The translations under genes were made by a program, and so were the position numbers. Below are positions 1 through 64,000 of a stretch of DNA of 64,000 bases, piece after piece. The stretch spans positions 310,001 through 374,000 of the forward strand of contig NZ_CP006951.1 of assembly GCF_000830885.1 (NCBI RefSeq), in the 5' to 3' direction. Numbering within the stretch: the stretch's first letter is position 1; each line of letters starts with the position of its first letter. The notes beneath the pieces are model-generated. The model made no database searches and was not told the DNA's origin. It was given only the letters and a program-made list of their open reading frames with translations. Origin of the DNA: Dehalococcoides mccartyi CG5. Its GTDB lineage: Bacteria; Chloroflexota; Dehalococcoidia; Dehalococcoidales; Dehalococcoidaceae.

Positions 1-211
1 TGGTACTGGTTATATCTTCCTGAATACCTGCCGTAGTAGTTTCAAAAGTATTTTTCAGGCGTGCCCTGAATTCAATGGTTTTAGCCTTTAGGGCTTCGTC
101 ACTCAGGGTGGTGAATGAGTTTTCAAGCTGGTTTATTTTGTCTACCAGCGGTTCAAGTGCCCGGATCTCTTTTTCGTTTGAGTCTCCGAAGCTGGAAAAG
201 AATTTAAACAT
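1..211 (-). CDS. secA: Preprotein translocase ATPase SecA, N-terminal fragment
   Basis: Reading the minus strand from the ATG at 211 gives 70 residues that run off the window edge. They start [20 protein letters not shown] and continue with the pattern 'V-x2-I-N-x-L-E ... L-S-D-E-A-L-x-A-K-T', the usual SecA opening before its first nucleotide-binding fold. SecA is the cytosolic motor that drives preproteins through SecYEG; secY lies in this window at 43675. The ATG is three bases past the prs stop codon, so it is probably co-transcribed with glyA and prs. The ATPase motifs lie outside the window, so the call rests on the N-terminus only. Confidence 0.85.
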
Positions 212-214
212 GGT

Positions 215-1189
215 TTACTCCATTTGCATCTGATCGTACATCTCTCCGATGGAATTACCGGTATGTATCCGGTAAATAGCCTCACCGATGAGAGGAGCGA
301 TGGAAAGAACAGTTATTTTATCTATTTTTTTCTGGGGAGTGAGGGGTATTGAGTCAGTTACCACCAGTTCCTTTATGGGGGAGGTGGCAATGCGCTGGAT
401 AGCCGGGCCGGAAAGCACCGGGTGGGTGGCACAGGAATATACTTCTTTCACCCCTTTGCTTATAAGTATATTTACGTTGCCTACCAGTGAGCCGGCAGTA
501 TCTATTTCATCGTCAAAGGTCAGGGCGTTTTTACCCTCTACATCACCGATGATATTTATGGTTCTGGTTATGTCGTTATTGCCCATGCGTCTTTTTTCAA
601 TAATCGCCAGAGGGGCATCCAGTTTGGCGGCAAAGTCACGGGCTTTTTTGGAGATGCCTACATCTGTGGCTACGACCACCAGATCCTTTATGTTCTTTTT
701 CTTGAAATAGTTAGCCAGCAGGTTTTCAGCGGTCAGTTCGTCAACCGGCATATTGAAAAAGCCCTGTATCTGGGGGGCATGCAGGTCTACGGTCAGTATA
801 CGGCTGGCACCGGCGGTGGTCAAAAGGTCGGCTACCAAACGGGCGGTAATGGGTACTCTGGGCTGGTCTTTTTTGTCAGTACGGCCATAACCGTAATAAG
901 GCAAAACTGCGGTAATTCTCTCTGACGAAGCCCGTTTCAGGGCGTCCATCATAATAAGCAGTTCCATAATGCTCTGGTTTACGGGTGAGCAGGTTGGTTG
1001 GATAACGTAGACATCTTTCTGGCGGACGCTTTCCTGTATGCGGACGAATATGTTTTCGTTTGAAAACTGGAAAACTTCGCATTTGCCCATCTGAACCTTC
1101 AGGTATTCTGCTACCGCCTTGGCCAGATCAGGATTTGCATTGCCGGTGAAGATTTTCAGTTCTTCTGTCAAATTGCCGTTAACCAACAC
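215..1189 (-). CDS. prs: Ribose-phosphate pyrophosphokinase (PRPP synthetase)
   Basis: Makes 5-phosphoribosyl diphosphate from ribose 5-phosphate and ATP for purine, pyrimidine, NAD, His and Trp synthesis. The 324-residue length is normal for class I enzymes. Visible motifs are the PRPP-binding loop FDDEIDTAGSL, the catalytic-flap region VATDVGISKKARDF and the ATP-side DLHAPQIQGFF. The start is GTG (1189-1187), preceded by an AAAAGGGGG ribosome site. It lies 15 bases after glyA and 3 bases before secA, suggesting one glyA-prs-secA transcript. Pairing with glyA fits one-carbon and purine supply. Confidence 0.96.
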   Translation of the reverse strand: MLVNGNLTEELKIFTGNANPDLAKAVAEYLKVQMGKCEVFQFSNENIFVRIQESVRQKDVYVIQPTCSPVNQSIMELLIMMDALKRASSERITAVLPYYGYGRTDKKDQPRVPITARLVADLLTTAGASRILTVDLHAPQIQGFFNMPVDELTAENLLANYFKKKNIKDLVVVATDVGISKKARDFAAKLDAPLAIIEKRRMGNNDITRTINIIGDVEGKNALTFDDEIDTAGSLVGNVNILISKGVKEVYSCATHPVLSGPAIQRIATSPIKELVVTDSIPLTPQKKIDKITVLSIAPLIGEAIYRIHTGNSIGEMYDQMQME

Positions 1190-1204
1190 GTCCGTTCCCC
1201 CTTT

Positions 1205-2452
1205 TTATATATCTATGCCGGGTACAGGGAATTTGCGGCAGAGGTGAATTACCTCGGCCAGTACCTGTTTTTCTACGTCTTCGTTACCTATGTTTTTAAG
1301 TACCTTGCCAATCCAGCCAACAGTCTGGCGGATTTCAGCCGGACCAAATCCGCGGCTGGTTGCTGCCGGGCAGCCCAGGCGTATGCCTGCCGGTACGTTG
1401 GCAGTTTGGTTTTCGGCAAAGGGTACGGTATTGCGGTTGATTACAATGCCAGCTCTGCGCAGTGCCAGCTGGGCGTCATAACCGTTTACCCCTATGGGGC
1501 TTAAGTCTACCAATACCAGATGGTTGTCGGTACCGCCTGAAACCAGGCGGAGTCCCAGCTTGCGTAGTTCCTCAGCCATTACCTGGGTATTCTCAAGAGT
1601 TTTTTTCTGGTAAGTGACAAAACCGGGCTGCATGGCTTCCTGAAAAGCCACTGCTTTAGCGGCAACTACCTGCATAAGAGGTCCGCCCTGCATTACCGGA
1701 AATACTGCCTGGTCAATAGCTTTGGCGTATTGCTCTTTGCAGAGTATAAAGCCGCCGCGCGGGCCGCGCAGGGTTTTATGGCTGGTAGAGGTAACCACAT
1801 CAGCGTATGGCACTGGTGAAGGATGAAGCCCGGCGGCTACCAGACCGGCAATATGGGCGATATCCACCATCAGTTTGGCGTCCACCTTGTCACAGATAGC
1901 CCTGAAACGTTCAAAATCCAGTATTCGGGGATAGGCTGAAGCACCGGTCACAATCATGCGGGGGCGATGTTCCATAGCCAGTTTTTCCAGATTATCATAG
2001 TCAATCCGCTCGGTTTCGGCATTCAGCCCGTACTCAATTACATGGTAAAGCTTGCCGGTAAAATTGACCTTTGAACCATGGGTCAGGTGTCCGCCGTGGG
2101 AAAGGGTAAGTCCCATTATGGTATCACCGGGTTTTACCATGGCGAAATAGGCGGCCATATTAGCTTGAGCCCCGGAATGGGGCTGAACGTTGGCATGTTC
2201 GGCATGGAACAGGGTCTTTGCCCTGTCTATAGCCAGTTCCTCTACGGCGTCTGCGTATTCACAGCCTGCGTAATATCGTTTGCCGGGGTATCCTTCGGCG
2301 TATTTATTGGTGAAAACTGAACCTTGAGCTTCCAAAACAGCCTTGCTGGTATAGTTTTCTGAAGCTATGAGGTCAATTGTTTCTTTCAGGCGGGTGGTTT
2401 CCTGCATTATGGCATTATAAACTGCCGGATCCGAGGTCTTTAAAAAGCTCAT
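1205..2452 (-). CDS. glyA: Serine hydroxymethyltransferase
   Basis: PLP enzyme interconverting serine plus tetrahydrofolate with glycine plus methylene-tetrahydrofolate, the main one-carbon entry point. The 415 residues include the PLP-lysine motif [14 protein letters not shown] near residue 230, the N-terminal LIASENYTS and [11 protein letters not shown] substrate and folate motifs, and HSGAQAN. The ATG at 2452 is preceded by AAAGGAGA, so the start is secure. It is first in the minus-strand group glyA-prs-secA. A -10 box is seen upstream at 2508-2513. Confidence 0.97.
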
Positions 2453-2507
2453 GGCTCTCCTTTCAGGTGTAAAAAAACAATCAGCGTAAGTCTACAACGC
2501 AAGGGAT

Positions 2508-2513
2508 ATTATA
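2508..2513 (-). promoter_or_regulatory. Candidate glyA promoter, extended -10
   Basis: The minus strand reads TGA then TATAAT, an extended -10, 55 bases upstream of the glyA ATG. No good -35 is seen at 16-18 bases. It sits in the divergent gap between glyA and the uracil-DNA glycosylase gene. Confidence 0.5.
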
Positions 2514-2523
2514 TCAAATTGAC

Positions 2524-2558
2524 TTGACATATTGACAGTGTTATCATAACCCTATTAG
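2524..2558 (+). promoter_or_regulatory. Possible promoter of the uracil-DNA glycosylase / rnj / ftsK group
   Basis: Two overlapping TTGACA hexamers (2524-2529 and 2532-2537) precede TATTAG at 2553-2558. The second pair has a short 15-base spacer. The gene start at 2586 has no recognisable ribosome site. The hexamers are convincing, but the -10 is not. Confidence 0.35.
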
Positions 2559-2585
2559 GCAGCTAGATGTCAGATAAATAATATA

Positions 2586-3206
2586 ATGCATGATAAAGAA
2601 GAATTACTCAAGGGCATATATATAGAAATAGCCCGTTGTGTACGTTGTAATCTTCATACTACCCGTACCTGTTCTGTCCCCGGTGAAGGGAATGCCGATG
2701 CCAAAATTATGTTTATTGGCGAAGCCCCCGGTTTTAACGAAGACCAGCAGGGGCGTCCCTTTGTAGGTGCAGCCGGCAAATTCCTGACAGAGCTTATCTG
2801 CTCTATAGGGCTTACGCGGGAAGATGTGTATATTACCAATGTAGTTAAAGACCGTCCGCCGGGCAACCGTGACCCCCTGCCGGACGAGATTTCTGCCTGT
2901 TGCAATTTTCTGGACCGCCAGATAGAAATAATAAAACCAAAAATCATAGTCACTCTGGGCAGGTTTTCTATGGCCAGGTACTTCACCGGTATTACCATAA
3001 GTAAAATTCATGGTCAGCCGATGAGACGGGACGGGATAATTTATTATCCTATGTACCACCCGGCCGCAGCCCTGCACCAGGGGGGCTTACGTAAGGAGAT
3101 TGAACAGGATATGCTCCGGATACCGGGGTTGCTTGAAGAACTGAAATGTGCCGAGGCGCTTTTAGTTCCCAAAGAACCTCCAACCCGGCAGTTAGGCCTG
3201 TTCTGA
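2586..3206 (+). CDS. Uracil-DNA glycosylase, family 4 (Fe-S type)
   Basis: Removes uracil arising from cytosine deamination, starting base-excision repair. The 206 residues carry the family 4 signature GEAPGFNEDQQGRPFVGAAG at about residues 43-62, the paired cysteines CVRC near the N-terminus that supply part of the 4Fe-4S cluster, further cysteines near residue 104, and the C-terminal YHPAAALH motif. Families 4 and 5 share the cluster, but GEAPG with a following E-D favours family 4. There is no Shine-Dalgarno before the ATG. The stop is 6 bases before the RNase J ATG, so co-transcription is likely. Confidence 0.9.
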   Translation: MHDKEELLKGIYIEIARCVRCNLHTTRTCSVPGEGNADAKIMFIGEAPGFNEDQQGRPFVGAAGKFLTELICSIGLTREDVYITNVVKDRPPGNRDPLPDEISACCNFLDRQIEIIKPKIIVTLGRFSMARYFTGITISKIHGQPMRRDGIIYYPMYHPAAALHQGGLRKEIEQDMLRIPGLLEELKCAEALLVPKEPPTRQLGLF

Positions 3207-3212
3207 TGAAGT

Positions 3213-4868
3213 ATGGCAAAACCTAAACTTAAGATTGTACCTCTGGGTGGCCTGGGTGAGATAGGCAAGAATATGATGTCTGTAGAATATGGGGAAGACA
3301 TCATCCTGATAGACTGCGGGCTTATGTTCCCCGAAGAAGAAATGCTGGGTATAGATTTGGTAATACCCGACATTTCATATGTACTGGAAAACCGTGAAAA
3401 AGTACGGGGTATTGTAATTACCCACGGACATGAAGACCATATAGGGGCGTTACCCTATATACTTCCCCAGATAAATGTACCTATTTATTGTACTAAACTT
3501 ACCCAAGGGCTTATTTCGGTAAAGCTGAAGGAAGCCAAACTGCTCCACCAGACCAAGATAAATGTTATCCCGTCTGACGGTACTTTCAAGCTGGGTAAAC
3601 TCAAAGTAGACTTCTATCCGGTCTGCCACAGTCTGCCGGATTCGGTGGGGCTGGTTATCCAGACGCCTATCGGGGCGGTAGTCCACAGCGGTGATTTCAA
3701 ACTGGACTATACGCCGGTAGACGGCAAACCTACCAATCTGTCACGTTTGGCTATGCTGGGCTCGCGTGGAGTACTGCTTTTGATGTCAGACTCCACCCAT
3801 GTGGAACTGCCCGGTTATACCCCCTCGGAAACTGTGGTGGGCGAAAATATTGACCGTATTATCGGGGCGGCTACGGGGCGGGTACTGGTTACCACCTTTG
3901 CTTCGCTTATTTCCCGCCAGCAGCAGGTTATTGATGCCGCTGCCAAATACGGGCGCAAGCTCTTTTTTGCCGGCCGCAGTATGACTGAAATTCATAAAAT
4001 GGCTACCGATTTGGGCTACCTTAAAGTGCCTGAAGGTCTGGTATGCAATATAGAGCAGCTTCAGCGTGTACCCCCGGAGAAAGTGGTTTTGATGACTACC
4101 GGTTCTCAGGGTGAACCTACCTCTGCCCTTGTTCGTATAGCCAACCGTGATTTCCGCCATGTCCACATAATGAAAGGGGATACCGTAATTATTTCGGCGT
4201 CCCCCATACCCGGCAATGAATCACTGGTAAGCCGTACTATAGACAGCCTTTTCCGCCAAGGGGCTAAAGTGTTTTATGACCGCATAGCCAAAGTACATGT
4301 ACACGGGCATGCCAGTCAGGAAGAACTGAAGCTGGTACTCAATCTGGTCAACCCCAAGTACTTTGTGCCCGTGCATGGCGAATACCGCCACCTGACCATG
4401 CATGCCGAGCTTGCCCGGACTATGGGTGTTGCTCCGGAAAATGCCTTTGTCATGGAAGACGGGGATATACTGGAGTTAAATACCAAGTCCGGTCGTATTA
4501 CGGGCAAAGTCCCGTCCGGCAATGTCTACGTAGATGGTTTGAGTGTGGGTGATGTGGGCGGGGTGGTACTCCGCAACCGCCGTATGCTTTCACAGGACGG
4601 TATCGTAGTGGCAATTGTGGCTATTAACAAGCAAACCGGTATGCTGGTGGGCAGGCCGGATATTGTTTCCAGGGGATTTGTTGATCCTGATGAATCTAAA
4701 GCTATGCTGGATGCCAGTCGTGACCTTATAATCAAGCTGCTTGACCATGACGGTAAGGATATTCCCGAGGGGGCTATGTATAATGATGTTAAAGAAACGC
4801 TGAACAAGTTTTACTACGAGCAGACTAAACGGCGTCCCATGGTTATCCCGGTTATGGTAAAAGTGTAG
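3213..4868 (+). CDS. rnj: Ribonuclease J (metallo-beta-lactamase/beta-CASP RNase)
   Basis: Endo/5'-exonuclease for mRNA turnover and rRNA/tRNA maturation in bacteria that lack or supplement RNase E. The 551-residue length is typical. The zinc site is clear: THGHEDHIGALPY at about residues 71-83, then HSGDFKLD and the beta-CASP motifs SDSTH, GSQGEP and PVHGEYRHL. A C-terminal domain follows after about residue 450. It sits between the uracil-DNA glycosylase and ftsK, with 6-base and 19-base gaps, in an apparent three-gene operon. Confidence 0.95.
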   Translation: MAKPKLKIVPLGGLGEIGKNMMSVEYGEDIILIDCGLMFPEEEMLGIDLVIPDISYVLENREKVRGIVITHGHEDHIGALPYILPQINVPIYCTKLTQGLISVKLKEAKLLHQTKINVIPSDGTFKLGKLKVDFYPVCHSLPDSVGLVIQTPIGAVVHSGDFKLDYTPVDGKPTNLSRLAMLGSRGVLLLMSDSTHVELPGYTPSETVVGENIDRIIGAATGRVLVTTFASLISRQQQVIDAAAKYGRKLFFAGRSMTEIHKMATDLGYLKVPEGLVCNIEQLQRVPPEKVVLMTTGSQGEPTSALVRIANRDFRHVHIMKGDTVIISASPIPGNESLVSRTIDSLFRQGAKVFYDRIAKVHVHGHASQEELKLVLNLVNPKYFVPVHGEYRHLTMHAELARTMGVAPENAFVMEDGDILELNTKSGRITGKVPSGNVYVDGLSVGDVGGVVLRNRRMLSQDGIVVAIVAINKQTGMLVGRPDIVSRGFVDPDESKAMLDASRDLIIKLLDHDGKDIPEGAMYNDVKETLNKFYYEQTKRRPMVIPVMVKV

Positions 4869-4887
4869 GTTTGTAGACGAGGTTGAT

Positions 4888-7338
4888 ATGCCTAAAAAAG
4901 AAGATCCCAGAGAAACCCTGCGGAATGCAAGGCCAAGGGCAAAAACCCCGGCTAAGATAACTGCAAGCAAGCGTAAGAAACCTGCCCTTGTGCGTAGCAA
5001 GACCAAAAAAATCGCCTCAAAGAAGGCTTTTTCAAGCACTCCCGCCAAGGGAGGAGCGTCTTGGCTTTGGGTTATGCTGGTAGCTTCGGCTATGGCCTTT
5101 GTGGTCTGGCAATGGGAAGGCGTGACAGACTTTTTTGCCAATTTCGGCAGTGGTACGGCCGGCCTGTTTGGCTGGGGGCTGCTGCTTATTCTTTTGGGTA
5201 TTATTATTGCTATTGTGGCTCTCAGGTTTGACCAGATGTCCGAATGGGCTCACCGCTACCGTCTGAATCTTTGGAACAAATGGCTGGGCGGGGTGGTGCT
5301 TATTCTAGCGGCTTGGGGTATGCTGGGTATGATGGATGCCGGCGGTGACATAGGCTTAGGCATACTGGGCGGCAAAACCGATGTAAACGGATTTATGCGG
5401 GTACTGGCTCTGATTGTGCTGGGAATCATACTTTTAGCTCCGGGTGCAGTCTGGAAAAGCCTGAGTGGGCTTTTCAAAGGTATTTTCAGACCCTCCCGCC
5501 GTTCTAATATGCCTGAAGTAGCCCGGCTTGACCGTACGGTAGTCAGCCGTCCGGTATTTGGTGGTCACGAAGACAGTATCAGCCCTGATATGGGTGAACC
5601 TGTCCGCAGGTTAGCTAACACAAAACCTGCCTCGAAGATAGAACTTCCATCTATAAAACTGCCCTCATTCGGCAAAACCGAATCACGGGTAATAGAGATT
5701 AAAAACCCTCTGGCAGCTAAAACTGCTCCCCAGACAGAGCTTCCCAATATGCCGGCGGAAAATACTGCCAGAGAACCCAAACCGGCTGATGACCGTTCGG
5801 ACGCTGACCGCAGGCAGGTGGCTTCCGAAGTCTGGAAGAAATATGGCGAGGCTGAGGGTTTGGTAGAGATGGACGGCTGGAAATTGCCGCCTATAGAAAT
5901 GCTGGATAAAACTACCGAAATAGGTTTTTCGGAAGCGGATAATCTTCAGCGGGCACGGGCTATTGAAGATGCTTTGGCCAGTTACGGGGTGGAGGGCAAG
6001 GTTATCCAGATAAATGCCGGACCTACCGTTACCCAATTCGGGGTGGAACCGGGCTGGGACCGCAAATTTAAAGAAATAAAAGAACGTGATAAAGACGGGG
6101 AGACTACTTCCCGGCAAGTGGAGGTTTCCAAGACAAGGGTCAAGGTTGACCGTATTGCCTCTTTGGCAAACGATCTGGCACTGGCTCTGGCCGCACCCAG
6201 TTTACGCATAGAAGCCCCTGTGCCGGGTAAATCTATAGTAGGTATCGAAGTACCTAACACTTCTTTCGGGGTGGTATCCATGCGGAGCGTTATGGAGACT
6301 AACACTTTCCAGAAGATACTGGCTCGCTCACCACTGGCTTTGGCTTTGGGTAAAGGTGCAGGCGGTGAGGCTGTTTCCGGTGACCTGACCAAGATGCCCC
6401 ATTTGCTTATTGCCGGTGCTACCGGTTCAGGTAAAACAGTCTGCCTGAACTCCATTATATGCTGTATGTTGCTGAACAATACGCCTGCAAGCGTGAAGTT
6501 TATTATGATTGACCCCAAAAGGGTGGAACTTACCCCATTTAACGGTTTGCCTCATCTGGCTACACCGGTAATTGTAGACGTGGAAAAAGCTCTGTCTGCC
6601 CTGCGCTGGTTGGCGGCTGAGATGGACCGACGTTATCAGACACTGGCGGCAGCCGGTTCACGCAATATTGAGGGTTACAACAAGACCCGTGTTGGTTCTG
6701 ACCGAATGGCTTTTATTGTACTGATTATAGACGAACTGGCAGATCTGATGATGGCCGGTTTTGATGAGGTTGAACACATCCTTTGCCGCTTGGCTCAGAT
6801 GGCCAGAGCTGTGGGTATCCACCTGGTAGTGGCTACCCAACGCCCGTCAGTAGATGTCATCACCGGGCTTATCAAGGCTAACTTTCCCACCCGTATCAGT
6901 TTTGCGGTTACCTCACAGGTAGACTCGCGGACTATTTTGGATATGGTGGGTGCGGAAAAACTGCTGGGGCGGGGTGATATGCTTTACATGCCTACCGAGG
7001 CTGCTAAACCCAAACGTCTGCAGGGCTGTTATGTTTCGGATGCCGAAAGTGAACGCTTGATATACTTTTGGACCAACCAGAAAGATATCTCTCCGTCTGA
7101 AGCTTTGAAAGTGGAGGAGATAACCGCCCCGCCGCCGGCTCAAAAAAGCCGAACCAAAGACCCTCTGTTTGACGAGGCCATGGCACTTATTTCAGAGCAT
7201 AACAATATTATTTCTGCCTCGTTCCTGCAGAGGAAGATGCATATTGGTTACCCCAGAGCTGCCCGCTTGGCAGATGAACTGCGGGAAGCTATTGAGGGTG
7301 ATGACGGCAAAGCCGAAGTACCAAAAGATGAGTATTAA
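4888..7338 (+). CDS. ftsK: DNA translocase FtsK/SpoIIIE
   Basis: Septum-located motor that pumps chromosome ends into daughter cells and aids dimer resolution. The 816 residues are laid out as a Lys/Arg-rich cytosolic start (1-50), hydrophobic segments between about 52 and 190 forming the membrane domain, a short Pro/Lys/Glu linker to about 310, the motor with Walker A GATGSGKTVCLNSI (about 510-523) and Walker B LIIDELADLMMAG, and a C-terminal winged-helix gamma domain (about 750-805) for oriented DNA recognition. It is the last gene before the terminator at 7361. Confidence 0.95.
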   Translation: MPKKEDPRETLRNARPRAKTPAKITASKRKKPALVRSKTKKIASKKAFSSTPAKGGASWLWVMLVASAMAFVVWQWEGVTDFFANFGSGTAGLFGWGLLLILLGIIIAIVALRFDQMSEWAHRYRLNLWNKWLGGVVLILAAWGMLGMMDAGGDIGLGILGGKTDVNGFMRVLALIVLGIILLAPGAVWKSLSGLFKGIFRPSRRSNMPEVARLDRTVVSRPVFGGHEDSISPDMGEPVRRLANTKPASKIELPSIKLPSFGKTESRVIEIKNPLAAKTAPQTELPNMPAENTAREPKPADDRSDADRRQVASEVWKKYGEAEGLVEMDGWKLPPIEMLDKTTEIGFSEADNLQRARAIEDALASYGVEGKVIQINAGPTVTQFGVEPGWDRKFKEIKERDKDGETTSRQVEVSKTRVKVDRIASLANDLALALAAPSLRIEAPVPGKSIVGIEVPNTSFGVVSMRSVMETNTFQKILARSPLALALGKGAGGEAVSGDLTKMPHLLIAGATGSGKTVCLNSIICCMLLNNTPASVKFIMIDPKRVELTPFNGLPHLATPVIVDVEKALSALRWLAAEMDRRYQTLAAAGSRNIEGYNKTRVGSDRMAFIVLIIDELADLMMAGFDEVEHILCRLAQMARAVGIHLVVATQRPSVDVITGLIKANFPTRISFAVTSQVDSRTILDMVGAEKLLGRGDMLYMPTEAAKPKRLQGCYVSDAESERLIYFWTNQKDISPSEALKVEEITAPPPAQKSRTKDPLFDEAMALISEHNNIISASFLQRKMHIGYPRAARLADELREAIEGDDGKAEVPKDEY

Positions 7339-7360
7339 GTAATACAGCTTAAAGTATTAG

Positions 7361-7387
7361 AAAAGCCCTGATTATTTCAGGGCTTTT
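7361..7387. terminator. Bidirectional intrinsic terminator between ftsK and the uvrB operon
   Basis: There is a perfect 11-bp stem (7361-7371 with 7377-7387) around a 5-base loop. It is A-rich on one flank and T-rich on the other, so it can act for both converging transcripts. The 3' arm contains the stop codon of the small minus-strand ORF at 7377-7526. Confidence 0.85.
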
Positions 7388-7526
7388 GTTTGGCTTTCTT
7401 TTCAACTGCGTCTTTGTAAACTTGTGCAAGGCCTTTGCCGTGCTGGGTCATCTGTTTACGGCGGCTTAGCAGCCTTTGTTCACGTTGTTCCTGACGGGTC
7501 TGGGGTGTCTTATTCGGGTCTTTCAT
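7377..7526 (-). CDS. Hypothetical 49-residue basic protein coupled to uvrB
   Basis: This is a short frame I read directly. It starts at the ATG formed by the last bases of uvrB (ATGA overlap with the uvrB TGA) and ends at a TGA inside the terminator stem. The product is very basic and polar (for example [15 protein letters not shown], then [10 protein letters not shown]) and looks like one or two charged helices with no membrane segment. I do not recognise a family. The 4-base overlap favours translational re-initiation, and the reading frame fills the space exactly up to the terminator. There is no independent Shine-Dalgarno. It could still be chance. Confidence 0.5.
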
Positions 7527-9517
7527 TTTCTGCCCAGCGGGTCTATTTCAAGTGCGGCACGCAGTTCCACCACCCGGTCACGGATAAGGGCTGCCCGTTC
7601 AAACTCCAGATTTTTAGCCGCTTTTTTCATCTGGCTTTCCAGTTCTTTTATCAAACGGGCAATATCTTCCCTGAGGGTGGGGGTGGGTCTGAACTCCGGG
7701 CCGCTGACTTCGGCTGTGACCGAGCGGATACGTTCATTTATATCCTTGATAGCCTTGCGGATACCCTGCGGGGTAATATTGTGCAGGCGGTTATAATCTT
7801 CCTGTATTTTACGGCGGCGGATAATTTCATCCATGGCACGCTGCATAGACCCGGTTATTTTATCTGCGTACATTATTACTTGCCCGTCCACATGGCGGGC
7901 AGCCCGTCCCATAGTCTGGATAAGTGCCTGTTCAGACCGAAGGTATCCCTCTTTGTCGGCATCCAGTATGGCCACCAGACTGACTTCAGGCAGGTCTAAT
8001 CCTTCGCGGAGCAGATTTATGCCCACTATTACGTCATAAACCCCCAGACGCAGGTCACGGAGTATTTCTATCCGTTCCAGAGTATCTACCTCGGAGTGCA
8101 GGTAATGGGTTTTTACTCCCATTTCTACCAGATAATCAGCCAGCTTTTCAGACATCTTTTTGGTAAGGGTAGTGATAAGCACCCGTTCATTTTTCGCTAC
8201 CCGTTTTTTTACTTCTTCCAGCAGGTCATCTATCTGCCCGACGGTGGGTTTTACCGTCATGACCGGTTCAAGCAGACCGGTGGGGCGTACCAGCTGCTCC
8301 ACTACCTGCAGGGAGTGTTCTTTTTCATACGGGCCGGGTGTGGCTGATACATAAATAGCCTGTTTGACTCTGGCTTTAAATTCATCAAAGCTCAAGGGGC
8401 GGTTATCCATAGCTGACGGCAGGCGGAAGCCGTAGTCCACCAGAGTTTTTTTGCGGGCGGAGTCTCCGGCGTACATTCCCCGTATCTGGGGGAGGCTCAT
8501 ATGGGACTCGTCAACTATCAGCAGAAAATCTTCCGGGAAATAATCCAGTAGTGTCCAAGGGGCACTGCCTGCTTTTCGCCCTGCCAGATGACGGGAATAG
8601 TTTTCCACCCCTGAGCAATATCCTGCCTGTTCCATCATCTCCAAATCATAATTGGTTCGTTGCTTCAGGCGGGCGGCTTCCAGCATCTTGCCTTCGGCTT
8701 CCAGTTCCTTCAGGCGGTCTTCAAGCTCGGCTTGAATGCTCTTTATGGCCTCAGCCATTTTTTCGGCTGAGGTCACAAAATGCTTGGCGGGGTAGATATT
8801 TATCTCTTCTATACCAGCCAGAAGTTCGCCGCTTACCGGGTCAAGGCTGACTATCCGTTCTATTTCATCACCGAAGAATTCCACCCTGAGTGCCAGTTCT
8901 TCGTAAGCCGGCTGAATTTCCAGAGTATCTCCCCGCAGACGGAATTTGCCGCGGGAGAAATCAAGGTCATTCCGTTCGTACTGCATATCTACCAGACGCC
9001 GCAGGATAAGGTCACGCCGGAAAGATTGGCCCTTTTTCAAAGGGAGTACAAAACTGCGGTATTCTTCCGGTTCGCCCAAACCGTATATGCAGGAAACCGA
9101 GGCTACGATAACCACATCCCGGCGTTCAAAAAGGGCACGGGTAGCGGCATGACGGAGTTTATCAATCTCCTCGTTTATATCTGAATCTTTCTCAATGTAC
9201 ATGTCCTTTTGGGGGACATAAGCTTCAGGCTGGTAATAATCATAATAGCTGACAAAGTATTCCACCGAGTTTTCGGGCAGGAATTCTTTCATTTCTGAAT
9301 AGAGCTGGGCGGCCAGAGTTTTGTTGTGGCTGATTATCAGGGTGGGGCGGTTTACTCTGGCTATAACGTTAGCCATGGTAAAGGTTTTGCCTGAGCCGGT
9401 CACTCCCAGCAGGGTCTGGTCTGTAAGCCCGCTTACCAGTCCCTTAGCCAGTTTTTCCACTGCTTGGGGTTGGTCACCGGTAAGTGCAAAATCTGAGACT
9501 ATTTTGAAAGATGGCAT
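7523..9517 (-). CDS. uvrB: Excinuclease ABC subunit B
   Basis: Damage-verifying helicase-like subunit of nucleotide excision repair; it takes DNA from UvrA and loads UvrC. The 664 residues show Walker [11 protein letters not shown] (about 38-47), the beta-hairpin region [17 protein letters not shown], helicase motifs such as QTMGRAARH, and a C-terminal UVR motif (about 620-655) for UvrC contact. No Shine-Dalgarno precedes the ATG. A promoter at 9524-9552 puts the transcription start at or next to the ATG (see findings). uvrA and uvrC are not in the window. Confidence 0.97.
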
Positions 9518-9523
9518 ACCAAA

Positions 9524-9552
9524 ATTATAAACTTTTGAGTGGGGCAGGGCAA
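9524..9552 (-). promoter_or_regulatory. Candidate uvrB promoter, predicted leaderless start
   Basis: The minus strand reads TTGCCC (9547-9552), 17 bases, TATAAT (9524-9529). Seven bases further is 9517, the uvrB ATG itself. The region between -10 and ATG (TTTGGT) contains no ribosome-binding site. No LexA-like palindrome is seen. Confidence 0.6.
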
Positions 9553-9562
9553 TCTACAAATG

Positions 9563-10147
9563 TTACTTGTTGTTAAAGTAGTTTAGTGCCAGTTTTATCC
9601 GTTCTTCCAGAGGCAAGTCACCGTTATCCCCCAAACTGGAGATGGCTTTGGCGGCTTCGCTTGAGGAGTACCCCAGAGCGGTCAGGGTAGCTAAAATATC
9701 TGAATTGGCTTCGGTAACCTGGCTGAGTACCCCTGCCTCCCAGTTTTTGGCTATCTTGTCCTTCAGTTCCAGAATAATGCGGCTGGAGGTTTTTTTGCCT
9801 ATGCCCGGTATGGTGGAGAGTAGCTCTGCGTTGCCGCTTATTATGGCTGAAGCCAAGGCTTCGGCATTCATAACCGAAAGCATAGCCAAGCCCAGTTTAG
9901 GACCTATGCCGCTTACGTCTATTAGGGTTTCAAACAGGGAGAGTTCCTCGGTTGTGGCGAAACCGAACAGGGACAGGGCATCTTCACGGACGTGCAGGTG
10001 GGTAAATACCCGTACTCTCTGCCCCAGCCCGCCGATAAGGGCGGGAGAAGTGGCGGGCATATAACAGCGAAAACCTACCCCTGAGACATTTATTACTGCC
10101 CAGTCTTTGCCGCTGGCTTCCAGAATACCGTTCAGGCTTGAAATCAT
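9563..10147 (-). CDS. ruvA: Holliday junction branch-migration subunit RuvA
   Basis: Tetrameric junction-binding protein that targets the RuvB motor and gives RuvC access. The 194 residues have an OB-fold N-terminus ([10 protein letters not shown]), a helix-hairpin-helix region including [19 protein letters not shown] (about 106-124) and a short C-terminal domain III with [10 protein letters not shown] for RuvB contact. The ATG overlaps the ruvC stop by 4 bases, so the two are translationally coupled. ruvB is not adjacent. Confidence 0.95.
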
Positions 10148-10647
10148 GTTAAGTCTCCCTGTGAGATTATATTTGTAAAAGCCCTTTGGCTGTGATGGCA
10201 GATAGCTACTGCCAGAGCATCAGCGGCGTCATTGGGTTGGGGAATCTCGGCCAGATTTAAGAGCAGGCGTACCATTTCCTGTATCTGCTCTTTGGAGGCA
10301 TTGCCGGAGCCGGCTACCCGGCTTTTTATACAGGCCGGGCTGTATTCGGTCACCGGCAGGCTGTGGTTGGCGGCTGCCAGCAGGGCTACTGCCTGAGCTT
10401 TGCCGATAGCTAATGCACTCTTAATATTTTTATCTGCAAACGGGCTTTCTACTGCTACTTCATCAGGCTGGTACAGTTCGATTACCTCTACCAAACCTTT
10501 ATATATGTAAGCCAGACGCTGGGGTATAGGTGCGCAAGCTGGGGGTGTCAAACTGGAAAAACCGACCAAGGTCAGTTCGTCATTTGCAGCCTCAATAATG
10601 CCGTAACCAACCACCAGTGTACCGGGGTCTATTCCCAATATTCTCAT
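10144..10647 (-). CDS. ruvC: Holliday junction resolvase RuvC
   Basis: Symmetric endonuclease that cuts Holliday junctions. The 167 residues carry the catalytic acids of the RNase H-like fold: Asp7 in ILGIDPGT, Glu in [11 protein letters not shown] (about residue 67) and the paired acids in [13 protein letters not shown] (about 138-150). It starts 3 bases after the yebC stop and overlaps ruvA by 4 bases, the common yebC-ruvC-ruvA order. Confidence 0.95.
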
Positions 10648-10650
10648 AAA

Positions 10651-11406
10651 TTAAGCCTGGGAGTGGTATTTCTCCACTACTTCGGGGTCAAAATCTGCAT
10701 TGGAGGATACAGTCTGGACGTCATCCAGTTCCTCCAGCTTGTCCAGAAGCTTTAAAACCTGCATGGCGGTCTCTTCGTCCAGCTTAACGGTATTCTTGGG
10801 TACCATATTTATTTCGGCTGAATCTATGGTTACGCCCTGTGTTTCCAGCTGCTGGCGGATTTTTTCCATATCCGGCATGGCCGTATAGATTTCCATGTAG
10901 CCTTCATCTGTGTTTACGTCTTCCGCCCCCATGTCTATGGCTTTTAGAGACAGTTCATCGGTATCCAGTCCGGCGGTTTCCACTCCGATAACCCCTTTGG
11001 CTTCAAATATCCAGGATACAGCCCCTGATTCAGCCAAACTGCCGCCGCCTTTGGAGAACATGTGGCGGACATCTGAAACTGTGCGGTTGCGGTTGTCGCT
11101 CATACCGTTTACCAGTACGGCAACACCTCCGGGTCCGTAGCCTTCCAGAATCATTTCAATAACAGTCGTTCCTTCCAGTTCGCCGGAGCCTTTTTTAATA
11201 GCCCGTTCAATATTATCGGAAGGCATGCGGCTGTCTTTGGCTTTTTGTATGGCTAGGCGGAGTCGGGCATTCCCTTCGGGGCTGGGGCCACCCTGTTTGG
11301 CGGCGAAGATGATTTCGCGGGAAAGCTTGGTAAACAGCTGGCCACGTTTGGCATCAGCCGCCCCCTTGGCATGCTTTATGGTAGCCCACTTGGAATGTCC
11401 CGACAT
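10651..11406 (-). CDS. yebC: YebC/TACO1 family protein
   Basis: 251 residues with the hallmark start MSGHSKWATIKHAKGAADAKRG and the later GYGPGGVA motif. Members are described as DNA-binding transcriptional regulators and, more recently, as translation factors helping ribosomes at proline stretches; the sequence alone does not tell which applies here. It is first in the yebC-ruvC-ruvA group, with an AGGAG ribosome site 9 bases before the ATG and an extended -10 promoter upstream. Confidence 0.93.
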   Translation of the reverse strand: MSGHSKWATIKHAKGAADAKRGQLFTKLSREIIFAAKQGGPSPEGNARLRLAIQKAKDSRMPSDNIERAIKKGSGELEGTTVIEMILEGYGPGGVAVLVNGMSDNRNRTVSDVRHMFSKGGGSLAESGAVSWIFEAKGVIGVETAGLDTDELSLKAIDMGAEDVNTDEGYMEIYTAMPDMEKIRQQLETQGVTIDSAEINMVPKNTVKLDEETAMQVLKLLDKLEELDDVQTVSSNADFDPEVVEKYHSQA

Positions 11407-11439
11407 ATGTTGTTTCTCCTGTTTTGTCTAGCTGCTACC

Positions 11440-11448
11440 ATTCTAGCA
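11440..11448 (-). promoter_or_regulatory. Candidate yebC-ruvCA promoter, extended -10
   Basis: The minus strand reads TGC TAGAAT, 34 bases before the yebC ATG. No -35 consensus is seen at 16-18 bases. The extended TG is expected to compensate. Confidence 0.5.
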
Positions 11449-11522
11449 CTTTTTATAATTTGGTATAAAGTGTTTGAACATAATGTAAAAGTTAAATTAT
11501 TTGCGGGTTTAGCGTAATTCTA

Positions 11523-11882
11523 TCAGTCTTGGGCAACTACCATTGCAATGGCATATTCGCGGCAGTGAGACAAGCTGATAGACAGGTGTTTGATACCAAG
11601 GATATTGGCTTTATCCCGTGCCTGCCCGTACAGATTGACTGACGGCTGGCCTTCAGGCAGGTTCAGGGTTTCAATCTCTGTGTAGCTTTGGTTTTTAGGC
11701 AGGCTGAGTACCTTTATTACCGCTTCTTTAGCGGCAAAACGGGCTGCCAGTGAGGGGAATCGGTCTTTACATAAAGATAATTCAGCCGGGGTGAATATGC
11801 GGTTTAAAAAGTGTTCGCCCCAGCGGGCTTCAGCCGCTTTGATGCGGCGGATTTCAATAATATCTGTACCGGTGTAAAGCAT
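11523..11882 (-). CDS. acpS: Holo-[acyl-carrier-protein] synthase
   Basis: Transfers 4'-phosphopantetheine from CoA to apo-ACP. At 119 residues it is the usual single-domain size. Motifs are [10 protein letters not shown] (residues 5-14, Mg ligand Asp), [11 protein letters not shown] (about 49-59, catalytic Glu) and [16 protein letters not shown] near the C-terminus. The ATG has no Shine-Dalgarno. A TATAAT lies 10 bases upstream, so the message may be leaderless. It lies 41 bases after the NuoE-like gene. Confidence 0.93.
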
Positions 11883-11891
11883 AACGGTTTT

Positions 11892-11920
11892 ATTATAACC
11901 GCTGTTAAACCCCTTGGCGA
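11892..11920 (-). promoter_or_regulatory. Possible acpS promoter, predicted leaderless start
   Basis: The minus strand reads TCGCCA (11915-11920), 17 bases, TATAAT (11892-11897). The predicted start is about 11885, three bases before the acpS ATG. The -10 sits inside the inverted repeat CGGTT-ATAATAA-AACCG. The -35 matches only 4 of 6. Confidence 0.4.
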
Positions 11921-11923
11921 GGT

Positions 11924-12388
11924 TTATCTTTTCTTCTTGCCCAGTATGCGGTTTAAGCTGCTGCCATTAAGGCGGGTATAGAGTTTGCCGTCCACCTCAA
12001 GGGTAGGTGCCAGACCGCAAATACCGGCACAATTAATAGTATCCAGGCTTATTTCATTATCAAGGGTGGTTTCACCGGCTTTAATGCCCAGCCGTTTTTC
12101 AATATTCCGAAGCAGCCTTTCAGCCCCCATCACATGGCAGGCTGTTCCGCGGCAAACATGCACCCGGTGTATTCCCGGTGGCTCAAGCCTGAACTGGCTG
12201 TAAAAAGTGGCAATATTGTAAACAGAGCTTTCCGGTACGCCAACGTAAGCGGCTACTTTTTGCATCATGTCACGGGAAAGGTAAGAAAAATTGCGCTGGA
12301 AGGCCAGCAGGATGGGGATAAGGTTTTCCTTTTTTGCTTCGTACAGGGAGAGTACGGGGGTGTAGGTTTTGTTTACGGGTTTGTCCAT
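11924..12388 (-). CDS. NuoE/HydA-gamma-like thioredoxin-fold [2Fe-2S] protein
   Basis: 154 residues of the 24-kDa complex I / NADH-dependent hydrogenase subunit family. A helical N-terminal part ([28 protein letters not shown]) is followed by a thioredoxin-like ferredoxin with ligands CRGTAC (C-x4-C) and CAGICG (C-x3-C). It normally feeds electrons to a NuoF-type flavoprotein, but no partner is adjacent, so it is an orphan here. I chose the ATG at 12388 because GGAGGTG stands just before it; an upstream in-frame ATG at 12403 would include the ribosome site. Confidence 0.85.
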
Positions 12389-12439
12389 AATGCACCTCCG
12401 CAAGATTTACTTGGCCGGCACGGATTACCCTTGATTAAA

Positions 12440-12469
12440 AGTATATCCCAAACAAAGTTTGATAAGCAA
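12440..12469 (-). promoter_or_regulatory. Candidate promoter of the NuoE-like gene
   Basis: The minus strand reads TTGCTT (12464-12469), 18 bases, TATACT (12440-12445), about 50 bases upstream of the chosen start and its GGAGGTG ribosome site. Confidence 0.45.
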
Positions 12470-12484
12470 CGGATTTGGTAAAAA

Positions 12485-12500
12485 TAAGTACTAATACTTA
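12485..12500. promoter_or_regulatory. Perfect palindrome in a divergent promoter region (possible operator)
   Basis: TAAGTA-CTAA-TACTTA is an exact inverted repeat midway between the NuoE-like and carboxyltransferase genes. A second inverted pair, AAGGGCA (12521-12527) and TGCCCTT (12570-12576), overlaps the -35 of the plus promoter. No regulator gene is adjacent. Confidence 0.35.
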
Positions 12501-12568
12501 CGGCATATATGGATGTACTTAAGGGCAGTTTACCCCTGTATCTACGTACAATACAAACGTGAGTTCAG

Positions 12569-12597
12569 TTGCCCTTGATAGTGGGCTGTGTTATCAT
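12569..12597 (+). promoter_or_regulatory. Promoter of the carboxyltransferase/TCA operon
   Basis: TTGCCC (12569-12574), 17 bases, TATCAT (12592-12597) with an extended TGT before the -10. The predicted start near 12604 lies downstream of the ATG-less frame opening at 12559 and leaves a 5' leader of about 20 bases with GGAGG before the GTG at 12625. This fixes that gene's start. Confidence 0.6.
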
Positions 12598-12624
12598 TAC
12601 GGGAGTTTTGGGTGGAGGAAGTGT

Positions 12625-14175
12625 GTGGCTGTACAGGATCAACTTGACAACCTGAACCGCCTTAAAAAGCAGGCGGAAATGGGCGGCGGAGAAGCCAAAA
12701 TAGAAGCTCAGCATAAGCGGGGCAAGTTAACTGCCCGTGAACGTATAGAATTGCTCTTTGACAAAGGGACATTTAATGAACTGGGGGCTTTTGCCTCCCA
12801 CCGTTGCCGTGATTTTGGGCTGGAAAAACAGCGGAATGCAGGGGATGCGGTGGTAACCGGCAGTGGTCTGGTAAACGGGCGGCTGGTGTTTACCTATTCG
12901 CAGGATTTCACTGTTCTGGGCGGCTCTATCTCTGAAGTAGTCGGCCAGAAAGTAGCCCAGGTAATAGATATGGCTATTCGGGCAGGTGCGCCGCTTATTG
13001 CCATAAATGACTCAGGCGGTGCCCGCATACAGGAGGGTGTTGCCAGCCTGAGCGGGGTGGGTGATATACTCCTTAGGAATACTATTGCCAGCGGGGTTAT
13101 TCCCCAGATTTCGATAGTGGTAGGTCCCAGTGCCGGCGGGGCAGTCTATGCCCCGGCCCTGACAGACTTTATCTTTGCGGTCAAGGGCATAAGCCAGATG
13201 TATATCACCGGGCCGGATGTTATTAAAACGGTAACGGGTGAAGATATAAGTCATGAAGCATTGGGTGGGGCTGAAATCCACGCCAAGAAAAGCGGGGTAG
13301 CCCATTTCCTATGCGAAAATGAAAAAGAGTGTTTTGAGCAGGTTAGAGAACTGATGGGTTTTTTGCCCCAGAGCAACCGCGAGAAACCTCCACGGGGTAA
13401 AAACAAGGACAACGAGGAACGCAAGACCCGTGATCTGAGGGATATAATACCGGACAATCCCAAACGGGCTTACGATATGAAAAAGGTTATCACCGAAGTA
13501 GCTGATGAAAAAGAATTTTTTGAGGTTCACAAAAATTATGCCCAGAATATAATTGTCGGTTTTGTGCGGATGGGCGGGCAGCCTGCGGGTATTGTTGCCC
13601 AGCAACCCTCGCATATGGCCGGTGTTATAGATATAAATGCATCACTCAAAGCAGCCCGGTTTATCCGCTTTTGTGACGCATTTGAGATACCGCTGGTTAG
13701 CTTTGTGGATGTACCGGGTTTCATGCCGGGTACAGACCAGGAGCATAGCGGTATTATCAAGCATGGTGCTAAACTTATTTATGCTTATGCGGAAGCAACC
13801 GTACCCAAGATAACGGTTATCACCCGCAAAGCATACGGGGGTGCTTATATTGTGATGAGCAGTAAACACCTGCGGGGAGATGTAAACTATGCCTGGCCGG
13901 CCAGTGAAGTGGCAGTTATGGGGGCGGAAGGGGCAGTAAATATCGTATCCCGCAAGGCTATTACTGAATCTGCCAATCCGGAAGAAACCAGGCAGAAATT
14001 GCTTGAAGAATATCGGGAACACTTTGCCAACCCTTATCAGGCGGCTCAGCTGGGCTATATAGATGATGTAATTGATCCGGCTGATACCAGGAGCAAAATT
14101 ATAAAAGCCCTGCGCTCTCTTGAGAATAAAATACTGGTAAATCCTCCCAAAAAACATGGGAATATACCTTTGTAA
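12625..14175 (+). CDS. Acyl-CoA carboxyltransferase (propionyl/methylmalonyl-CoA carboxylase beta-type)
   Basis: 516 residues of the biotin-dependent carboxyltransferase family: N-terminal KLTARERIELLFDKGTFNE, crotonase-like oxyanion regions GGSISEVVGQK, GGARIQEGV and GPSAGGAVYAPALTDF, and the second half VDVPGFMPG, GAKLIYAYAEATVPK, KAYGGAYIVMSSK. It moves CO2 between carboxybiotin and an acyl-CoA (or oxaloacetate). The GTG at 12625 has GGAGG 6 bases upstream and a promoter just before it, so the longer frame from 12559 is rejected. No biotin carboxylase or carrier is adjacent; partners must be elsewhere. It is first gene of the TCA-type operon. Confidence 0.88.
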   Translation: MAVQDQLDNLNRLKKQAEMGGGEAKIEAQHKRGKLTARERIELLFDKGTFNELGAFASHRCRDFGLEKQRNAGDAVVTGSGLVNGRLVFTYSQDFTVLGGSISEVVGQKVAQVIDMAIRAGAPLIAINDSGGARIQEGVASLSGVGDILLRNTIASGVIPQISIVVGPSAGGAVYAPALTDFIFAVKGISQMYITGPDVIKTVTGEDISHEALGGAEIHAKKSGVAHFLCENEKECFEQVRELMGFLPQSNREKPPRGKNKDNEERKTRDLRDIIPDNPKRAYDMKKVITEVADEKEFFEVHKNYAQNIIVGFVRMGGQPAGIVAQQPSHMAGVIDINASLKAARFIRFCDAFEIPLVSFVDVPGFMPGTDQEHSGIIKHGAKLIYAYAEATVPKITVITRKAYGGAYIVMSSKHLRGDVNYAWPASEVAVMGAEGAVNIVSRKAITESANPEETRQKLLEEYREHFANPYQAAQLGYIDDVIDPADTRSKIIKALRSLENKILVNPPKKHGNIPL

Positions 14176-14197
14176 AGGAAGGTTGCATAAACAAAAC

Positions 14198-15451
14198 ATG
14201 GGGAAAACACTAGCAGAAAAAATACTCAGCCTGAAATCTGGCAGTGATGCCAGTGCCGGAGACATTGTAGTCTCCATGGTGGACTTGGCATTTGTTCAGG
14301 ATACCACCGGCCCTCTGACTGTCAGGGAATTTTGGGACAACGGCTTTACCAAACTGGCTAATCCGTCACGGACAGCCCTTTTTCTGGACCATGCCGCACC
14401 CAGCCCCCAGAGACAGCTCTCAACAGACCATATCCTGCTTCGCAAATTTGCCCGGGATACCGGAGCCCTTATTTTTGATGTAGGCGAGGGAGTTTGTCAC
14501 CAGCTGGTGGCTGAAAAGCTGGCCAGACCGGGTGATGTGATTGTAGGGGCAGATTCCCATACGGTTACCGCCGGAGGTCTGTGTGCCTTTGCTACCGGCA
14601 TGGGCTCGTCTGATATTGCGGTGGCTTTTGCTCTGGGCAAGACTTGGTTTCGGGTGCCGGAGACTATTAAAGTGGTAGTCAGCGGGCGTTTCAAGCATGG
14701 GCTTTACGCAAAAGACCTTATTTTGCATCTTATCGGACTTATCGGGGCGGATGGGGCTACCTATAAAGCTCTGGAGTTTTCCGGTAATGTTGTGAACAAT
14801 ATGACGGTAGCCGAAAGGCTGACTATTGCCAATATGGCGGTTGAGGCCGGGGCTAAAGTAGGGCTTTTCCCGTCTGACCGCCAGACACTTGAATACCTGT
14901 GTTCGGTGGGGCGTGAGGCTGACTACCAGCCTTTGGCGGCTGATGTAGATGCAGTGTACGAAAGGGTAATAGAAATAGATGCTACCGCCCTTGAACCCAC
15001 CATATCCAAACCCCATACCGTGGATAATACTGCTACTGCCCGTGAACTTAAGGGTACCAAACTGGATCAGGTATTTATCGGTACCTGCACCGGAGGGCGT
15101 CTGGATGATTTGGCGGTGGCGGCGGCTATATTTAAAAACCGCAAACGCCATCCCCAAACCCGTCTTATAGTCACGCCTGCCTCACAAAAAATATATCTGG
15201 AAGCTATCCGTCTGGGTTATATAGAAATACTGGTACAGGCCGGGGCTAATATTATGCCGCCCGGTTGCGGTGCCTGTCTGGGCGTCCATCAGGGTGTGCT
15301 GGGAGACGGCGAAGTTTGCCTTTCCACTGCCAACCGCAATTTTAAAGGCCGTATGGGTAACCCCGAAGGGTTTATCTATTTGGCCAGTGCGGCAACTGCT
15401 GCCGCATCTGCCATCAAAGGTGAAATTTCAGATCCCAGAGAGGTAATGTAA
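14198..15451 (+). CDS. Aconitase-family large subunit (HacA/LeuC-like), probably aconitase
   Basis: 417 residues with the 4Fe-4S large-subunit signatures: GVCHQLVAE (about 95), GADSHTVTAGGLCAFATGMGSSD (about 121), GTCTGGRLDD with the first cluster Cys, and PPGCGACLG with the CxxC pair. Proteins of this size serve as isopropylmalate isomerase, homoaconitase or aconitase. Neighbours encoding isocitrate and malate dehydrogenases and fumarase argue for the aconitase step. ATG 14198 is preferred; TTG 14183 directly abuts the AAAGGAAGG site. It shares TAATG with the small subunit. Confidence 0.88.
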   Translation: MGKTLAEKILSLKSGSDASAGDIVVSMVDLAFVQDTTGPLTVREFWDNGFTKLANPSRTALFLDHAAPSPQRQLSTDHILLRKFARDTGALIFDVGEGVCHQLVAEKLARPGDVIVGADSHTVTAGGLCAFATGMGSSDIAVAFALGKTWFRVPETIKVVVSGRFKHGLYAKDLILHLIGLIGADGATYKALEFSGNVVNNMTVAERLTIANMAVEAGAKVGLFPSDRQTLEYLCSVGREADYQPLAADVDAVYERVIEIDATALEPTISKPHTVDNTATARELKGTKLDQVFIGTCTGGRLDDLAVAAAIFKNRKRHPQTRLIVTPASQKIYLEAIRLGYIEILVQAGANIMPPGCGACLGVHQGVLGDGEVCLSTANRNFKGRMGNPEGFIYLASAATAAASAIKGEISDPREVM

Positions 15452-15954
15452 TGCTTAAGGGCAAGGCTTTTAAGTTTGGTGATAGTATATCCACTGACCA
15501 TATTGCACCCGGAAGGCTGGTGCACCTGCGGAGCAACCTGCCGGAACTGGCCAAGCATGTGCTGGAAGACGCTGACCCCACTTTTGCCCAGAGGGTAAAA
15601 CCCGGTGATTTTGTGGTGGCGGGCAATAACTTCGGCTTGGGTTCTTCCCGTGAACATGCCCCCCTGATTATCAAGATGGCTGGAGTGAATGCGGTAATGG
15701 CAAAGTCAGTAGCCCGCATTTTCTTCCGCAACGCCATAAATCTGGGTCTGCCGATACTTATATGTGATACCGATAAAATTGCCGAAGGTGACGAACTGGA
15801 AGTAGACCTTGATGGCGGCAAGATATATGACCGTACCAACGGAGCAGAGCTGACATTTGGCAAAATACCTCCCGCTATGCTGAAGATACTTGATGAGGGC
15901 GGGGTTATGCCCTATATAAAGAAATACGGTGATTTCAAACTGAACGAAGTTTAA
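15451..15954 (+). CDS. Aconitase-family small subunit (HacB/LeuD-like)
   Basis: 167 residues forming the swivelling domain that closes the active site. The catalytic motif NNFGLGSSREHAPLI is at about residues 56-70. At residues 25-28 the specificity loop reads HLRS. In known family members, a YLRT-like loop with Arg marks enzymes taking aconitate/homoaconitate, whereas isopropylmalate enzymes have YLV-type loops. HLRS therefore points to a tricarboxylate substrate, agreeing with the operon. The ATG overlaps the large-subunit stop (TAATG). Confidence 0.87.
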   Translation: MLKGKAFKFGDSISTDHIAPGRLVHLRSNLPELAKHVLEDADPTFAQRVKPGDFVVAGNNFGLGSSREHAPLIIKMAGVNAVMAKSVARIFFRNAINLGLPILICDTDKIAEGDELEVDLDGGKIYDRTNGAELTFGKIPPAMLKILDEGGVMPYIKKYGDFKLNEV

Positions 15955-15968
15955 GGAGTTTTATTTTG

Positions 15969-17048
15969 ATGTATCATAATGTAACCCTTATACCCGGTGA
16001 CGGGATTGGTCCTGAAATATCTGAAGCTACCCGTCGGGTGCTGGAAGCTACTGGTGTTAAGTTTAACTGGGAAGTGGTAAATGCCGGTGCGGACGTGGTG
16101 GCTGAATATGGCACACCCTTGCCGGATATGGTGCTTGAATCCATCAGGAAAAATAAGGTTGCCATAAAAGGGCCGGTAACCACCCCGGTTGGCTCAGGCT
16201 TCAGAAGCGTAAATGTGGGTATGCGTAAAGCCCTTAATCTGTATACCTGCCTTCGCCCCTGTAAGACCTATCCCGGTGTTCCCTCCCGTTATGACAATGT
16301 GGATATAGTCATAGTGCGGGAAAACATGGAAGACCTGTATGCCGGTATTGAGTTTGAAAAGGGCAGTGCCGAAGCCCTAAGGCTTATTGAGTTTATTAAA
16401 GAAAATAAAAAGGTGGAAATACGGACTGATTCGGGTATCAGCATAAAACCAATCAGTGTGTTTGGTACCGAACGCATATTCCGCTGGGCTTTTAAATATG
16501 CCAAAGATAACAACCGCAAAAAGGTAACTGCTGTCCACAAGGCCAATATTATGAAATATTCAGACGGGCTGTTTCTGGCTGTAGGCCGCAAAGTGGCGGA
16601 GGAATACCCTGAAATAGAGTTTGAAGACCGGATTGTAGACAATATGACTATGCAGCTGGTTAAAACCCCCACCCAGTTTGATATACTGGTCTGCCCCAAC
16701 CTGTACGGAGACATCTTATCTGATTTGTGTGCCGGACTGGTGGGTGGTTTGGGGGTTGCACCGGGTGCCAATATCGGTGATGAATACGCCCTGTTTGAGC
16801 CTACCCATGGTTCTGCCCCCAAGTACAAGGGGTTGAACAAGGTAAATCCCATGGCTATGATGCTTTCAGGTGTGCTTATGCTCCGCTATCTTAAAGAAGA
16901 AAAGGCTGCTGACAAGCTGGAAAATGCTATTGCGGCGGTTATTGCCGAAGGCAAGAGTGTTACTTACGATATGCTTTCTCCTGACAAACAGGCAGTGGCA
17001 GTGGGTACTTCGCAGGTGGCAGATGCCATAATAGCCAAAATGAAATAA
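15969..17048 (+). CDS. icd: Isocitrate/isopropylmalate-type dehydrogenase, probably isocitrate dehydrogenase
   Basis: 359 residues of the beta-decarboxylating dehydrogenase family: LIPGDGIGPEI at the start, substrate loop SVNVGMRKALNLYTCLRPC, VIVRENMEDLYAGIE, KANIMKYSDGLF with the catalytic Lys, DNMTMQLV with the metal Asp, and the dinucleotide loop EPTHGSAPKYKG. The loop Gly-Ser-Ala-Pro followed by Lys-Tyr suits an NAD-type enzyme, but this is inference. The ATG at 15969 follows AAGGAG; a TTG one codon earlier is possible. Context (aconitase, mdh, fumarase) selects isocitrate over isopropylmalate or homoisocitrate. Confidence 0.87.
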   Translation: MYHNVTLIPGDGIGPEISEATRRVLEATGVKFNWEVVNAGADVVAEYGTPLPDMVLESIRKNKVAIKGPVTTPVGSGFRSVNVGMRKALNLYTCLRPCKTYPGVPSRYDNVDIVIVRENMEDLYAGIEFEKGSAEALRLIEFIKENKKVEIRTDSGISIKPISVFGTERIFRWAFKYAKDNNRKKVTAVHKANIMKYSDGLFLAVGRKVAEEYPEIEFEDRIVDNMTMQLVKTPTQFDILVCPNLYGDILSDLCAGLVGGLGVAPGANIGDEYALFEPTHGSAPKYKGLNKVNPMAMMLSGVLMLRYLKEEKAADKLENAIAAVIAEGKSVTYDMLSPDKQAVAVGTSQVADAIIAKMK

Positions 17049-17066
17049 TAAATACGGCTAAAGGTT

Positions 17067-17085
17067 TACGGGTATTGTACCCGTA
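17067..17085. other. Stem-loop between icd and mdh
   Basis: TACGGGTA-TTG-TACCCGTA is a perfect 8-bp stem with a 3-base loop in the 79-base icd-mdh gap. No T-run follows, so it is more likely an mRNA-stability or processing element than a terminator. Confidence 0.5.
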
Positions 17086-17127
17086 GGCTTATTTACCCGC
17101 AGTGATAACAGGTGAGGAAGAAAACAG

Positions 17128-18051
17128 ATGCCCAAGATTAGTGTAATAGGTGCCGGCAATGTGGGTGCTACTCTGGCCCAACGCCTTATAGAAAAAGACT
17201 TTGCAGATGTGGTCATGCTGGACGTGGTGGAGGGTATTCCCCAGGGCAAAGCTCTGGATATCTCCCAGTCCGCTAGTGTTTTGGGTTTTCGCCACACCAT
17301 TACCGGCAGTAATGACTATGCCGAAACAGCTGGCTCGGAGATAGTGGTGATAACCGCCGGCATTGCCCGCAAACCGGGCATGACCCGTGAAGAACTGCTG
17401 GCCATAAACCAGAAGATTATGACTGATGTGGTTTCAAACTGCCTTAAATATTCCCCCGAAGCAACGCTGGTGGTCGTTTCAAATCCGGTGGATACCATGA
17501 CCTATTTGGCATGGAAACTTTCCGGTTTGCCCCGGAAGCGGGTAGTGGGTCTTTCGGGGGTGCTGGACGGAGGGCGTCTGGCTACCTTCGTAGCCCGTGA
17601 GCTTGGGGTAAACCCTTCGGCTGTCAGCCCTTGCGTAATGGGTGAACACGGCGGCAGTATGGTGGTGATGCCCCGCTTTACACTGGTAAACGGTAAACCC
17701 CTGTCTGAACTAGTCTCGCCTGAAAAGGCGGATGAACTGGCCAAACGGGCGGTTAACGGCGGTGCCGAGATTGTGGCTTTCCTTAAAACAGGCAGTGCTT
17801 TTTATGCCCCGTCTGCTTCAGTAGCCGCCATGGTAGAGGCTATTTTTCTAGGCAGCGGCAAGGTTATGAACTGTGCTGCGGTGCTGGACGGAGAGTATGG
17901 CCTGAGAAATATTGTACTGGGTGTGCCGGTAAAGTTGGGCAAAGGCGGTATAAAGGAAATTATCACCCTGCCGCTGGACGGGCAGGAAAATGCCCGCCTT
18001 CAGGCTTCTGCCGAAATGGTAAAGGTGCAGATAGCCTCTCTTTCACTTTAA
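17128..18051 (+). CDS. mdh: Malate dehydrogenase (NAD)
   Basis: Interconverts malate and oxaloacetate. The 307 residues are of the lactate-dehydrogenase-like MDH group: Rossmann motif VIGAGNVGATLAQ (5-17), Asp at the end of beta-2 (VMLDVVEG) indicating NAD, the active-site loop TAGIARKPGMTREELL with the Arg typical of malate recognition, VVSNPVDTMTYLAWK, and the catalytic His in VMGEHGGSMV. It lies after the stem-loop and before a small helical gene and fumarase. Confidence 0.94.
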   Translation: MPKISVIGAGNVGATLAQRLIEKDFADVVMLDVVEGIPQGKALDISQSASVLGFRHTITGSNDYAETAGSEIVVITAGIARKPGMTREELLAINQKIMTDVVSNCLKYSPEATLVVVSNPVDTMTYLAWKLSGLPRKRVVGLSGVLDGGRLATFVARELGVNPSAVSPCVMGEHGGSMVVMPRFTLVNGKPLSELVSPEKADELAKRAVNGGAEIVAFLKTGSAFYAPSASVAAMVEAIFLGSGKVMNCAAVLDGEYGLRNIVLGVPVKLGKGGIKEIITLPLDGQENARLQASAEMVKVQIASLSL

Positions 18052-18073
18052 TAAGTTTAAAGGAGACAATACA

Positions 18074-18445
18074 TTGAGTAAAGATAAAGAATTTCTGGAT
18101 GCTTTTCTAAAACTGAAAACCGAGCTGGATGATACAGTTTACAAGCTTGAAGATGTAGTTATAAACGGCAATCTGGAAGAAAAGATTGCCGCTTTGAAAG
18201 AGGCGGAGGAAAGCCTGCCTCCCGCTCTGGAAAGGTTTGATACCCTGCCCGAACCCGAAGCTGAGAATGTTAAAAATGCCCGTGATTCATATAAAAAGGC
18301 CATGCACCTTTATCAGCAGGCCTGCAGCCACTATGTGAAACTGCTTACCGAACAAAACCGCGAAGAAGGCAAAGAAGGCGCTTACAAGATGAAACAAGCC
18401 GGAGACCTGTTCGTCAAGGCCAGTGAGTATCTAGAGGGTAAATAA
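18074..18445 (+). CDS. Hypothetical 123-residue helical protein in the TCA operon
   Basis: I do not recognise the family. The start is TTG at 18074 after AAAGGAGA. The sequence is almost entirely amphipathic charged helix (LKTELDDTVYKLEDVV, EKIAALKEAEESL, SYKKAMHLYQQACSHYVKLL), with no signal peptide, metal motif or membrane segment. It resembles a small helical-bundle or tetratricopeptide-like adaptor rather than an enzyme. It fits tightly between mdh (22-base gap) and the fumarase alpha subunit (next codon after its stop), so it is surely translated with them. Confidence 0.75.
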   Translation: MSKDKEFLDAFLKLKTELDDTVYKLEDVVINGNLEEKIAALKEAEESLPPALERFDTLPEPEAENVKNARDSYKKAMHLYQQACSHYVKLLTEQNREEGKEGAYKMKQAGDLFVKASEYLEGK

Positions 18446-19288
18446 GTGCGGGAAATAGCTGCATCCCGAATAAGTGCGGTTCTGGCGGAACTGATTGTAA
18501 AAACCAGTACAGAGCTGGGTGAGGATATTTTAACGGCTTTACATAAAGCATATGAAGCCGAAGAGTCTCCTGCCGGGCGGGATATACTTCAAAGTTTGCT
18601 GGAAAATGCCCGCATAGCCAAAGAAAAGAAAATACCCCTCTGTCAGGATACCGGCACAGCCATTGTTTTTGCTGAGGTGGGTCAGGAAGTGCACATAACG
18701 GGTAACTTTACTGATGCCATAAACCTGGGTGTCAGGCAGGGCTACGAGCAGGCTTATCTGCGGAAATCCATTGTCAGCCACCCGTTTTCAAAACGTATAA
18801 ATACTAACGATAATACCCCGGCGGTTATTCACACTGAAATAGTCCCTGGAGACCGCCTGAAGCTCAGTTTCATGGCTAAAGGAAGCGGTGCGGAGAATAT
18901 GAGCCGCCTTTTCATGCTTAAGCCCGGTGTAGGGCGTGAAGGGGTGATAGAGGCGGTGCTGGAAACAGTGGAAAAAGCCGGCGGCAGTCCCTGTCCGCCT
19001 ATTATTATCGGGTTGGGGGTGGGGGCAACGGCGGAAAAGGCCATGTTCATGGCCAAGAAGGCCCTGCTTAGACCGCTTGGCATAACCCATACTGACCCCG
19101 AAGTGGCGGCTCTGGAAACAGAAGTGCTCAAGCAGGTGAATAAACTGGGTATAGGTCCGCTGGGTTTAGGCGGCAGAGTAACGGCTCTAGGGGTAATGGC
19201 TGAGACTGCACCTACCCATATTGCCAGTTTGCCGGTGGCGGTTAATCTGCAGTGCCATAGTGCCCGTCATGGTGAGGCGGTGCTTTGA
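18446..19288 (+). CDS. fumA: Fumarate hydratase class I, alpha (N-terminal) subunit
   Basis: 280 residues matching the N-terminal half of the Fe-S hydro-lyase family: PLCQDTGTAIVF (about 57-68), KGSGAENMSRLFML, GLGVGATAEKAM and GPLGLGGRVTALGV, with conserved cysteines that hold a 4Fe-4S cluster. It forms the fumarase heterodimer with the next gene. The family also includes tartrate dehydratase; the neighbour mdh favours fumarase. The start is GTG immediately after the previous stop; the stop overlaps the beta-subunit start. Confidence 0.91.
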   Translation: MREIAASRISAVLAELIVKTSTELGEDILTALHKAYEAEESPAGRDILQSLLENARIAKEKKIPLCQDTGTAIVFAEVGQEVHITGNFTDAINLGVRQGYEQAYLRKSIVSHPFSKRINTNDNTPAVIHTEIVPGDRLKLSFMAKGSGAENMSRLFMLKPGVGREGVIEAVLETVEKAGGSPCPPIIIGLGVGATAEKAMFMAKKALLRPLGITHTDPEVAALETEVLKQVNKLGIGPLGLGGRVTALGVMAETAPTHIASLPVAVNLQCHSARHGEAVL

Positions 19289-19857
19289 TGTCAAGTATAA
19301 AACTAAATTCTCCTTTTGATCCCTCTGAACTGGAAAAACTGCAGGCCGGAGATAGGGTACTGATTTCCGGTGTTATATACACTGCTCGTGACGCCGCCCA
19401 CAAGAGGCTGGTAGAAACCCTGAAGCAGGGCAAGAAACTTCCATTTGACCTAAAAGGTCAAACTATTTACTACATGGGTCCTTCGCCTGCCAAACCGGGC
19501 GAAGTTATAGGTTCAGCAGGACCTACCACCAGCAGCCGAATGGACCCTTATACTCCGGAACTGCTGGATGCCGGGTTACGGGCTATTATCGGTAAGGGTA
19601 ACCGTTCAGCCGAAGTTAGCTGGGCTATTGTAAATAAAAAGGTGGTTTATTTTATTTCCATAGGCGGGGCGGGGGCACTCCTCTCCCAGTGTATCAAGGA
19701 AAGCCGGATGGTTGCTTATCCTGAGCTTGGGGCTGAGGCTATATTGGCACTCACGGTGGAAAATTTTCCGGCTATCGTAGCTATTGACTCACAGGGGAAC
19801 AACGCCTTTACCCTTGGACAATCTCTTTACCGGGTAGTTGGTACTAAGGAGGCCTGA
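19288..19857 (+). CDS. fumB: Fumarate hydratase class I, beta (C-terminal) subunit
   Basis: 189 residues corresponding to the C-terminal half of class I fumarase: GDRVLISGVIYTARDAAHKR (about 23), GPTTSSRMDPYTPELLD, and GGAGALLSQCIKESR. It catalyses fumarate/malate interconversion with the alpha subunit. I use the ATG at 19288, which overlaps the alpha stop as TGATG; a TTG one codon upstream is possible. Two-subunit class I fumarases are common in strict anaerobes because the cluster is oxygen-sensitive. Confidence 0.91.
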   Translation: MSSIKLNSPFDPSELEKLQAGDRVLISGVIYTARDAAHKRLVETLKQGKKLPFDLKGQTIYYMGPSPAKPGEVIGSAGPTTSSRMDPYTPELLDAGLRAIIGKGNRSAEVSWAIVNKKVVYFISIGGAGALLSQCIKESRMVAYPELGAEAILALTVENFPAIVAIDSQGNNAFTLGQSLYRVVGTKEA

Positions 19858-19858
19858 T

Positions 19859-20200
19859 ATGGGGTGTTTATTTTGCGCCATAGCCAAAGGGGAAATACCT
19901 GCTCAGATAGTTTATAAAGATGAAGATCTGGTGGCTTTTAAAGATATAAACCCCCAGTCACCGGTGCATATACTTATTATTCCCCGCAGGCATATTGCCA
20001 ATCTGACTGAGCTGGACGAGGCTGATACCGAACTGGCAGGTAAAATGATTTTGCTGGCAGGTAAACTTGCCCGTGAGATGGATATTGCCGAAAGCGGTTA
20101 CAGGCTGGTGATTAATAGCGGGCGTGAGGGCGGACAAGTAGTCCAGCACCTGCATTTGCACCTTTTAGGTGGCCGCCAGCTTGGCGGACAGCTGGGTTAA
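19859..20200 (+). CDS. HIT family nucleotide-binding hydrolase (HinT-like)
   Basis: 113 residues. The metal Cys pair CLFC is at 3-6 and the histidine-triad catalytic motif HLHLHLLGG is near the C-terminus. Proteins of this type hydrolyse AMP-lysine or other adenosine phosphoramidates. The ATG at 19859 has AAGGAGG 6 bases upstream; the frame upstream of it is just the fumB tail. It is the last gene of the plus-strand operon. Its TAA overlaps the convergent NUDIX stop within TTAA, and no terminator hairpin is visible there. Confidence 0.92.
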   Translation: MGCLFCAIAKGEIPAQIVYKDEDLVAFKDINPQSPVHILIIPRRHIANLTELDEADTELAGKMILLAGKLAREMDIAESGYRLVINSGREGGQVVQHLHLHLLGGRQLGGQLG

Positions 20201-20727
20201 CCGGGAGTCTGGCTGAAATACAGCATTAATCCGGCCAGTGTCTTGGAGTCTGTTATCTGCTGATTGGCAATCATGGCTTTTACCTCTGCCGGGGTATAGC
20301 GGAAGACTTCTATATCTTCGGTATCTTCGGCGGTTAAAGGTGCATATTCAAGGTCTGTTGCTACCAGCACATACAAGTATTCGGTAAGAAAACCGGGTGA
20401 TGAATAAAATCCGCCCAGCCTTCTAAGGGTATTGGGTTTATACCCGGCTTCCTCCCGCAGTTCACGGCGGGTGCTTTCCTCAGGGGTTTCCCCGCTATCC
20501 ATACTGCCTGCCACCAGCTCCAACATGTCTTGGGCAGCTGCCAGGCGGTATTGTTTTATCATCAGCAGTTTGCCGTCTGTGTCAAGCGCCACTACCACTA
20601 CGCAGGGGTTATGCTCCACCAGTTCACGCGGGGCAGTTTTACCCGAAGGCAATTCCACGGTAACCTTGCGGAGTTTAACCAGATTTCCGCAGTATATATA
20701 GTGGCTTGAAAGAATCTTTTCAACCAT
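20197..20727 (-). CDS. NUDIX hydrolase, ADP-ribose pyrophosphatase type
   Basis: 176 residues with an exact Nudix box, GSMDSGETPEESTRRELREE, at about 93-112, followed by AGY. The N-terminal beta-sheet domain and YRLAAAQDMLELVAG are like ADP-ribose/sugar-nucleotide pyrophosphatases. It probably cleaves ADP-ribose to AMP and ribose 5-phosphate. It is last in the minus-strand group with an ArgA-like acetyltransferase, NAD kinase and a membrane protein; pairing with NAD kinase fits a role in pyridine-nucleotide housekeeping. Confidence 0.88.
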   Translation of the reverse strand: MVEKILSSHYIYCGNLVKLRKVTVELPSGKTAPRELVEHNPCVVVVALDTDGKLLMIKQYRLAAAQDMLELVAGSMDSGETPEESTRRELREEAGYKPNTLRRLGGFYSSPGFLTEYLYVLVATDLEYAPLTAEDTEDIEVFRYTPAEVKAMIANQQITDSKTLAGLMLYFSQTPG

Positions 20728-20743
20728 TATCGGATCTCCTAGT

Positions 20744-21220
20744 TTATACGGAGTTTACTTCGGCTAGTGATAACATCATGGCAGTTTCATCGCAATTGGG
20801 GAATTTAGGGCAGCGGTAGCATTCCCCCCATATTTTATGGGGCAGTGCATTTTTCTCCACCTCATGGAAACCGCATTTCAAAAAGAAAGCCGGTTTATAG
20901 GTCAGGCAGAAAACGGTGGGTATCCGAAGGGCTTTGGCATCTTCCAGACAAGCCTTGACTACCATTTCTCCAAGCCCCTGACGATGCCGTTCCTCGGAAA
21001 CCGCCAGAGATTTTACTTCTGCCAAATCTGCCCAGCTGATATGCAGGGCGGCACAGGCAATTACCTCGCCGTTATCACCGCGGATTACATAAAAGTCCCG
21101 CAGGTTCTCATATATTTCAGCCAGAGAGCGGGCCAGCATCTGCCCGTGGTCAGCAAAATTGTTTACCAGCTTGTGAATAGTAGTGGCGTCTTTAATGGTG
21201 GCTTTATCTATCGTATACAC
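20744..21220 (-). CDS. GNAT acetyltransferase, N-acetylglutamate synthase type
   Basis: 158 residues of a single GNAT domain: acetyl-CoA loop [11 protein letters not shown] at about 81-91 and a C-terminal [19 protein letters not shown]. That Cys-rich tail is characteristic of short ArgA-like N-acetylglutamate synthases that start arginine synthesis without the kinase-like domain. The start is GTG at 21220, inside the 3' end of nadK (17-base overlap). Substrate assignment rests on the tail motif only. Confidence 0.78.
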
Positions 21221-22058
21221 TTTCGTTATTACCTTTCAGTTTGGTATCAAGCTCTTTGTAAAAATAATTATTCGGCCGTAGCCTCATGAATTTTACTTTC
21301 TTTGAGCTTCGCCTGAGACGCAGAGTGTCTCCGCTTGATACCTGCATATTGATAAAGCCATCTATACTCAGCGTGGCTTCATGCCAGGTATTTACCTTCA
21401 AATCTACGATGCTGTCAGACGGGAGCACCAGGCTGTAACCCCGTCCCAAATGGGGCAGAATAGGTGTCAGGATAATATCTGCCGAGTTTGGCTGGAGAAC
21501 AGGCCCGCCGGCGGCATAAGAATAACCGGTACTGCCGGTGGCGGTGGATACAATAGCTCCATCAGCTTTGTAAGTGGTAAAAGGCTGTGAATTTATATCT
21601 ACCGAAACGCAGATAACCCGGGCAACTTGCCCGCGGGCTACTACGGCGTCATTCATGACGAAAAACTGCCGGCTTTGAGCGGAGTCATGGGGTAAATATT
21701 CGGCTTCCAGCAGGCTGCGTTCATCTATCCATCCGTCACCTGCCAGTACTTTTTCCAGCCCTGAAATGGCATCTTCAGGCGAAAGCTCGGTCATAAAGCC
21801 CACTTTACCCAGATTTACACTTAGAATGGGTATTTCAAGGGGCAATATGGCATGGGCGGTACGTAAAATAGTGCCGTCACCGCCGGTAGTAAAAATAAGC
21901 TGGGTATTTTGCATTTTGGAAGTCAGCTTATCCGCCTGCCAGGCAGAATCAGACCAGTTTTCAATTCCCAGTGAATCCAGCTTGGCGGTCAGCTTAATAG
22001 CCAGGTCACAGGCAGCCGGATTTAATGGGTGATATATAATGCCAATCTTTTTATACAT
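21204..22058 (-). CDS. nadK: NAD kinase
   Basis: Phosphorylates NAD to NADP. The 284 residues carry the GGDGT motif ([13 protein letters not shown], about 57-69), then [24 protein letters not shown] and the glycine-rich [25 protein letters not shown] that binds NAD. It is cytosolic. It overlaps the acetyltransferase gene by 17 bases and follows the TatA-like gene by 71 bases. Confidence 0.95.
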
Positions 22059-22129
22059 AACAGAATATCCTTAAATAAAGACAAAATGAGTGTAACAACC
22101 CGAAGTGCGGGTGTCAAACAGAGGAAAGT

Positions 22130-22453
22130 TTACTTGCGCCTGGAGAAAAACAGCAGCAAAAGGCCGATACCGGCAATGGCCACACCCCAGACAATCCCGT
22201 ATGCCAGTTGTTTAACCAGCAGGAAACTGATGCCGCCCAGAAGGAGGCCGCCGAACAGGACGATAATACCCAGATATTGCAATCGGTATGATGTATGGCT
22301 GCGGGGAGGCGCTTTGGGGGCAACCCGAGCCGGTTTAGATTTGGCATCTTCAGTGGTATCTGATTTTTTACCCAGCTTGCCGAATTTGCTGACTGCCCAG
22401 ACTATGGCTATCAGGCCGCCTATCAAGAGTATTTCTATAGGACCAATTTTCAT
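22130..22453 (-). CDS. Small membrane protein with a TatA-like N-terminus
   Basis: 107 residues. An N-terminal helix beginning GPIEILLIGGLIAIVW (4-19) then KFGKLGKKS resembles the short Glu-containing helix, FG hinge and basic amphipathic stretch of TatA/TatB. A basic, proline-rich linker (RVAPKAPPRS) and two further hydrophobic helices (about 60-80 and 84-102) follow, ending FFSRRK. The extra helices are not part of TatA, so Tat function is only a possibility. The ATG has GGGAG upstream and its own promoter at 22492-22519. Confidence 0.7.
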   Translation of the reverse strand: MKIGPIEILLIGGLIAIVWAVSKFGKLGKKSDTTEDAKSKPARVAPKAPPRSHTSYRLQYLGIIVLFGGLLLGGISFLLVKQLAYGIVWGVAIAGIGLLLLFFSRRK

Positions 22454-22491
22454 AATGCTCCCGCAGGTTCAAAATCAAATACTAAGTATAT

Positions 22492-22519
22492 AGAATACCA
22501 CAAAATACCGAAAGTTCAA
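22492..22519 (-). promoter_or_regulatory. Promoter of the TatA-like/nadK/acetyltransferase/NUDIX group
   Basis: The minus strand reads TTGAAC (22514-22519), 16 bases, TATTCT (22492-22497) with an extended TGG before the -10. It lies 39 bases before the TatA-like ATG. Confidence 0.5.
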
Positions 22520-22542
22520 ACCATATTCTAACCAAAATGTAT

Positions 22543-23409
22543 TCATCTGGGCTGGTTCAGGTGATACATGGCCTGATAGGCTTTTTCAAATCCCGGTTCT
22601 GTACGGGCAAGGTTATCTTTAAGGGTTTGCATCCGGCGGGCAAATTCGGCCTTGTCGCCATTTTTTACCAACTCAGCCCATTCGGTTGCTCTTTTTATAA
22701 AATCGGCTTCCAGTTTGGGCAGCTTGGGCATATTTACCTGCAAAGAAGCATACAGGCCGGGGTCTTCGGTTAAAACGCTTTTGGTCAGGGTATCCAGCAG
22801 GCGGAACGTAGTACCGCCGGCACTACTTATGCCGGGCAGGTTTTGCCCCAGCAGGGTATCTGCCGATACTATGGCTATAAAGTGAGCCAGCCCCAGTACT
22901 ACGGACATCAGCCGGTCATGCTCTTCCGGGCTGATCAGCCTAACATTACCGCCTTGTTTTTCCAGCCATGTTTTTACCCCTTGGGCAAGGTCAGTTTCCG
23001 GGGCGGTGGTGGGTGTCAATATAAAGTTATACCCTTTAAGTGATTCAGCTCCCGGCCCGAATACAGGGTGAGTGCCTAGTGTGCGGCAGTGAGGCAGGTA
23101 CTGGTGCATCAGTTCCACCGGGCGTTCCTTAACTGAACACAGGTCAAAAACCAGTTGGTCTGGTTTGGTAAACGGGGCAAGTTCCCTAAGGGTATCTTCA
23201 AAAGCGTCAATAGGTACTGATATTATCAGACAGTCCATGTCTCCCAGCATATCAGGCCGGGTTGCCGCCTGAACGCCCAAGCGGGTGGCTATGGGTGCAA
23301 GTTTGGACGGGTTTCGCCCCCAAAGCCAAACCTGATGGCCATTTTCTGTCAGGAAACGGCCGAACCATTGACCCATTTTGCCGCTGCCGCCCAAGATGCC
23401 TATTTTCAT
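22543..23409 (-). CDS. tyrA: Prephenate dehydrogenase
   Basis: NAD(P)-dependent oxidative decarboxylation of prephenate to 4-hydroxyphenylpyruvate, the tyrosine branch. The 288 residues have a Rossmann start IGILGGSGKMGQWFGRFL, LGTHPVFGPGAESLKG (active-site His region, about 100-115) and VLGLAHFIAIVSADTLL. There is no ACT domain. It is the last gene of the aromatic operon; the ATG overlaps the pheA TGA by 4 bases. Confidence 0.92.
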   Translation of the reverse strand: MKIGILGGSGKMGQWFGRFLTENGHQVWLWGRNPSKLAPIATRLGVQAATRPDMLGDMDCLIISVPIDAFEDTLRELAPFTKPDQLVFDLCSVKERPVELMHQYLPHCRTLGTHPVFGPGAESLKGYNFILTPTTAPETDLAQGVKTWLEKQGGNVRLISPEEHDRLMSVVLGLAHFIAIVSADTLLGQNLPGISSAGGTTFRLLDTLTKSVLTEDPGLYASLQVNMPKLPKLEADFIKRATEWAELVKNGDKAEFARRMQTLKDNLARTEPGFEKAYQAMYHLNQPR

Positions 23410-24482
23410 ATGCGTTTTTTCATTTTCGGGTAAGAACCGAGTACTTTCATAAATATTACATGGTCATCGGCTTTTGCCAGTGCCTGTTTCACATTTTCGT
23501 CCTGACGGTGGCCTTCTATATCAAGGTAAAAATTGTACTCCCAGGGTTTAAGACGGGTGGGACGGGATTCCAGCTTGGTCATGTTTATTCCGCGGGAGGC
23601 CAGTTCCTTTATAAAATCATACAGCGCCCCGGCCTGATGTTTGACGGCAAAAACTACAGATGTTTTATCACTCCCGGTAGGAGCGGAATCCTGCTTGGCA
23701 AGGACAAAGAAACGGGTGTAGTTGTTTATATTGTCCTCTATTTCCCGTTCCAGTACCTTCATATTATATATTACGGCCGCTCTTTCGGAAGCGATAGCCG
23801 CCCCGTTTAAAAGACCTTTTTCTTTAATCATTTTGACACTGCCGGCGGTATCGTAGGTAGGTATCAGCTCTGCCCGCAGATGCTTCAGAAATGACTGGCA
23901 TTGACCCAGTGCCTGCGGGTGGGAATAAATGGTTTTTACCGCTTCAAGGTTGGTTTCAGGGTTGGCTATCAGGCAGTGTGAAACCCTGAGCTCATGTTCG
24001 GCGGCAACCATAAGGTTGGAATCCAGCAACAGGTCATAGGTGCGGGATATAGAGCCCTCAAGCGAGTTTTCCACCGGCACTACTGCAAAACGGGCCATAC
24101 CCTTTTCCACAGCTTCAAAAGTAGCATCCAGCTGTTCACAGGGCAGGGTAAGAGTGTTAGGGCCGAATATCTTCAGGGCGGTTTCTTCACTGTATGCGCC
24201 GGCCGCTCCCTGAAAGGATACAGTGAAGCGTTGCTGTTTTTTAGATATGAAAAGGATTTCCTGATACAGGGATTCAATATCCTGCGGGTCAAGACCCAGA
24301 GACTGGGCAAGTGACTGAACTCTGTTCAGTACCTCTGATTCGCGGGAAAGGTCCTGAACAGGCGAATTGGTTTCTTCTTTGATTTTGCCTATCTGGTCTG
24401 ACACTTCAAGCCGCTTTGCCATCAGCTTTACAAGCTCGGTATCCAGGTTATCAATCTGTTTGCGCAGGTCAGAAAGGTTCAT
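23406..24482 (-). CDS. pheA: Bifunctional chorismate mutase/prephenate dehydratase
   Basis: 358 residues in three parts: an AroQ chorismate mutase helix bundle (1-80, [25 protein letters not shown]), the dehydratase with [18 protein letters not shown] and the catalytic [10 protein letters not shown], and a C-terminal ACT domain with the Phe-binding [21 protein letters not shown]. It converts chorismate to phenylpyruvate and is expected to be inhibited by Phe through the ACT domain. It overlaps aroC and tyrA by 4 bases each. Confidence 0.95.
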
Positions 24483-25573
24483 TGTTTTATTACCCTTGGT
24501 ATTATTCCGGCTCTCAGTGCCAAATCAGCCAGCACTATGCAGGTCATGGCTTCCACTACTGAAACTGCTCTGGGTACAATGCAGGTATCATGGCGGCCGC
24601 GTATTTCCAGACTGGTATTGGTCATGGTATCAAGGTTTACGGTGGGCTGAGACAGGGAGATAGAGGGAGTGGGTTTTACGGCTACCCTGATATGGAGCGG
24701 CATGCCGTCTGAAATTCCTCCCAGTATCCCGCCGCAGTTGTTGCTTGTGGTGCGTATTTGGTCTGACTGGATATTAAAAGGGTCATTATTTTTTGAGCCA
24801 CGCAGACGTGATGCGCCAAAACCCGCCCCAAATTCCACCCCTTTTACCGCCGGTATGGCAAATATGGCTTTGGCCAGTTCGCCTTCAAGGGTATCAAACA
24901 CCGGTTCACCCAGACCAACCGGCAGGTTAAGCCCTATACACTCCACAACCCCGCCCAGACTGTCACCTTCTTCGGCGGCTTGCTGGATGAGGGCTACCAT
25001 TTGTTTACTGGCCGCAAGGTCAGGGCAGTTTACATCACTCTGGCTTATATTCTGGCGGATATCTTTGTGTTTAGGCAATTTGGCCGTTATGCCTCCCAGT
25101 TCGGCGGTATAGCCAATCACCTCAATGCCGATAGTGGAAATAAGTTTACGGGCAATAGCTCCGGCCATAACGTGCCCTGCTGTAATCCGCCCGGAAAAAC
25201 GCCCTCCGCCGCGGTAATCGTTGAAGCCTCCGTATTTCATAAAACCGGTAAAATCTGCATGCCCCGGCCTGATTTTACTGCGGGTGCGTTCATATTCGCT
25301 TGAATCTATATTTTTATTCCAGATAACCAGACAAATGGGTGCGCCGGTGGTGAAATTATTGAATATACCGGAAAAAATTTCTATCCGGTCATCTTCACGG
25401 CGGGGAGTGGTATGGGCTTTAGCTCCGGATTTACGTTTGTCTACCTCAATTTGAATTTCATCTACATTTATAGCAAGGCCTGCCGGTACGCCGTCAATTA
25501 CTACTCCCACGCAATCTCCATGGCTTTCACCAAAACTGGTAATCTGAAACAGCTTTCCCAGACTGTTAGACAT
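24479..25573 (-). CDS. aroC: Chorismate synthase
   Basis: FMN-dependent 1,4-elimination of phosphate from EPSP to give chorismate. The 364 residues show [14 protein letters not shown] (14-27), [36 protein letters not shown], and the C-terminal [18 protein letters not shown]. It lies between aroA (8-base overlap) and pheA (4-base overlap). Confidence 0.97.
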
Positions 25574-26828
25574 CTTGTGTTACCTTTCCGCCGAGGCTTT
25601 CCAGATTCTTCCAAAAATCAGGATAGGTTTTGGTTACGCACTCAGCATCTGAAATATGGGTTTCCCCGACAACTGATCCCAATATGCCAAAAGCCATGGC
25701 AATACGGTGGTCTCCGAAGCTGTCAATCTCTGCGCCTTTGGGTTGTCCGCCCTCAATAATCAGGCGGTCATCTTCTTCGATAATGTTTATACCCATGGCA
25801 CTCAACCCCTGGCTGACTGCCCGAATGCGGTTAGACTCTTTGATACGTGCCTGACGGACTCCGCTTAATATGCTTTGTCCTTTGGCACAGGCCGCGGCTA
25901 CTGCCAAAGCGGGCAATAAATCTATGGAGTGGGTAAGGTCTGCGTTTATACCTGAAAGGGGTTTGGGGTTTACCTTTACCCAGTTTTGACCGCTTTCTAT
26001 TTCTGCTCCCATCTCCGCGAGGAATTTTATCATTATGCGGTCAGCTTGAAAACTGTCTGTGTCCAGGTTGGATATAAATACCGGGGCGGCAATTGCCCCC
26101 AATGCCAGAAAACTTGATGCCGAAGACCAGTCTCCCTCTACCCGGTATCTGGCAGGCAGGTAGGGCTGGGGCGGGATGCTTATCTCTTGCCAGTCTATAG
26201 AAGAATGGACTTTTATCCCAAAGCTTCCCAGCGTTTGCTTGGTCATTTTTAAATATGGCAATGAAGCCGGCGGTGTAGCCAGATGGATTTCCAGACCGTG
26301 GGTGCAGGCTGGTGCCATAAGCATAAGGGCAGAAACGTATTGTGAGCTTATATTGCCGGGCAAACTCACCTTTGAACGGGTGATAAACTGTCCATTGATA
26401 ACGGTGGTATTGCCGCGGGTTTCTATCTCTATACCCAGTTGGTGCAGGGCTTGAATCAATGGCAACATGGGGCGTCTCATCAGGGAGTGCCCGGCCAGCA
26501 GGTGGCACTCAAAAGGCAGTCTGGCACATACAGCTGACATAAAACGCAGGGTAGCGGCAGATTCACGGCAGAACAGGTTGCCGGAAGGTGCTTTGAAGGT
26601 ATTGCCGGTAATTTCCCAGTTTTCAGAACCGGCGTCAGTGCTTATATCTATACCCAGCCCCGAAAGCACCTGGCGGGTAGCCAGAGTATCGTCTGCAATC
26701 AGGGGGCTTATTATGTGGCTCTGGCCGTTTGCCTGGGCGGCAGCTATCAAGCCACGTATGGTGTAGCTTTTTGAGGAAGGAACGGCAATATTTCCACCGG
26801 GTAAACTTTTATCCAGATGTATTTTCAT
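25566..26828 (-). CDS. aroA: 3-phosphoshikimate 1-carboxyvinyltransferase (EPSP synthase)
   Basis: Joins shikimate 3-phosphate and PEP. The 420 residues contain [15 protein letters not shown] (Lys of the PEP/S3P site, about 18-32), [27 protein letters not shown], and [15 protein letters not shown]. The motif around residues 80-90 replaces the common GNAGT with CRESA, as in many class II or divergent forms. It overlaps aroK by 20 bases and aroC by 8 bases in the aromatic operon. Confidence 0.95.
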
Positions 26829-27339
26829 ATTTCCTCAAACTGTCTTCTATTTCTTCGCAGACTTCATGGCATGATTTGTTATGGGTGGAAACAGTGATAT
26901 CCGCCGCATCTCTGTATAGCGGCAATCGGCTTTCCAGCAACTTTAACATCTTATCTGAACGTTCAGCATTAAATAACGGACGGTTTGTATGATTTTTCAA
27001 GCGGTTTTCCAAATCTTCAGGGCGGCTTTCCAGATAGACTACCAGACAGTTTAAACGCATAATGCTCAGGTTGTGGGGGCGGGTAACTATGCCGCCGCCG
27101 CAGTCTATAATCTGGTTTGGATTCTGGCAGATATCTTCCAGTACTTTGCTTTCCATCTGGCGAAAGTAATCTTCGCCATTTTCCTTGAATATATGGCTGA
27201 TACTTAAGCCTTCCCGTGTTTCTATGCAGGCATCTGTACTGACCAGCGGTTTGCCAAGCTTTTCGGAGAGCAGTTTTGAGATGCTGCTTTTACCGGCGCC
27301 CATAAAGCCTATTAAAGCGATGTTATTTTTCGTTTTCAT
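26809..27339 (-). CDS. aroK: Shikimate kinase
   Basis: 176 residues. P-loop [14 protein letters not shown] (11-24), [16 protein letters not shown] with the shikimate-binding Asp, and [11 protein letters not shown]. It phosphorylates shikimate at the 3-position using ATP. The start lies inside aroE (17-base overlap) and the end inside aroA (20-base overlap), which makes translational coupling likely. Confidence 0.95.
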
Positions 27340-28183
27340 CTAAAGCCATCTCTGCTTCTTTCATCATCACCCGGAAAGGGGCTTTTTGGCTTGTCCAGAT
27401 TTCAAATGACATAGCTCCCTGCCAGACCAGCATTTCCAGCCCGTTTATTATCTTGGCGCCTTTCTTTTCGGCATCTTCCAGCAGGCGGGTTTTGCATGGG
27501 TTGTAGATAGCATCTATGACCGTCAGGTCAGGACGCAGCAAACGGGGGGGGATAAGGCTTTGCCCGGCTAGATTTCCCATGCCTATGGGTGTGCAGTTCA
27601 CGATAATATCAGATTCGGCTAAAGTTTCTTCCAGATTAGCCTCATTCAGTTCCAGCCCCTGAGCCTTGCCTTTAAAACGCAGGCACATTTTTGCGGCCAG
27701 ATCTTTGGCTTTTTCCTCCTGGCGGGCAAGCACGGTCAAGTGTCCGCCAAGGGTACAAATAGCCAGTGAAATGGCATGGGCGCTGCCTCCTGCCCCCAGC
27801 AGGGCAAAGCGATGTTTGGCAGGGGCAATGCGGTTATGCTCCAGTAAACGCACAAAACCGCCAAAATCAGTATTATAACCTTTCAGCTGGCCGTTTTCAT
27901 TGACAATGGTATTTACCGCCCCAATCTTTTTAGCCGCCGGATCAAGGGTATCAATATATTTAATGATCTCTATCTTGTGAGGGATGGTCACATTCAGACC
28001 GCGTATATTCAGAGGACGCATGCTGGCAATTACGTTTTGCAGGTCTTCTGGTTTGGCTGCAATAGTCAAATACAAATAATTCAGCTTGCAGTGTTTGAAG
28101 GCAGCATTTTGCATAGCCGGTGAGACGGAGTGACTTACCGGATAACCAATAATCCCGAATAATGCATCAGGTATGGTTTGCAT
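27323..28183 (-). CDS. aroE: Shikimate dehydrogenase
   Basis: NADPH-dependent reduction of 3-dehydroshikimate. The 286 residues include [17 protein letters not shown] (substrate-binding Ser pair), [15 protein letters not shown] with the catalytic Lys, [20 protein letters not shown] with Asp, the nucleotide loop [12 protein letters not shown], and [10 protein letters not shown]. Overlaps with aroD (17 bases) and aroK (17 bases). Confidence 0.96.
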
Positions 28184-28835
28184 AATTTACCGACCGGTAG
28201 ATTTCAATCATTTGAGCCAGGGTCATCTGACCTGATGCAGACTTATTGCCGTCATTCAGGCTGGCGTAGGTAAAAGGGCTTCCGGCCAGCGGGCAGAGTA
28301 TACGGCTCAGAATGCCCGGTTCCCCCATGGCAAAAGCGACAATTTTCTTATCCGGTATCTCCTTTGTCAGATTAAGCAGATTAATATTATCATTTATTGA
28401 GGTGGCAGTGGTAATTACCTTATATATGTCCGCCTGGTGGGTGAGCATATCCTTTAGGAGCGTCTTAAGCTTGGCCGCAGAAGGAGTATCAGTAAAGTTG
28501 TGATGGGATAACAAGCACTTTGCCTGTGGTCTGAGCCGCCCAAGCACTTCCTCCAGATTGGGGGTGGAATATTCAATATCCAGCATGAAGGCACCGGCGG
28601 ATGCGGCTTTTTCCAGCCTGTTTATCCGCTCAGCTTCATTTCCTTTAAAACTGCCCCCTTCGGCAGACCTGCGGCAGGTGGCCATAAAGGGTTTGTTAAG
28701 TAATACCGCCGTCTCCCGCCAGTTTTCACCCAGCAGATCCAGCCTCAGTTCGTAAAAGGCTGCACCTTCACTCTTCTTCAGGGTCTCAGCCTGAGGAAGC
28801 TGGGTTATTACACAGCAGATTGGCGGTATTTTCAT
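28167..28835 (-). CDS. aroD: 3-dehydroquinate dehydratase, type I
   Basis: Schiff-base class I enzyme. The 222 residues contain YELRLDLLGE (28-37), CLLSHHNFTDTPS with the catalytic His, and IYKVITTATSINDN with the Schiff-base Lys. It dehydrates 3-dehydroquinate to 3-dehydroshikimate. It overlaps aroB by 4 bases and aroE by 17 bases. Confidence 0.95.
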   Translation of the reverse strand: MKIPPICCVITQLPQAETLKKSEGAAFYELRLDLLGENWRETAVLLNKPFMATCRRSAEGGSFKGNEAERINRLEKAASAGAFMLDIEYSTPNLEEVLGRLRPQAKCLLSHHNFTDTPSAAKLKTLLKDMLTHQADIYKVITTATSINDNINLLNLTKEIPDKKIVAFAMGEPGILSRILCPLAGSPFTYASLNDGNKSASGQMTLAQMIEIYRSVNYANHT

Positions 28836-29911
28836 TTCATTTCCTCCAGTACGGAAAGAACATCCGGCTTAAGTATATTTTCAGCTATCAAAGCCTCCCC
28901 TGGTCTTTTTAAGAGTATAAAGCGGATACGTCCGTCTGATACCTTTTTATCATGATGCATGGCTTCAATAATTTTGTCCGGGTCTATATCCTTGGGGTTG
29001 GTGGGTAGCCCGAAATCGGCTATCAGTTTTTCCAGCCGCAAGGCAGTTTCATTTTCGCATAAACCCAGCCTGACCGAGAGTCTGGCGGCAAAACACATGC
29101 CGATAGCTACCGCTGCCCCGTGGCTTTGGCTGAAAGACGAGGTGCTTTCCAGTGCGTGCCCCAGAGTGTGCCCGAAATTCAGTATATTTCTGATGCCGCG
29201 GTCAGTTTCGTCCTGACAGACTATGCTGGCTTTGATGGCGGCAGTCTGGCTGACAATATCCTCCATAACTTCCGGAGAACGGTCTTTGACTGCTTGGGTA
29301 TTTGTTTCCAGCAATCTGAACAACTCACTGCTGCCAATGGCGGCACTCTTTATTATTTCGGCCATGCCGCAGGCAAATTCTTTTTCGGGCAGGGTTTTCA
29401 AGCAGCCGGTATCGGCAATGACTAACCTTGGCTGGTAAAAACTGCCTACAATATTCTTGACCCCGCCATGGTTTACCGCCACTTTGCCGCCGATGCTGGA
29501 ATCTACCTGTGACAGCAGGCTGGTAGGCAGGTGGATAAGCGGGACACCCCGCTGGTAGGTGGCGGCTACAAACCCGCTCAGGTCGCCAATTACCCCGCCG
29601 CCCAAAGCCAGTATCGGGGTATTCCTTTCGGCAAAGTGGTTGATTAGCTGGGGATAGATATGGGCGGCCATATCCAGAGTCTTGTGTATTTCGCCCTCAG
29701 GAAGTTCCAGAAACAAGCTTTCAATGCCCTTTGATTCAAGGTGTTTTTTCAGCTTTTTACCGTAAATCCTGTTTATATCTATATTGGTGATGACTACCAC
29801 TCTGTCACAAGGGATAGCTTCCCTTAGGAGAGTGGCTGTTTCAGACAGTAAATCACTTCCTATCAATATCTTGTATTCACGCCCACTTAGATTAAGCCCA
29901 ATACTTTTCAA
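28832..29911 (-). CDS. aroB: 3-dehydroquinate synthase
   Basis: NAD- and metal-dependent cyclisation of DAHP. The 359 residues have ALGGGVIGDLSGFVAATYQRG (about 103-123), PTSLLSQVDSSIGGKVAVNH, and the metal-ligand region NFGHTLGHALES. The start is TTG at 29911 with AAGGAAAG upstream. It is second in the aromatic operon, 19 bases after aroF. Confidence 0.96.
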   Translation of the reverse strand: MKSIGLNLSGREYKILIGSDLLSETATLLREAIPCDRVVVITNIDINRIYGKKLKKHLESKGIESLFLELPEGEIHKTLDMAAHIYPQLINHFAERNTPILALGGGVIGDLSGFVAATYQRGVPLIHLPTSLLSQVDSSIGGKVAVNHGGVKNIVGSFYQPRLVIADTGCLKTLPEKEFACGMAEIIKSAAIGSSELFRLLETNTQAVKDRSPEVMEDIVSQTAAIKASIVCQDETDRGIRNILNFGHTLGHALESTSSFSQSHGAAVAIGMCFAARLSVRLGLCENETALRLEKLIADFGLPTNPKDIDPDKIIEAMHHDKKVSDGRIRFILLKRPGEALIAENILKPDVLSVLEEMK

Positions 29912-29930
29912 GGTTCTTTCCTTATATATA

Positions 29931-30986
29931 TTAGTGTTTTTTCACCAGTTTGTTTATCTGACGGCAGGTGTCAATGAGTTCTTTCAGTTCCGGCGGAGTT
30001 ATCATTTGGGATGCATCCACCAGAGCTTCTGCCGGGTTGGTATGCACTTCCACCATCAGTCCGTTAGCCCCGGCGGCCATGGCGGCACAGCTCATGCTGT
30101 ATATCAGATCACGCCGTCCGGTGGCATGGCTGGGGTCAACCATGATGGGCAGGTAGGTTTCCTTTAAGGCTATGGGTACTGCCGCCAAATCCAGATTGTA
30201 GCGGGTGAAGCTTTTACCCTTGCCCACCGGCACTATGCCTCTTTCGCACAATATTATATCCTTATTTCCTTCTGCGGCTATATATTCGGCAAAGGAAAGG
30301 AATTCTTCCATACTGGCACCGAAGTGGCGTTTGTACATAACGGGTTTGCCTTTTCTGGCCACTGTTGCCAACAGATCCTGATCATACATATTGCGCGAGC
30401 CTACCTGTAGTATGTCTACAAATTCGGCTACCAAATCTGCCTGTGATTCGCCCCGCACCTCGGTCATTACTGCCATCTCAAAGCGTTCTCCGGCCTCTTT
30501 CAGCCAGGAAAGGGCTTCGGTGGCCTCATCCTTGCCGGCAGAACCCAGCCCCTGGAAAGAATGGACAGATGAGCGGGGTTTGTAAACGCCGCCTCTGAGT
30601 ATCTGGGCACCGGCCATCTTTGCCCCTTCGGCTATTTTCATCAGGGCTTCTTTGCTTTCCACTGCGCAAGGCCCGGCAATGAAGACCGGCTCGTCTCCGC
30701 CGATAATTATATCTTTTACTTTTATCTCACGGGTCATTCCTTCAGCCTGCCACAGGTTTGAGTATTCGCGGCTGATAAGCTTGTACGGGGTTTCCACCAT
30801 ACGGGCTTCCTTGACGCCGGGCAAGCTGGAAAAGTAAGCAAACGGGATAGATTTTTCATCTCCTATAAGGCCGATAATGGTTCTGAATGCCCCCTTTGAT
30901 ACATCGGTCTTGAGACCGCAGCGGCGAACCTCGGCAATTACGTTTTCTAGTTCTTCCTGACTGGCATCTTTTTTCATGATAATCAT
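29931..30986 (-). CDS. aroF: 3-deoxy-7-phosphoheptulonate (DAHP) synthase with N-terminal ferredoxin-like domain
   Basis: Condenses PEP and erythrose 4-phosphate, the committed step to aromatic amino acids. The 351 residues comprise an N-terminal ferredoxin-like regulatory domain (about 1-70), as in the Thermotoga-type type I beta enzyme, then the barrel with FIAGPCAVES, GGVYKPRSSVHSFQGLG, QVGSRNMYDQDLL, VMYKRHFGAS and PIMVDPSHATGRRDL. The regulatory domain suggests Tyr/Phe feedback inhibition on top of the attenuation upstream. The ATG at 30986 follows AAAGGAGA. It is first in the nine-gene operon. Confidence 0.95.
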   Translation of the reverse strand: MIIMKKDASQEELENVIAEVRRCGLKTDVSKGAFRTIIGLIGDEKSIPFAYFSSLPGVKEARMVETPYKLISREYSNLWQAEGMTREIKVKDIIIGGDEPVFIAGPCAVESKEALMKIAEGAKMAGAQILRGGVYKPRSSVHSFQGLGSAGKDEATEALSWLKEAGERFEMAVMTEVRGESQADLVAEFVDILQVGSRNMYDQDLLATVARKGKPVMYKRHFGASMEEFLSFAEYIAAEGNKDIILCERGIVPVGKGKSFTRYNLDLAAVPIALKETYLPIMVDPSHATGRRDLIYSMSCAAMAAGANGLMVEVHTNPAEALVDASQMITPPELKELIDTCRQINKLVKKH

Positions 30987-31027
30987 GGTTTGCTTTCTCC
31001 TTTGCTTTTTATACCCGTATAAATCAA

Positions 31028-31054
31028 AAATCCCCCCGTTGCCTGGGAGGATTT
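31028..31054 (-). terminator. Attenuator terminator of the aromatic operon
   Basis: On the minus strand AAATCCTCCC (31054-31045) pairs with GGGGGGATTT (31037-31028), 10 bp with one G-U, around a 7-base loop. T-rich sequence follows (TTTTTGATTT counting the last stem bases). It lies 42 bases before the aroF ATG, inside the leader rather than at an operon end. Confidence 0.85.
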
Positions 31055-31121
31055 CTAACTTACTAATTGGTGGTTATTGGTTTTTTAGTAAAACGTTATC
31101 TCCCAAGCGATCCTATCTTGG
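31042..31121 (-). promoter_or_regulatory. Alternative antiterminator and protector structures of the aro attenuator
   Basis: In the minus-strand RNA, segment 1 CCAAG (31121-31117) can pair with segment 2 CUUGGGAG (31107-31100). Segment 2 can instead pair over 8 bp with segment 3 CUCCCAGG (31049-31042), which is part of the terminator's 5' arm. A 7-bp hairpin UUACUAA/UUAGUAA (31091-31085 with 31066-31060) sits between segments 2 and 3 and would bring them together. AAACGUU (31156-31150) with AACGUUU (31097-31091) can close the 1:2 stem from outside. Confidence 0.8.
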
Positions 31122-31161
31122 TAAAGTAGTAATAGTTTCTAAAGGATTTAACGTTTAACAT
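31096..31161 (-). CDS. Tyr/Phe-rich leader peptide of the aromatic operon
   Basis: A 21-codon frame from ATG 31161 to TAA 31096, too short for ordinary gene calling. Residues 6-15 read SFRNYYYFTK: three consecutive Tyr codons flanked by Phe codons, both end products of this operon. Segment 1 of the attenuator (CCAAG) covers codons 14-15, directly after the Tyr/Phe run, and segment 2 covers the last codons before the stop. This is the arrangement expected of a sensor peptide. The ATG is about 3 bases from the predicted transcription start, with no ribosome site, so translation would be leaderless. Confidence 0.8.
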   Translation of the reverse strand: MLNVKSFRNYYYFTKIGSLGR

Positions 31162-31170
31162 AGTTGAATG

Positions 31171-31200
31171 ACAATAGCATAGCTGAAAAGGGTTTGTCAA
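31171..31200 (-). promoter_or_regulatory. Promoter of the aromatic amino acid operon
   Basis: The minus strand reads TTGACA (31195-31200), an 18-base spacer ending TGC, and TATTGT (31171-31176): a perfect -35 and an extended -10. The predicted start is about 31164. The -35 shares bases with the -35 of the divergent rpsL promoter P1. Confidence 0.8.
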
Positions 31201-31222
31201 GAGAACTATTTAGTGCTATTAT
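31194..31222 (+). promoter_or_regulatory. Ribosomal superoperon promoter P1
   Basis: TTGTCA (31194-31199), 17 bases ending TGC, TATTAT (31217-31222): a near-consensus promoter with an extended -10. The predicted start is about 31229, giving a leader of about 278 bases before rpsL. The -35 overlaps the minus-strand TTGACA of the aro promoter through the shared TTGTCAA. Confidence 0.7.
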
Positions 31223-31235
31223 ATGTAGTCTTTTT

Positions 31236-31315
31236 CCCTGGTGGTTGTTATCGGTCGGGCAGCGGATAAGTGCCCTGAGGCAGACGGGGGTGTTCTCCAG
31301 CTTCAAACCAGCGGG
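31236..31315 (+). other. Possible structured RNA in the rpsL leader
   Basis: GC-rich compared with the flanks. By eye it can close as CCC/UGGU (31236-31242) with ACCA and GGG (31307-31315), enclosing a 5-bp hairpin GGGCA/UGCCC (31257-31261, 31271-31275) and a weaker CUG/CAG stem (31275-31277, 31298-31300). This resembles a three-way junction. I do not recognise a known riboswitch, SRP RNA or 6S RNA. It lies between P1 and P2, so only P1 transcripts carry it. Confidence 0.3.
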
Positions 31316-31334
31316 TTGTCAGTGATGGGTGGAG

Positions 31335-31363
31335 TTGACATCCATATATTGCTGTGCTAGACT
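31335..31363 (+). promoter_or_regulatory. Ribosomal superoperon promoter P2
   Basis: TTGACA (31335-31340), 17 bases ending TGC, TAGACT (31358-31363): a perfect -35, ideal spacing and an extended -10. The predicted start is about 31370, leaving a leader of about 137 bases with two hairpins. Confidence 0.75.
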
Positions 31364-31394
31364 AACTTTCTGTTTGTGGTTAACTTTCAGGTTT

Positions 31395-31413
31395 GACCAT
31401 ATCCATTATGGTC
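31395..31413 (+). other. rpsL leader hairpin A
   Basis: GACCATA-TCCAT-TATGGTC is a perfect 7-bp stem with a 5-base loop, present in both P1 and P2 transcripts. No T-run follows. It may be a regulatory leader structure. Confidence 0.5.
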
Positions 31414-31427
31414 GCCTTATAGATTTT

Positions 31428-31450
31428 AAGGATGGGCCTGGCTCATCCTT
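31428..31450 (+). other. rpsL leader hairpin B
   Basis: AAGGATGGGC-CTG-GCTCATCCTT is a 10-bp stem (one G-U) with a 3-base loop, 57 bases before the rpsL ATG. What follows (ATTGATTG) is not a terminator tract, so read-through is expected unless a protein changes the fold. Confidence 0.55.
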
Positions 31451-31506
31451 ATTGATTGAAAACGGGAAAATTATTAAAACAGCAATTGTTAACAGGAAGG
31501 TACAGT

Positions 31507-31941
31507 ATGCCAACGGTTAATCAGCTAGTAAGAAAAGGGCGCACAAGTGCGGCCAAGAAGTACAAGGCACCTGCGCTGCATTACAGTTTCAATTCTCTGC
31601 GCAACAAGGTAGCTTTCGGTGATGGCTCTCCCCAGAAAAGGGGCGTCTGCACCCAGGTAAAAACCACTACTCCTAAAAAGCCGAATTCGGCTTTGCGCAA
31701 GATTGCCAGAGTAAGGCTGAGCAACCATATGGAAGTTACTGCTTATATCCCCGGTGAAGGCCATAATCTTCAGGAACACTCTGTGGTTCTGATACGTGGC
31801 GGCCGTGTGCCTGACCTACCGGGTGTTCGTTATCACATCATTCGCGGTACTCTTGATACCGCTGGTGTGGCAAATCGGCAGCAGGGTCGCAGCAGATACG
31901 GCGCCAAAAAAGGCAAAGCCGCTCCTGCCAAGAAGAAATAA
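31507..31941 (+). CDS. rpsL: 30S ribosomal protein S12
   Basis: Decoding-centre protein. The 144 residues include [32 protein letters not shown] (the streptomycin region with Lys in PKKPNS), [13 protein letters not shown] and [10 protein letters not shown] start at the ATG at 31507, with AGGAAGG 6 bases upstream; the open frame begins earlier at 31456 but that part is leader. The Ala/Lys tail is a little longer than in E. coli. First gene of the superoperon. Confidence 0.97.
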
Positions 31942-31954
31942 CCGGAGATAAAAT

Positions 31955-32425
31955 ATGCCTAGAAGAGCACGAAAATTTAAAAGAGCAGTTGCCCCGGATT
32001 CCAGGTATAACAGCCTGATGCTTTCCAATTTCATAAACAAGCTTATGATGCATGGCCAGAAGGCCACCGCCCAGAGGATTGTTTATGATGCAATTGATAT
32101 AATGGGTAAACAGGAAAATAAAGAGGGTTTGGCGGTATTTGAGCAGGGTCTTAAAAATGCCACTCCTTTTATTGAGGTTAAACCCCGCCGTGTAGGCGGT
32201 GCTACTTACCAGGTACCTATTGAGGTGCGTCCTGACCGCGCCCAGACCATGGCCATGCGCTGGATTATTAAGGCCGCCCGCAAGCGGACCGGCAAGTCTA
32301 TGGCTGAAAGGTTGGCTTCTGAAATGCTGGAAGCCTCCCGTGAGCAGGGTGCTGCTGTTAAGAAAAGAGAAGAGACCCACAAGATGGCCGAGGCCAACCG
32401 CGCTTTCGCCCATTACAGGTGGTAG
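31955..32425 (+). CDS. rpsG: 30S ribosomal protein S7
   Basis: 156 residues, normal length. MPRRARKFKR start, LSNFINKLMMHGQKATAQRI and RRVGGATYQVPIEVRPDRA are S7 signatures. It nucleates assembly of the 3' domain of 16S rRNA. In enterobacteria S7 represses the str operon; no S7-like site is evident in the 13-base S12-S7 gap here. Confidence 0.97.
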   Translation: MPRRARKFKRAVAPDSRYNSLMLSNFINKLMMHGQKATAQRIVYDAIDIMGKQENKEGLAVFEQGLKNATPFIEVKPRRVGGATYQVPIEVRPDRAQTMAMRWIIKAARKRTGKSMAERLASEMLEASREQGAAVKKREETHKMAEANRAFAHYRW

Positions 32426-32447
32426 AGAGAAAATAGGGGGAATTGGA

Positions 32448-32463
32448 TAACCCTGACGGGTTA
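32448..32463 (+). other. Hairpin before fusA
   Basis: TAACCC-TGAC-GGGTTA is a perfect 6-bp stem with a 4-base loop, 17 bases ahead of the fusA ATG, where a strong Shine-Dalgarno is lacking. Possible translational control of EF-G. Confidence 0.4.
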
Positions 32464-32480
32464 CCCAGAGTTTAGATAAT

Positions 32481-34562
32481 ATGAGCGACAGGAAATACCC
32501 TCTGGAGAGGGTTCGTAATATAGGTATCATTGCCCACATAGACGCCGGAAAGACGACTACGACTGAGCGTATCCTTTACCTTACCAAACGTACCCATAAA
32601 ATCGGCAATATTGACGAGGGTACCACCGTAATGGACTGGATGGAGCAGGAAAAAGCCAGAGGTATAACTATTACTTCTGCCGCTACTTCTGCTTACTGGA
32701 ATGGGCATCACCTTAACATTATAGATACTCCCGGACATGTGGATTTTACCGCTGAGGTTGAGCGCAGTCTGCGTGTACTTGATGGCGGGGTGGTGGTATT
32801 TGACGGAGTGGCCGGTGTTGAAGCCCAGTCTGAAACTGTATGGCGTCAGGCCAGCCGCTATGGTGTACCCCGTATCTGCTTTATTAACAAGATGGACCGC
32901 ACCGGTGCTAATTACGAACGTACTCTGGGTATGATTGCAGAACGCCTTAAGGCCAAATATCTGCCTCTTCAGATACCCATTGGTTGTGCTGAAACTTTCC
33001 GCGGCAACTGTGACCTGCTTGATTTCAAGTGTTACGGTATGGATAACAGCCCGGAAGAACCTGTTGAAACATTTGATTTGCCCGCTGCTGAAAAAGAACG
33101 GGCTGTGAAATTCCGCAATATGATGATAGAGCGTCTGGCTGAAGAAGATGACGAGGTTATGGAAGCCTATCTGGCCGGTGAAGAACTGCCGATAGAAAAG
33201 CTGAAAGCCGCTATCCGCCGGGTATGTTTGGCCAATAAAGCCATTCCCATATTCTGCGGCACTTCTCTTCGCAACAAGGGCGTAAAAAGACTGCTGGATG
33301 CGGTCTGTGACTATCTGCCTTCACCTTTGGACATTCCGGCTATGAAAGGGACTGATCCTAAAACTGGTGAATCGATAGAGCGTCATACCAGTGACACCGA
33401 GCCTTTCTCCGCTCTGGCTTTTAAGATTGTATCCGACCCGTTTGTAGGTCGTCTGGTATACTTCCGGATTTACTCCGGTAGCATTTCAGCCGGCTCCGGT
33501 GCTTATAACAGCACCCGCGGTGAGCGTGAACGCATAGGCCGTCTTATCCGTATGCATGCCAATGACCGTGAAGAGATTGAGTATGCTGATGCGGGTGAAA
33601 TCGTGGCCAGTCTGGGTCTTCGCAATACCTTTACCGGTGACACCTTGTGCGACCAGAATGCTCCGATTTTGCTTGAAAATATCAAGTTCCCTGAACCGGT
33701 TATCAATTTGGCCATAGAGCCTAAGACCCGTTCGGACCAGGATAAGATGACTGAAGGTCTGCAGAAACTGGCTGAAGAAGATCCTACTTTCAAGGTCAAG
33801 TTTGATGATGAGACCGGACAAACTGTTATATATGGTATGGGAGAACTTCACCTTGATGTGCTGGTCAGCCGGTTGCTGTCTGAGTTCAAGGTTAATGCAG
33901 GCGTGGGTAAACCCCGCGTAGCGTATCGTGAGGCCATTACCGCTCATGCCAAGGCACAGGGTAAATTTGTCCGCCAGTCCGGTGGTCGCGGTCAATATGG
34001 TGATGTTACTATTGAGATTGAACCCCGTGAGCGCGGCGCAGGTTACGAATTTGTTGATAACGTTAAGGGTGGGGCTATACCCCGCAACTTCCTGATGGCG
34101 GCAGAGTCCGGTATCAGGGATACGTTGGAGACTGGTGTATATGCCGGTTACCCCATGGTTGATGTAAAAGTAATCGCCACTGATGGTAGCTACCATGATG
34201 TAGACTCTAATGAAAATGCTTTCAAGATGGCTGGTTCCATGGCTATCAAAGCGGCTGTTGCCAAGGCAAAACCGATACTGCTTGAGCCCATTATGAAACT
34301 TGAAGCAGTCACTCCTGAAGAATATATGGGTGATGTTATCGGTGACCTGAATTCACGCCGGGGGCAGATTATCTCAGTAGAACCCAGTCCTGAAACTACC
34401 GTTATCACTGGCACCGTGCCTTTGGCTGAAAGCTTTGGTTATACTACGGATCTTCGGTCAGTAACCAAGGGACGGGCTACTTTCTCTATGGAGTTTGAAT
34501 CTTATCGTGAAATGCCAGGCGAATTGGCCACGCAGGTCGTTGAAGCCGCCGGCAAGAAATAA
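32481..34562 (+). CDS. fusA: Elongation factor G
   Basis: Translocation GTPase. The 693 residues include G1 AHIDAGKTTTTERIL (about 18-32), the switch I region GTTVMDWMEQEKARGITITS, G3 DTPGHVDF and G4 NKMDR, then domains II-V with RGQYGDV and GYPMVDVKV. It follows S7, but unlike the classical str operon no tuf gene follows; rpsJ comes 24 bases later. Confidence 0.97.
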   Translation: MSDRKYPLERVRNIGIIAHIDAGKTTTTERILYLTKRTHKIGNIDEGTTVMDWMEQEKARGITITSAATSAYWNGHHLNIIDTPGHVDFTAEVERSLRVLDGGVVVFDGVAGVEAQSETVWRQASRYGVPRICFINKMDRTGANYERTLGMIAERLKAKYLPLQIPIGCAETFRGNCDLLDFKCYGMDNSPEEPVETFDLPAAEKERAVKFRNMMIERLAEEDDEVMEAYLAGEELPIEKLKAAIRRVCLANKAIPIFCGTSLRNKGVKRLLDAVCDYLPSPLDIPAMKGTDPKTGESIERHTSDTEPFSALAFKIVSDPFVGRLVYFRIYSGSISAGSGAYNSTRGERERIGRLIRMHANDREEIEYADAGEIVASLGLRNTFTGDTLCDQNAPILLENIKFPEPVINLAIEPKTRSDQDKMTEGLQKLAEEDPTFKVKFDDETGQTVIYGMGELHLDVLVSRLLSEFKVNAGVGKPRVAYREAITAHAKAQGKFVRQSGGRGQYGDVTIEIEPRERGAGYEFVDNVKGGAIPRNFLMAAESGIRDTLETGVYAGYPMVDVKVIATDGSYHDVDSNENAFKMAGSMAIKAAVAKAKPILLEPIMKLEAVTPEEYMGDVIGDLNSRRGQIISVEPSPETTVITGTVPLAESFGYTTDLRSVTKGRATFSMEFESYREMPGELATQVVEAAGKK

Positions 34563-34586
34563 GTATACTGGTTAGGGTGATATTGT

Positions 34587-34895
34587 ATGGCTAAACAAAA
34601 AATCAGGATAAAACTCAAGGGCTTTGACCACAAGATTCTGGATCAGTCTGCATTGCAGATTGTAGAAGCTCTGGAACGGACAGGGGCTACTATATCAGGG
34701 CCGGTTCCTCTGCCTACCCGTATCCAGCGTTACAGTGTCATACGCGCATCCTTTATTGATAAGGATTCACAGGAACAGTTTGAGATAAGGACTCATAAAC
34801 GTCTTATTGACATAGTGGAAACTACATCTAAGACTATTGATGCCTTAACCAATCTGAACCTCCCAGCTGGCGTAAGCATAGATATTAAACTTTAG
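34587..34895 (+). CDS. rpsJ: 30S ribosomal protein S10
   Basis: 102 residues, typical size: [37 protein letters not shown] and the C-terminal [11 protein letters not shown]. It is also the NusE antitermination partner of NusB. First gene of the S10 section, joined to fusA by a 24-base gap without a terminator or visible promoter. Confidence 0.97.
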
Positions 34896-34903
34896 GAACG
34901 AAT

Positions 34904-35521
34904 ATGATTCAAGGTATTATCGGTAAAAAAATCGGTATGACCCAGATATTCCAAGAGGACGGCAAGGCTCAGCCGGTCACCTTGGTGGAGGCTGGTCCGT
35001 GTGTAGTGGTCCAGGTCAAGACCGAAAAGCAGGACGGCTATGAGGCTGTTCAGCTAGGTTACGGCAAGGCCAAGCATATCACTTCGGCTGTAAAGGGCCA
35101 GTGCAGAGGCTTTGGTGAATTCAAAGTGCTGCGCGAAGTAGATGTTGATGATATTGCGGCGGTCAGTGTCGGTGACCAGATTACGGTCAGTGACTTTAAG
35201 GACGGCGAAAAGATAGACGCCAGTGGCGTCTCCAGAGGGCGTGGTTTCTCAGGCGTTGTAAAACGCTGGCATTTTGCCGGTGGTCCCAAAACCCATGGTC
35301 AATCTGACCGTCATAGGGCTCCGGGTTCCATCGGTTCCACCACCACCCCCGGCCGTATTTATAAGGGCAAGCACATGGCGGGTCACATGGGGAACGAGGC
35401 GGTTACTATCCGCAATCTGGTTGTGCTTAAAACCGACGCAGAGAAAAATCTGCTGATGGTCAAGGGCGCTATCCCCGGTGGCAAGAATACTATAATATTA
35501 ATTAAGAAAACGGGTAAATAA
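34904..35521 (+). CDS. rplC: 50S ribosomal protein L3
   Basis: 205 residues with GIIGKKIGMTQIF at the start and the peptidyl-transferase-reaching loop (KRWHFAGGPKTHGQSDRHRAPGSIGS region, about 118-150), including the Gln-containing methylation region. Early 23S assembly protein. Gap of 8 bases after rpsJ. Confidence 0.97.
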   Translation: MIQGIIGKKIGMTQIFQEDGKAQPVTLVEAGPCVVVQVKTEKQDGYEAVQLGYGKAKHITSAVKGQCRGFGEFKVLREVDVDDIAAVSVGDQITVSDFKDGEKIDASGVSRGRGFSGVVKRWHFAGGPKTHGQSDRHRAPGSIGSTTTPGRIYKGKHMAGHMGNEAVTIRNLVVLKTDAEKNLLMVKGAIPGGKNTIILIKKTGK

Positions 35522-35523
35522 AC

Positions 35524-36156
35524 GTGGAAATTCCTGTTTATAACGCATCCGGAGAAATCGTAAAGAATATCAATATCAGTGAAGACGTCTTTGGCGTACC
35601 CTTCAATGAAGCTCTGGTTCATCAGGCTTTTGTAGCCCAGCAGGCGAATGCCCGCCAGGGTACTCAGTCAACTAAGACCAGAGGTGAAGTTCAGGGTTCA
35701 AGCCGCAAGATATATCGTCAGAAGGGTACCGGTAATGCCCGCATGGGTACCAACCGCTCACCCGTCAGGCGGCACGGCGGCGTGGCCTTTGGTCCTCGCC
35801 CCAGAGACTTCAGCAAGGATCTTCCCAAAAAGATGCGCCGTCAGGCCATCAGGTGTGTGTTGTCCTTTAAGCTGGAGAGCGGCGAACTGAAGGTTATTGA
35901 CCAACTTAGCTTTGATGAACCTAAAACCAGAGATATGGCAAAAATACTGACAGCTCTTCAGGTAATCTCGCCCACTCTTATAGCGGTAGATAATCCTGAT
36001 ACCAATTTTATCAAGTCTGCTCGCAATATACCGGCAGTCAAGACCACTCCGGCTAATTTGTTGAACATATCTGATATGCTCAAGAATAAGCAACTGGTTA
36101 TGACTGAAGAAGCGGTACGTCAGGTTGAAGAACTCTGGGGTCAGCGCTCAGGCTAA
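35524..36156 (+). CDS. rplD: 50S ribosomal protein L4
   Basis: 210 residues: QANARQGTQSTKTRGEVQGS, the exit-tunnel extension region RQKGTGNARMGTNRSPVRRHG and VAFGPRPRDFS. It starts at GTG 35524, two bases after the L3 stop, with no strong ribosome site, so re-initiation is likely. In E. coli L4 represses the S10 operon; no comparable leader is seen here. Confidence 0.96.
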   Translation: MEIPVYNASGEIVKNINISEDVFGVPFNEALVHQAFVAQQANARQGTQSTKTRGEVQGSSRKIYRQKGTGNARMGTNRSPVRRHGGVAFGPRPRDFSKDLPKKMRRQAIRCVLSFKLESGELKVIDQLSFDEPKTRDMAKILTALQVISPTLIAVDNPDTNFIKSARNIPAVKTTPANLLNISDMLKNKQLVMTEEAVRQVEELWGQRSG

Positions 36157-36168
36157 GGAGAAGGAACA

Positions 36169-36453
36169 ATGAATTTATATGAAGTATTGCGCCGACCGTT
36201 AATATCTGAAAAGAACAGTGTTCATGCTACGCAGAATAAGTACGCTTTTGAAATAGCCAAGGGGGCTAACAAGCGTATGGTAAAGCTGGCAGTGGAGCAG
36301 GCCTTTAATGTAACGGTTGAAGATGTAAATATGCTTCACATACCGGGCAAGCAAAAGCGGATGGGTCGCAATCTAATCCAAACCGCAGGGTTGCGTAAAG
36401 CCATCATCACTCTCAAAGAGGGTGATAAGATAACTCTATTTGAGGGTGTTTAG
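36169..36453 (+). CDS. rplW: 50S ribosomal protein L23
   Basis: 94 residues: YEVLRRPLISEKNSVHATQNKYAFEIA, VEQAFNVTVEDVN, and the tip KQKRMGRNLIQTAGLRKAIITL. It sits at the tunnel exit as a docking site for trigger factor and SRP. AAGGAGAAGG precedes the ATG. Confidence 0.96.
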   Translation: MNLYEVLRRPLISEKNSVHATQNKYAFEIAKGANKRMVKLAVEQAFNVTVEDVNMLHIPGKQKRMGRNLIQTAGLRKAIITLKEGDKITLFEGV

Positions 36454-36478
36454 TCAAGGAAAGGGTGGTTGATATAAA

Positions 36479-37303
36479 GTGGCAATAAAGATATATCGCC
36501 CTACTTCCCCGGGTCGCCGGCATCACAGTGTTTCCTCCTTTGAGGAAATTACTAAGAGCCGGCCGGAGAGAGCTCTCTTGGTTTCGGTCAAGAATGATTC
36601 AGGCCGAAATAACCAGGGGCGCGTAACCGTTCGCCATAGGGGTGGTGGTAGCAAAACACAGATTCGCGTTATAGATTTCAAACGTAATAAGCTGGATGTG
36701 CCTGGAAGAGTGGCCGCTATCGAGTATGATCCTAACAGGACTGCCCGTATAGCTCTGGTCTTCTACACTGATGGTGAGAAACGCTATATTTTGGCTCCTT
36801 CAGATTTGAAGGTTGGCGATGTGATTATGGCGGGTGAAAATGCTGAGCCCAAGAGCGGCAATGCTCTGCCTCTCAGTTCCATACCCACCGGTACATTCAT
36901 TCATAATATTGAGATTATCAAGGGCAAGGGCGGCATAATGGTACGCAGTGCCGGTGCTGCCGCTCAGCTGATGGCTAAAGAGGATGATTATGCGCTTGTG
37001 CGTTTGCCTTCCGGTGAAATGCGCAAGGTGCGGAGTGATTGCTCTGCTACCGTAGGCCAGATTGGCAATATAGAGCATGGTACCCTTGAAATAGGTAAGG
37101 CTGGGCGCAACCGCCACTTGGGTTGGAGACCGACTGTCAGAGGTTCTGCCATGTCACCCAACAACCATCCTCACGGCGGTGGTGAATGTCGCTGTCCTAT
37201 TGGTATGACCGGGCCGAAAACTCCCTGGGGTAAACCGGCTTTGGGTTATCGTACCCGCAAGGCTAAATACTCTGACAAACTTATCGTGAAGCGGAGGGGG
37301 TAA
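36479..37303 (+). CDS. rplB: 50S ribosomal protein L2
   Basis: 274 residues with [42 protein letters not shown], and the peptidyl-transferase-near [18 protein letters not shown] carrying the conserved His. GTG start at 36479. Confidence 0.97.
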
Positions 37304-37309
37304 AGAATA

Positions 37310-37591
37310 ATGTCACGTTCTGTTAAAAAAGGGCCGGCTCTTTGCCCTAAACTTATGAAAAAAGTGGAGGTAGCCAGTGCTACCAACCAGAAGTCCATTA
37401 TCAAGACTTGGGCTCGCTGGTCCACCATTACCCCGCTCATGGTTGGTTTGAATGTGGGTGTACATGACGGCAGACGCCACGTGCCCATATACATAACCGA
37501 AAACATGGTAGGGCATAAGCTGGGAGAATTTACCACCACCAGAAATTTCCGCGGTCATGCTAAAGCGGAAAAGGTATCTCAGGTAAAATAG
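37310..37591 (+). CDS. rpsS: 30S ribosomal protein S19
   Basis: 93 residues: [41 protein letters not shown] and [17 protein letters not shown]. 30S head protein near the A site finger. It starts 6 bases after rplB. Confidence 0.96.
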
Positions 37592-37621
37592 TGAAGTTAA
37601 CCGGGTAGGGTAGGTTATAAA

Positions 37622-37951
37622 ATGGAAGTAAAAGCAATAGTAAAGGACACCGGATATTCAGCGCTTAAGGTAAGACTGTGCGTTGATCTGGTCCGTGGCA
37701 AGAAAGTAAGTGAGGCTATTACATTGCTTCGCTTTATGACCTCGCCTACGGCCAAGGTAGTATCCAAAGTAATAAAATCAGCCGCAGCTAATGCGGAGAA
37801 TAATTTCCAAATGAATCCGGCTGATTTAAAAATATCACAGATTTATGCAGATGAAGCGCGAATGCTCAAGCGGATGCGTCCTCAGGCCAGAGGCCGGGTT
37901 TCGCCAATATTAAAGCGCTCCAGCCATATAACTGTTGTCGTGGCTGACTAG
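37622..37951 (+). CDS. rplV: 50S ribosomal protein L22
   Basis: 109 residues: GYSALKVRLCVDLVRGKKVSEA, SAAANAENNFQM, and the tunnel hairpin DEARMLKRMRPQARGRVSPILKR region (about 78-100). It lines the nascent-chain tunnel. Confidence 0.96.
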   Translation: MEVKAIVKDTGYSALKVRLCVDLVRGKKVSEAITLLRFMTSPTAKVVSKVIKSAAANAENNFQMNPADLKISQIYADEARMLKRMRPQARGRVSPILKRSSHITVVVAD

Positions 37952-37959
37952 GAGGGTTA

Positions 37960-38796
37960 ATGGGACGCAAAGTTCATCCAATCGGGTTTAGACTTGGCAT
38001 TATTAAAGACTGGAGTGCTAAATGGCACGCCAGTGATAAAAACTTTGCCGAATGCCTTACTGAAGATCTTAAACTTCGCAAGGCTATCTCAAAGAAGTAT
38101 GTAGATGCCGCTATCTCTCAGGTAGATATTGAGCGCCAGTCCAACAAAGTGACCGTTTCCGTCCGGACTGCACGGCCGGGTATTGTAATCGGACGCGGCG
38201 GTCAGCGTGTTGATGAAATGCGCCATTTCCTGGAAGATTTAATTGGCAAAAAGGTTCAGTTGAATATTGTAGAAATATCTCAGGCTGAGCTTGACGCCTT
38301 TCTGGTTGCCCGGAGTGTGGCAGAGCAGATTGAACGCCGTGTTGCTTACAGGCGTGCCATGAAGCAAGCCATTTTCCGCAGCATGCAGGCTGGTGCCAAG
38401 GGTATTAAAATATGTGCCTCAGGTCGTCTGGGCGGCGTAGAAATTGCCCGGCGCGAGGTAATGCACGAGGGGCGTGTTCCTTTGCACACCCTGAGAGCTG
38501 ACATTGATTACGGATGCACCAGGGCTCACACTGCCCTTGGTGATGTAGGTATAAAGGTATGGGTATACCGTGGTGATATCCTGCCCGAAGCTAAAGAGAA
38601 ATCTGAATCCGAAGTAACGGAAATGGCTGCTGTTATGGCTGATGCTCCTGCCGCAGTTGTTACCGAAACCAAGGTTGCTGATATTGCGGCCAAACCCAAG
38701 AGGGTTGTTAAGAAGGCCGAAGCTGAGATTCCCGCTGAAGAAAAACCCAAGCGTGTAGTCAAAAAAGCTGAGAACATAACCAAGGAAGAGGAATAA
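37960..38796 (+). CDS. rpsC: 30S ribosomal protein S3 with repeat-bearing C-terminal extension
   Basis: 278 residues, longer than the roughly 210-235 of most bacteria. The core is normal: [14 protein letters not shown], the KH domain with [15 protein letters not shown], and [21 protein letters not shown]. From about residue 205 an Ala/Val/Glu/Lys tail adds two copies of [10 protein letters not shown] (about 246-255 and 263-272). S3 forms the mRNA entry helicase; the tail is likely flexible and may contact RNA, which is inference. Confidence 0.96.
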
Positions 38797-38797
38797 T

Positions 38798-39247
38798 ATG
38801 CTCCAACCCAAGCGTGTTAAGTTTAGGAAGGTACAGCGCGGGCGTCGTGACGGGGCTGCCCATAAAGGCAACACAGTTGCTTTCGGTGAATTTGCTTTGC
38901 AGTCTCTTGAGGCCGGCTGGATTACCGCCCGCCAGATAGAGGCTACACGCCGGGCAATCACCCGTTATATCCGCCGCGGCGGTCAGGTTTGGATACGGAT
39001 TTTCCCTGACAAACCCATTACCAAGAAACCGGCTGAAACCCGTCAGGGTGGAGGTAAAGGTGCTCCGGAAGAATGGGTAGCGGTAGTAAGGCGTGGCCGG
39101 ATAATGTTTGAAATCGGCGGGGTAACCCCTGAAGCAGCCAAAGAGGCTATGCGGCTTGCGTCTTATAAAATGCCGGTAAAGACCCGTTTTGTGGCTCGTG
39201 ATATACCCGTAGTTGCGGGAGAAACTGAAGTTGAGGAGGCTGAGTAA
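38798..39247 (+). CDS. rplP: 50S ribosomal protein L16
   Basis: 149 residues: [59 protein letters not shown] and PVKTRFVAR. It positions tRNA at the A/P sites. It starts two bases after the S3 stop. Confidence 0.96.
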
Positions 39248-39248
39248 T

Positions 39249-39446
39249 ATGAATATAAGTGATATTCGCGGCCTTTCTGATACTGAAATAAAGAAGAAGC
39301 TTGAAGATTCCCATAAGGAGCTTTTTGAGCTCAGACTGAAGCTTTCTACCAGGCAGTTAGTAAATCACCGAGAGCTTCCCCGGGTAAAAAATGACATTGC
39401 CCGCATTCTAACCGTAATGCGTGAGCGCGAACTGCAGATAAGGTAG
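39249..39446 (+). CDS. rpmC: 50S ribosomal protein L29
   Basis: 65 residues: MNISDIRGLSDTEIKKKLED, KELFELRLKLSTRQL, and ARILTVMRERELQ. The ATG at 39249 is used; the longer open frame from 39213 is the rplP tail. A GAGGAGG lies inside the end of rplP. Confidence 0.95.
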   Translation: MNISDIRGLSDTEIKKKLEDSHKELFELRLKLSTRQLVNHRELPRVKNDIARILTVMRERELQIR

Positions 39447-39453
39447 GACTGAT

Positions 39454-39726
39454 ATGGAGATAAAAAACAAAACCCGAATCGGTCATGTGATCAGCGATAA
39501 GATGGAAAAAACCATTGTGGTGGGTATTGATGTAGTCAAACGTCATCCCCTTTACAAAAAGACTTATCGCCGGACTATGAAATATCTGGTTCATGATGAA
39601 AAAAACGAAGCTAAAATTGGTGATATGATTGAAATAGTTGAATGCCGCCCCATCTCTAAGGGGAAATACTGGCGGCTCAGCAAGATAATCACCAAGGGCC
39701 ACATTGTTGCGGCTCAGGAAGCATAG
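39454..39726 (+). CDS. rpsQ: 30S ribosomal protein S17
   Basis: 90 residues: RIGHVISDKMEKTIVVGIDVV, HPLYKKTYRRTMKYLVHDE and IGDMIEIVECRPISKGKYWRL. OB-fold protein binding the 16S 5' domain. Confidence 0.96.
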   Translation: MEIKNKTRIGHVISDKMEKTIVVGIDVVKRHPLYKKTYRRTMKYLVHDEKNEAKIGDMIEIVECRPISKGKYWRLSKIITKGHIVAAQEA

Positions 39727-39741
39727 TTCTGGAGAGAAGAG

Positions 39742-40110
39742 ATGGTTCAACAGTATACCAGGTTAAACGTAGCAGATAATACCGGCGCTAAGAAAATAAT
39801 GTGCATCAACGTTTTGGGCGGAAGCCACAAAATACAAGCTAAAGTTGGTGATGTTATAGTAGCTGCGGTAAAAAAATCCAGCCCTGATGCCCAGGCTAAA
39901 TCCGGCACGGTGGTAAAGGCTGTTGTGGTACGCATTACCAAGCCTTATGCCCGCCCGGATGGCTCTTATATAAAGTTTGATGATAACGCTGCAGTTATTC
40001 TGAATGACAAGATGGAGCCCAAAGGCACCCGTATTTTTGGCCCGGTGGCCCGCGAGCTTCGTGATAAAAAATTCACCAAGATCTTGTCGCTGGCGCCTGA
40101 GGTATTGTAG
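39742..40110 (+). CDS. rplN: 50S ribosomal protein L14
   Basis: 122 residues, family length: [53 protein letters not shown] and [17 protein letters not shown]. It forms an intersubunit bridge and is the RsfS target. Confidence 0.97.
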
Positions 40111-40120
40111 AGGTACTTAG

Positions 40121-40432
40121 ATGAGACTGAAGAAAAACGATAACGTGCTGGTAATTGCCGGTAAGGACAAGGGTAAAACCGGTAAGGTTCGTTACGCCTA
40201 TCCCCGTACTGACAGAGTACTAGTGGAGGGCGTGAACATGATAAAGCGGCATTCACGTGCCAAAGGTCAGGCCAAACAGGCCGGCATTATTGAACGTGAA
40301 GCTCCTTTACATGTTTCAAATTTGATGTTGCTTTGCAGTAAATGCAACAAACCGGCTCGTATTGGCAGCCGGGAATTGGCGGACGGTAAAAGTGTACGCT
40401 ACTGCAAATCCTGCAATGAGGTAATTGACTAA
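40121..40432 (+). CDS. rplX: 50S ribosomal protein L24
   Basis: 103 residues: [19 protein letters not shown] (KOW motif) and a C-terminal pair CSKC / CKSC (about 73-98), common in L24 of thermophile-type and Gram-positive lineages and likely a small zinc ribbon. Its TAA shares bases with the rplE ATG (TAATG). Confidence 0.95.
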
Positions 40433-40971
40433 TGCTTAAGGTAGAGGAACGTTACACTAACGCTGTACCTGAACTTCAAAAGTTCTTCAATTATGGGAAT
40501 ATTATGCAGGTGCCCAAGCTGGTAAAAGTGGTTATAAACACCGGTGTAGGCGAGGCTGTATCCAACTCCAAGGCAATGGAAACTGCGGAAGCAGACATTG
40601 TTGCCATTGCTGGGCAGCATCCCGTAGTCACCCGTGCCAAACGTTCTGTTGCCAACTTTAAGCTGAGGGCCGGTATGCCCATCGGTTTAAAGGTCACCCT
40701 GCGCGGCCAGAGGATGTATGATTTCCTTAACAAATTGTTCTTCATTACTCTGCCCCGTGTACGAGATTTTCAGGGCGTTCCCAATACCGCTTTTGATGAG
40801 CGTGGCAACTACACTTTAGGTTTTAAAGACCATTCGGTTTTCCCTGAGATTGATTTTAACAAGATTGAGAAACCGCGCGGTCTGGAAATTTGTATTGTAA
40901 CTACCGCCAACACACCTGAAGAAGGCAAGAAGCTCTTGGAACTCTTGGGCATGCCTTTCAGTAAGGATTAG
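40432..40971 (+). CDS. rplE: 50S ribosomal protein L5
   Basis: 179 residues: [58 protein letters not shown], and the C-terminal [21 protein letters not shown]. It binds 5S rRNA and P-site tRNA. It starts in the L24 stop (TAATG). Confidence 0.97.
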
Positions 40972-40979
40972 AGGAGACT

Positions 40980-41165
40980 ATGGCTAAAACATCTAAAATT
41001 GTTCAATCCCAGCGCGCATCCAAGTTCAAGGTGCAGCACCATAACCGTTGTAGCCGGTGTGGTCGTCCCAGGGGCTATATTAACAGGTTTGGTTTATGCC
41101 GCATCTGTTTCCGCGAGCTGGCGTTACAGGGACAGATACCTGGTGTCCGAAAGTCCAGTTGGTAG
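40980..41165 (+). CDS. rpsZ: 30S ribosomal protein S14, zinc-binding type
   Basis: 61 residues: the short S14 form with two CxxC knuckles, [10 protein letters not shown] and CRICFRELA, which bind zinc. No second, zinc-free S14 is seen in the window. GAGGAG precedes the ATG. Confidence 0.96.
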
Positions 41166-41198
41166 GGTATAATTGAGGTTTAATAACGGGGGTTTACG

Positions 41199-41594
41199 AT
41201 GATCTCTGATCCGATTGCAGATATGTTAACAAGAATACGAAATGGCGTAATGGCCAGACACGAGGTAGTAATCATGCCGGCTTCCCGGATGAAACAGTAC
41301 CTTGCCAAGGTCATGAAACAAGAAGGCTTTATTGCCGGTTATGAAGTGATTGGCGCCAAGCCCAAACGTCAGCTGAAAATAGTTCTTCGCTATGACGAAG
41401 GTGGTGCTTCCTTCGTCAGCGGGCTGGAAAGAATCAGCAAGCCCGGTCTTCGGGTTTACGTACAGCGGGGCGAAATCCCCCGTGTTTACGGCGGTTTGGG
41501 TGTTGCCATTGTCTCCACCTCAAAGGGTGTTATGACTGGTTCACAGGCCTGGCGCCAGGGGCTCGGTGGCGAGCTGCTTTGCAAAGTCTGGTAA
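41199..41594 (+). CDS. rpsH: 30S ribosomal protein S8
   Basis: 131 residues: [20 protein letters not shown], the SKPGLRVYV core and the C-terminal [19 protein letters not shown]. It binds helix 21 of 16S rRNA; in E. coli it represses the spc operon. Confidence 0.96.
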
Positions 41595-41609
41595 ACTAGA
41601 GGTTTTGAT

Positions 41610-42158
41610 ATGTCTAGAATAGGTAAAATGCCGATAAAAGTTCCACCTGGCATAAAGGTGGATATAAACGGGAATGATGTAACTGTTAAAGGCCCCAAGG
41701 GGACACTTAGCAGAAGCTTCAGGCCTGAAGTAACCATTAACCGGGAGGGTGATTATTTGGTAGTAGCCCCGGTGGGTACAGACAAGGCCACCAGGTCTTT
41801 CTTTGGCCTTAGCCGGACCCTTTTGGATAATATGATTGTGGGTGTCAAAGACGGTTTTGACAAGAACCTGGAAATCGTGGGCGTGGGTATGCGTGCTGAT
41901 AAAGACGGCGACAAGGTTGTCTTTAAGGTAGGCTTTTCACACTCTGTTACAGTAGCTCCTCCGGCGGGCATCACTTTGAGTGTAGACGGTACCACCAAGG
42001 TCAAGGTATCCGGTATAAATAAAGAAGATGTAGGCCAGATGGCTGCTGAAATCAGGTCTATCAGAAAACCCGATCATTATATGGGCAAGGGTATCAGATA
42101 TGCCGGCGAATATGTACGCATCAAACCCGGCAAGGCTATAGGAAAGGGTGCTAAGTAA
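41610..42158 (+). CDS. rplF: 50S ribosomal protein L6
   Basis: 182 residues: [32 protein letters not shown], and the C-terminal [23 protein letters not shown] region. Two tandem L6 folds. The stop shares TAATG with rplR. Confidence 0.97.
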
Positions 42159-42523
42159 TGGCTAAAGTAAATGCCAGAGAAGCGCGAATAGTTCGGCACG
42201 AACGGTTACGCAAGAAGGTCAGCGGTACAGAAGCCCGCCCCAGATTATGCGTTTTCCGGAGTATCGAAAACATTTATACTCAGGTAATTAATGATAACTG
42301 TGGTTCAACCCTTGTTCAGGCCTCCACCAAGGATGCCGAGCTGAAGGCTGAGCTGGACGGTAAGACTAAAACCGAACAGGCAGTTGTTATAGGCAACTTG
42401 ATTGCGAAACGGTCTCTTGAAGCAGGCATCTCGGAAGTAGTTTTTGACCGCGGCGGTTACAAATATCATGGCCGGGTCAAGGCTTTGGCTGAGGCTGCCC
42501 GCTCTGGTGGCCTGAAATTCTAA
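42158..42523 (+). CDS. rplR: 50S ribosomal protein L18
   Basis: 121 residues: [40 protein letters not shown], and [20 protein letters not shown]. It binds 5S rRNA with L5. Confidence 0.97.
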
Positions 42524-42539
42524 GGAGGACGGAAAAGAC

Positions 42540-43058
42540 GTGTTAGCTAAGGTAGAAAGAATCGATCCTTCTGAGCTTGAATTGAATGACAAGCTTATAT
42601 TTATTAACCGCGTAACCAAGGTGGTTAAAGGCGGTAAGCGCATGGGTTTTGCAGCTCTGGTAGTAACCGGAGACGGCAAAAATCACGTAGGTATTGGCGT
42701 AGGCAAGGCTAAGGAAGTTCCTTCAGCTATTTCCAAAGCCAGTGCCAATGCCAAGCGCAATCTTTCCCGTATACTTTTAAATGGGACTACTGTTCCTCAT
42801 GAAATCGTTTTCAAGTATGGCGCCGCCCAGGTTTTACTGAAACCGGCTGCTCCCGGTACCGGCATTATAGCCGGCGGCAGTGTGCGGGCAGTATTGGAAT
42901 CCACTGGTATCAAGGATGTTTTGACCAAGTCTATGGGTTGCAGCAACAAGGCTAACGTTGCCAAGGCTACTTTAGGCGGTTTGACTGCTATGCGGGATCC
43001 CAAAGCTACTGTTACCAAGCGGCGCTCTTCGTTGAAAGAGGAGGCTACTGGTGGCTAA
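42540..43058 (+). CDS. rpsE: 30S ribosomal protein S5
   Basis: 172 residues: [20 protein letters not shown], the S5 signature [20 protein letters not shown] and [24 protein letters not shown] start at 42540 with AAGGAGG some 12 bases upstream. The stop overlaps the rpmD GTG start by 8 bases. Confidence 0.96.
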
Positions 43059-43233
43059 GATTAAGATTACTTGGGTAAAAAGTACTATCGGGTATAAGTT
43101 TGACCAAGCGGCCACTATCAAGGCTCTTGGTTTCAAAAAATTAAATCAGAGTGTTATACAGGATGACTCTTCTGCCATACGTGGCATGATACTAAAGGTG
43201 AGGCATCTTGTTGTTCTGGAAGAGGTGACCTAG
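43051..43233 (+). CDS. rpmD: 50S ribosomal protein L30
   Basis: 60 residues: [20 protein letters not shown] and GLKKLN-like GFKKLNQSV, the usual L30 core. GTG start inside the rpsE end; its TAG overlaps the rplO GTG (TAGTG). Confidence 0.95.
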
Positions 43234-43694
43234 TGAGACTGCATGAACTTTCTCCAGCCCCCGGTTCAAGAAAAGACCGCAAGCGGGTAGGCCGCGGCGA
43301 TGCTGGACGGGGTAACTATTCGGGACGCGGCATGAAGGGTCAAAAAGCCCGCTCCGGTGGTGCTACCCGGCCCGGTTTTGAAGGTGGCCAGTTACCCATA
43401 TATTTGCGTCTTCCCCGGAAACGCGGGTTCTTTAATCCCTTTCGGATTAAGTACGCTGTGGTAAATATTGAACAGCTAAATATGTTTGAAGCTGGCACTG
43501 AGGTCACTCCTGAGACCCTGCTGGCGGCAGGCTTAATAAGGAACTTTGTAAAACCGGTAAAAATACTTTCCTCCGGACATATTGACCGGGCTCTGGAAGT
43601 AAGCGCCCATAAATTTTCGCAGGCAGCCAAGGCTCAAATTGAAGCTGCTGGCGGTAAGGTACAGGAAATAGACTATGCGGCAGAAATCGAGTAG
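43233..43694 (+). CDS. rplO: 50S ribosomal protein L15
   Basis: 153 residues: [52 protein letters not shown], and C-terminal [20 protein letters not shown] start overlapping rpmD by one base. Confidence 0.96.
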
Positions 43695-44991
43695 ACCACG
43701 CCTCTTGCAGGCGATGATTGACGCTTTCAGCTTGCCTGATCTAAGGCGTCGGTTGCTGATTACTTTAGGGATATTGATTGCGGCACGTTTCATTGCACAT
43801 GTGCCGCTTCCTGGCGTTGATTCAGTTGCGCTTCAGGAATTGTTTGACCAGAATGGAGCGCTGGGTATGCTGGATCTGTTTTCCGGCGGTGCCATGCGCT
43901 ATTTCAGTGTGGCGGCTTTGGGTGTCTACCCTTACATCACCGCTTCCATTATTATGACTTTGCTTACGCCGGTTATCCCAAAACTTTCCGCACTTTCCAA
44001 AGAGGGTGATGCCGGGCGTAACAAGATTAACACCATAACCCACTGGTTGGCAGTACCGACGGCTGCTTTGGCCGGTTACAGCCAGTTGCTTCTTCTCCAG
44101 AGGGAAGGAGCGGTGGCTCAAACTGAGCCTTTAGCGGCAATTGCCATTGTTCTCTCAATTGTGGCCGGTACCATGTTTATGGTCTGGCTGGGCGAACAGA
44201 TTACCAGCTATGGCATAGGTAATGGTATTTCACTGATTATCTTCGCCGGTATCGTAGCCGGTCTGCCGGATATGATTGGGCGGGGTTTGATGGCTTCTGA
44301 CCAGTTTGCGGGTTTGGCTGTATATGCCTTTATGGCTCTTTTGACTACAGTTTTGATAGTTATCTTTACTGAAGCACACCGCAGAATCCCTGTTCAGTAT
44401 GCCCAGACTGTTATCCGCAGCGGCAAAATGTATAGGCGTGGCGGCGAGAGCCACATACCCTTGCGGGTTAACTCTGCCGGTATGATCCCCCTCATTTTTG
44501 CCTCTGCTTTGGTAATGCTACCGGGTTTGGTGGCCAGTTATTTCATGGCAGGGTCAACTGCCGAACCGAATTTTTGGAATAGTGTTTACACTATATTCAG
44601 CTCTAGTGCCTCCATGCCAGGAGGGTTGGTATACTGGAGTCTTTACTTCTTTATGACTATAATCTTCGCCTTTTTCTACACCATGGTGACTTTTGAACAG
44701 CAGGATATACCCGGTACTCTCCAGAGGCAAGGCGGTTTTGTGCCCGGCATTCGTCCCGGCAAAATGACCGACCAATACCTGAGCGGTGTTATCGGTCGGA
44801 TTACTTGGGCTGGTGCGCTGTTCCTTGGCTTTGTGGCTATTATGCCCTTTCTTGCCCGTGAAGTCACCGGTATACAGGTTATTCAGCTGTCCAGTTTTGG
44901 TATGCTGATTGTGGTTGGTGTAGCCCTGGATACTATGAAGCAGCTCGAAGCGCAGCTTGTAATGCGGCGTTACGAGGGCTTTATTAAGTAG
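43675..44991 (+). CDS. secY: Protein translocase subunit SecY
   Basis: Channel-forming subunit of the Sec translocon. The 438 residues have about ten hydrophobic segments, with signatures [33 protein letters not shown], the TM5 region [17 protein letters not shown], and the cytosolic loop [12 protein letters not shown] 43675 lies inside rplO with AGGAA 7 bases upstream. Homologues often start near [13 protein letters not shown], so ATG 43714 is an alternative. Confidence 0.95.
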
Positions 44992-45000
44992 TCAAGAATA

Positions 45001-45651
45001 GTGTATAATGTTATTTTCCTTGGAGCCCCGGGTTCGGGCAAAGGCACGCAAGGTGAAGTAGTTGCCAAAGAACTCAAGCTGGCGCATATGGCTACAGGTG
45101 ATTTGTTTCGCAAAGCTATAGAGTGCGGTGATGAGTTGGGTGATACCGTTAAGTCCTATATGGAACGGGGCGAACTGGTGCCGGATGAGATTACCATTAG
45201 TGTGGTCTTGAAGCACCTTGCAGGTTTAACAGATGTTACCGGAATTATCCTGGATGGATTTCCCCGAAGTCTGCGACAAGCCGAAGCGCTGGATGAAGCG
45301 CTGGTACAGCAGGGACAAGGGATTGGCAGGGTAATATATATAAATGTGCCGGGAGATGAGCTTGTCCGGCGCTTGAGCGGCCGCTGGGTTTGCCGAAGTT
45401 GTCAGTCACCTTATCAGAGTGGCTGTGCGGAGGTAACCAAGGGAAAATGTAGCCGCTGTCAGGGTGGGTTATATCAGCGTCCTGATGATACACCGGAAAC
45501 TGTAAAGGAAAGGCTCAAAGTGTACTTTAGCAAAACAGCGCCTCTTATTGAATACTACCGCTCAAAGGGTAAGCTCAGTGAGATAGATGGTATGGCTGAA
45601 ATATCAGAGGTTACCAAACGTATTATATCAGCTATAAAGTGCGGTAAGTAA
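45001..45651 (+). CDS. adk: Adenylate kinase, zinc-LID type
   Basis: 216 residues: P-loop FLGAPGSGKGTQGEV (6-20), GDLFRKAIE, LDGFPRSLRQAEAL, and a long LID carrying CRSC and CSRC pairs (about 127-157) that should bind structural zinc. It interconverts 2 ADP with AMP and ATP. GTG start 9 bases after secY, the usual secY-adk-map-infA order. Confidence 0.96.
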   Translation: MYNVIFLGAPGSGKGTQGEVVAKELKLAHMATGDLFRKAIECGDELGDTVKSYMERGELVPDEITISVVLKHLAGLTDVTGIILDGFPRSLRQAEALDEALVQQGQGIGRVIYINVPGDELVRRLSGRWVCRSCQSPYQSGCAEVTKGKCSRCQGGLYQRPDDTPETVKERLKVYFSKTAPLIEYYRSKGKLSEIDGMAEISEVTKRIISAIKCGK

Positions 45652-45658
45652 CCGGTTT

Positions 45659-46414
45659 ATGGCCATAATACTGAAAACCGAAAAAGAAATTGCTATAATG
45701 CGGCGGGCTGGTCATATACTGGCGGTTGCTTTAGAAGAAGTTAAGAAGAATGTCAGACCGGGAATAACTACCCGGGAGCTGGACGAGATAGCTGAAAGGG
45801 AACTGTTACGCAGGGGGACTACTCCTTCGTTCAAAGGTTACCAAGGCTTCCCGGCCAGTCTTTGTGCGTCTGTTAACGAAGAAATTGTTCACGGCATACC
45901 CGGGGGACGGGTATTAAAAGAAGGCGACATAATATCGCTGGATATAGGCAACATATTAGAAGGATTCCAGGCGGATATGGCCGTAACAGTAGGGGTGGGT
46001 GAAATATCACCTGCCGCCCAACGGTTAATATCTGCTACTCAGGCCGCGTTGACGGTCGGGATTGTTCAAGCCAGGGCAGGCGGGCATCTCGGCGATATAG
46101 GTGCGGCAGTGGAGGAATATGCTCAAAGCAGAGGGTATGGGGTAGTCAGGGAATATACCGGACATGGTATAGGTCGGAATATGCACGAAGACCCCCAGAT
46201 ACCGAACTTTGGCCGCCGGGGTAAAGGCCCGGAATTAAAAAAGGGTATGACATTGGCCATAGAACCAATGTTAAACATTGGCACTGAAAAGACAAAAGTA
46301 GCCCCAGATTGCTGGACAGTGTATACTGCGGATGGTAGTTTGTCGGCTCATTTTGAGCATACAGTTGCCATTACCGATGGTGAGCCGGAAATACTCACCC
46401 TGATTGAAGAATAG
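45659..46414 (+). CDS. map: Methionine aminopeptidase, type I
   Basis: Removes N-terminal Met. The 251 residues have metal ligands in SLDIGNILEGFQADMA (Asp pair), YTGHGIGRNMHEDPQIPNF (His), GMTLAIEPMLN (Glu) and HFEHTVAIT (Glu/His region). There is no N-terminal extension. It starts 7 bases after adk. Confidence 0.96.
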   Translation: MAIILKTEKEIAIMRRAGHILAVALEEVKKNVRPGITTRELDEIAERELLRRGTTPSFKGYQGFPASLCASVNEEIVHGIPGGRVLKEGDIISLDIGNILEGFQADMAVTVGVGEISPAAQRLISATQAALTVGIVQARAGGHLGDIGAAVEEYAQSRGYGVVREYTGHGIGRNMHEDPQIPNFGRRGKGPELKKGMTLAIEPMLNIGTEKTKVAPDCWTVYTADGSLSAHFEHTVAITDGEPEILTLIEE

Positions 46415-46423
46415 CGGGGATTT

Positions 46424-46645
46424 ATGCCTAAGAAAGATGCAATAGAAGTTGAAGCGACAGTACTGGAGGCTTTGCCCAGTGCTGCTTTTCGCGTTCAGCT
46501 TTCAAACGGGCATGAAGTCTTGGCCCATATTTCGGGTAAAATGCGGGTACATTACATAAGGATTTTGCCCGGAGACAGAGTACTGGTGGAGTTATCTCCC
46601 TATGACTTGACCCGCGGCCGGGTTACATACCGATTCAAGTCATAG
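46424..46645 (+). CDS. infA: Translation initiation factor IF-1
   Basis: 73 residues of a single S1/OB fold: [59 protein letters not shown]. It blocks the ribosomal A site during initiation. It precedes rpmJ and rpsM as in many bacteria. Confidence 0.97.
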
Positions 46646-46673
46646 GTTTGGGAAGGATACAGGAGAACAGTAA

Positions 46674-46787
46674 ATGAAGGTTAGAGCTTCGGTAAAGACA
46701 ATGTGCGAAAAGTGCAAAATAGTGAAACGTAACGGGGTGGTTAGAAATATTTGCACCAACCCCAAACATAAACAGAGGCAGGGTTAA
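46674..46787 (+). CDS. rpmJ: 50S ribosomal protein L36
   Basis: A 37-residue gene read directly because it is below normal cut-offs: [20 protein letters not shown], then a C-x4-H end (CTNPKH). The C-x2-C-x12-C-x4-H pattern is the zinc-binding (C+) form. AGGAGAACAGTAA precedes the ATG. It lies between infA and rpsM, the standard place. Confidence 0.96.
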
Positions 46788-46796
46788 GGAGGCATT

Positions 46797-47186
46797 ATGG
46801 TTCGCATAGCGGGTACAGATATACCCGATAACAAACAGGTTTATTTCTCGTTGCAGTATATATTCGGTATCGGCCCTGCTCGCAGTGAGAAAGTACTTGT
46901 TCAGGCGGGTGTGGATAAAACGATTCGGGTTAATAAACTGACCGATGAGGAAATCAACCGCCTTAGGGAAATTATAGATAAAGAGTATCGGGTAGAAGGG
47001 GATCTTCGCAAGGAAATTACCCTCAATATCAAGCGGCTTATTGATATTGGCTGTTACCGTGGTATTCGCCATAAGCACAATTTGCCGGTACGTGGCCAGC
47101 GCACCAAAACTAATGCCCGTACTCGTCGTGGCCCGCGCAAGACTGTGGCAGGGCGTGGACAAAAACGTGGCGCAACTAAGAAATAA
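46797..47186 (+). CDS. rpsM: 30S ribosomal protein S13
   Basis: 129 residues: [34 protein letters not shown], and the C-terminal [20 protein letters not shown]-type tail. 30S head protein bridging to the 50S. AAGGAGG precedes the ATG. Confidence 0.97.
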
Positions 47187-47211
47187 ACGCTAAGTAGCGT
47201 AGGAGGATATA

Positions 47212-47604
47212 ATGGCAGTTAAAAAGCGTGCCGGTGCCAAGAAAAAAGAGAAGAAAGTAATACCTGTAGGTAAGGCCTATGTACAGGCTACCTTTAATAA
47301 TACTATCGTAACTCTGACTGACCTGCAGGGCAACGTTATTGCCTGGGCCAGCTGTGGTACTGCCGGTTTCAAGGGCTCGCGCAAGGGTACTCCCTATGCC
47401 GCCCAGATGGCCGCTCAGACCGCTGCCCGCAAGGCTGCTGAAAGCGGTCTGCGTCAGGTAGAGGTACTGGTAAAGGGACCGGGCAGCGGCCGTGAAGCTG
47501 CTATCCGTTCTCTTCAGGCTTCAGGTATAAATGTGACCGCAATAAGGGACGTCACACCCATTCCTCATAATGGTTGCCGTCCTCCCAAGAGAAGGAGGGT
47601 ATAG
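47212..47604 (+). CDS. rpsK: 30S ribosomal protein S11
   Basis: 130 residues: [60 protein letters not shown], and the C-terminal [15 protein letters not shown]. Platform protein. Confidence 0.97.
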
Positions 47605-47613
47605 AGGTAGAAT

Positions 47614-48237
47614 ATGTCTAGAGAAACAGGTGCAGTTTGCAGGATGTGCCGCCGTAGCGGCGATAAGTTGTTCTTAAAGGGCGACAAGTGCGTTACCAAA
47701 TGTGTTTTTGAAAAACGCCCCAAGCCCCCCGGCCCTCAGCTGGGCAGACCCCGCCGTCTGTCTGACCGCGGTCAGCAGCTTCGGCAGAAACAGAGCATAC
47801 GCTGGAGCTATGGTATGACGGAGCGTCAGTTCCGCCGTTTCTTCGGCTTGGCTAATGCTCAGCCCGGTGTTACCGGTGATAATATGATGATTCTTTTGGA
47901 ACGCCGTCTGGATAATGTTTTGTTCCGCTTGGGTTTTGGCACATCACGTGCCCAGGCCAGACAGATTGTTATGCACGGACATATATTGGTAAACGGCCAG
48001 AAAACCGATATTCCTTCCTATCTGATTAAAGAAGGTCAGGAAATAACTGTACGTGAAACCAGCAAGGCTACTGCATATTTCAAAACTTTAGCCGAAAATA
48101 TTGAAGCCAAGGCAATTCCTGGTTGGTTAAGCTTGGATCGAAAAACCCTTTCCGGCAAGGTCATTAGTCTGCCTAATGCCGGTGATATAGACGCTAGATT
48201 CGATGCTCAGACCGTAGTTGAGTACTACTCCAGGTAA
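47614..48237 (+). CDS. rpsD: 30S ribosomal protein S4
   Basis: 207 residues: N-terminal CRMCRR and CVTKC cysteines that may bind zinc, [19 protein letters not shown], and the S4 RNA-binding domain [20 protein letters not shown] with [12 protein letters not shown]. Primary 16S binder. Confidence 0.96.
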
Positions 48238-48257
48238 CTAGTATAAGGAGGTATTTC

Positions 48258-49250
48258 GTGTCTGATCTAGCTATACCCACAATTAGTTGCACCGAGAGCG
48301 ACGGCAAGTACGGACGCTTTGTGGTAGAGCCTTTGGAAAAAGGTTTCGGGACTACTATGGGTAATTCACTTCGCCGTATACTTCTTAGCTATCTGGACGG
48401 GGTTGCTATTACCCGTGTCCGGATAGATGGTATCCAGCATGAGTTTTGTGCTCTGCCCAAGGCCAAAGAAGATACACTTGATTTTTTGTTGAACCTTAAA
48501 AATATAAGGGTTGAGAGCCTTTCAGGACTTGAGGGTATTTTGTACCTGAGAGCTTCCGGCTCCAAGGTGGTTACGGCAGCAGATATTGAACCCTCAAATG
48601 ATTTTGAGGTAGTAAATCCTGAGCTATATCTGCTTACCCTTGATTCAGATGATGCTGTTTTGAATGTGGAACTTGAAGTAGAGCTTGGCCGGGGCTATCG
48701 TCCTCCGGAAAGCGCCGAGAATACGCCTATAGGCACTATTCCGGTCGATGCCATCTTCACCCCCATTCGCAAGGTGAACTTTACCACCGAGCCTATGCAT
48801 GTAGGCCGTGAAACCAGTCTTGAACGTTTGGTGCTTGAGGTATGGACTGACGGTACAGTAGAACCTGCCACCGCAGTCAGCCGCTCAGCTGATATTCTGG
48901 TGAAACAGTTTGCGTCTCTGGTTAGCCACAGCAAGGTAGTGGCTGAAATAGAAGCCAGCGAGCCGGTTAAATACACTATACCGGAAGAAAAATATAACAT
49001 GCCTATTGAACAGTTGGATCTGTCTGTCAGGGCAGTAAATTGCCTGCGTCATGCCGGCATAACTACCGTAGGCGAGGTCATAAACAGGGGAACCAAGGAA
49101 CTGCTTACTTTGCGCAACTTTGGCCTTAAGTCTCTGACGGAGCTTGAGGACAGACTAAAGACCATTGGTTTGTCCCTGAACCCTGAAGATGAGTTGTTTG
49201 AAGAAGCTGAAAACAATAAGAAGAAAAACAAGGGCATAGACGAAGACTAA
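48258..49250 (+). CDS. rpoA: RNA polymerase alpha subunit
   Basis: 330 residues: N-terminal dimerisation/assembly domain (FVVEPLEKGFGTTMGNSLRR, LLSYLDGVAITRVRIDGIQH), an acidic linker and the alpha-CTD (about 245-315, IEQLDLSVRAVNCLRHAGI, LLTLRNFGLKSLTELEDRL). GTG start at 48258 with AAGGAGG upstream. Confidence 0.97.
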   Translation: MSDLAIPTISCTESDGKYGRFVVEPLEKGFGTTMGNSLRRILLSYLDGVAITRVRIDGIQHEFCALPKAKEDTLDFLLNLKNIRVESLSGLEGILYLRASGSKVVTAADIEPSNDFEVVNPELYLLTLDSDDAVLNVELEVELGRGYRPPESAENTPIGTIPVDAIFTPIRKVNFTTEPMHVGRETSLERLVLEVWTDGTVEPATAVSRSADILVKQFASLVSHSKVVAEIEASEPVKYTIPEEKYNMPIEQLDLSVRAVNCLRHAGITTVGEVINRGTKELLTLRNFGLKSLTELEDRLKTIGLSLNPEDELFEEAENNKKKNKGIDED

Positions 49251-49280
49251 AACTTGTACTTGCACATAAGGTGAGGAAAT

Positions 49281-49634
49281 ATGAGACACAAAGTATCAGG
49301 TAGAAGATTTGATAGACCCACTGGCCAGAGAATGTCGCTTTACCGCAATCTGGTAACGGATCTTTTAAATTATGAGGAGATTACTATCTCCGAGCCACGG
49401 GCAAAGGAAATACGGAGCATGGCTGAAAAGATGATTACTCTGGGTAAAAAGGGTACTCTGGCTTCCCGCCGCCGTGCTTTGGCTTTCGTGTATATGCCCG
49501 GTATTGTTGAGAAGGTTTTTGAAGACCTGTCAAAGCGATATGCTGAGCGTCCGGGTGGTTATACTCGCATGACCAAGCTTGGTCCCCGTCAGGGTGATGG
49601 TGCCGAGATGGTTAAACTGGAACTTATCAAGTAG
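49281..49634 (+). CDS. rplQ: 50S ribosomal protein L17
   Basis: 117 residues: [41 protein letters not shown] and [21 protein letters not shown]. Tunnel-exit protein ending the alpha section. Confidence 0.96.
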
Positions 49635-49667
49635 CTTTTTGGGAGGGGTATTATCTCACCCAGGGTA

Positions 49668-50411
49668 TTGATGGTAATAGAATATGAGGGCACCAGATAT
49701 TCGGGTTTTCAGATTCAGGACAAAGGTGCTACTATACAGGGAGAGCTGGAAACAGCTATCCGGAAATTAACAAGTGAACAGACCAGAGTGAGTGGTTCCG
49801 GAAGGACAGATGCCGGGGTACACGCGGCTTACCAGGTAGTCAGTTACCTGACGGAATCTTCACTGGGGTTGGAAAAAATTAAAGGCGGGTTAAATTATTA
49901 CCTGCCGCCGGACATAGCCGTAAAAGAAGTCCACTTTGTAGCCGAAAACTTTGATGTGAGACGCAGGGCTATCAGCCGTGAGTACTCTTACCATATATTA
50001 AATAGCAAAACTCGCTCACCGCTTGCCAGACTTCAGGCCTGGCAGGTGCCTTACAAGCTGGATATAAAGCTTATGGAACAGGCTTTTAAGATGCTTGAAG
50101 GGGAGCATGACTTTATCGCTTTTGCCTCCAGTCTGGGGCCGGAGATAAAGAAAACTGTCCGCCGGGTTAATTGGACACGGTTAGATATTGTAGAGGACAG
50201 GCTGATATTACGGATTGAGGCCAATTCCTTTCTTACCCACCAGGTGAGAAATACTATTGGAGTACTAGTGGAACTGGGACGCGGGACTATTAGCATGGGC
50301 GAGTTTGGGGCATTATTTGAGGCTAAAACCCCCGGACTGGCGGGGCCGGCAGCGCCGGCTTGTGGACTGAGCCTCGTTCGGGTAAACTATAGAGAACCTT
50401 TTGGGAGTTAA
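49668..50411 (+). CDS. truA: tRNA pseudouridine(38-40) synthase TruA
   Basis: Modifies the tRNA anticodon arm. From TTG 49668 there are 247 residues with EYEGTRYSGFQIQ, the catalytic Asp in SGSGRTDAGVHAAYQ (about residues 43-57) and FLTHQVRNTIGVLVELGRG. The conserved first strand seems to begin earlier: the upstream codons read I-I-S-P-R-V before L-M-V-I-E-Y. GGGAGGGG at 49641-49648 sits just before ATT 49650/ATC 49653, so a rare start codon is possible. Confidence 0.93.
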   Translation: MMVIEYEGTRYSGFQIQDKGATIQGELETAIRKLTSEQTRVSGSGRTDAGVHAAYQVVSYLTESSLGLEKIKGGLNYYLPPDIAVKEVHFVAENFDVRRRAISREYSYHILNSKTRSPLARLQAWQVPYKLDIKLMEQAFKMLEGEHDFIAFASSLGPEIKKTVRRVNWTRLDIVEDRLILRIEANSFLTHQVRNTIGVLVELGRGTISMGEFGALFEAKTPGLAGPAAPACGLSLVRVNYREPFGS

Positions 50412-50412
50412 G

Positions 50413-50844
50413 ATGAACACTTACACAGTTAAAGCTAATGACATAAAACGGGATTGGCACGTAATAGATGCCTCCGGCCGTGTGCTGGGTGAGGTAGCTG
50501 CTGAAGCGGCCAAATACCTCATGGGCAAGCACAAACCCATGTTCTGCCGCAATCTGGATTGCGGTGACTACGTGGTTATCGTAAATGCAAAGAAGATAAC
50601 GGTTACCGGCAACAAGCTGGACCAGAAGATGTATTATCGCCATTCCGGCTTCCCCGGCGGTTTCCGCCAGGAAAAACTGGGTGACCTTCTGAAAACCAAG
50701 CCTTTGTTTGTGATTGAACATGCTGTAAAGGGCATGATTCCCCGCAATACCTTGGGTGCCCAGATTTTGGCTAAATTAAAGGTCTATGAAGGTGCGGAAC
50801 ACCCCCATGCCTCTCAGACCGGCGTAGTAAGCAAGGAGTCTTAA
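50413..50844 (+). CDS. rplM: 50S ribosomal protein L13
   Basis: 143 residues: WHVIDASGRVLGEVAAEAAK, YLMGKHKPMFCRNLDCGDYV, YRHSGFPGGFR and VKGMIPRNTLGAQ. The ATG at 50413 has GGGAG 5 bases upstream, inside the truA end; the TTG at 50401 in frame is unnecessary. Confidence 0.97.
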   Translation: MNTYTVKANDIKRDWHVIDASGRVLGEVAAEAAKYLMGKHKPMFCRNLDCGDYVVIVNAKKITVTGNKLDQKMYYRHSGFPGGFRQEKLGDLLKTKPLFVIEHAVKGMIPRNTLGAQILAKLKVYEGAEHPHASQTGVVSKES

Positions 50845-50856
50845 CGGGAGATAGTA

Positions 50857-51255
50857 ATGGTAGAGAAGAATACTTATTTTATTGGTGTTGGTCGGCGTAA
50901 GACCGCAGTTGCCACTGTAAAACTGATGAGCGGCAACGGCGTTATAGTGATTGATGGCAAGCCCATCGAAGAACGTTTTACCCGCATTCAGGAACGCAAT
51001 GTTATTCTAAACCCCATGATGGTTACCGATACCATGGGCAAGTTTAACGCTGTTATAAAGGTTCTCGGAGGCGGCGTCACCGGTCAGAGCGGGGCTATTG
51101 CCCATGGCATTGCCCGCGCCCTTGAAAAGACCGATGAGAAACTGCGTGCTGCCCTTAAGAGCAATGGCCTTCTTACCCGGGATGATCGGACTAAAGAACG
51201 CAAGAAGCCCGGTCTGAAACGTGCCCGCAAGGCTCCTCAGTACACTAAACGTTAA
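50857..51255 (+). CDS. rpsI: 30S ribosomal protein S9
   Basis: 132 residues: YFIGVGRRKTAVATVKL, VKVLGGGVTGQSGAIAHGIARAL-type core and the C-terminal KKPGLKRARKAPQYTKR that reaches P-site tRNA. Last gene of the superoperon, followed by a terminator. Confidence 0.97.
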   Translation: MVEKNTYFIGVGRRKTAVATVKLMSGNGVIVIDGKPIEERFTRIQERNVILNPMMVTDTMGKFNAVIKVLGGGVTGQSGAIAHGIARALEKTDEKLRAALKSNGLLTRDDRTKERKKPGLKRARKAPQYTKR

Positions 51256-51278
51256 GACTGTCTATATATACATAAAAC

Positions 51279-51308
51279 AAAGACCGGAACCTCAAAGTTC
51301 CGGTCTTT
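51279..51308. terminator. Terminator at the end of the ribosomal superoperon
   Basis: AAAGACCGGAAC (51279-51290) pairs perfectly with GTTCCGGTCTTT (51297-51308) around a 6-base loop; T's follow on the plus side and complementary A's flank the other side. It can serve both rpsI (plus) and the small membrane gene (minus). Confidence 0.9.
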
Positions 51309-51330
51309 TTATTGGTTGAAAACAGGTTAT

Positions 51331-51525
51331 TTAGTTCCCGCGTTCGTCTCTGAAATAGCGCACCACTCCGATAATAGCTGTGAGCAGGCCAATAGCCATA
51401 CAAAGTATACCGAGGACTGTTTGGGAAAAAGATAGGCTGTCAATATCGGTTGGCTGCAAGTAGGTAAAGATACCTATGCCTATCATAACTATCCCCAGAC
51501 CGAGGTAAAAAAGACTGGTTTTCAT
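51331..51525 (-). CDS. Small two-helix membrane protein, function unknown
   Basis: 64 residues with two hydrophobic helices (about 5-22 and 33-54), a short PTDIDSLS loop and a basic end YFRDERGN. I recognise no family. The ATG has CGGAG 6 bases upstream, an extended -10 TGT TATAAT lies at 51553-51561, and the superoperon terminator works in its direction, so it looks like a complete monocistronic unit. Confidence 0.65.
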   Translation of the reverse strand: MKTSLFYLGLGIVMIGIGIFTYLQPTDIDSLSFSQTVLGILCMAIGLLTAIIGVVRYFRDERGN

Positions 51526-51552
51526 GAATAACTCCGGAAAATTAATTTAAAT

Positions 51553-51561
51553 ATTATAACA
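51553..51561 (-). promoter_or_regulatory. Extended -10 promoter of the small membrane gene
   Basis: The minus strand reads TGT TATAAT, 28 bases before the ATG at 51525. No clear -35. Confidence 0.5.
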
Positions 51562-51716
51562 TATGAGTACCTTGATTTGGGATGTGAGGAAGAGAACAAG
51601 ATGGTTGGCAGATTTATCAGGTGATTGGAAACCCCTGCAGTGAAACACTGTCGGATAATCTCCAGTATTTAATCTCATTCTGGTGACACTTGTTATTATC
51701 TTTTTGTCTATTAAGA

Positions 51717-51902
51717 TTATGCCAATAGCAAGTTAATCATAGTGTCTTCCCCAAAATACTTGCAGAGAAGCTCAAATGGTGCGGCAGGATTCCCGCTGAG
51801 CACCCATATGGGGCATGAGAGGAAAGGGTTATATAAAGTCTTCATGATGCCCGTAAAACCATCCTGTGCCCTTTGAGCAACCCTCTGGCTGCTGTCTTGG
51901 CA
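51717..51902 (-). pseudogene. Possible gene remnant or unrecognised short ORF
   Basis: The minus frame stays open for 61 codons between TAG (51905-51903) and TAA (51719-51717). The residues read like real protein, for example LYNPFLSCPIWVLSGNPAAP and FELLCKYFGEDTM, but there is no start codon with a ribosome site (an ATG at 51845 would give 42 residues). No homology is recognised. It could be the tail of a lost gene, or chance. Confidence 0.25.
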
Positions 51903-51921
51903 CTATCTGCTGTAAAAGAAT

Positions 51922-52989
51922 TTAGCTTTCGGCTAATTTCCGTTTGAAGTAGTCAACCGCGTCTATCGGGTAAGGGTCTACCCCGGTCAGGAAAGCCAGA
52001 TACAGGCTTACGAAGTCTCCCTGAAGTATCAGGCTGAGTGTTTGGCAGAGGGGACTAAAGCCGTAACCGTCAATGCTGAAAACGGGTATTTTGGCCAGAT
52101 GAAGCATATCAGTGGTAATCCGCATGCGCTGGTGGATGCGTTTAGACAGATAGGTGGTTTTAAACATCACTGCCGCCCAGTAACGGCCAGAACTCCGGGG
52201 CAGTTCGTAGCCCACCACCGAGTTATGGTTCATCTCAGGTATTTCTTCGGCAAAGGAAAAGCATTTAGCATTTTCGTTCAACTGGGTTTTAAAACGGCGG
52301 GCTGCCGGGAATGTTACTCCGGAGCCAAATGCCATAACCGCCCGTCCTTCCAGTTTGCCAGCCAGCTGTTTAGCGGAATTGTTGGTAGTCTGGTGTTTTT
52401 CTGACAGCCTTTCCGCAATCTGGGACAGCACTATCAGGCTTTCACTTACTTCGGCAGATTTGTTGGGTATAAAGCCCAGCTGGTGGAGAATGCTTAAAAT
52501 AGGTAGCACTCCATAGGCAATGGCAGTGCTGGGGCGGTAAGTATAGTCGTAAATCAGTCCGGGTATATTATGAGCAGTAGCCATTTCTTTCAGCTGTCCA
52601 CCAGTGGTTAAAACCAAAAGTTTGGCATGGCGGTTGAGGGCTTGATTAAAGCAGGAGACCACCTCTTCGGTTGAGCCGGAACTGCTGGAAGCAATAACCA
52701 GTGTATCTGCAGATACATATGCCGGTAGCAAATAATCTTGATGCAGGTAGATGGGGATTTTGCACTCATCCCGCACTATCCGTTCTGCCAGCTGGGCACC
52801 CACCCCTGAAGTACCCATGCCCAGTATTACCACCTGTTTGATAGTGCGGTAATCTTCAGGCAGGCTTAAGGCTTCTGCTGTTTCCCATGACTGTTTACAG
52901 AGCAGGGGCATGCGTTTAAGCTCATCCAGCATGTGGTGAGGGTCAAGTTTTTCATACATATTCAGGTCATCAAGATTGATAATATCCAT
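51922..52989 (-). CDS. Bifunctional phosphoglucose/phosphomannose isomerase (SIS domain)
   Basis: 355 residues of the dual-specificity PGI/PMI group: SIS motifs VVILGMGTSGVGAQLAERI (about 50) and VIASSSSGSTEEVVSCFNQAL (about 95), catalytic-region EEIPEMNHNSVVGYE and C-terminal NPYPIDAVDY-like DPYPIDAVDYFKRKL. It interconverts fructose 6-phosphate with glucose 6-phosphate or mannose 6-phosphate. ATG 52989 follows GGGGA; the TTG at 53004 lacks a ribosome site. It lies 24 bases after the phosphohexomutase. Confidence 0.9.
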   Translation of the reverse strand: MDIINLDDLNMYEKLDPHHMLDELKRMPLLCKQSWETAEALSLPEDYRTIKQVVILGMGTSGVGAQLAERIVRDECKIPIYLHQDYLLPAYVSADTLVIASSSSGSTEEVVSCFNQALNRHAKLLVLTTGGQLKEMATAHNIPGLIYDYTYRPSTAIAYGVLPILSILHQLGFIPNKSAEVSESLIVLSQIAERLSEKHQTTNNSAKQLAGKLEGRAVMAFGSGVTFPAARRFKTQLNENAKCFSFAEEIPEMNHNSVVGYELPRSSGRYWAAVMFKTTYLSKRIHQRMRITTDMLHLAKIPVFSIDGYGFSPLCQTLSLILQGDFVSLYLAFLTGVDPYPIDAVDYFKRKLAES

Positions 52990-53013
52990 CAGGTATATCC
53001 CCAAGACAATATT

Positions 53014-54441
53014 TTAGATACCGGAAAGTTTGCGGCCGTTTTCAAGCAAAGAGGCGGTTTTATCCTGACTGGGGCTTTCGGCATATATCCGCAGGAGCGG
53101 TTCGGTACCCGAAAAGCGGATAAGAAGCCAGCTGCCGTCTTCCAGCTTGTAGCGGAATCCATCCAGCCTGTCCGTGGAACTCACTTTGGTTTCAGCCAGA
53201 CTCTCCGGTTTTTGGTTTGCCAGATGGTTCATTATTTCTTCGCGGCGGGCTTCATCAAAGGTATAGTCAACTCTGTTGTAATAATGAGGCCCTACCTTGG
53301 AATACAGATATTCAAGCATCTTGGCAGGTGATTTGCCGGTAGTAATCATAAAATCCAGAAAATACGCCCCTGCCAGTATGGCGTCACGTTCAGGCACGTG
53401 CCCGGCAAAGCCATAGCCGCCGCTTTCCTCTCCGCCGATAAGGGCATTTTGCTCTATCATTACGGGGGAGACATATTTGAAGCCCACTTTGGTTTCAAAT
53501 ACCGGTACATTATAAAGCTTCCCCAGCTTGTCTATCATGCTGGAGTTGGTAATGGTTTTAACCAGCGGCCCGCGCAGTCCTTTTACTTCCAGAATATAGA
53601 GTGCCAGCAGGGAGAAAACCTGAAGCTGGTTAAGAAAATTGCCCATTTCGTCTACCACACCCAGACGGTCAGAATCACCATCAGTAGCCAGCCCTATATC
53701 TGAGCGTATATCCTTGACAAGCCTCATCAGCTTATTCAGGTTTGGGGCAATCGGTTCAGGCTGAAGCACATCAGGAAAATTGGGGTTGGGTTCGGCGTTT
53801 ATTTCGTTCAAACGATTGCAGCCGCCCTCAAGCAGGTGCTTGAAATAGCCTATGCCGGCGCCGTACATAGAGTCTATGGCTATGTTGAAACCGGCTTCCC
53901 GCAGTTTTTCAATATCTACCAGTTTGCTTATTTGCTCAAAATAGGCGGGTGCAAGGTCTATACATTCAATAAGTCCGCGGGAAACAGCTGTGTCAAAATC
54001 CAGACGGGATACCGAAGGGTTATCTCCCAGTTTGGCTATTTCTGTTTCAATGGCAGTTATCATGTAGGTAGGGGCACTTGCTCCGTCCGCTGATTTTACT
54101 TTAAATCCGTTCCAGATGGCGGGGTTGTGGCTGGCGGTAATTATTACGGCACCTGCGGCTTTCAGGTTTACCACCCCATGGCTGATTACCGGTGTAGGGG
54201 TGGGGCATGAACCAAAATAGGTTTTTATGCCGCTGGCCGCCATTACTTCGGCAACCAAACGGGCAAAATCCGCTGAGGCAAAGCGGGTATCGTAGCCGAT
54301 TACCAGAGAAAGGTTATCGGGGCTGGTATTTTTCAGGTAAGCGGCAGTAGCTTGGGCACAGACAGAGACATTTTCAAAGGTGAAGTCTTTGGCAATAATG
54401 CCGCGCCAGCCATCAGTACCGAACTTAATTTGGCTTGTTAT
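53014..54441 (-). CDS. Phosphoglucomutase/phosphomannomutase with a non-standard start codon
   Basis: The frame encodes a full alpha-D-phosphohexomutase: KFGTDGWRGIIAKDFTFENV at the N-terminus, the phosphoserine loop IITASHNPAIWNGFK, the metal loop DGDSDRLGVVD, sugar loop GGEESGGYGF and phosphate loop RFSGTEPLLRIY. Conserved sequence runs upstream of the first ATG/GTG/TTG (54258) to about 54429. Between it and the previous in-frame stop there is no ATG, GTG or TTG. ATA at 54441, 9 bases after AAGGGGG, is the best start and gives 475 residues. It overlaps the small membrane gene by 17 bases. Confidence 0.88.
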   Translation of the reverse strand: MTSQIKFGTDGWRGIIAKDFTFENVSVCAQATAAYLKNTSPDNLSLVIGYDTRFASADFARLVAEVMAASGIKTYFGSCPTPTPVISHGVVNLKAAGAVIITASHNPAIWNGFKVKSADGASAPTYMITAIETEIAKLGDNPSVSRLDFDTAVSRGLIECIDLAPAYFEQISKLVDIEKLREAGFNIAIDSMYGAGIGYFKHLLEGGCNRLNEINAEPNPNFPDVLQPEPIAPNLNKLMRLVKDIRSDIGLATDGDSDRLGVVDEMGNFLNQLQVFSLLALYILEVKGLRGPLVKTITNSSMIDKLGKLYNVPVFETKVGFKYVSPVMIEQNALIGGEESGGYGFAGHVPERDAILAGAYFLDFMITTGKSPAKMLEYLYSKVGPHYYNRVDYTFDEARREEIMNHLANQKPESLAETKVSSTDRLDGFRYKLEDGSWLLIRFSGTEPLLRIYAESPSQDKTASLLENGRKLSGI

Positions 54442-54628
54442 TTTGGCTGTCCCCCTTGAAGAATTTGCTTAACATAAAGATAATAGCCCCCAGAATAAGC
54501 ACTACCGGCAGGAAGAGCACAATAATGACGAAAGTAAGTCCTGCCAGCCCCATTACGGTAGCCAGCATTATCACAGCCAGTTCAACCACAATTGCCCCAA
54601 AGAAGGCCAGCAATAAAGTTTTAATCAC
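54425..54628 (-). CDS. Small hydrophobic protein, function unknown
   Basis: 67 residues, nearly all membrane: two helices (about 3-28 and 30-54) then a polar tail KFFKGDSQNNKPN. I recognise no family. GTG 54628 has GGAAGG 7 bases upstream; GTG 54634 is too close to it. It is embedded between metK (30-base gap) and the phosphohexomutase (17-base overlap), whose ribosome site AAGGGGG lies in this gene's tail, so coupling is likely. Confidence 0.7.
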   Translation of the reverse strand: MIKTLLLAFFGAIVVELAVIMLATVMGLAGLTFVIIVLFLPVVLILGAIIFMLSKFFKGDSQNNKPN

Positions 54629-54658
54629 AAGCACACCTTCCTGTCGGTAGTAATATTT

Positions 54659-55879
54659 TTATTTGGATACGCTTAGAGATTCTATGGTTGCCTTTATGGC
54701 ATCTACCTTATCCAGCCGTTCCCACGGCAGGTCCAGTTCCGGGCGTCCCAGATGCCCGTAAGCAGCAGTTTGGCGGTAGATAGGGCGGCGAAGCCCTAGG
54801 TTACGGATAATGGCTTCCGGCCGCAGGTCAAAGTGCTTCTGGATAATGGATAAGATATCCTCATGGTTCATGCGGGCGGTGTTAAAGGTTTCAATGGAAA
54901 CTGACAAAGGGTGGGCAACACCGATAACATAGGCCACCTGAATTTCCAGCCGATCTGCCAGTCCGGCAGCTACCAGATTTTTGGCAATGTATCTGGCCAT
55001 ATAGCAGGCGGAACGGTCTACCTTGGTGGGGTCTTTTCCGGAGAAAGCACCGCCGCCATGGCGGGCAAAACCGCCGTAGGTATCTACCAGAATTTTGCGT
55101 CCGGTAAAACCGGTATCTGAAACCGGACCGCCCACTACGAAGCGGCCGGTGGCATTTACATAATACTCGGTTTTTTCGTCTAGCAAATTGGTAGGGATAA
55201 TAGGTTTAATAACCTCACGGATAATATCAGCCTGAATTTTTTCGGTAGTTATATCCGGATCATGCTGGGCACCTATAACTACGCTACTTATCCTTTTAGC
55301 TTTGCCGTTATGATATTCCACCGTTACTTGGCTTTTGCCGTCAGGCCGCAGATAGGGCAGAGTGCCATTTTTGCGTACTTCTGCCAAACGCTTGCTCAGG
55401 CGGTGGGCCAGAGAAATGGGCAGGGGCATATATTCCGGGGTTTCGGTGCAGGCATAACCAAACATCATGCCCTGGTCACCGGCACCGGTCAGGTCAAGTT
55501 CGTCTACCTGTCCGCTCTTGGCCTCCTGAGATTTGTTTACCCCCAAAGCTATGTCAGGAGACTGGCGGTTTATAGAAGTAAGTACGCCGCAGGTGCGGTC
55601 ATCAAATCCGTATTCGGGCTTGATGTAGCCGATATCTTTTATCACCCCTCTGACCAGTTCAGGTATTTCCACATAGCAGCTGGTGGTGATTTCGCCCATG
55701 ACTACTACCAGACCATTGGTTACGGCAGTTTCACAGGCAACATGGGCAGTGGGATCTTTGGCTATGATAGCGTCCAGAACTGCGTCTGAAATCTGGTCGC
55801 AAATCTTGTCCGGATGTCCTTCAGTAACTGATTCCGAAGTGAAAAGATATTTTGAAGAATTCCCAAAGGTCTGAGACAT
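54659..55879 (-). CDS. metK: S-adenosylmethionine synthetase
   Basis: Makes SAM from Met and ATP. The 406 residues show [20 protein letters not shown] (about 13-32), [12 protein letters not shown], the P-loop-like [22 protein letters not shown], and the C-terminal Tyr/Lys region. Of two adjacent ATGs, the second (55879) has better spacing to AAGGAG. Directly follows ahcY in the methionine-cycle operon. Confidence 0.97.
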
Positions 55880-55888
55880 CATTTCTCC

Positions 55889-57145
55889 TTAAGTTCCTTC
55901 CTGCCAGCTAGACAGATATTTTATTTGTTCTGCGCTAAGGGTATCTATACTGATGTTTAAAGAGGCGAGCTTGGTTGCCGCTACTGCCCGGTCAATTTCT
56001 TCAGGTACGGCGTAAACTTTCTTTTCCAGCTTGGTATGGTTTTTTACCAGATATTCCAGTGAAAGAGCCTGATTGGCAAAGCTCATATCCATTACGGCGG
56101 CCGGGTGACCTTCTGCAGCAGCCAGATTTATCAGACGGCCTTCACCCAGCAGGTAAATCCTTCGCCCGTCCTTCATTTTATATTCCTCAACCGAGGGACG
56201 GATAGTATCCTTGCCGCAGGAAAGTGATTCCAGAGCGGGGATATTTATTTCGCTGTTGAAGTGGCCGCTGTTAGCCAAGGTTGCACCGTCTTTCATCACC
56301 TTGAAGTGATCTTTGTCTATAACGTGCTTGTCTCCGGTAACGGTTATAAAAATATCACCCAGTTTGGCAGCCTCTGCCATGGGCATTACGCTGAACCCGT
56401 CCATAACAGCTTCCAGAGCCTTCACCGGGTCAACTTCAGTAACTATTATATGAGCACCCATGCCTTTGGCCCGCATGGCAACTCCATGTCCGCACCAGCC
56501 GTAACCCACCACTACCACAGTTTTGGATGCCCAAAGAAAGTTGGTAGCCCGGGTAATACCGTCCAGTGTACTTTGGCCGGTGCCGTAGCGGTTGTCAAAC
56601 ATGTACTTGGTCTTGGCGTCATTTACCGCAATAATCGGGTATCGGAGTTTGCCGCTGTCAGCCAGTGCCCGCAGGCGGATAACTCCTGTAGTAGTTTCTT
56701 CCGTACCGCCAAGTATACCGTTTAAAAGTTCAGTTCTCTGGCTGTGCAAGGTAGCCACCAGGTCTGCCCCGTCATCTACGGTCAGCTGGGGTTTGGCATC
56801 CAGGGCGGCGGCAATATGACGGTAGTAGCTTTCGTTATTTTCGCCGTGGATGGCAAAGGTATTTATGCCGTGTTCTACCAGAGCGGCCGCGGTCTCGTCC
56901 TGAGTGGAGAGAGGGTTGGATGCACACAAGGTCAGGTCTGCACCGCCTGCTTTCAGTACCAACCCCAGGTTTGCGGTTTCAGTAGTGATATGCAGGCAGG
57001 CCGCTATGCGTATGCCCTTGAAAGGTTTTTCTTTTTCAAAGCGCTCCTTGATAAGGGATAGTGTCTTCATCTCTCGTCCGGCCCAGTCTACCCGTTTTTT
57101 ACCCAGAGCGGCCAGAGACATATCCTTGACATCAAAATTTGGCAT
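55889..57145 (-). CDS. ahcY: S-adenosylhomocysteine hydrolase
   Basis: NAD-dependent cleavage of SAH to homocysteine and adenosine. The 418 residues include [42 protein letters not shown], the NAD loop [20 protein letters not shown] and the C-terminal [20 protein letters not shown]. It is the prokaryotic form without the long insert. ATG 57145 ([11 protein letters not shown]) follows AAGGAG; the open frame to 57226 is the preceding gene's tail. Confidence 0.96.
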
Positions 57146-57152
57146 TACTAAT

Positions 57153-58715
57153 TCATTCTCCTTGATTGGATTTAAAAAATTCCAGTATGTCAGAAAGTTG
57201 TTTATCTGTTGATTTTGAACTATCAATTATAACATGATTTGGTTGAACAGCCAGAGGTTCCAAGGCCTTAATTTGCTTCAAATATACTTCCCAGCGTCCG
57301 TCAGAGACGCTGGGTTTGTCTAGACGCTTTTCAAGCCTTTTTTGAGCCAGTTCAGGGGTCAGTTTTACTTCCAGTATCACAAACCCTGCATTGTTCCGTC
57401 GGGCACATTCTTCAGCCTGCTTTCGCTGATGCTCCTTGAGGAAAGTGGCATCAAGTATGACTGAATATCCCTCTTTCAGGGCATCTTCGGCCTGGGCATA
57501 CATAGCCTGATAGGTATTTTGGGTCATCTCCGGCGAATATATGCCTTGGTCTGTATCTTCGAAGTGGTGCTGGTAGCAATCTATGCCTGCCAGACCCTTG
57601 CGGACAATATCCGAAGAAATTACCACCGAGCCTGATATTTTGGCCAGACTCTGAGCCAGAGTGCTCTTGCCGCAGCCGCAGAACCCCATTGTTATAAAGA
57701 GGGTTGGTTTGGATCTGGCGTAGAAATCCGCCAGGTGGTAATAGTTTTTGGATTTCTGGGCGTACTTATCCTTTTCAGCTTCGGATATGTACGGGTCATC
57801 CAGTTTGAAGCCTTCCACCTTGCCCCGGATATAAGCCCGGTAGCATTTATAAAAACGCAGCAGTTTAAAGAGGTCTTTATCCCCGCTTTTTTTGATATAG
57901 CTGTTTATAAACTGGCGTGAAAGGTCAGCCCTGCCGTAATGGTCCAGATCCATGGCTAAAAAGGCTACTTCGGAAGCTACATCTCCATAGCGGAAACGGT
58001 CATTGAACTCTATGCAGTCATATATGCAGATATTGTCCATGAAGCAGATATGGGCGGCATGCAGGTCTCCGTGGCAGTCACGTATCTTGCCCCTGTTTAC
58101 CCGTTCATTGAACATGGTTTGGTTTTTAGATATAAAGCTGCGGGTAAAAGAACTGATTCGGGCATATTCTTGGGGGCTTACGGTGATGCCCACTTTACTG
58201 CCGGTTTGTTCAAAATTTTCTTCGGTATTGTATTTTATAGCTTCAAGATTGCCGTATTTTTGCACTTCGGCATCGGTGCTGGCGGTTTGATGGAAAATGG
58301 CCAGTTTCTCAGCCAGTTTTTCCAGCATCCCGCTGCTGACACTGCCTGTTGACAGCAGATTTACAAGCATGCGGCCTTCGGGTAATCTTCGCATTTTCAG
58401 GGTATATTCCACCACCTCCCCACATCCACCCAGCGAATAACCCCCCTCATTTTTAATAATAGGTAAAACCTCAAGGTAAGCGTAGTCACACAAACGGCGG
58501 TTTAAGAGCAGTTCTTTTTCAGACAGGGCTTTGCGTCCGGAAAGTTCAGAGTAGTCCAGATAGCCCAGATTAACCGCTTTCTTGGTTTTATAAGCAAAAT
58601 GGTCAGTCAGGAAAACAAAAGACATCTGGGTTTGCACCAGTTCTACTTTGGTAGTAGGTTCGGGGTAAAAATCAGGCCTGAGCATAGCCTGAGCGTACAG
58701 AGGCAAATCAGACAT
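57153..58715 (-). CDS. Two-domain kinase: APH-like domain fused to a P-loop kinase
   Basis: 520 residues. The N-terminal part (about 1-330) resembles aminoglycoside/choline-kinase folds with the Brenner-type loop [11 protein letters not shown] and acidic [15 protein letters not shown]. The C-terminal part (about 340-520) is a zeta-toxin/gluconate-kinase-like P-loop domain with [13 protein letters not shown] and [19 protein letters not shown]. The substrate is unknown. ATG 58715 has AAGGAAAG upstream and overlaps the preceding stop by one base. It lies between a methionine synthase-like gene and ahcY, so a metabolite of the methionine cycle is possible, but this is a guess. Confidence 0.8.
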
Positions 58716-58915
58716 CAGCTTTCCTTGCTGACCATTCGGGCGAAGCATTTAAAAGAACGGTCATATGTTTTTTCAACATTATCCGGAAAAGCACAGGCCG
58801 GAAGCCCGTCCATAGCCAGATGATAGGATATGCAACGGCAACACTTGCCTTTCCTTTCACAGGGTTCATAGGTACAGTTGCAGTTTATTTTATTAAGTTC
58901 GGTTGCACAGTTCAT
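58715..58915 (-). CDS. Small Cys-rich protein (DUF6485-like)
   Basis: 66 residues with eight cysteines: C3, C12, C14, C19, C25, C26, C28, C41 region (NCNCTYEPCERKGKCCRC) and a final C57. The pattern suggests a metal or Fe-S site; similar small anaerobe proteins are filed as DUF6485 (from memory). No signal peptide. It overlaps the methionine synthase-like gene by 4 bases (ATGA) and the kinase gene by one, so it is translated in step with both. Confidence 0.72.
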   Translation of the reverse strand: MNCATELNKINCNCTYEPCERKGKCCRCISYHLAMDGLPACAFPDNVEKTYDRSFKCFARMVSKES

Positions 58916-59943
58916 ACTGTTCCGTGTTTCCTTCTAAGCAGGGCGGAAAGTTCAGCGAGCAGTTCGGGAGCCCGTTCAGCCGCATCCAGACTCTTTAAAC
59001 CCAGACCGCAGGCCGGGGTGATAAGTGAGTGGCGGGCAAGCTCAGCAAAGGGCAGGCCTTTGCTGTCAAAGTGGGACATGGCCGCTTCCAAACGGTCCTT
59101 CAGGCTGGCGGCAGTTTCTTCCTTCAGGGCTTTTTCGTCTGTGGGTACAATCCCCCAAGCAACCGCCCCGCCCCTTTTGATAAAAGCTTGGAGTGCATCA
59201 GTATATATAGCCAGCGAATCTGCATAGGAATAGGTGTCAAAGTTTATAATATCCACGCTGGTATCCATCAGGATAGACCAGTCCGTATTGCCGCAGCAGT
59301 GCACCCCTTTCAGGCCGGATATGCCTGAAAAGACTTCTTCAAACATGCCGGTCACCTGTTCACGGGAAAGAGGCAGGTAAGCTGACCCGTAGGCGCTCAT
59401 GGCAGGTTCGTCAACAAAGATAATGGTGTTACGGCAGATTTTTTTAAGGAAATGTTCCTGCCAGGACGCTTTCAGCTTAAGGAGTTTGGTTGCCGCGTCC
59501 GAAAGCACTTCGTCATACAGGATATCCTTGCCCGAAGGGTCTTTGATAGACATGCAGTATGTCAGCGGTCCGGTAATATGCCCTTTAACCAGCTTGGGGG
59601 AGAGGTTGCTGCGGGATGCCAGTTCATAAAGACCGGCGGCATATTCCACCCCGATGGGGAATTTATTAAAATCATTATCCAGATAAGCCTGATAAAGGCT
59701 TTCAAGTTCACCCTCAAAACCAGAATTTGGTTCAATCCACATCTTGTCCTGATTGATATTTACCCCCGGCAATCCCTGGCTGAACTGGGCGGACATGCCT
59801 TCCAGATAGCTTCTTCGTGGCAACTGCGGCCAGACAGGTATGTCCCGAAGGTAATGGGTAATAATATCCACCGCTGCCTTCGGGTCTGTATGGGGCATAC
59901 TACCTATCATGGTAGGCAGAAAATAAAAATCGGTCTTAGTCAT
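58912..59943 (-). CDS. MetE C-terminal-like protein, probable folate-independent methionine synthase
   Basis: 343 residues, matching only the catalytic half of cobalamin-independent methionine synthase, without the N-terminal folate-binding half. Zinc ligands are visible: HCCGNTDW (His-x-Cys, about 216) and TPACGLG (Cys, about 312). Such short 'core MetE' proteins in anaerobes are thought to take methyl groups from corrinoid proteins. Neighbours mtnA, mtnP, ahcY and metK complete a Met/SAM cycle, supporting methionine synthesis over the related uroporphyrinogen decarboxylase-like methyltransferases. ATG 59943 lies in the mtnP tail; GTG 59949 is possible. Confidence 0.8.
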   Translation of the reverse strand: MTKTDFYFLPTMIGSMPHTDPKAAVDIITHYLRDIPVWPQLPRRSYLEGMSAQFSQGLPGVNINQDKMWIEPNSGFEGELESLYQAYLDNDFNKFPIGVEYAAGLYELASRSNLSPKLVKGHITGPLTYCMSIKDPSGKDILYDEVLSDAATKLLKLKASWQEHFLKKICRNTIIFVDEPAMSAYGSAYLPLSREQVTGMFEEVFSGISGLKGVHCCGNTDWSILMDTSVDIINFDTYSYADSLAIYTDALQAFIKRGGAVAWGIVPTDEKALKEETAASLKDRLEAAMSHFDSKGLPFAELARHSLITPACGLGLKSLDAAERAPELLAELSALLRRKHGTV

Positions 59944-60820
59944 TCTCACTCACTGCAGGCATGTATTTATCAATTATTAAAGCTAACTCGTGTTTACGGG
60001 TATTTGGCACTGCCTCCGGGGAAGTCATGATAGCATGGGAGAGGGCGGTACTGCATTCGCAGTTTCTGGTTGAAGAAATTCGCCCTATGGCCAGTTTTAT
60101 TATCTCTTTTGAAAGGTTTATATTGCCGCGCAGGGTGGCTATTACTTTATCTACCGTTACGGCTTCTTCTTCCTCGTGCCATGCATCGTAATCTGTGGCA
60201 CAGGCGATAATAGCGTAACAGATTTCGGCCTCTCTTGCCAGTTTAGCTTCAGGCAGAGCAGTCATGCCGATAACATCTGCCCCCCAGCTTTTGTGGAGAC
60301 GGCTTTCAGCTTGAGTAGAAAAGGCAGGCCCTTCCATAACCACATAAGTGCCGCCGTTATGCACATTTGCACCCGCCTCCTTGGCACACTCAAACAGCAG
60401 TTTACGCAGATTGGGGCAAAAGGGCTGGGAGAAAGCTATGTGGGCTACAATACCCTTGCCGAAGAAGGTATTGGTACGCTGGCTGGTGCGGTCTATCAGC
60501 TGGTCAGGTATCAGAAGGTGTCCCGGCTTAACCTCTTTTTTGAAACTGCCAACCGAGTTTACAGCTATAATGTGTTCCACCCCCAAGCTTTTCAGGGCAT
60601 ATATATTGGCGCGGGAGGGGATTTCAGACGGGAGTATGCGGTGTCCCCGCCCGTGTCTGGGCAGGAAAGCCACCCCAACCCCGTTTAAGTTTCCGGTAAC
60701 GATAATATCTGAGGGCTTGCCGAATGGAGTATCCAGGGTATGTTCACGAATATCGGTCAGCCCCTCAATATCATACAGCCCTGTTCCCCCGATAACCCCT
60801 ATTTTAGCGTAGTGTGTCAT
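59936..60820 (-). CDS. mtnP: 5'-methylthioadenosine phosphorylase
   Basis: 294 residues of the PNP family: IGVIGGTGLYDIEGL (7-21), FLPRHGRGHRILPSEIPSRAN with the phosphate-binding residues, VMEGPAFSTQAESR, MTALPEAKLAREAEICYA and ATDYDAWH. It cleaves methylthioadenosine to adenine and methylthioribose 1-phosphate. ATG 60820 follows GAGGAG; the longer frame to 60880 is rejected. It overlaps the methionine synthase-like gene by 8 bases. Confidence 0.93.
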   Translation of the reverse strand: MTHYAKIGVIGGTGLYDIEGLTDIREHTLDTPFGKPSDIIVTGNLNGVGVAFLPRHGRGHRILPSEIPSRANIYALKSLGVEHIIAVNSVGSFKKEVKPGHLLIPDQLIDRTSQRTNTFFGKGIVAHIAFSQPFCPNLRKLLFECAKEAGANVHNGGTYVVMEGPAFSTQAESRLHKSWGADVIGMTALPEAKLAREAEICYAIIACATDYDAWHEEEEAVTVDKVIATLRGNINLSKEIIKLAIGRISSTRNCECSTALSHAIMTSPEAVPNTRKHELALIIDKYMPAVSEND

Positions 60821-60859
60821 ACTAGATCTCCTCAGGTTTTTATGCCTTCTATCAGGTAG

Positions 60860-60882
60860 TTTTGCCAAGCGGTTCGGCAAAA
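60860..60882. other. Hairpin between mtnA and mtnP
   Basis: TTTTGCC (60860-60866) and GGCAAAA (60876-60882) form a 7-bp stem with a 9-base loop in the 74-base gap. No clear T-run follows on the minus strand, so it is perhaps a weak terminator or processing site. Confidence 0.35.
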
Positions 60883-60894
60883 ATTATTGCCTTT

Positions 60895-61893
60895 TTACTC
60901 ACCCCGCCGTATTATCCCGTTTTCGGTTATAAAGGCGGCTATAAGATTGGCAGGGGTTACGTCAAAGGCGGGGTTGGCTACGTCTATATTTTCCGGGGCT
61001 ATGCGTTGCCCCCTTAGGTAGGTTATCTCTTCAGGTTTGCGTTCTTCTATAACTATATCATTGCCTGATTCAATGGATTTATCAAAGGTGGAACTGGGTG
61101 CAGCTACGTAAAAGGGTATGCCGTGAGCCAGTGCCAGCACTGCCAGAGAGTAAGTGCCTATCTTGTTGGCGGTGTCTCCGTTTCGGGCAATGCGGTCAGC
61201 TCCCACTACCACCGCATTGATTACCCCTTTTTTCATAAAGTGCCCGGCCATGCTGTCGGTAATCAGCTTGAATGGTACGCCGGCTTCTTTCAGTTCCAAT
61301 GCTGTCAGGCGTGCCCCTTGCAGAAGGGGGCGGGTTTCGGTAGCGAAGGCAGATATACCCTTGTTCTGCTGATGTGCGGCTATAATCACCCCCAGAGCTG
61401 TGCCGTAACCCGCTGTGGCCAGCGGGCCTGCGTTGCAGTGGGTAAGTACCGTCCAGCCCGGTTGTATCAGGTCTGCACCGAAAGTGGATATTTTGCGGCT
61501 GGCTTCTTCTTCCTCCCGGTGGATTTTTAGCGCTTCGTCTACCAGAGATATTTTTACCTGTAAAACGTCTGTACCCGAAGCTACCACATGGTCCATGCGT
61601 TCCACTGCCATGAACAGGTTTTTGGCGGTGGGGCGGGTGGAGGCAATCTCGGCTGATATCTGCTGGTAAAGGGGCAGGAACTCACTGCAATAGCGTGTTT
61701 CTATACTCAGTGCCCCCAAAGCTATACCATAAGCCGCCGCCACACCTATAGACGGTGCTCCCCTTATCCGCAGGGTCTTGATAGCCTCGGCAACGGCATG
61801 GTAATCATTTAGTTCAAGATATTTTTCTTCCAGCGGCAACAGGGTTTGGTCAAGTATTATCAGGCGGTTATTCCGCCATTCAATTGCTTTCAT
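60895..61893 (-). CDS. mtnA: Methylthioribose-1-phosphate isomerase
   Basis: 332 residues: the family's TLRIRGAPSIGVAAAYGIALG (about 42-62), STFGADLIQPGWTVLTHCNAGPLATAGYGTALG region with the active-site Cys, MAGHFMKKGVINAVVVGADRIARNGDTANKIGTY and the Asp pair. It converts methylthioribose 1-phosphate to the ribulose form. No mtnB/C/D/K homologues are adjacent, so the downstream fate (Met recycling or a DHAP-type shunt) is not shown here. It abuts the ABC permease (1-base gap). Confidence 0.94.
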   Translation of the reverse strand: MKAIEWRNNRLIILDQTLLPLEEKYLELNDYHAVAEAIKTLRIRGAPSIGVAAAYGIALGALSIETRYCSEFLPLYQQISAEIASTRPTAKNLFMAVERMDHVVASGTDVLQVKISLVDEALKIHREEEEASRKISTFGADLIQPGWTVLTHCNAGPLATAGYGTALGVIIAAHQQNKGISAFATETRPLLQGARLTALELKEAGVPFKLITDSMAGHFMKKGVINAVVVGADRIARNGDTANKIGTYSLAVLALAHGIPFYVAAPSSTFDKSIESGNDIVIEERKPEEITYLRGQRIAPENIDVANPAFDVTPANLIAAFITENGIIRRGE

Positions 61894-61894
61894 A

Positions 61895-62992
61895 TTAACT
61901 GCGCATAGTCCTTCCGAATATTATTGTCCCCAGGGCGAAAACAGCTACTGTCCAGATAGCCAGTATACCCACTTCGCCGCTTACGGCTGAAAAATCTGCC
62001 CCGCGTAATATTACCAGACGTGACGCCTCAATGGCATGGGAGTAAGGGAAGGCATAGCCCAGTCCTTTGAGTATATCAGGCATAAACTGGATAGAAAACC
62101 AGGTGCCGGATACTATGGCAAGAGGCATGGAGAAAAACCAGCTGATAGATTCTGACTGGTTTTCGCTTTTGGAAAATCCGGCAATTACCATGCCTATGCC
62201 TATGCTGGATAATCCTGTCAGGAAGAATATCAGGAAAGCCAAAGCTATATTACCCATTATATCCATGCCGAACAGGTAACCCAGCAACATGAAAAATATA
62301 ATTTGGATTATACAGATAAGGGTCATGCTAAGCGAATATCCCAGTATGAAATCCACAGGGCGGCTGGGGGTAGTCAGCATCCTTGACATAAAACCTTTTT
62401 CTTTATCCCGTACTATTATTCTGGCAGAGGTGGGTATGAGTATAAGCAGCCCGAATACGATAATACCGGGTGAGATAAAATCTATGTTGGTTATCTTGTT
62501 TTCAATATTTACCGGCTGGGCATTTACGTTCAGGGGTATTTCTATTTTAGCAAAGGCGCGGGTAACCACGTTTAGCTGTGAGAGTATTTCACTTGCAGCC
62601 TGAATATCACTTTCGTCATAGGTTACATCAAGATATATGTTACCGCCTGTTCCTGCCCAGAGCTTGCTTACTTCCTGTCCGAACCCGGCCGGGATTATGA
62701 TGTATGCCCGTATGTCAGACTGTTTAAGCTGGGTCAGAGCCTCTTCAGGGGTGTTTATATAAATAATTTCATAGCTGGGTACTTCGGAGAGGGCCTCATC
62801 TGCAAATGCACTGGAAAGCGGGGTCTGGTCATTATCTACTACCCCAATCTGGTAACTGGCACTGCCTCCACCGGAGAAAGCAAAACCGAAAAGAAGCATA
62901 AACATAAGGGGGAAACCCAGCAGAAAACCCAGCGCCATGGGATCACGATATGTTTCCTTGAGGGCGCGGATACCTAACTCCCAGAATCTCAT
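61895..62992 (-). CDS. ABC-2 type transporter permease
   Basis: 365 residues. The architecture is an N-terminal helix (about 20-40), a large extracytoplasmic domain of about 140 residues (about 45-185) and five helices toward the C-terminus, as in DrrB/YhhJ-like exporters. Substrate unknown. The ATG overlaps the ATPase gene stop by 4 bases; together they make a two-gene exporter at the head of the methionine-cycle operon. Confidence 0.88.
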   Translation of the reverse strand: MRFWELGIRALKETYRDPMALGFLLGFPLMFMLLFGFAFSGGGSASYQIGVVDNDQTPLSSAFADEALSEVPSYEIIYINTPEEALTQLKQSDIRAYIIIPAGFGQEVSKLWAGTGGNIYLDVTYDESDIQAASEILSQLNVVTRAFAKIEIPLNVNAQPVNIENKITNIDFISPGIIVFGLLILIPTSARIIVRDKEKGFMSRMLTTPSRPVDFILGYSLSMTLICIIQIIFFMLLGYLFGMDIMGNIALAFLIFFLTGLSSIGIGMVIAGFSKSENQSESISWFFSMPLAIVSGTWFSIQFMPDILKGLGYAFPYSHAIEASRLVILRGADFSAVSGEVGILAIWTVAVFALGTIIFGRTMRS

Positions 62993-63939
62993 TCCCGTAG
63001 CTCCTTTCCGGTCAGTTTCAGGTAAACATCTTCAAGGCTGGGGTCTTTTATCTGGGCGGAGCGAATTGTCGCCCCGGCATTTTGCAGGCGGTTTACTATC
63101 TCGTTAAATTCCAGATGCTCTGCCGAAATGGAAAGAGTGCCGCCTGAAAACTCCACTTTGGGGTAGAAATTCTTCAAATCAGCCACCATTCTTTGGGAGA
63201 TATTAAATGCCTGTACCCTCATGGTGGGTTCTTTTATCAGGCTTTGTTTCAGTTCTACCGGTGTGCCCAAAGCAACTATCCTGCCTTGATCCATAATGCC
63301 TATACGGTCTGCCAGGTGGTCTGCTTCTTCCATGTAGTGGGTGGTAAGGAGTATGGTCTTCTTCCCTTTTAAGGATTCTATATATTCCCACATGGCGTGG
63401 CGTACCTGCGGATCCAAGCCCAAAGTGGGTTCGTCCAGAAAGACTACATCCGGGTTATGGATAAGTGCCATCATTATGCTTAGGCGGCGCTTCATACCTC
63501 CGGAAAAGGTGTGTACCTGACTTTTAGCCCTGTCTTCCAGCCCCATTATTTCCAGAAAGCGGGGTATCCATTCCTTGAGTTTTGCAGGGTCTATATGGTT
63601 CAGTTTGCCGAAGAGTCCCAGATTTTCTACCGGGGTCAGGTGGTCTGAAATGGCGGTTTCCTGTGGGGAACTGCCGATAATAGATTTGACTTGGTAGCCT
63701 TGGGTGTTTATATCAAAACCCATTACCCGGGCTGTTCCGCTGGTGGGTTTTAACAAACAGCAAAGCATATTGATGGTGGTGCTTTTGCCTGCTCCGTTTG
63801 GTCCCAGCAGGGCAAACAGTTCACCCTTGCGGATGTTCAGGTTGAGTTTGTCCACCGCCAGAAGCTGCCCGTAGGAACGGCTTAAATCCAGAGTTTCAAT
63901 AGCCGGTATATCCGGCTGTGCTTTTGAAGTGGCGGCCAT
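62989..63939 (-). CDS. ABC transporter ATP-binding protein
   Basis: 316 residues: Walker A GPNGAGKSTTINMLC (about 46-60), Q-loop GSSPQETAISDHLT, signature FSGGMKRRLSIMMAL, Walker B VVFLDEPTLGLDPQ and switch His TTHYMEEADHLADR, then a C-terminal domain typical of DrrA-like exporters. ATG 63939 has GGGAGG 7 bases upstream. A promoter lies at 63971. Start of the long minus-strand operon. Confidence 0.94.
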   Translation of the reverse strand: MAATSKAQPDIPAIETLDLSRSYGQLLAVDKLNLNIRKGELFALLGPNGAGKSTTINMLCCLLKPTSGTARVMGFDINTQGYQVKSIIGSSPQETAISDHLTPVENLGLFGKLNHIDPAKLKEWIPRFLEIMGLEDRAKSQVHTFSGGMKRRLSIMMALIHNPDVVFLDEPTLGLDPQVRHAMWEYIESLKGKKTILLTTHYMEEADHLADRIGIMDQGRIVALGTPVELKQSLIKEPTMRVQAFNISQRMVADLKNFYPKVEFSGGTLSISAEHLEFNEIVNRLQNAGATIRSAQIKDPSLEDVYLKLTGKELRE

Positions 63940-63970
63940 ATATGTGCCTCCCATCTCAAATAATGGCCTA

Positions 63971-63979
63971 ATTATAGCA
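63971..63979 (-). promoter_or_regulatory. Extended -10 promoter of the ABC exporter/methionine-cycle operon
   Basis: The minus strand reads TGC TATAAT, 32 bases before the ABC ATPase ATG; the -35 region runs to the window edge (GTCAAA visible). All genes to 51922 follow in the same direction without a convincing terminator. Confidence 0.6.
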
Positions 63980-64000
63980 CAAGGCAGGTGTTTTTTTGAC

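Follow-up and report, generated by a model that had tools for sequence, protein, structure and literature searches.

Ribosome-mediated attenuators of the trp, phe (pheA, pheST), his, and thr type in Proteobacteria combine control codons clustered in a short leader ORF, RNA segments whose 1:2, 2:3, and 3:4 pairings are mutually exclusive, and a terminator before the first gene. A 2010 survey (PMC2965389) stated that, until its own case from Firmicutes, demonstrations of leader-peptide attenuation were confined to Proteobacteria and Actinobacteria. The nearest precedent for the locus considered here is the uORFC-13-1 motif before Acholeplasma aroF (PMC8632094), which likewise consists of a candidate uORF and a terminator before the gene for DAHP synthase, with a U run coding Phe; it is confined to Acholeplasma and environmental sequences (24 sequences) and has at least one Phe codon. 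In the leaderless attenuator peptides of S. meliloti trpL (PMC7298713) and C. glutamicum ilvBNC (PMC11857589), the ORF begins at or next to the 5' end of the transcript.

The leader of the Dehalococcoides mccartyi CG5 aroF operon, for which the anatomy, conservation, 2:3 covariation, and operon content are established here, differs from the proteobacterial attenuators in its phylum, its Tyr and Phe codons, and its single leader for a whole shikimate-to-Phe/Tyr operon, as well as in a probably leaderless ORF, a very weak 1:2 pairing in Dehalococcoides, and the lack of an Rfam match. Compared with uORFC-13-1, the Dehalococcoidia leader has Tyr/Phe runs and 2:3 covariation, and is spread through much of the class. 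The two leaderless precedents belong to other phyla and concern other amino acids, whereas leaderless and longer-UTR versions occur within one kind of leader in Dehalococcoidia.

Anatomy of the aroF leader and its operon

Coordinates refer to the window, that is, the whole 64-kb stretch of CG5 DNA that was analysed. The parts of the attenuator span 31200-31025 and follow one another on the minus strand as promoter, leader ORF, segments 1-4, and T-rich tract:

31195..31200, minus strand: -35 hexamer TTGACA, read from the sequence
31171..31176, minus strand: -10 hexamer TATTGT, read from the sequence, with an 18-nt spacer and a TG before it
31096..31161, minus strand: leader peptide ORF MLNVKSFRNYYYFTKIGSLGR, 21 codons and TAA, ATG at 31161, probably leaderless
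31123..31134, minus strand: control codons Tyr10 Tyr11 Tyr12 Phe13 (TAT TAC TAC TTT)
31117..31121, minus strand: segment 1, CCAAG, a weak protector with segment 2
31100..31108, minus strand: segment 2, antiterminator 5' arm, GCTTGGGAG (CTTGGGAG at 31107-31100)
31041..31049, minus strand: segment 3, antiterminator 3' arm, CTCCCAGGC (CTCCCAGG at 31049-31042)
31037-31028, minus strand: segment 4, GGGGGGATTT
31030-31026, minus strand: T-rich tract
31025..31057, minus strand: intrinsic terminator hairpin 3:4 with T-rich 3' arm, TAGAAATCCTCCC-AGGCAAC-GGGGGGATTTTTG

The aromatic residues of the ORF are Phe7, Tyr10, Tyr11, Tyr12, and Phe13. Segment 3 bases overlap the 5' arm and loop of the terminator, and the 3' end of the hairpin lies 38 nt upstream of aroF; the hairpin does not include the purine-rich site that precedes the aroF ATG. 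Two properties of trp/phe/his-type attenuators are thereby met: clustered product codons in a short ORF, and an intrinsic terminator between that ORF and the first gene. The genes behind the leader, in the order aroF-aroB-aroD-aroE-aroK-aroA-aroC-pheA-tyrA, include those for Phe and Tyr synthesis:

29931..30986, minus strand: aroF, DAHP synthase (NF006421, TIGR01361)
28832..29911, minus strand: aroB (TIGR01357)
28167..28835, minus strand: aroD (TIGR01093)
27323..28183, minus strand: aroE (NF001322)
26809..27339, minus strand: aroK-like shikimate kinase (best NCBIfam matches are shikimate kinases, below curated cut-offs)
25566..26828, minus strand: aroA (TIGR01356)
24479..25573, minus strand: aroC (TIGR00033)
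23406..24482, minus strand: pheA, chorismate mutase/prephenate dehydratase (NF008865)
22543..23409, minus strand: tyrA, prephenate dehydrogenase (NF006409)

The next gene after tyrA, for NAD kinase, starts 484 nt beyond. A first-pass annotation, made without database searches, had described the promoter, the 21-codon ORF, four segments, and a T-rich tract, every one of which is present in the sequence, and a nine-gene aromatic operon, which NCBIfam upholds except that aroK rests on the sub-threshold matches alone. Of the exclusive pairings that it claimed, 3:4 and 2:3 held, the latter by covariation; 1:2 rests on computed folding alone and is weak, with only 5 bp (-4.9 kcal/mol) in CG5. The RNA folding that it proposed as a check places the leader at -45.3 kcal/mol, well below the shuffled mean of -27.5 (z -4.5; 0/200 shuffles). 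An Rfam search of the window returned no family match at gathering score, including the Trp, Phe, and His leader families.

Conservation among aroF leaders

Upstream regions of aroF were taken from 11 genomes of the family Dehalococcoidaceae and from genome contigs; 76 bacterial regions had sufficient upstream sequence. An automatic test, requiring a terminator and an ORF that starts with ATG, is 18-33 aa long, and has 4-9 Tyr/Phe within ten codons, was passed by 75 of the 76. Under the same best-of selection, dinucleotide shuffles reached four Tyr/Phe per ten codons in 4.7% of cases and five in 0.8%; given its recurrence in 75/76 regions, the layout is not due to chance. The sole failing region (L097) has a Tyr/Phe-containing ORF visible by eye but no terminator accepted by the finder. 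On inspection by eye, the leader is absent from three archaeal-labelled contigs (L088, L093, L094). One contig that is titled Dehalococcoides mccartyi (L068, DYGU01000008.1) carries an aroF only 64% identical to that of CG5, and its species label is probably wrong.

The Tyr/Phe cluster is present in all 75 scored leaders and exact TTGACA in 74, the lone exception having short upstream sequence. Tyr and Phe make up 25% of leader peptide residues, and the control codons vary synonymously (TAT 171, TAC 130, TTT 123, TTC 29). Peptide lengths and ends are highly variable; conservation is largely limited to the Tyr/Phe run and to bases engaged in RNA pairing. A Trp codon lies inside or directly after the run in 47/75 leaders; it often overlaps segment 1, and sensing of Trp, which remains a possibility, cannot be separated from RNA pairing.

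Covariation of the antiterminator

The swap test for pairing 2:3 scored the whole stretch holding segment 2, rather than a segment 2 picked by its fit to its own segment 3. This spacer pairs with its own segment 3 and loop at -19.2 kcal/mol and with the segment 3 of other loci at -15.4 (0/2000 permutations); the effect is absent from a same-sense 2:4 swap control. Position by position, one pair between segment 2 and the terminator loop occurs as T-A in 21 leaders, C-G in 7, and G-C in 7 (0/2000 shuffles), and the covarying loop bases are unpaired in the terminator. Shuffles disregard relatedness, so the set was thinned to 47 leaders below approximately 70% identity, 40 of which formed the set for the alignment, RNAalifold, and the covariation score. 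Without a supplied structure, RNAalifold returned 2:3 from these 40 leaders, with compensatory changes in 5/6 pairs; the covariation score is 0.352 versus 0.213 for shuffles (0/500), and every slid register scores lower. Covariation thus establishes the mutually exclusive antiterminator expected of a ribosome-mediated attenuator.

Segment 1:2 and computed switching

The evidence for pairing 1:2 comes from folding only, without covariation data: a local 1:2 fold of -1 kcal/mol or lower is found in 75/75 leaders (median -11.3 kcal/mol; mean z -1.87). It is predicted to be strong in Dehalogenimonas-type leaders (about -14 kcal/mol) and weak in Dehalococcoides. The final Tyr/Phe codon precedes the first paired base of 1:2 by a median of 1 nt, and therefore a stalled ribosome would cover segment 1; in 74/75 leaders the stop codon lies in the range from 3 nt upstream to 45 nt downstream of the first base of segment 2. 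The spacing inferred for attenuation, with control codons that would let a stalled ribosome cover segment 1 and a stop codon near segment 2, is accordingly met as far as the sequences can indicate.

Before segment 4 emerges, masking of segment 1 lifts the mean computed P(2:3) from 0.54 to 0.88. For CG5 the equilibrium model gives no switch because 1:2 has only 5 bp: P(2:3) before segment 4 is 0.95 with free RNA and 0.96 with a stalled ribosome, and once segment 4 exists P(3:4) is 0.93 even with a stalled ribosome. The switch in CG5 must therefore be kinetic and depend on a ribosome covering segment 2. The modelled case of a ribosome at the stop codon is zero by construction and hence provides no evidence. 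The prediction for CG5 is that untranslated RNA should favour antitermination and that termination should need a ribosome over segment 2; the difference from Dehalogenimonas-type leaders is likewise predicted.

A probable leaderless start

The leader ATG of CG5 is 9 nt past the -10 hexamer. Among the 74 leaders with a called promoter this distance is 6-10 nt in 25, including nearly all from Dehalococcoidaceae; the gap is longer in most others. Transcription usually starts 6-8 nt after the -10, so an ORF placed at this distance would be leaderless or nearly so. The start site and translation are inferred, and on this basis the leader peptide of Dehalococcoidaceae is probably translated from a leaderless or near-leaderless transcript.

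Proposed mechanism and alternatives

In all likelihood, the aroF leader attenuates transcription by way of a translating ribosome and in this manner senses charged tRNA-Tyr and tRNA-Phe; there are no transcript, ribosome, or starvation data, and the point where transcription begins, synthesis of the peptide, ribosome stalling, and the direction in which the leader responds are inferred. RNA polymerase would start immediately before the leader ATG, and a ribosome would load on the leaderless or nearly leaderless ORF. With ample Tyr and Phe, the ribosome would reach the stop codon and cover segment 2, and the 3:4 terminator would form before aroF. When Tyr- or Phe-tRNA is scarce, the ribosome would stall at the Tyr-Tyr-Tyr-Phe run, covering segment 1; segment 2 would then pair with segment 3 before segment 4 is made, and transcription would proceed into aroF-tyrA. 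The first-pass annotation had inferred such control of aroF through tyrA by tRNA charging, an inference that is supported with starvation response and peptide translation still inferred. Loss of the Tyr/Phe codons or of stem complementarity in relatives, which it had named as refuting, is not seen: the codons are kept in every scored leader, and 2:3 shows compensatory changes that include terminator-unpaired bases.

Any type of attenuator could have a strong terminator together with a conserved alternative pairing, including a metabolite-binding riboswitch or a protein-binding leader RNA to which the Tyr/Phe ORF is incidental. This reading is very improbable: the Tyr/Phe codons are retained while the remaining peptide and the RNA drift, the control codons vary synonymously, and there is neither an Rfam family in the window nor a conserved aptamer-like core in the leader alignment. 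A T-box sensing uncharged tRNA directly has in its favour that T-boxes occur in these genomes, as in the trp operon leader (RF00230), but it is practically ruled out, given no RF00230 match at gathering score in the window and the short-ORF attenuator layout of the aroF leader. The riboswitch and T-box readings were both rejected for want of an Rfam or RF00230 match.

The peptide might instead be primarily a trans-acting small protein, attenuation being its lesser role, and trans functions of attenuator peptides are known, as for S. meliloti peTrpL (PMC7298713). The variable ends and lengths of the peptides make this most unlikely as the main role, although an added trans role is not excluded. 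Translation attenuation, in which the hairpin would hide the aroF ribosome-binding site rather than end transcription, draws some support from the 38 nt between hairpin and aroF; the T-rich tract after the hairpin, and the position of the purine-rich site outside it, leave little room for this explanation. Attenuation of transcription by a translating ribosome remains the preferred reading.

Distribution and a second, Phe-biased leader

A covariance model built only from the 40 aroF leaders (R1) has matches in 45/294 genomes of the class Dehalococcoidia; in a draw of 301 genomes from the phylum, almost only the same lineages matched. The matches read in other families mostly lie before aroF-type genes and contain Tyr/Phe runs, apart from a few near-threshold ones. 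Class members with a more distant aroF (many other Dehalococcoidia families) have upstream regions that, where read, are mostly without the element. By inspection, three Chloroflexota genomes outside Dehalococcoidia (L138, L145, L152) have similar short Tyr/Phe ORFs with terminators.

R1 also finds a second site in the same genomes, ahead of an AMP-forming CoA ligase of 630 aa followed by LIV-type permeases, an arrangement shared by the ten loci examined from Dehalococcoidaceae and by five others:

L223:3163-3319, minus strand: second leader, Phe-biased, ahead of the AMP-forming CoA ligase
L221, L222, L224-L230, L232-L234, L236, L237, L253, L256: other second-leader loci, with LIV-type permeases behind in the Dehalococcoidales loci

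In Dehalococcoides, iorAB (identified by TIGR03336 and NF005322) adjoins the second-leader operon and is divergent from it; iorAB lies upstream of the ligase operon in genome G317, and iorA lies behind a different, more distant ligase in G398. The second-copy leaders retain F-x-F before the stem, and their Phe:Tyr ratio is 50:19 versus 192:313 in aroF leaders (Fisher p 9e-8, with residues not independent). Two ligase leaders of another family (L253, L256) are nearly pure Phe runs, with eight Phe codons in L256. For the 11 second-copy leaders that differ most from one another, the swap test is not significant (645/5000), and their 2:3 pairing therefore rests on homology and individual folds.

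Single R1 matches (L231, L235, L238, L239, L240) also occur ahead of genes for an aminotransferase-like protein with no Pfam match for its first 90 aa, a molybdopterin oxidoreductase, a CoA-transferase III, a ligase followed by iorA, and a second DAHP synthase with the leader WYFFGFWF.

Judged from sequence alone, the second copy is homologous to the aroF leader, which would make a small regulon in this lineage. The indolepyruvate oxidoreductase route is known in methanogens; by analogy with it, and from gene content, the CoA ligase may have a salvage role, the role and substrate being inferred. A bolder reading, to be taken as one joint claim and as likely right as wrong, is that duplicated leaders with split specificity form an aromatic attenuator regulon of Dehalococcoidia. 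A Tyr and Phe leader would serve the shikimate operon, and a Phe-biased leader (nearly pure Phe in one family) would serve a CoA ligase/LIV-type transporter operon. Together with indolepyruvate:ferredoxin oxidoreductase, the products of this operon would regenerate aromatic amino acids from aryl acids taken up by the cell, and the leader ORF would have switched between leaderless and longer-UTR starts in evolution.

Other amino acid operons

A T-box (RF00230) lies upstream of trpE in the CG5 genome and a sister-genus genome (L107, L113). Like the proposed aroF attenuator, it responds to tRNA charging and acts on an aromatic operon through a terminator; unlike that attenuator, it makes direct contact with uncharged tRNA and works without a ribosome. 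Two sensors of tRNA charging would, by this inference, divide the aromatic pathways, with the T-box on trp and the attenuator on the aroF operon.

Within Dehalococcoidaceae, pheS has no leader, ilvB and hisG sit within operons, and no clear amino acid leader ORF is seen where the ilv and his clusters begin. Directly before ilvD (L193, L195, L197) there is a small, terminator-like hairpin (CCGTCC...GGACGG) with T-rich sequence behind it, without an obvious leader ORF. Two side-by-side hisG family matches share one 472-aa open frame (G000:C1:687190-688509; L172, L181) in 11/11 family genomes, possibly a duplicated HisG domain. Ahead of a homoserine dehydrogenase-like gene (L248, genome G399), a short ORF, MTHVFGMTMTTTITLHGGRAI, and a CCCTCCC...GGAGGG hairpin may constitute a Thr leader; no such leader was found at homoserine dehydrogenase in Dehalococcoidaceae. 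A Pro/Ile/Met-rich short ORF, MALMPIPPMPIAPIPGLKARSGG, and a hairpin precede a threonine synthase-like gene (L250, genome G437).

Novelty and significance

The first-pass annotation held that such an attenuator had not been described in Chloroflexota, and no contrary description of leader-peptide attenuation in this phylum was found in the open-access literature searched; a prior prediction is not excluded, and subscription papers were mostly not covered. Dehalococcoides is covered by a 2024 motif survey, which names an rdhA motif, and the aroF attenuator was not found in the passages searched. Three points go beyond what the first-pass annotation contained: the start is probably leaderless, 1:2 varies between lineages, and there is a second copy biased towards Phe. 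The aroF leader very probably represents a known, classical mechanism in a new lineage, with control codons for Tyr and Phe, a start that is probably leaderless, and an additional copy biased to Phe.

As a widely conserved Tyr/Phe case supported by covariation, it extends the known range of leader-peptide attenuation. It also offers a testable point on leaderless translation, in that the coupling of transcription and translation must operate where an ORF begins at the very 5' end. The second leader provides a clue to the function of an unassigned CoA ligase/transporter operon in organohalide-respiring bacteria.

Follow-up and report, generated by a model that had tools for sequence, protein, structure and literature searches.

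Genomic setting of the aroF-rpsL region

The window analyzed here, a stretch of 64,000 nucleotides from Dehalococcoides mccartyi CG5, carries two divergent operons whose first genes, aroF and rpsL, are separated by a start-to-start gap of 520 bp that holds both promoters and a putative attenuator. On the minus strand, aroF (29931-30986) encodes a DAHP synthase (NF006421, TIGR01361) and is the first gene of an aro operon that continues with aroB, aroD, aroE, aroK, and further ORFs (22543-29911); we take the ORFs after aroK to be aroA, aroC, pheA, and tyrA. The plus strand carries rpsL, rpsG, fusA, rpsJ, and rplC (31507-35521). The DNA belongs to one contig of 1.36 Mb, and a plasmid search gave no match. 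DAHP synthases 57-59% identical to the query also occurred in two records titled Candidatus Bathyarchaeota (L223 and L224), perhaps reflecting transfer or misbinning.

Two predicted divergent promoters on one -35 heptamer

The heptamer TTGTCAA at 31194-31200, around which the window reads ggtTTGTCAAgag, contains a -35 element for each strand (plus, TTGTCA at 31194-31199; minus, TTGACA at 31195-31200). The plus-strand promoter of rpsL (P1) runs from TTGTCA at 31194 across a 17-bp spacer to TATTAT ending at 31222, with a TG preceding the -10 (extended -10 TGCTATTAT, 31214-31222), and the minus-strand promoter of aroF runs from TTGACA at 31200 across 18 bp to TATTGT ending at 31171, also preceded by TG (extended -10 TGCTATTGT, 31171-31179). 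Each agrees with the consensus at 10/12 positions, and their starts are predicted at about 31229 (plus) and 31164 (minus). The two -10 elements are separate (31171-31176 on the minus and 31217-31222 on the plus strand), and only the -35 is common to both. An earlier note on this DNA had described one TTGTCAA holding both -35s with an extended -10 on each side, and the sequence and a promoter scan confirmed that description at every coordinate. The locus thus has divergent, overlapping sigma-70-type promoters whose core elements overlap on opposite strands, a geometry in which two polymerases exclude each other, and we infer activity of both promoters, with occupancy of one excluding the other.

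Part of the overlap comes free, because the opposite strand of any TTGACA with an A after it holds TTGTCA, shifted by one base; a well-placed extended -10 on both sides of the heptamer is not built in by the near-palindrome. At a threshold of at least 10/12, this was the only pair with overlapping -35s in the window, and none appeared in 20 dinucleotide shuffles; the same was true of TG-extended pairs at 9/12 or better (one in the window, none in 20 shuffles). A lax setting (9/12, no TG) returned two pairs against a shuffle mean of 0.6. The other lax pair (28364-28393) lies within the aroD coding sequence, matches 9-10 of 12 positions without a TG, and is probably due to chance.

Conservation of the promoter pair across Dehalococcoidales

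Across the order, 94 aroF places were found at a minimum of 61% identity, and the upstream regions of 90 were examined; G141, G021, G067, and the second G132 fragment were left out, as was a second DAHP synthase family (at most 47% identity). An rpsL gene would escape notice if it lay beyond the inspected stretch of about 240-1500 bases. Of 89 genomes, 85 had a called aroF promoter (the exceptions being G018, G130, G033, and G099), with a perfect TTGACA and a TG-extended -10 at 80 of these 85 loci. In G099 the contig is broken at this place, the shared pair lying on the rpsL-side fragment.

The shared heptamer had an extended -10 on either side, the opposite-strand one being counted at 16-18 bp, at 16/25 aroF loci that face rpsL versus 3/60 others (Fisher p = 1.7e-8), counts that are not independent, since the deep forks of the aroF tree (54 rows) are too weak to tell one origin of the arrangement from several. 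By genus, the shared extended pair was present in any member in 5/9 rpsL-facing versus 2/35 other genera (p = 0.002), and in the majority of members in 3/9 versus 0/35 (p = 0.006). The background from slid positions was 0.014 per locus. The 16 positive loci comprise genus g1 (G000, G001, and G002), five of family f16, six of f35, one of three in f20, and one of two in f26. Because the arrangement is absent or weak at the other nine of the 25 rpsL-facing loci (all three f27 genomes, G017, G035, G149, G081, G057, and G074), the aroF/rpsL gene pair can do without it. Among loci without rpsL, the three that have it face what are presumably a thrS-like gene (G112) and a macro-domain gene (G103 and G121). 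A natural control for the opposite -10 is genus g2, of the window's own family, where rpsL is not in view: all eight genomes keep the aro promoter and none has the opposite -10. The heptamer itself, TTGACAA on the aroF strand, was found at 25/25 rpsL-facing loci, and its seventh base is A at 40/60 others.

Among 156 genomes of the order, 26 carried a total of 27 matches to a strict 52-bp pattern of the arrangement, and the reversed pattern gave none; 17 matches adjoin rpsL, three adjoin aroF with another neighbor, and seven lie elsewhere. Within f16 (6/6 genomes) and f35 (6/6), all 17 pattern positions are invariant, but 25/35 and 13/35 non-pattern positions vary, respectively, so that the spacers drift. 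The window's own genus offers three nearly identical sequences with one of 35 non-pattern positions variable, which says little on conservation. All 20 strict matches at this locus combine one 17-bp and one 18-bp spacer, in the order 18/17 in g1, G029, and G112 and 17/18 in f16, G059, f35, and two f37 genomes; shared ancestry may lie behind part of this regularity. The 17/17 and 18/18 patterns matched four and two genomes, respectively, none at any of the 94 aroF places. Together, the window shuffles, the slid positions, and the reversed-pattern control rule out chance coincidence as the source of the pair.

The same shared -35 layout was also seen between a gene that we take to be dxs and a divergent membrane-protein gene in three families (L127 in G151, L128 in G081, and L137 in G031). 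Further shared -35 pairs lie at a presumed lexA-like and a presumed nrdR-like gene, both divergent, and at places in G132 and G024.

A second, unshared promoter predicted on the rpsL side

The promoter scan also identified a second plus-strand rpsL promoter, P2 (31335-31363; TTGACA-17-TAGACT with a TG), which shares no element, and the shared site is thus at most one of two rpsL inputs in the window. An unshared TTGACA promoter was present at 21/25 rpsL-facing loci, the four without one being in G060, G073, G025, and G091. P1 is the only rpsL promoter to reach a score of 11 in three f16 genomes (G073, G025, and G091), and in these the shared site may be the main rpsL promoter.

A structured autoregulatory rpsL leader was considered and set aside, because 31229-31506 folds just slightly better than shuffles do (z = -2.05), and we make no claim for it. 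The P1 leader holds several hairpins (31283-31298 and 31394-31450), and its GACGGGGGTGTTCTCC recurs as GACGGGGATATCCCCC or close to it in two relatives. The rpsL start codon is TTG in most rpsL-facing families, GTG in G149, and ATG in the window's genus and f26.

A putative Tyr/Phe attenuator on the aro side

Between the aroF promoter and aroF lie the parts of a transcription attenuator (leader peptide, antiterminator, and terminator), a feature absent from the earlier note. A short minus-strand ORF (31096-31161, ATG at 31161) encodes MLNVKSFRNYYYFTKIGSLGR before its stop codon, a candidate Tyr/Phe sensor. Its last codons contain the 5' strand of the antiterminator, GCTTGGGAG (31100-31108, minus), complementary to the 3' strand CTCCCAGGC (31041-31049, minus), which is also part of the 5' arm and loop of an intrinsic terminator (31026-31056, minus) found by terminator scan and folding. 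All nine bases of GCTTGGGAG and CTCCCAGGC are complementary, with one G-U pair, and the duplex (-18.2 kcal/mol) was equaled by 0/100 shuffles; the leader as a whole folds at -45.3 kcal/mol versus -29.75 for shuffles (z = -4.2). The leader peptide has Tyr and Phe codons and no Trp codons, a composition that fits, because the operon reads as making Phe and Tyr.

This design recurs throughout the order. A candidate leader was found at all 90 aroF loci examined, and a Tyr/Phe(/Trp)-rich leader was accepted at 89 after L098, the second copy in G044, was judged unconvincing. At least six aromatic residues within ten were encoded at 68/90 loci, compared with 0/90 reverse strands and 7/1800 shuffles. 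Among the 88 leaders in the terminator and antiterminator analysis (L034 and L044 were out because of a TTG start or excess over the length limit), a terminator-like hairpin was present in 80, and among these 80 the antiterminator duplex was matched by at most 5/100 shuffles in 62; the eight leaders with no terminator and the 18 with no good antiterminator partly reflect hairpins placed before the leader stop. The paired antiterminator bases co-vary between families (CGCTTGGGAGGC with CCCTCCCAAGC, TGCTTGAGAGGT with ACCCTCTCAAGC, and CGCTCGGGGGGC with GCCCTCCCGAGC), and the same design of aromatic-rich leader and hairpin was seen at three aroF loci outside the order. The second aroF copy of G044 (L098/L111, G044:C33), with 61% identity to the query, lacks a convincing aromatic leader; the other copy in that genome, which faces rpsL, has one.

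The region thus has what is expected of a trp/phe-type attenuator, namely a short ORF rich in end-product codons and a terminator between it and the first gene; the alternative antiterminator is supported by sequence complementarity and paired changes, and the ribosome would choose between the two structures. We infer that stalling on the leader peptide controls termination, and consider the attenuator more likely to be the sensor than the shared site. No Rfam family reached its gathering score within the window, and a riboswitch or T-box reading was rejected on this ground; a tRNA search of the window found none.

From the end of the -10 to the leader ATG there are nine bases in g1, 7-13 in the seven g2 genomes scored, and 25-47 in f16, f20, f27, and f35. 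With a start assumed 6-7 bases after the -10, about three untranslated bases would precede the leader AUG in the window, and because of this short predicted distance the transcript is probably near-leaderless. Leaderless genes have been predicted in 4/12 Chloroflexi genomes, according to the available part of that study (PMC3160421).

Proposed mechanism and competing readings

We consider it likely that the locus holds a true divergent promoter pair on one -35 heptamer, together with a separate layer of control by attenuation on the aro side. The sequence itself shows what this reading draws on: the geometry and how it is conserved, the leader and terminator, and the complementarity of the antiterminator strands. 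Since the shared geometry is non-random and is kept in several families mainly beside rpsL, both promoters are probably used. On the minus strand, the housekeeping polymerase would start near 31164 and run directly into the coding sequence of the Tyr/Phe-rich peptide, predicted to be nearly leaderless. With an ample supply of charged tRNA-Tyr and tRNA-Phe, the ribosome would reach the stop codon and cover GCTTGGGAG, so that the terminator forms and transcription stops ahead of aroF. When they are scarce, the ribosome would stall at YYYF, and GCTTGGGAG would pair with CTCCCAGGC; this pairing would prevent the terminator, so that the operon is made from DAHP synthase through the Phe/Tyr branch. 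On the plus strand, P1 would drive rpsL and the genes behind it from the same -35, backed by the unshared P2. Because a polymerase could occupy only one promoter of the shared site at a time, firing of one would lower access to the other; the effect of this exclusion on output is probably modest.

The earlier note had gone further and proposed that aromatic synthesis and ribosomal protein synthesis may compete directly at this point. Exclusive occupancy stands, as it follows from the geometry, but direct competition is not supported as proposed, because it presumes that the shared site limits both operons, and rpsL has the unshared P2 while the aro operon has its attenuator. Some interference is plausible, since both promoters are close to consensus. 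In E. coli, interference at five bidirectional promoters was not marked while they worked at basal activity and emerged once one direction was strengthened, as described in the available part of that report (PMC12825309). On balance, economy or mild coupling seems to us more likely than a dedicated switch.

Economy without regulation is quite possible, although we stop short of calling it probable: the near-palindromic TTGACAA would offer a ready -35 to a back-to-back partner, and both genes would use it with negligible competition. Shared -35 pairs at other divergent genes (three at dxs, the lexA-like and nrdR-like genes, and those in G132 and G024) speak for it, as does the seventh A of the heptamer, common also where rpsL is not the neighbor (40/60). 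However, a gap of 520 bp between aroF and rpsL has room for separate promoters, and space alone forces no sharing.

It is unlikely, in our judgment, that the shared -35 was instead retained as a selected switch, in which mutual exclusion links ribosome production to aromatic synthesis. In its favor, several families with rpsL as the neighbor retain the pair, P1 is the sole rpsL promoter at score 11 in G073, G025, and G091, and all 20 strict matches have 17- plus 18-bp spacers, with no 17/17 or 18/18 pattern in those genomes. Yet an unshared promoter accompanies 21/25 loci, the arrangement is missing from 9/25, amino acid supply has its own sensor in the attenuator, and the E. coli bidirectional promoters interfere only at high activity, as far as the available text states (PMC12825309). 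The full version of this idea, a two-way switch kept by selection over several Dehalococcoidales families in a constant 52-bp frame, with the near-leaderless attenuator refining the aro side, likewise seems improbable; if true, every ribosomal-protein initiation would be one missed aromatic-synthesis initiation.

Quite doubtful is the idea that only the aroF promoter is real, P1 being a chance by-product of the palindromic -35, with rpsL using P2. The perfect -35 (TTGACA) of P2 and its occurrence at most loci without P1 would fit, but the rpsL-side extended -10 at 16/25 rpsL-facing loci, compared with 0.014 per locus from slid positions, and the drift of the spacers argue otherwise. Finally, the near-symmetry of TTGTCAA could suggest the site of a dimeric regulator rather than mainly a -35, but this is highly improbable given that the hexamer identity, the 16-18 bp spacing, and the extended -10s fit sigma-70-type promoters on both strands.

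Relation to known systems and significance

In the pheA and trp attenuators of E. coli, ribosome stalling at end-product codons chooses between antiterminator and terminator, and the same choice is proposed here. The Dehalococcoidales design differs in that an antiterminator strand in the last leader codons pairs straight with the terminator arm and no separate pause hairpin is defined. At aroF of Corynebacterium glutamicum (PMC4046766, available part), a short peptide with Phe-Tyr-Phe before a DAHP synthase gene was proposed to act by transcription attenuation; that bacterium belongs to a different phylum, whereas here a whole order repeats the set of YYYF-type leader, antiterminator, and terminator, and the operon extends to the Phe/Tyr branch. 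The leaderless attenuator peptide of C. glutamicum ilvBNC is translated without a ribosome binding site, according to the available text (PMC11857589), whereas the near-leaderless state here is predicted from the -10-to-AUG distance only, and in many of the order's other families 20-40 nt stand there instead. Among the papers searched, no report of a regulatory model for aromatic amino acid synthesis in Dehalococcoidales came up.

The bidirectional promoters of E. coli and Salmonella resemble the present pair in that a near-symmetric element serves two mutually exclusive polymerase orientations, but, in the parts of those reports available (PMC12825309 and PMC10268837), the two orientations share the -10, with starts separated by 7-25 bp, whereas here the -35 is shared, the -10 is not, and the predicted starts are about 65 bp apart. 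Separate divergent promoters are not classed as bidirectional in the available text of the 2026 paper (PMC12825309). Our search for a shared -35 in divergent promoters turned up no such case among the papers covered (one unrelated paper was returned), which does not prove its absence from print. The attenuator belongs to a known kind, and the shared -35 represents a variant of the bidirectional promoter that is less well described.

The recent work that we found on bidirectional promoters concerns a shared -10, and in the present case two centrally important, well-defined operons are linked by a shared -35. As this element can be traced over many species, whether polymerase exclusion is a selected signal or a matter of economy becomes testable. 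For the organisms themselves, the attenuator provides a clear model of how aromatic amino acid synthesis may be regulated in Dehalococcoidales, in which stalling on a Tyr/Phe-rich leader would set the output of the operon.
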